Below are positions 1-12,351 of a stretch of DNA of 12,351 nucleotides, piece after piece (positions within the stretch are counted from its first letter, which is position 1; every line of letters starts with the position of its first letter). The position numbers and the translations under genes are program-made. The notes under the pieces were generated by a model. That model searched no databases. It worked only from the letters and a program-made list of their open reading frames with translations, and was not told the DNA's origin. The stretch is from Solirubrobacteraceae bacterium (GTDB lineage Bacteria; Actinomycetota; Thermoleophilia; Solirubrobacterales; Solirubrobacteraceae): NCBI GenBank assembly GCA_024710825.1, contig JANJUA010000262.1, positions 1-12,351 on the forward strand, in the 5' to 3' direction.

Positions 1-1941
1 GTCACCGACCACCACGCTCCGCGCGCCGACGGCGTGCTGCCCGACGCGCCGATCGTCCATCCGGCGGTCTGCGGCTACCCGTACCCGCACCTCTGCGCGG
101 CGGCGGTGGCGCACAAGCTCGCGGAGGCGCTGGGCGCGCCGACCGCCGCCGAGGACCTCGACCTGGTGGCGCTCGCCACCGTCGCCGACGTCGTCCCGCT
201 CACCGGCGAGAACCGCCGCCTGGTGCGCGAGGGGCTTGGAGCGCTGCGCGTGACGCGCAAGCCGGGCCTGCGCGCGCTGATGGCGGTCACGCGCTGCGAC
301 GCGCCCCGCCTGGACGCGCGCGCGGTCGGCTTCCGGCTGGCGCCGCGGATCAACGCGGCCGGACGCCTGCGGCGGGCCGACGCCGGCCTGGAGCTGGCGC
401 TGACGGAGGATCGCGCGCGGGCCCAGGCCGTCGCCGAGGAGCTCGACCGGGTCAACCTCGAGCGCCGGGCGGTCGAGCAGCGGATGCTGTTCGAGGCCGA
501 GGCGCAGGTCCGCGAGCAGCCGGACGCGATCGCCCACGTCGTCTGGTCCGAGGGCTGGCACGCGGGCGTCGCGGGGATCGTGGCCTCGCGGCTGGCGGAG
601 CGCACGCACCGGCCCGCGGTCGTGATCGCGCTGGAGGGCGACCGCGGCACGGGCTCGGCCCGCTCGATCCCCGCGTTCGACCTGCTCGGGGGGCTCGACG
701 CGTGCGGCGCGCATCTGGTCCGCCACGGCGGCCATCGCGCCGCCGCCGGGCTGGAGATCGAGCGCGCGAGCCTGGAGGCGTTCCGCGACGCCTTCCGGGC
801 GCATGCGAGGGGCGTGCTCACCGACGAGGACCTCGTCGCCGCCCAGCGCGTCGACGCGATCGCCGCGGGCGGCGACGTCGGGCACGCGCTGGCCGAGGAG
901 CTGGCGCGGCTGGAGCCGTTCGGCCACGGCAACCCCGGCGTGACGCTGCTGCTGCCGGCCGCGCGGCTCGCGGACCCGCGGCCGATGGGCGAGCAGCGCC
1001 AGCACGTCCGCTTCACGGTGGAGTCCGGCGGCATCCGGGCCAAGGCGGTGGCCTTCTCGTGCGACGGGCGCCTGCCGGTCGACGCCGACACGCCCGCCGA
1101 CGCCGCGGTGAGCCTGGAGCTCGACCACTGGAACGGGACGGTCGAGCCGCGGCTGGTGCTCAAGCACGCCCAGCCGAGCGTCCCCGGGCCGATCGATGTC
1201 GTGGGGGAGCCGGCGCGCTGGCTGGACCCGGGCCCGGACGCCTATCTCACGGCCGCCCTCGCCGCCGTGGCGAACGATCCGGCGCCGCCGCGCACGGACG
1301 CCCCGCCGGTCCTGCGCGCCGCGCCCGTCGACCGTCGCGACCGTGGCGTCGCCGGGACCCTCGCCGCCCTCGTCGCGTCCGGCGAGCCGGTCCTGGCGGT
1401 GTGCGCCGACGTCCCGGCGCGGCTGCCCGGGCTGCGCGTGCGCCTCGGCGGCTTCGCCCTCACGGACTGGGCCGCGCTGGAGGAAGACCCGGCGCTCGCG
1501 GGCGCCTACGACCACGTGGTCGCGATCGACCCCCCGCCGCTGCCCGCGCTCGTCGCCCACGCGACGGTCCTGGCGTGGGGGGCGCCGGAGCTACACTTCG
1601 CTCGGCAGATCCATGAGCGTGAGTATCGACTCCGTGACCAGCTCGCGACGCTGTACCGGTCCCTGCGGGGCGCCGGCGGCGCGGACGGCGAGCACCTGGG
1701 AAGCCTGCTGCGGGGGGAGGGCACGCCGCGCTCGCATCGGCTCGCCGGCCGCCTCCTGCGCGTCCTCGCCGAGCTGGACGTCGTCGTCTGCGACCCCGCC
1801 TCGCGCCGCGTCGCGGTCCCGGATGCGCCGCGCACCGACCTGGAGCGCTCGCCCACGTACCGCGCCTGCGACCGGCGTCTCGAGGAGGGCCTGCGATGGC
1901 TGACCGAGCGAACGGCGGCACCGGCGGCCAGGGCGGCGTGA
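1..1941 (+). CDS. recJ: Single-stranded-DNA-specific exonuclease RecJ (5' partial)
   Basis: RecJ is a cytoplasmic 5'-3' single-strand DNA exonuclease of recombination and mismatch/base-excision repair. The window opens inside the gene. The frame is open from base 1 and begins VTDHH, the name-giving DHH metal-binding motif (window residues 3-5), so the start and the first phosphoesterase motifs lie upstream. Then follow ADVVPLTGENRR (about 62-73), the RINAAGRL stretch (about 116), and a DHHA1 domain with GTGSARSI and the GGH..AAG signature near residue 242. An OB-fold region begins LEPFGHGNPG. The last ~230 residues resemble the RecJ C-terminal domain (DPPPLPALV, then ATLYRSLR and LLRVLAELDVVV). 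The stop TGA at 1939-1941 lies 46 bp inside rel, implying cotranscription. recJ next to rel is a widespread order, but apt, often found between them, is absent. Confidence 0.95.
   Translation, partial: VTDHHAPRADGVLPDAPIVHPAVCGYPYPHLCAAAVAHKLAEALGAPTAAEDLDLVALATVADVVPLTGENRRLVREGLGALRVTRKPGLRALMAVTRCDAPRLDARAVGFRLAPRINAAGRLRRADAGLELALTEDRARAQAVAEELDRVNLERRAVEQRMLFEAEAQVREQPDAIAHVVWSEGWHAGVAGIVASRLAERTHRPAVVIALEGDRGTGSARSIPAFDLLGGLDACGAHLVRHGGHRAAAGLEIERASLEAFRDAFRAHARGVLTDEDLVAAQRVDAIAAGGDVGHALAEELARLEPFGHGNPGVTLLLPAARLADPRPMGEQRQHVRFTVESGGIRAKAVAFSCDGRLPVDADTPADAAVSLELDHWNGTVEPRLVLKHAQPSVPGPIDVVGEPARWLDPGPDAYLTAALAAVANDPAPPRTDAPPVLRAAPVDRRDRGVAGTLAALVASGEPVLAVCADVPARLPGLRVRLGGFALTDWAALEEDPALAGAYDHVVAIDPPPLPALVAHATVLAWGAPELHFARQIHEREYRLRDQLATLYRSLRGAGGADGEHLGSLLRGEGTPRSHRLAGRLLRVLAELDVVVCDPASRRVAVPDAPRTDLERSPTYRACDRRLEEGLRWLTERTAAPAARAA
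1883..1888 (+). promoter_or_regulatory. Ribosome binding site of rel, inside recJ
   Basis: AGGAGG lies seven bases before the ATG at 1896 and within the recJ reading frame. It is the reason for choosing ATG 1896 over the in-frame GTG at 1938, which overlaps the recJ stop as GTGA but has only a weak purine run upstream. Confidence 0.7.
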
Positions 1942-4280
1942 GCACGCCGGCGCGCGCGCACGGCGCCGGCGACGGGAGCGCGCACGCGCCCGTCCGGCGC
2001 GAGCCGGTGGACCGGGTCTCACACCCCCTGGAGCAGGTGAGCCTGATCTGCCCCGACCTGCCGGAGACCGATCGGCGCCTGCTCGCCGACCTGTTCGCGA
2101 TCGTCGAGGAGCATGCGGCGGACTCGCTCGTTGAGATCGACCGCGCGCGCGTCGAGGACGCGTTCGTCTTCGCCTGCGAGCATCACGCCGACCAGCGCCG
2201 CCAGTCGGGCGAGGAGTTCATCACCCACCCGGTCGGCGTGGCGAAGATCTGCGCCGGTCTGCGCCTGGACACCGAGACGCTCTGCGCCGCGCTCCTGCAC
2301 GACACCGTCGAGGACACGTCCGCGAGCCTGGCCGAGGTCCGCGAGCGCTTCGGCGACGAGATCGCCGGCCTCGTCGACGGCGTCACCAAGCTGACCGGCA
2401 TCACGTTCCAGTCGCGCGACGAGGCGCAGGCCGAGAACTACCGCAAGATGATGGTCGCGATGGCCTCGGACATCCGGGTCATCCTCATCAAGCTCGCCGA
2501 CCGCATGCACAACATGCGCACGATCGCGGCGATGCCGAAGCAGAAGCAGATCGACAAGGCCAAGGAGACCCTGGAGATCTACGCGCCGATCGCGCACCGC
2601 CTCGGCATCCACGCGATCAAGTGGGAGCTAGAGGATCTCGCGTTCCAGGCGCTGCACCCGCGCAAGTACCAGGAGATCAAGGGCCTCGTCGCCCAGCAGC
2701 GCGACGACCGCGAGCGCTACGTCCGGGAGGCGGGCGCCTACCTGCAGCGCGAGCTCGAGGCGCTCGGCATCGAGGCGGAGATCGCGGGGCGCGCCAAGCA
2801 CTTCTACTCCATCTACTCGAAGATGACCAAGAAGGGCCGCGAGTTCAACGAGATCTACGACCTGACCGCGATGCGCGTCGTCGTCGACTCGGTGAAGGAC
2901 TGCTACGGCGCGGTGGGGGTCATCCACAGTCTCTGGAAGCCCCTGCCCGGGCGCTTCAAGGACTTCATCGCGATGCCCAAGTTCAACATGTACCAGTCGC
3001 TGCACACGACGGTGATCGGGCCGGAGGGCAGGCCGCTGGAGATCCAGATCCGCACGCGCGAGATGCACGACATGGCCGAGTTCGGCGTCGCCGCGCACTG
3101 GATCTACAAGGAGGGCAAGAACGGGGCGGCCGCGAACGCCACGGGCGACGAGAAGCTCAAGTGGCTGCGCACCATGCTCGACTGGCAGCAGGAGCTCGTC
3201 GACCCCAAGGACTTCATGGAGAACCTGAAGGTCGACCTGTTCGAGGACGAGGTGTTCGTCTTCACCCCGAAGGGGGAGGTCAAGTCGCTGGCCGGCGGGG
3301 CGACGCCGCTGGACTTTGCCTACGAGGTCCACACGGAGATCGGCCACCGCTGCGTGGGCGCGCGCGTCAACGGCAAGATCGTTCCGCTGCACTACGAGCT
3401 GCGCTCCGGCGACATCGTCGAGATCCTCACCGCCAACCGCGAGCGCGGGCCGTCGCGCGACTGGCTCGCCCTGGTCCGCACGTCGCGGGCGCGCAACAAG
3501 ATCAAGGCGTGGTTCAAGGCCGAGTCGCGCGAGGACACCGAGCACACCGGCCGCGAGCTGCTCCAGGAGCACCTGCGCAAGGCGGGCCTGCCGGCCCAGA
3601 AGATCTCCGGCAGCGCACTGCTGGCCGACGTCATCCGCGAGATGGGCTTCCGCAAGGCGGAGGAGTTCTACATCGCGCTGGGCTCGGCCAAGATCTCGCC
3701 GAAGGTCGTCGTCAACAAGGTCCTCCAGCGCCTCAAGCAGGGCGAGGCGGCCGAGGAGGAGCGCACGCCGGCGGAGACCCTCGTCCACGACGGGCGCCGC
3801 CAGCGTCGCCAGCCGACGGGCTCGTCGAGCTCCTACGGGATCCGGGTGCAGGGCGTCGAGGACGTCATGCTGCGCCTGGCGAAGTGCTGCCGCCCGGTGC
3901 CGGGCGACCCGATCGTCGGCTACGTGTCGCTCGGGCGCGGCATCACGATCCATCGCGAGGACTGCCCGAACGCCGTCGCGCTGCGCAAGGACCCGGAGCG
4001 CTTCGTGCCGGTGGAGTGGGAAGGGGGCAACGAGGCGGCGTTCAAGGTCGAGCTCCAGGTCGACGCCTGGGACCGCCATCGCCTGCTCGAGGAGCTCTCG
4101 CGGGCGATAGCGGAGGGCGGCCTGAACATCGTCGAGGCGCGCTGCGTCGTCAACCCGCCGATGGTTCAGAACCGGTTCGTCGTCGAGGTGGCCGACACGC
4201 AGGCGCTGAAGGGCACCGTGAACCGGCTGCGCAACATCGACTCGGTCTTCGACGCCTACCGGGTCACGCCCGGCGCCTGA
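1896..4280 (+). CDS. rel: Bifunctional (p)ppGpp synthetase/hydrolase (Rel/SpoT family)
   Basis: This is a long RSH protein (794 aa) that makes and degrades the stringent-response alarmone (p)ppGpp. Domains run in order. The HD hydrolase has HH near residue 94, H135-D136 with E139-D140 (LLHDTVEDT) and KLADRMHN at 199-206. The synthetase has KHFYSIYSKM, EIYDLTAMRVV and RFKD at 353-356; the RxKD form is the one seen in bifunctional Rel enzymes, whereas RelA-type synthetases carry an acidic version. TGS follows (VFVFTPKGEV, then LDFAYEVHTEIGHRCVG). The conserved-cysteine domain has C664-C665, H686 and C690. A C-terminal ACT domain completes it. With both hydrolase and synthetase residues intact it should be the housekeeping bifunctional enzyme. 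It overlaps recJ by 46 bp. The first ~45 residues are Gly/Ala/Arg-rich and unconserved in look, so GTG 1938 remains a possible alternative start. Confidence 0.96.
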   Translation: MADRANGGTGGQGGVSTPARAHGAGDGSAHAPVRREPVDRVSHPLEQVSLICPDLPETDRRLLADLFAIVEEHAADSLVEIDRARVEDAFVFACEHHADQRRQSGEEFITHPVGVAKICAGLRLDTETLCAALLHDTVEDTSASLAEVRERFGDEIAGLVDGVTKLTGITFQSRDEAQAENYRKMMVAMASDIRVILIKLADRMHNMRTIAAMPKQKQIDKAKETLEIYAPIAHRLGIHAIKWELEDLAFQALHPRKYQEIKGLVAQQRDDRERYVREAGAYLQRELEALGIEAEIAGRAKHFYSIYSKMTKKGREFNEIYDLTAMRVVVDSVKDCYGAVGVIHSLWKPLPGRFKDFIAMPKFNMYQSLHTTVIGPEGRPLEIQIRTREMHDMAEFGVAAHWIYKEGKNGAAANATGDEKLKWLRTMLDWQQELVDPKDFMENLKVDLFEDEVFVFTPKGEVKSLAGGATPLDFAYEVHTEIGHRCVGARVNGKIVPLHYELRSGDIVEILTANRERGPSRDWLALVRTSRARNKIKAWFKAESREDTEHTGRELLQEHLRKAGLPAQKISGSALLADVIREMGFRKAEEFYIALGSAKISPKVVVNKVLQRLKQGEAAEEERTPAETLVHDGRRQRRQPTGSSSSYGIRVQGVEDVMLRLAKCCRPVPGDPIVGYVSLGRGITIHREDCPNAVALRKDPERFVPVEWEGGNEAAFKVELQVDAWDRHRLLEELSRAIAEGGLNIVEARCVVNPPMVQNRFVVEVADTQALKGTVNRLRNIDSVFDAYRVTPGA

Positions 4281-4454
4281 TCAGTCGTCGTCGCGGCGCG
4301 AGAGGTACTCGGGCGTCGCCACGAGGAACAGGCCGGTGACGATGAAGCCGACCAGGCTCGCGACACCCAGGATGCGCGTGTACCACTCCTCGAACGGCAG
4401 CATGAGAACTAGGCCGAGCGCGAGCAGCAGGGGGCAGGCGAGGCGCAGGCTCAC
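4281..4454 (-). CDS. Small two-helix membrane protein, candidate third subunit of cytochrome bd
   Basis: I do not recognise the family. The frame encodes 57 residues starting at GTG (4454-4452), and this GTG overlaps the cydB stop as GTGA. Eight bases upstream is GAGGAG, so translation coupled to cydB is likely. The product has two hydrophobic stretches: CPLLLALGLVLMLPF (about residues 6-20) and ILGVASLVGFIVTGLFLVA (about 28-46). They are joined by an acidic/aromatic turn (EEWYTR) and followed by a charged tail ending RRDDD. Known bd oxidases carry single-helix small subunits (CydX in Escherichia, CydS in Geobacillus) encoded near cydB. Position and coupling suggest an analogous accessory role here, but two helices and no visible homology make this inference. 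Its stop codon abuts the convergent rel stop with no bases between. Confidence 0.72.
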   Translation of the reverse strand: MSLRLACPLLLALGLVLMLPFEEWYTRILGVASLVGFIVTGLFLVATPEYLSRRDDD

Positions 4455-5521
4455 GGCGACGGCTCCTCGCGCGGGTGGTCGTTGGCGGTGATCGGCCGGA
4501 AGCGCTGGTCCAACGGCTCGAACTGCTGCTGGAGGTCGCCGCGCAGGACCAGGCGATAGAGGTAGACGAGCGACGGCACCAGCACCAGCATGCCGACCGC
4601 GACGCTGACGAGCAGCGCGGTCATCGTCGCGTCGCTCGCCGCTGCCTCGTCGAAGGTCAGCTCACCCGGCAGCAGGTCCGGCGACTGCGCGAACGCCCAG
4701 CCGATCACGACGCACGCCACGGCCGCCGCCGAGCCCCAGCGGGCCGGCGCGACCCGCCCGGTCCAGACGAGCGCGAGCGTCGCCGCGCCGAGCACGGCCG
4801 ACAGCGCCACGAACACGAGCCCGCCGCCCGAGGTGAGCCCGTCGAAGAGGTCGCGGGCGTCCGCGCGGACGACGAACAGGCCGCCGATCGCGATGGCGCC
4901 GGCGAGCACGCCGGAGGCGAGCGCGCGCCGCCGGAACGCCGCCACCATGTCCTCGATCCCGGCGCCTCGCGCGTCGGCCGCGAGGTACACGGCCGAGACG
5001 TAGGCCCCGGTCACCACCGCCAGCACGCCGATCAGCAGCGACGTCGGGTTCAGCCACGACTCGAACGGGGCGCCGAGCGCGTTGCCCACCGGCACGCGGC
5101 CGGACGCGATCCCGCCGAGCGCCGCCCCGAGGCAGAACGGGACGATCACAGAGGAGGAGGCGAACAGCGCCCCGAGGAAGCGCGCCTCGTTCAGCGTCGC
5201 CGCCTGCCCGCGCAGCGCGAACGCGGCGCCGCGGCCGATGATCCCCAGCGCGGCGAGGAACATCGGCACGTAGAGCGTCGACATGATCGAGCCGAAGAAG
5301 ACCGGGAACGCCGTCCACAGGATCACCAGGACGAAGATCAGCCAGACGTGGTTGGCCTCCCACACCGGGCTCATCGAGCGCTGGATCATCCCGCGCACGC
5401 GCCCGCCGCGCTCCGCGCCGCCCGCGGTCAGGTCCCACAGCCCCGCGCCGAGGTCGGCGCTGCCCAGGACGGCGTACGCGGTCAGCCCCAGCATCGCCAG
5501 CGCGAGGCAGAGCTCCGCCAT
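4451..5521 (-). CDS. cydB: Cytochrome bd ubiquinol/menaquinol oxidase subunit II
   Basis: CydB (356 aa) is the haem-free membrane subunit of the bd-type terminal oxidase, which reduces O2 to water using quinol. The N-terminus has YAVLGSADLGAGLWDL with D23, matching the conserved acidic residue of the first helix. It is followed by SPVWEANHVWL (W54, N57, W60), the conserved loop before helix II. Several further hydrophobic segments run through the protein. The tail (EPLDQRFRPITANDHPREE) is charged and cytoplasmic in character. The ATG at 5521-5519 overlaps the cydA stop as TGATG, and AGGTGG lies seven bases upstream. The reading frame stays open far upstream of this ATG, but that part is only antisense-frame shadow of cydA. 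The stop overlaps the next small gene by four bases. No cydDC transporter genes are in view. Confidence 0.95.
   Translation of the reverse strand: MAELCLALAMLGLTAYAVLGSADLGAGLWDLTAGGAERGGRVRGMIQRSMSPVWEANHVWLIFVLVILWTAFPVFFGSIMSTLYVPMFLAALGIIGRGAAFALRGQAATLNEARFLGALFASSSVIVPFCLGAALGGIASGRVPVGNALGAPFESWLNPTSLLIGVLAVVTGAYVSAVYLAADARGAGIEDMVAAFRRRALASGVLAGAIAIGGLFVVRADARDLFDGLTSGGGLVFVALSAVLGAATLALVWTGRVAPARWGSAAAVACVVIGWAFAQSPDLLPGELTFDEAAASDATMTALLVSVAVGMLVLVPSLVYLYRLVLRGDLQQQFEPLDQRFRPITANDHPREEPSP
4463..4468 (-). promoter_or_regulatory. Ribosome binding site of the small membrane ORF after cydB
   Basis: On the minus strand GAGGAG sits eight bases before the GTG at 4454, inside the last codons of cydB. 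It supports the small frame as a real gene. Confidence 0.6.
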
Positions 5522-6903
5522 CAGGCGTCCACCTGCTCTGCGACCTCGACGTCCGGCGGCCGCGAGGCGAGCCGGCGCAGCAGCCACACGACCGCCGCAG
5601 CGAGCGCCAGGTAGACGAGCGCGACGGCCGCGAACGCGAACGGCAGGCCGCTCGCGTCGGTCACCGCGTCCTCGACGCGCATCACCTCGTAGACGATCCA
5701 CGGCTGGCGTCCCACCTCGGTCGTCACCCAGCCGGCGATGAGCGCCACCACGGCGAGCGGGCCGGCCGCGATCAGGCCGCGGTAGAACCACCGTGTCCGC
5801 GGCAGCCGTCGCTTGCGCCAGTACACGCCCGCGTAGAAGAGGCCGAGCACGGCGAGCAGCGTGCCGATGCCGACCATCGCCTGGAAGGCGAAGCGCACCG
5901 TGTTCACAGGGCCGGGGCGGTCGTCGGGCGCCACGGCGTCGAGCCCCTGCACGGTCGCGTTCGGGTCGTGGTAGGCGAGGATCGACAGCAGGTAGGGGAT
6001 CTCGATCCCGCCCTTGATCTGACCGTCGCTCTCGTACCAGCCGAAGAAGTGGAACGGGGCGCCCTCCGTCGTCTCGGCGAGCCCCTCGAACGTCGCGAGC
6101 TTGGTCGGCTGGAGGTCGGCGACGGTGCGCCCGGCCCAGTCGCCGATCACCACCTGGGCCGGCGCGGTGAGCGCCGCGACCGTGAGCGGCACCACGAGTG
6201 CGGTGCGCACGTACTTCGAGCGGTCCCCGCGCAGCCAGGCGCGGGCGTAGACGGCGGCGACGAGGAAGCCGACCACCATCGTCCCCGCGAAGTACATGTG
6301 GACGTACTCGTGCCAGAAGTTCTCGTTGAACAGCGCCTCCCACGGGCGCACGTTCACGATGTCGCCGTTGGCGGCGATGTCGAAGCCGACCGGGTGGTTC
6401 ATCCAGCCGTTGACGGAGATGACGAACAGGGACCCGGTCAGTCCCGCGATGACGATCGGCACGCCGGTCAGCAGGTGGACGCGGGGCGGCAGCCGGTCCC
6501 AGCCGTAGACGTAGATCGCGATGAAGATCGCCTCGATGAAGAAGGAGAAGCCCTCCAGGCCGAACGCGAGCCCGAACACGTCGCCGAACGTGGCCATGAA
6601 GTTCGGCCACAGCAGGCCGAGCTCGAAGGAGAGGATCGTGCCGGTGACGACGCCGACGGCGAACATCAGCAGCATGACCTTCGACCAGCGCTTGGCGAGC
6701 GCGCGGTAGGTCGGATCCCCGGTGCGCAGGTAGAGGCCCTCGACGAACAGGACCATCGCGGGGAAGGCGATCCCGAAGCACGTCAGCGGGATGTGCACGG
6801 CGAACGAGAGCGCCTGGAGCTCGCGCGCCCAGAGGAGGTCCGGCTGGTTGGACTCGCCGAGCCTGCCGGCGAAGTCGGCAGCCGCGAGGACGAACGCCTC
6901 CAC
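5521..6903 (-). CDS. cydA: Cytochrome bd ubiquinol/menaquinol oxidase subunit I
   Basis: CydA (460 aa) carries the haems and quinol site of the bd oxidase. Visible ligands by analogy with E. coli are H37 (ALSFAVHIPLT; high-spin haem b595), H202 (HEYVHMYFAG) and M343 (RFAFQAMVG) for haem b558. An acidic pair E117/E124 lies in the helix GLEGFSFFIEAIF, and the hallmark GRQPW occurs in TEVGRQPWIVYEV. The Q-loop holds TKLATFEGLAET, with the Lys and Glu implicated in quinol binding. Only a short stretch separates IPYLLSILAYHDPNA from the M343 helix, so this is the short-Q-loop form. About 18 residues precede the usual N-terminus. The start is GTG 6903; no Shine-Dalgarno is seen, but a -10-like box lies six bases upstream, so a leaderless message is likely. 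It overlaps cydB as TGATG. Confidence 0.95.
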   Translation of the reverse strand: MEAFVLAAADFAGRLGESNQPDLLWARELQALSFAVHIPLTCFGIAFPAMVLFVEGLYLRTGDPTYRALAKRWSKVMLLMFAVGVVTGTILSFELGLLWPNFMATFGDVFGLAFGLEGFSFFIEAIFIAIYVYGWDRLPPRVHLLTGVPIVIAGLTGSLFVISVNGWMNHPVGFDIAANGDIVNVRPWEALFNENFWHEYVHMYFAGTMVVGFLVAAVYARAWLRGDRSKYVRTALVVPLTVAALTAPAQVVIGDWAGRTVADLQPTKLATFEGLAETTEGAPFHFFGWYESDGQIKGGIEIPYLLSILAYHDPNATVQGLDAVAPDDRPGPVNTVRFAFQAMVGIGTLLAVLGLFYAGVYWRKRRLPRTRWFYRGLIAAGPLAVVALIAGWVTTEVGRQPWIVYEVMRVEDAVTDASGLPFAFAAVALVYLALAAAVVWLLRRLASRPPDVEVAEQVDA

Positions 6904-6909
6904 GACACG

Positions 6910-6915
6910 ACCCTA
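6910..6915 (-). promoter_or_regulatory. Candidate leaderless promoter (-10 box) of cydA
   Basis: On the minus strand TAGGGT is followed by six bases (CGTGTC) and then the cydA GTG. This is the spacing expected when transcription starts on the first base of the start codon. No convincing -35 element is seen. It would let the oxidase genes be transcribed independently of the lipid kinase gene upstream. No Rex-type or other redox operator was recognised. Confidence 0.45.
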
Positions 6916-6968
6916 TCCGGAAGATCGGACGGGTGGGGAAGAAACGCGGCGCGCGGAGGCGGCCGGCC

Positions 6969-7964
6969 CTAGCCGACGACGGTCAGCGCGCGCGGGTCGA
7001 TCGTGTAGCGCGCCTCCTCGACCGAGCCGACGTAGTCGCCGTCGACCTGCAGCGGAACCGCGCGGCCGTCGGTCGAGCGCACGGTGACGCCGTCGACGGC
7101 CTCGAAGTGCCCGACGCGGCGGTGCTTGACGATTCGCGCGCGGGGGGCGAGCGCGCGGAAGGCGATCGTCGGCACGTCCAGCGGCGTGGCGCGCTCGAGC
7201 ACCACGGTGCTGAGCGTGCCGCCGTCGAGCGTCGCGCCCTCGGCGAGGTGGACGGGCCGGCCCTTGAAGTACGTGTAGGGGTCGGCGTTCTGGACGATCG
7301 CGGTCACGCCGGTCGTACGCCGCCCGTCGCTCGCCTCGACCTCCAGCCGCGGTGGGCGCACGAGGTAGTCCCTCAAGAAGGAGGCGACCGCGGCCGACGT
7401 GAAGAACCACGGCCCGAACCGCGCCTTCAGGTGCGGGCGGGCGTCCACGCGCCGCACGACCGTCGCGTCGAGGCCGAGGCCGGAGGAGAAGGTGAAGAGC
7501 CGGTCGTTGACGCGCGGCAGGTCCACCTGCCGCGGGCGCCAGTCGTCGGCGAGGCGCAGCAGATGCTCGGTCGCGTCGACGATCTCGCTCGGGATGCCGA
7601 GCATCCGGCAGAAGACGTTCGTGTTGCCGCCCGGCAGCGGGCACAGCGGCGTGGGGGAGCCGACGAGCCCGTTGACCGCCTCGTTGACGGTGCCGTCGCC
7701 GCCGAACGTGACGACGACGTCGTAGCCCTCCAGCGCGGCCTCGCGGCACAGCTCGGTCGCGTGGTCCTTGCTCTCGGTGTCGATCGCCGTTACCTCGTAG
7801 CGGCCCTGGAGCGCGTAGACGACGAGGTTGCGCAGCCGGTCGGAGACCGTGGTGGCGTACGGGTTGACGATGACCAGCATCCGCCGTCGATCGACGGGCG
7901 CGTCGTGCTGCGACGCGGCGGCGAGCTGCTCGAGCAGCTCCAGGGAGGGGGCGGCGATGGGCAC
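6969..7964 (-). CDS. Diacylglycerol/sphingosine kinase-family lipid kinase
   Basis: This 331-aa protein of the DAGK-catalytic family (NAD-kinase-like fold) transfers ATP phosphate to a lipid hydroxyl, probably diacylglycerol at the inner membrane face. Seen are VIVNPYA at residues 31-37, the nucleotide-binding signature GGDGTVNE at 88-95, PGGNTN at 111-116, and a C-terminal LQVDGDYVG resembling the conserved acidic site of the family. No membrane helix is obvious. The first 28 residues are an extension before the conserved core; an ATG at residue 29 (7880) is an alternative start. Neither start has a good ribosome binding site. The gene stop lies 65 bp before cydA, and 40 bp separate its start from the flavin-reductase gene. 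In such organisms DAGK-like enzymes can also act in phosphatidylinositol mannoside metabolism, so the exact substrate is open. Confidence 0.85.
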   Translation of the reverse strand: MPIAAPSLELLEQLAAASQHDAPVDRRRMLVIVNPYATTVSDRLRNLVVYALQGRYEVTAIDTESKDHATELCREAALEGYDVVVTFGGDGTVNEAVNGLVGSPTPLCPLPGGNTNVFCRMLGIPSEIVDATEHLLRLADDWRPRQVDLPRVNDRLFTFSSGLGLDATVVRRVDARPHLKARFGPWFFTSAAVASFLRDYLVRPPRLEVEASDGRRTTGVTAIVQNADPYTYFKGRPVHLAEGATLDGGTLSTVVLERATPLDVPTIAFRALAPRARIVKHRRVGHFEAVDGVTVRSTDGRAVPLQVDGDYVGSVEEARYTIDPRALTVVG

Positions 7965-7978
7965 TGGGGGGTCAGACG

Positions 7979-7984
7979 AACCTA
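7979..7984 (-). promoter_or_regulatory. Weak candidate -10 box upstream of the lipid kinase
   Basis: TAGGTT on the minus strand lies 14 bases before the GTG at 7964, leaving a leader of only about seven bases. It fits TANNNT, but no -35 element is clear; low confidence. Confidence 0.25.
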
Positions 7985-8004
7985 CACGCGGGCGGGGTCG
8001 CCGG

Positions 8005-8496
8005 TTACGCCGGGTGGCCCGGGTCGATCGCCTTCGCCCGCGCGAAGCGCAGCTCGCCCACGTCGGCGCCGTGCTCGGCCCAGACGGGCTCGAGCAGGAA
8101 GGCGCTGTGGTCGCCGACGTCGCGGCGCCACAGCACCGCGCCGACGAAGCGGTTGGGCGCGTCGTCGAGGAGCGCCGCCCCGTGCGGCCCCTCGCGCCAG
8201 GCGCAGCGCGCGAGCTTGTCGACGTCGTCGCCGGTCTCGCCGCCGAACAGCTCGGCCAACGCCATCGCGTCCTCCGGCACCCAGTGCACGGCGAGGTGCG
8301 ACGCGCGCAGCGCCACGCCGTGCGTGTGGTTGGCCTGCGAGAGGCAGACCAGGAAGCGCTGCGGGTCGATGCTGGTCTGCGTGGCGAAGCCGATCAGGCA
8401 GCCGGAGCGCTCGCCGTCGTCGTCGGCCAGCGCCGTGACGACGAACATCGGGACGTCGAGGCCGGCGGTCAGGGCGGCGAAGTCAGAGCCAGCCAC
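8005..8496 (-). CDS. Flavin reductase-like domain protein (FMN-binding split barrel)
   Basis: This 163-aa protein is of the flavin-reductase-like family, whose members bind FMN in a split beta-barrel and reduce flavin with NAD(P)H. Conserved-looking stretches are DVPMFVVTAL near residue 14, SGCLIGFATQTSIDPQRFLVC (about 31-51; the flavin-contacting G-F-x-x-x-x-S region) and LSQANHTHGVA. Later HLAVHWVPED and HSAFLLEPVW form the rest of the barrel. The substrate partner is unknown; no flavin-dependent monooxygenase gene is adjacent. The GTG start at 8496 lies 14 bp inside the end of corA, so translation coupled to corA is likely, and no independent Shine-Dalgarno is seen. Confidence 0.82.
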   Translation of the reverse strand: MAGSDFAALTAGLDVPMFVVTALADDDGERSGCLIGFATQTSIDPQRFLVCLSQANHTHGVALRASHLAVHWVPEDAMALAELFGGETGDDVDKLARCAWREGPHGAALLDDAPNRFVGAVLWRRDVGDHSAFLLEPVWAEHGADVGELRFARAKAIDPGHPA

Positions 8497-9469
8497 GGTG
8501 GCGGAAGTAGCCGAGCATGCCGAAGAGCATCGCGACCATCGCGACGATGACCACCCAGAACGCGTCGTGGTCGCCCTCGCCCGGCACGCCGACGTTCATG
8601 CCCCACAGCGACGCCAGCAGTGTCAGCGGCAGGACGATGACGCTGATCGAGGTGAGCACGCGCAGGACGTCGTTGACCCGGTGCGAGATGACCGACTCGT
8701 TGGTGGACTCCAGCGCCTCGATCACCTCCTTGTAGTTCTCGAGCATGTCCCAGATGCGCTCGGACGCGTCCACGATGTCGTCGAAGTAGACCTCGAGGTC
8801 CTCCGGCACGTAGCGGCGCGTGCGCTCCAGGTCGCGCAGCGCGGCCCGCTGCGGCCGGATGATCTTGCGGAAGTTGATGATCTCCTGCTTGACGTTGGAG
8901 ATGTCGCGGACGATCTCCTCGGAGCGGCCGAGGAAGATGTCCTCCTCGAGGCGCTCGAGCTTGTTGCCGATCTTGCGCAGCATCGGGAACGACGCGTCCA
9001 CGCAGTCGTCGACGATCTTGTAGAGCAGGTACCCGGCGCCCTTGGCGAAGAGCTGGTCGCGCAGCTCCTCGACGGCCCGGCAGCGCTCGAAGAGATACGC
9101 GAGCGGCTGGATCCGGTCGTCCGGCAGCGTGATCACGAAGTCGCTGCCGACGAAGACGTCCAGCTCGACCGCGTTCAGGCGCCCGACCTGCTTGTCGAAG
9201 CGCGGGAAGTGCAGCACGACGAACAGGTAGTCGTCGTACTCGTCGACCTTCGGACGCTGGTTGCGCGAGAAGACGTCCTCGTAGGCGAGGCTGTGGAAGT
9301 CGAAGCGCTCCTCGAGCCAGGCGCGCTCGATGGCGCGGGGGCGCTCGATGTTGATCCAGCGCAGTCCGCCGGCGTCGATCTCCTCGACGCGGGGCTCTCC
9401 GGGCTGCTCAGGCGGGCTCGGGACGACGGCGCCGCGCGAACCCCTGCGAAGGCGGGGCAGGTTCGGCAT
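8483..9469 (-). CDS. corA: CorA-family magnesium/divalent metal transporter
   Basis: This 328-aa CorA/MIT-family channel should sit in the cytoplasmic membrane as a pentamer and import Mg2+ (or Co2+/Ni2+). A soluble N-terminal domain (from VEEIDAGGLRWINIERP) is followed by the long charged helical region characteristic of the funnel (RKIGNKLERLEEDIFLG onward). Two C-terminal helices follow: SISVIVLPLTLLASLWG and WVVIVAMVAMLFGMLGYF. The selectivity motif GMN is at residues 290-292, and the protein ends with a basic tail RHRGWL. The ATG at 9469 has a poor ribosome binding site; an in-frame stop 21 bases upstream rules out a longer start. It diverges from the riboswitch gene and overlaps the flavin-reductase gene by 14 bp. 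Confidence 0.93.
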   Translation of the reverse strand: MPNLPRLRRGSRGAVVPSPPEQPGEPRVEEIDAGGLRWINIERPRAIERAWLEERFDFHSLAYEDVFSRNQRPKVDEYDDYLFVVLHFPRFDKQVGRLNAVELDVFVGSDFVITLPDDRIQPLAYLFERCRAVEELRDQLFAKGAGYLLYKIVDDCVDASFPMLRKIGNKLERLEEDIFLGRSEEIVRDISNVKQEIINFRKIIRPQRAALRDLERTRRYVPEDLEVYFDDIVDASERIWDMLENYKEVIEALESTNESVISHRVNDVLRVLTSISVIVLPLTLLASLWGMNVGVPGEGDHDAFWVVIVAMVAMLFGMLGYFRHRGWL

Positions 9470-9525
9470 CGGGACTTCGCGGCTCGTCGGTCATCGGCTG
9501 ATGGGGCTTCCTTCGCCTTCAGGGA

Positions 9526-9531
9526 AGTGTA
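9526..9531 (-). promoter_or_regulatory. Weak candidate -10 box for corA
   Basis: TACACT on the minus strand, about 56 bases before the corA ATG, matches TANNNT but lacks a clear -35. It overlaps the candidate -10 box of the divergent riboswitch transcript by two bases. Confidence 0.2.
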
Positions 9532-9535
9532 TCCT
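9530..9535 (+). promoter_or_regulatory. Candidate -10 box of the riboswitch-thrC transcript
   Basis: TATCCT fits the actinobacterial TANNNT -10. It would place the start of transcription near 9542, some nine bases before the first recognisable riboswitch bases. No convincing -35 is seen, so this is a positional inference. Confidence 0.35.
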
Positions 9536-9550
9536 TGCCGACGACATAGC

Positions 9551-9652
9551 TGGACACATCCAGAGGGGTGGAGGGACTGGCCCGATGAAACCCCGGCAAC
9601 CCCCCGCGTATCGCCACGCGGGAAAGGTGCCAATTCCTGTGAGATGTGGCGG
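9551..9652 (+). promoter_or_regulatory. SAM riboswitch aptamer (SAM-I clan, lacking P4)
   Basis: The S-box core is unmistakable: AGAGGGGTGGAGGGA from 9562, TGGCCCGATGAAACC from 9578, GGCAACC at 9595-9601 and GGTGCCAATTCC at 9626-9637. P1 is CACATC (9555-9560) with GATGTG (9643-9648). P2 closes with GGGG (9565-9568) and CCCC (9591-9594). The standard pseudoknot is TGGC (9578-9581) with GCCA (9629-9632). P3 is CCCGCG (9603-9608) with CGCGGG (9617-9622), loop 9609-9616. Between AATTCC and the P1 3' strand are only five bases (9638-9642), so the P4 hairpin of ordinary SAM-I aptamers is missing, as in SAM-IV and SAM-I/IV variants. The P3 loop CGCCA (9612-9616) can pair with TGGCG (9647-9651) in the 3' tail. 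It should sense S-adenosylmethionine and switch off the genes downstream. Confidence 0.93.
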
Positions 9653-9664
9653 CAGGTTCCTTGC

Positions 9665-9694
9665 AGACCTTCGCCACCCGATCGGCGGAGGTTT
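9665..9694 (+). promoter_or_regulatory. Expression platform: hairpin burying the thrC Shine-Dalgarno
   Basis: Bases 9668-9675 (CCTTCGCC) pair with 9684-9691 (GGCGGAGG): eight pairs, one G-U, with an eight-base loop. Three weaker pairs extend the stem to 9665/9694. The 3' arm contains GGAGG (9687-9691), which lies seven bases before the ATG at 9699, so the closed hairpin hides the ribosome binding site. The 5' arm can instead pair with the riboswitch tail (GTGGCGG 9646-9652 with TCGCCAC 9671-9677, last pair G-U), which would free the site. No U-tract follows, so control is probably translational. Confidence 0.75.
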
Positions 9695-9698
9695 CATC

Positions 9699-10961
9699 AT
9701 GGCCGGGACCAATCTGAAGTGCAGGGAATGTGCGACGACCTACGAGCTCGAGCCTCGGTACGTATGCGAGCAGTGCTTCGGCCCGCTCGAGGTCGCCTAC
9801 GACCATTCGCGCTTCGTCGACGACGTCGGCGCGCTGCGGCGCCGCATCCAGGGCGGCCCGCAGAACATCTGGCGCTACGGCGACTTCCTGCCGCTCGACG
9901 GGCCGCCCGGCCCCGCGCTGCGTAGCGCCTCGCGGGTCGGCCTGCCGGCCGGCTGCACGCCGCTGCTGCGCGCCGACCGCCTGGCCGAGCGCGTCGGCCT
10001 CGGCGAGGTGTGGGTCAAGAACGACGCCCACAACCCGACGCACTCGTTCAAGGACCGCGTCGTGGCGGTCGCCTCCCAGCGCGCCAGGGAGCTCGGCTTC
10101 GACACGCTCGCGTGCGCGTCGACCGGCAACCTCGCCAACGCGGTCGCCGCGCAGGCCGCGGCGCTGGGGCTGCCGTCCTACGTCTTCATCCCGTCCGACC
10201 TGGAGGAGCAGAAGATCCTCGCGACCGGCGTCTACGGGACGAACCTCGTGAAGGTGCGCGGCAACTACGACGACGTCAACCGGCTGTGCACCGAGCTGTC
10301 GGGCGAGCGGGAGGGCTGGGCGTTCGTGAACGTCAACATGCGCCCGTACTACGCCGAGGGCTCGAAGACGCTCTCCTACGAGATCGCCGAGCAGCTCGGC
10401 TGGGCGACGCCGGACCGCGTCGTCGCGCCCATCGCGTCGGGGTCGCTGTTCACCAAGATCGCCAAGGGCTTCGAGGAGTGGCTGGAGCTCGGCCTGATCG
10501 AGGGCTCGGTGCCGACGATGAACGGCGCCCAGGCGGTCGGCTGCTCGCCGGTCGCCCAGGCCTTCGACGCCGGCGCCGACGTCTGCCGTCCGGTCAAGCC
10601 CGACACGATCGCCAAGTCGCTGGCGATCGGCAACCCCGCCGACGGGCCCTACGCGCTCGAGCTCGCCCGCCGGACCGGCGGCGCGATCGACGCGGTCGAC
10701 GACGACGAGATCCGGGCGGGCATCAGGCTGCTGGCGGAGACCACCGGCATCTTCACGGAGACCGCCGGCGGGGTGACGACGGCGACGCTGGCGAAGCTCG
10801 CCGCACGCGGCGACATCGGCGCCGACGAGAAGGTCGTGATCGTGATCACCGGCGATGGGCTGAAGACGCTCGACGCGGTGCGCGACACGTTCGAGTCCTA
10901 CGAGATCGAGCCGCGCCTGGAGGCCTTCGAGGCGGCGGTGGAGCAGGGGGTGCACGTCTGA
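9699..10961 (+). CDS. thrC: Threonine-synthase-family PLP enzyme with zinc ribbon (possible homocysteine synthase)
   Basis: This 420-aa fold-type II PLP enzyme is homologous to threonine synthase, which converts O-phosphohomoserine to threonine. The N-terminal zinc ribbon has C8, C11, C23 and C26 (KCRECA, VCEQCFGPLEV), as in many archaeal and actinobacterial ThrC. The PLP-binding lysine is K118 in NPTHSFKDR, and the phosphate loop is STGNLANA from S141. The C-terminal TGDGLKTLDAV corresponds to the usual GNGLK segment. ATG 9699 is chosen because GGAGG lies seven bases upstream; the frame is open further upstream, but that part is the riboswitch. The stop overlaps the sulfur carrier gene as TGATG. 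Control by a SAM riboswitch and pairing with a CysO-type carrier fit a sulfur-incorporating (homocysteine-forming) role better than threonine synthesis. That is inference; plain threonine synthase remains the default annotation. Confidence 0.92.
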   Translation: MAGTNLKCRECATTYELEPRYVCEQCFGPLEVAYDHSRFVDDVGALRRRIQGGPQNIWRYGDFLPLDGPPGPALRSASRVGLPAGCTPLLRADRLAERVGLGEVWVKNDAHNPTHSFKDRVVAVASQRARELGFDTLACASTGNLANAVAAQAAALGLPSYVFIPSDLEEQKILATGVYGTNLVKVRGNYDDVNRLCTELSGEREGWAFVNVNMRPYYAEGSKTLSYEIAEQLGWATPDRVVAPIASGSLFTKIAKGFEEWLELGLIEGSVPTMNGAQAVGCSPVAQAFDAGADVCRPVKPDTIAKSLAIGNPADGPYALELARRTGGAIDAVDDDEIRAGIRLLAETTGIFTETAGGVTTATLAKLAARGDIGADEKVVIVITGDGLKTLDAVRDTFESYEIEPRLEAFEAAVEQGVHV

Positions 10962-11236
10962 TGGCCGTCACGGTGAAGATCCCGACGCAGCTACGCGCCG
11001 CGACCGGCGGCGACGCCGACACCACGGTGGAGGGCTCGACGGTCGGCGAGGTCCTGGAGGCGCTCTACGGGCGCTACGACGGACTCCAGGCCCGTATCGC
11101 GGGCGAGGACGGCGAGCTGCGGCGGTTCGTCAACGTCTACGTCGGCGGGGAGGACATCCGGTTCCTCGACGGCCTGGCGACGGCCGTCTCCAGCGGCGGC
11201 GAGGTGACGATCCTGCCGGCGGTCGCCGGCGGCTGA
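10961..11236 (+). CDS. cysO: MoaD/ThiS-family sulfur carrier protein, CysO-like
   Basis: This 91-aa beta-grasp protein has a C-terminal Gly-Gly (ILPAVAGG), the tail that is adenylated by an E1-like enzyme (MoeB/MoeZ type) and converted to a thiocarboxylate. Its start (VTVKIPTQLRAATGG), middle (RRFVNVYVGGEDIRFLDGLAT) and end closely match what I recall of mycobacterial CysO. CysO donates sulfide to the PLP enzyme CysM for cysteine synthesis, with the protease Mec releasing the product. Neither cysM nor a JAMM protease is adjacent here; the partner gene is the threonine-synthase-family enzyme, overlapped by one base (TGATG). The carrier is therefore probably cotranscribed with it, and may be translationally coupled. 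A purine run (AGGGGG) lies upstream at slightly long spacing. MoaD (molybdopterin) or ThiS (thiamin) roles are less likely given the neighbours. Confidence 0.88.
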   Translation: MAVTVKIPTQLRAATGGDADTTVEGSTVGEVLEALYGRYDGLQARIAGEDGELRRFVNVYVGGEDIRFLDGLATAVSSGGEVTILPAVAGG

Positions 11237-11246
11237 GCGGCCGGGG

Positions 11247-11279
11247 TCGAGGCGCGGCGCGTCATCGCCGCGCGCTCGA
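11247..11279 (+). terminator. Strong hairpin after the sulfur carrier gene, probable terminator
   Basis: Bases 11247-11259 pair with 11266-11279 to give a 13-bp, mostly G-C stem with one bulged G (11274) and a six-base loop (CGTCAT). It begins 11 bases after the cysO-like stop. No T-run follows, as is common for terminators in high-GC actinobacteria; an RNA-stabilising 3' structure is the alternative. Confidence 0.5.
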
Positions 11280-11314
11280 CGAATGGACGATGAGCGTCGG
11301 TGGGCGCGCGGCCT

Positions 11315-11320
11315 TAGGGT
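11315..11320 (+). promoter_or_regulatory. Candidate leaderless promoter (-10 box) of the zinc-ribbon gene
   Basis: TAGGGT is followed by seven bases (GACCCTC) and then the ATG at 11328. The hexamer is the same as that before cydA, and no Shine-Dalgarno is present. This arrangement suggests a leaderless message and decides the start over an upstream in-frame ATG at 11283. Confidence 0.5.
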
Positions 11321-11327
11321 GACCCTC

Positions 11328-11540
11328 ATGGGTCCCCGTCCGCGCGTCAGATGCGATGACTGCTCGTTCGAGTGGTTCGGCGCGACCGCGGCCCACGGCC
11401 TGCGGATCGTCGGCGCCTGTCCGCGCTGCCGCGGCCGGCTCGAGTTCCTCGTGGCCGGCGACGAGCCGCCGCCGCCGGCGGCGGCGGACGCCCGCGACCC
11501 CGCGGCGGTGCTGGGCACGCCGACGAGCTGGGCGCGGTAG
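11328..11540 (+). CDS. Small zinc-ribbon protein of unknown function
   Basis: This is a 70-aa protein with a single zinc ribbon: C9 and C12 (VRCDDCSFEWFG), then C31 and C34 (ACPRCRGRLEF). A short Pro/Ala-rich linker (PPPPAAADA) and a tail ending TSWAR follow. I do not recognise a specific family. Such ribbons bind nucleic acid or protein partners, but nothing here fixes the role. The chosen ATG gives a compact protein beginning just before the first cysteine pair and matches the leaderless promoter. An ATG at 11283 would add 15 residues lying in promoter-like sequence. The linker DNA is a perfect GC palindrome. The gene ends 15 bp from the convergent sigma factor gene. Confidence 0.65.
   Translation: MGPRPRVRCDDCSFEWFGATAAHGLRIVGACPRCRGRLEFLVAGDEPPPPAAADARDPAAVLGTPTSWAR
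11466..11487. repeat. 22-bp perfect GC palindrome in a coding linker
   Basis: Four CCG-type triplets run into their exact reverse complement, centred between 11476 and 11477. It encodes the Pro/Ala linker of the zinc-ribbon protein, so simple triplet expansion explains it best. Confidence 0.6.
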
Positions 11541-11555
11541 CGGTCGCGAGCGCGG

Positions 11556-12167
11556 CTACGCGAGCGCGGGGCGCAGGGCGCGGCGCAGCGCGGCCTGCTC
11601 GGCCTCGGCCCGCTGCTCGGCGGCCTTGGCGAGGTTCATCCGGGCGCGCACGAGCAGCGACTTGATCGCGGGCACCGTCGTGTCGAGCGCGTCGGCGAGC
11701 TCCTCGTAGGAGAGGCCCTCGAGCTCGCGGATGATGAGCGCGGAGCGCTGCTGGTCCGGCAGGCCCTGGATGTCGGCGACGACCTGGCGGAGGCGCTCGC
11801 GGCCCGCGACCTGCTCGCCGAGCGTCGAGGGGGCGGCGCCGAGGTCCATCTCGTCGCTGAGGACGGGGGTCGGGCGGCGCAGCAGGTCGAGGCAGCGGTT
11901 GTGCGAGACGCGGTACAGCCAGGGCCGCAGCGTCATCGGGCGGTCGTCCGCGCGCAGCGCGGTGTAGGCGCGGGCCAGGACGTCCTGGACGACGTCCTCG
12001 GCGTCGGCGCCCGCCGACATGCGGCGCACGTAGGCGAGCAGACGACCGCGGTAGCGCTCGTCGATGACGGTCATCGCCTCGTCGTCGCCGCCCCGCAGGG
12101 CCGCGACGAGCTGCTCGTCGGTGCGCGTCCGCAGGGGACGGCGCGGCAGTCTCCTGTGCCGGGGCAC
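11556..12167 (-). CDS. ECF-type RNA polymerase sigma factor
   Basis: This 203-aa two-domain sigma-70 family protein would direct RNA polymerase to a dedicated promoter set. Region 2 covers about residues 37-98: YRGRLLAYVRRMSAGADAED, then DVVQDVLARAYTAL (the conserved D-x-x-Q-D core-binding helix) and RPWLYRVSHNRCLDLLRR (the -10-recognising helix). Region 4 covers about 130-180: IQGLPDQQRSALIIRELEGL, then SYEELADALDTTVPAIKSLLVRARMNL (helix-turn-helix). No region 3 lies between them. GTG 12167 is preferred because a TANNNT box ends seven bases upstream; GTG 12176 would add three residues. No anti-sigma gene is visible in the window; it could lie outside. The stop TAG faces the zinc-ribbon gene across 15 bp. 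Confidence 0.92.
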   Translation of the reverse strand: MPRHRRLPRRPLRTRTDEQLVAALRGGDDEAMTVIDERYRGRLLAYVRRMSAGADAEDVVQDVLARAYTALRADDRPMTLRPWLYRVSHNRCLDLLRRPTPVLSDEMDLGAAPSTLGEQVAGRERLRQVVADIQGLPDQQRSALIIRELEGLSYEELADALDTTVPAIKSLLVRARMNLAKAAEQRAEAEQAALRRALRPALA

Positions 12168-12174
12168 ATGTGTC

Positions 12175-12180
12175 ACGGTA
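12175..12180 (-). promoter_or_regulatory. Candidate leaderless promoter (-10 box) of the sigma factor gene
   Basis: On the minus strand TACCGT is followed by GACACAT (seven bases) and the GTG at 12167. The geometry is the same as upstream of the zinc-ribbon gene. There is no Shine-Dalgarno before either possible GTG start. Confidence 0.4.
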
Positions 12181-12215
12181 GCCAGGTTGTTCGCCGGGAC
12201 TTCGCGATCGCCTGC

Positions 12216-12351
12216 TCAGGCGGCTTCCCGCAGCGCGTCCAGCTCACGGCTGAGCGACAGCGCCTGCAGGCCCTGCTCCTCGAAGCGGCGGACGTCCTTC
12301 GGGGCCATGTCGAGCTCGTGGGCGACCCGTTGCAGCGGCAGCGGCTCGCTG
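12216..12351 (-). CDS. C-terminus of a sigma-70 region 4-like or other HTH protein (5' partial)
   Basis: Only the last 44 residues are in the window, ending in TGA (12218-12216). They read SEPLPLQRVAHELDMAPKD, then VRRFEEQGLQALSLSRELDALREAA. The layout resembles region 4.2 of sigma-70 factors, where a helix-turn-helix (L..VA..L......VR..E..GL..L) closes the protein. Several residues differ from the usual R-x-R-V-R-Q-I-E core (APKDVRRFEEQGL), so a divergent sigma factor or another small HTH regulator are both possible. The gene lies 48 bp upstream of the preferred sigma factor start, on the same strand. Confidence 0.55.
   Translation of the reverse strand, partial: SEPLPLQRVAHELDMAPKDVRRFEEQGLQALSLSRELDALREAA

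Follow-up and report, generated by a model that had tools for sequence, protein, structure and literature searches.

A SAM-I (S-box) riboswitch followed by two genes, metM and metO, was found in a 12,351-nucleotide stretch of DNA from a Solirubrobacteraceae bacterium (the window), and on sequence grounds the unit very likely serves carrier-dependent homocysteine synthesis from O-phosphohomoserine (Table 1). The gene and RNA parts, their homology to a Streptomyces system, the conserved gene order and the presence of E1 and JAMM genes were established by computation. An earlier sequence-only reading of the same DNA had proposed that a paralogue of threonine synthase (ThrC) turns O-phosphohomoserine and carrier sulfur into homocysteine. 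This is the published MetM/MetO route, to which sequence, gene order and regulation appear to conform, and the function so assigned is very probably correct. The proposal is not novel, however, as the carrier-dependent route had already been published for Streptomyces MetM/MetO. Already known, then, is the MetM/MetO route with its SAM riboswitch; new are the class-wide picture, eight metM genomes in which no carrier adjoins the gene, and an expression platform that probably hides the Shine-Dalgarno sequence.

Table 1. Features of the metM-metO unit, in positions of the window
Feature	Position	Strand	Details and basis
SAM-I (S-box) riboswitch aptamer	9553..9650	+	RF00162, 78.0 bits, E 2.4e-17
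Hairpin, predicted	9665..9694	+	arms 9665-9675 / 9684-9694; occupies metM Shine-Dalgarno; probable expression platform; folding
GCCAC, probable anti-sequestor	9673..9677	+	complementary to GUGGC 9646-9650, 3' strand of aptamer P1; folding, matching changes across 30 loci
Shine-Dalgarno GGAGG of metM	9687..9691	+	sequence
metM, zinc-ribbon fold-type II PLP enzyme, threonine-synthase family, probable homocysteine synthase	9699..10961	+	Pfam, NCBIfam, motifs, tree
metO, ThiS/SAMP1-type sulfur carrier with C-terminal Gly-Gly	10961..11236	+	Pfam, NCBIfam, solved-structure relative

The enzyme and its carrier

The ATG of metM lies 48 nt past the end of the aptamer, and the 420-residue product scores 248 bits against Pfam PALP and 270.6 bits against TIGR00260, the thrC model of NCBIfam (cut-off 167.1). 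K118 within NPTHSFKDR, an STGN loop at residues 141-144 and the zinc-ribbon cysteines C8, C11, C23 and C26 are all present. The ThrC of the same genome scores 282.7 bits, and since both proteins pass the cut-off, TIGR00260 fails to separate MetM from ThrC. Three ThrC-type stretches, NPTGSFKDRGM, VNSVNxYRxEGQKT and GNAGN, which are our own choice from alignments and not a published test, do not occur in the window MetM; their counterparts are NPTHSFKDRVV, VNVNMRPYYAEGSKT and IASGS. MetM is thus unlike ThrC in the aligned stretches near the cofactor and substrate, while the catalytic-core residues common to ThrC, K118 among them, are all retained. In the tree alignment, NPTxSFKDR is found in 40 of 40 metM-labelled rows and VNx(4-8)YxxEGxKT in 36 of 40, the four rows that depart from the latter as written being L067, L073, L076 and L148.

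MetO is a 91-residue protein ending in PAVAGG; its start codon, ATG, overlaps the metM stop codon, TGA, by a single base. The protein scores 53.5 bits against Pfam ThiS and 67.9 bits against SAMP1 (cut-off 60), and its best solved relative is 3dwg_C. The architecture that the sequence-only reading had described, namely a SAM aptamer heading two genes, a zinc-ribbon threonine-synthase-family PLP enzyme with K118 and STGN, a one-base overlap and a carrier with an intact Gly-Gly tail, was therefore recovered in full. Nothing evident connects the unit with the other Pfam-matched genes of the window (RecJ, RelA/SpoT, cytochrome bd subunits, DAG-kinase-like, flavin reductase, CorA and a sigma factor).

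A 49-row tree placed the window MetM, its class relatives and the Streptomyces group in one clade of 42 rows (support 100/99). Outside it fall the genome's own ThrC, five distant phylum paralogues and a third in-genome paralogue; the long branches of ThrC and the third paralogue drew a program warning, and the exact place of these two is unsure. That third threonine-synthase-like protein (L003, G000:C432, 1417-2664, minus strand) passes no NCBIfam cut-off among those shown and is without NPTxSFKDR. Two genomes of family f6 (L163 in G105, L164 in G039) carry a divergent second metM-like paralogue with 43-45% identity to the window MetM, both forming long branches within the metM clade.

The riboswitch and the metM leader

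The RF00162 match spans the full model (1-108) against a gathering score of 44.4 bits, and it is the sole match in an RNA family scan of the 3.04-Mb, 90%-complete genome. Downstream, folding predicts an 11-bp hairpin that includes the GGAGG site, and the leaders of relatives fold into similar hairpins with changed letters. In a set of 30 loci (the window and 29 relatives), the P1 strand matched its own leader over a mean longest run of 5.07 nt, compared with 4.46 nt for other leaders (0 of 5000 permutations). Paired changes between the P1 strand and the leader, GUGAC with GUCAC and GUGUG with CACAC, agree with an anti-sequestor. Tests on single loci were weaker than the pooled test: the anti-sequestor reached p ≤ 0.05 in 6 of 30 loci and leader folding in 23 of 30, with p values of 0.39 and 0.003, respectively, for the window leader alone.

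The computed accessibility of the Shine-Dalgarno site averaged 0.31 with P1 and 0.33 without it (Wilcoxon p 0.04, 42 loci); without P1 it rose by more than 0.2 in three loci and fell in one. These 42 were scored from 44 loci (the window and 43 others), L074 being left out because its Shine-Dalgarno lies within the aptamer and L145 because its start was not found, and the script-picked start codons are doubtful for several Streptomyces-group loci. As accessibility is nearly equal in both states over the 42 loci, folding was rejected as a proof of switching. Neither an intrinsic terminator nor a sigma-70 promoter was found. Translation of metM is likely to be controlled by the SAM switch.

Other genes of the genome

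The assembly comprises 444 contigs; the closest named relatives of its proteins belong to Solirubrobacteraceae (87% identity), within the NCBI class Thermoleophilia. The second thrC that the sequence-only reading had suggested looking for, together with hom and thrB, lies in a separate hom-thrC-thrB row (L004; homoserine dehydrogenase 214.7, thrC 282.7 and GHMP kinase 56.7 bits). The Mec-type JAMM and MoeZ-type genes that it had also named were found as well: contig C120 (L057, 294-3366) carries in a row a rhodanese-ThiF E1, a CysO-like carrier, CysM and a JAMM protease, the E1 being the genome's single ThiF-family match. The C120 carrier is 49% identical to MetO and ends in GGAC; unlike MetO, which ends in GG, it would need trimming to expose Gly-Gly.

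Of the conventional genes sought (metX, metY and metB), metX is present, starting at base 5 of contig C122 (NF001209, 497.2 bits, cut-off 331), so the supposition that the genome is free of metX was rejected. MetY was not found in the 444-contig assembly, though the sister species genome (G053) has metY-metX. Two Cys_Met_Meta_PP proteins (on C255 and C290) pass no curated cut-off among the best 25 matches shown for each. With metX here and metY-metX in the sister genome, a conventional O-acetylhomoserine route is also likely, and the MetM route is probably not this genome's only homocysteine route. The sequence-only reading had held that it would be contradicted if the genome had just one thrC and a full conventional pathway besides; a separate ThrC exists, and the conventional pathway is in part present, through metX.

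Distribution across the class and the phylum

Among 120 genomes of Thermoleophilia, which are akin and do not give independent counts, metM (called at E ≤ 1e-60) occurs in 63. A riboswitch lies upstream on the same strand in 60 of these, under survey filters that were stricter and lost weak matches. The exceptions are G093 and G097, at contig edges, and the divergent G105; in G093 the switch precedes the metM N-terminus on another contig, the locus being split between contigs. A carrier follows within 600 nt downstream of metM in 53 of 63 genomes. The conservation of riboswitch, metM and carrier that the sequence-only reading had proposed to survey is thus evident in the class.

The 83 riboswitch places found in the survey comprise 60 before metM, at least 8 before a Cys_Met_Meta_PP gene and 15 left over. 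Five of the latter were read: one belongs to metM of G093, two (G080 and G039) to a fusion gene, and the others lie in G105 and G118. In the two fusion cases (L166 in G080 and L167 in G039, family f6), the SAM-I riboswitch stands directly before a homocysteine S-methyltransferase/methylenetetrahydrofolate reductase (MTHFR) fusion.

The check for other routes covered MetX (E ≤ 1e-60; a 500-bit model cut-off was reached by 0 of 120 genomes and by no control genome), Cys_Met_Meta_PP (MetY/MetB-type, E ≤ 1e-50) and DUF39. DUF39/HcyBio was found in none of the 120 class genomes. Twenty-three metM genomes have no MetX or Cys_Met_Meta_PP match, and all 23 have both the switch and an adjacent carrier. 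Conversely, 28 of 69 MetX genomes also have metM, and the window's genome has metX too, which shows metM to be no simple substitute. Sixteen genomes are without metM and MetX, three of them also without Cys_Met_Meta_PP. A JAMM match is present in 61 of the 63 metM genomes and 23 of the 57 others; the two metM genomes without one (G054 and G065) are both among the 23 without another route, which counts against JAMM being essential.

Beyond the class, a profile scan of named genomes gave 572 relatives, from which the best 80 by likeness to a Streptomyces-type query were used; these are Streptomyces, allied genera and one Nakamurella, and share 54-58% identity with the window MetM. A carrier lies directly downstream in 77 of these best 80 of 572, in keeping with the statement of the sequence-only reading that a second thrC stands beside a MoaD-like gene in Streptomyces. 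In two of the remaining three, the sequence ends less than 100 bases past metM; the third, from Nakamurella, shows no carrier in 2,500 bases. All 20 named loci scanned out of the 80 have RF00162 just before metM, and since this pairing also holds in 60 of 63 class genomes, the association of riboswitch and metM goes beyond chance. Of seven other phylum loci, including four that are Streptomyces-like, all have RF00162 and six have the carrier. Across the phylum, metM-like genes occur in 114 of 296 genomes, four of them through distant paralogues only (34-41% identity). A plasmid hit was rejected, the 11.85-Mb Nonomuraea gerenzanensis record being probably a chromosome; there was no other plasmid match.

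Comparison with known systems

In the Streptomyces system studied by Hasebe and colleagues, thiocarboxylated MetO is reportedly the sulfur donor, and the system is said to be widely distributed. MetM itself is described as a Streptomyces homocysteine synthase converting O-phosphohomoserine (Hasebe et al. 2024, doi 10.1128/aem.01247-24, via the accessible text of PMC12172450), and the same text names metO as a sulfur-carrier gene and reports that S. albulus metM is preceded by a SAM riboswitch. The unit in the window shares with that of S. albulus the enzyme family, the adjoining carrier gene and the upstream riboswitch; it differs in that its genome also has metX, and in sequence, MetM being 54-58% identical to other Streptomyces-group homologues. 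A Microcystis homologue, with 51.6% identity to S. albulus MetM and a metO-like neighbour, is described in the accessible text of PMC12172450 as mainly a threonine synthase and deaminase in vitro that did not raise methionine in cells; an unidentified product ran near methionine, and a SAM riboswitch was reported absent from Microcystis.

ThrC resembles MetM in its fold family, catalytic lysine and presumed substrate, O-phosphohomoserine, whereas MetM forms a separate clade, has changed active-site stretches and comes with a carrier and a SAM switch. The CysO/CysM/Mec system of Mycobacterium tuberculosis, whose homologue lies on C120, likewise joins a fold-type II PLP enzyme to a MoaD-type carrier; the substrate of CysM is O-phosphoserine (accessible text of PMC12910592), and the window enzyme, unlike CysM, is of the ThrC family. 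A further parallel is the Wolinella HcyS route, a carrier-dependent route to homocysteine (Krishnamoorthy and Begley 2011, as cited in the accessible text of PMC5764234), in which a protein thiocarboxylate is the sulfur source, as proposed for MetM/MetO. The fold type of the Wolinella enzyme is not homologous to that of MetM. That enzyme is reportedly of the MetY type. No literature on MetM in Thermoleophilia was found in a search that covered subscription papers thinly and is weak evidence of absence.

Proposed mechanism and alternatives

We infer the reaction, the sulfur donor, the release of the adduct and the translational control as follows. The rhodanese-ThiF E1 of C120 would convert the Gly-Gly end of MetO to a thiocarboxylate. 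Using PLP, MetM would activate O-phosphohomoserine in the manner of ThrC, and the carrier sulfur would attack instead of water to give homocysteine, with the Mec-type JAMM protease perhaps cleaving the product off a carrier adduct. At high SAM, the aptamer would fold and the downstream hairpin would hide the metM Shine-Dalgarno. The proposal is supported by the Streptomyces precedent, the clade, the gene order, the switch placement, the JAMM skew and the 23 genomes without another route; against it stand the acceptance of MetM by the thrC model, the Microcystis result, metX in the genome and the three genomes without any of metM, MetX and Cys_Met_Meta_PP.

MetM could instead be an ordinary threonine synthase, the second in the genome; its SAM control would then reflect the fact that O-phosphohomoserine is common to threonine and methionine synthesis, and the carrier would serve another purpose. 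The thrC model and the threonine synthase activity of the Microcystis homologue (accessible text of PMC12172450) point this way, yet the genome already has a canonical hom-thrC-thrB locus, a SAM-repressed threonine synthase would have no obvious use, and both the separate clade with its altered cofactor and substrate stretches and the adjoining carrier (53 of 63 class genomes, 77 of the best 80 of 572 named loci) argue for a different role; we regard it as highly improbable. Somewhat better placed, but still unlikely, is a dual enzyme making threonine and homocysteine from O-phosphohomoserine as sulfur or carrier supply dictates. The retention of all ThrC-common core residues, such as K118, would suit such an enzyme, as would the Microcystis homologue's combination of threonine synthase activity with a product near methionine (accessible text of PMC12172450); a dedicated ThrC in the genome speaks against it, and a methionine role is the best fit to SAM control.

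That the carrier works in cysteine, molybdopterin or thiamin synthesis and adjoins metM by accident has very little probability. MetO is indeed CysO-like, by its identity to the C120 carrier and its best solved relative, 3dwg_C; however, another carrier is encoded elsewhere in the genome, within the E1-CysO-CysM-Mec row, and the pairing with metM is conserved over the same class genomes and named loci. Carrier-dependent homocysteine synthesis by MetM and MetO remains the preferred reading.

Genomes without an adjacent carrier

Ten metM genomes have no adjacent carrier: G003, G009, G015, G039, G085, G094, G098 and G105, of families f6/f9, and G023 and G110, the latter at a contig end. The locus of G023 (L171, 1761-3020) has metM and the switch with no adjacent carrier match; its close f1 relatives have the carrier. 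In all eight f6/f9 genomes, a search with P0002 located a carrier gene away from metM, at a distance of 0.9 to 1.7 kb from JAMM, and the SAM switch is kept before metM in seven of the eight. These lineages raise the question of which carrier feeds MetM. A twofold suggestion, tentative and on balance rather doubtful, is that MetM is the sole homocysteine-forming enzyme in part of the class (the 23 of 120 genomes without another known route) and that the f6/f9 MetM, which lacks a dedicated carrier gene and lies behind a SAM switch in seven of eight genomes, draws sulfur from the CysO-like carrier beside JAMM; cysteine and homocysteine synthesis would then depend on a single shared carrier and a single E1. 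The f6/f9 genomes would be explained equally well by free sulfide as the sulfur source or by a carrier too diverged to be found at E ≤ 1e-6.

In family f8, the P0002 search found one carrier in 12 of 17 genomes. A single shared carrier there, with MetO also feeding cysteine synthesis, was rejected because the E1-JAMM clusters of L068 (G048) and L054 (G066) have a second, ThiS-like carrier. This small protein ends in GGGSCLI and accompanies E1 and JAMM, the names being taken from translations; in L068, a cysteine-synthase-like gene lies beside the carrier-E1-JAMM cluster.

Significance

As NCBIfam labels metM a threonine synthase, bacteria that depend on MetM can look like methionine auxotrophs. 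Judging from the survey, many of the uncultured actinobacteria in this class could plausibly be dependent in this way. Further, Acidimicrobium ferrooxidans is among the organisms listed as having no known homocysteine route (Price et al. 2018, accessible text of PMC5764234), and given the metM-like genes in 114 of 296 phylum genomes, the MetM route is a candidate answer for this organism too.
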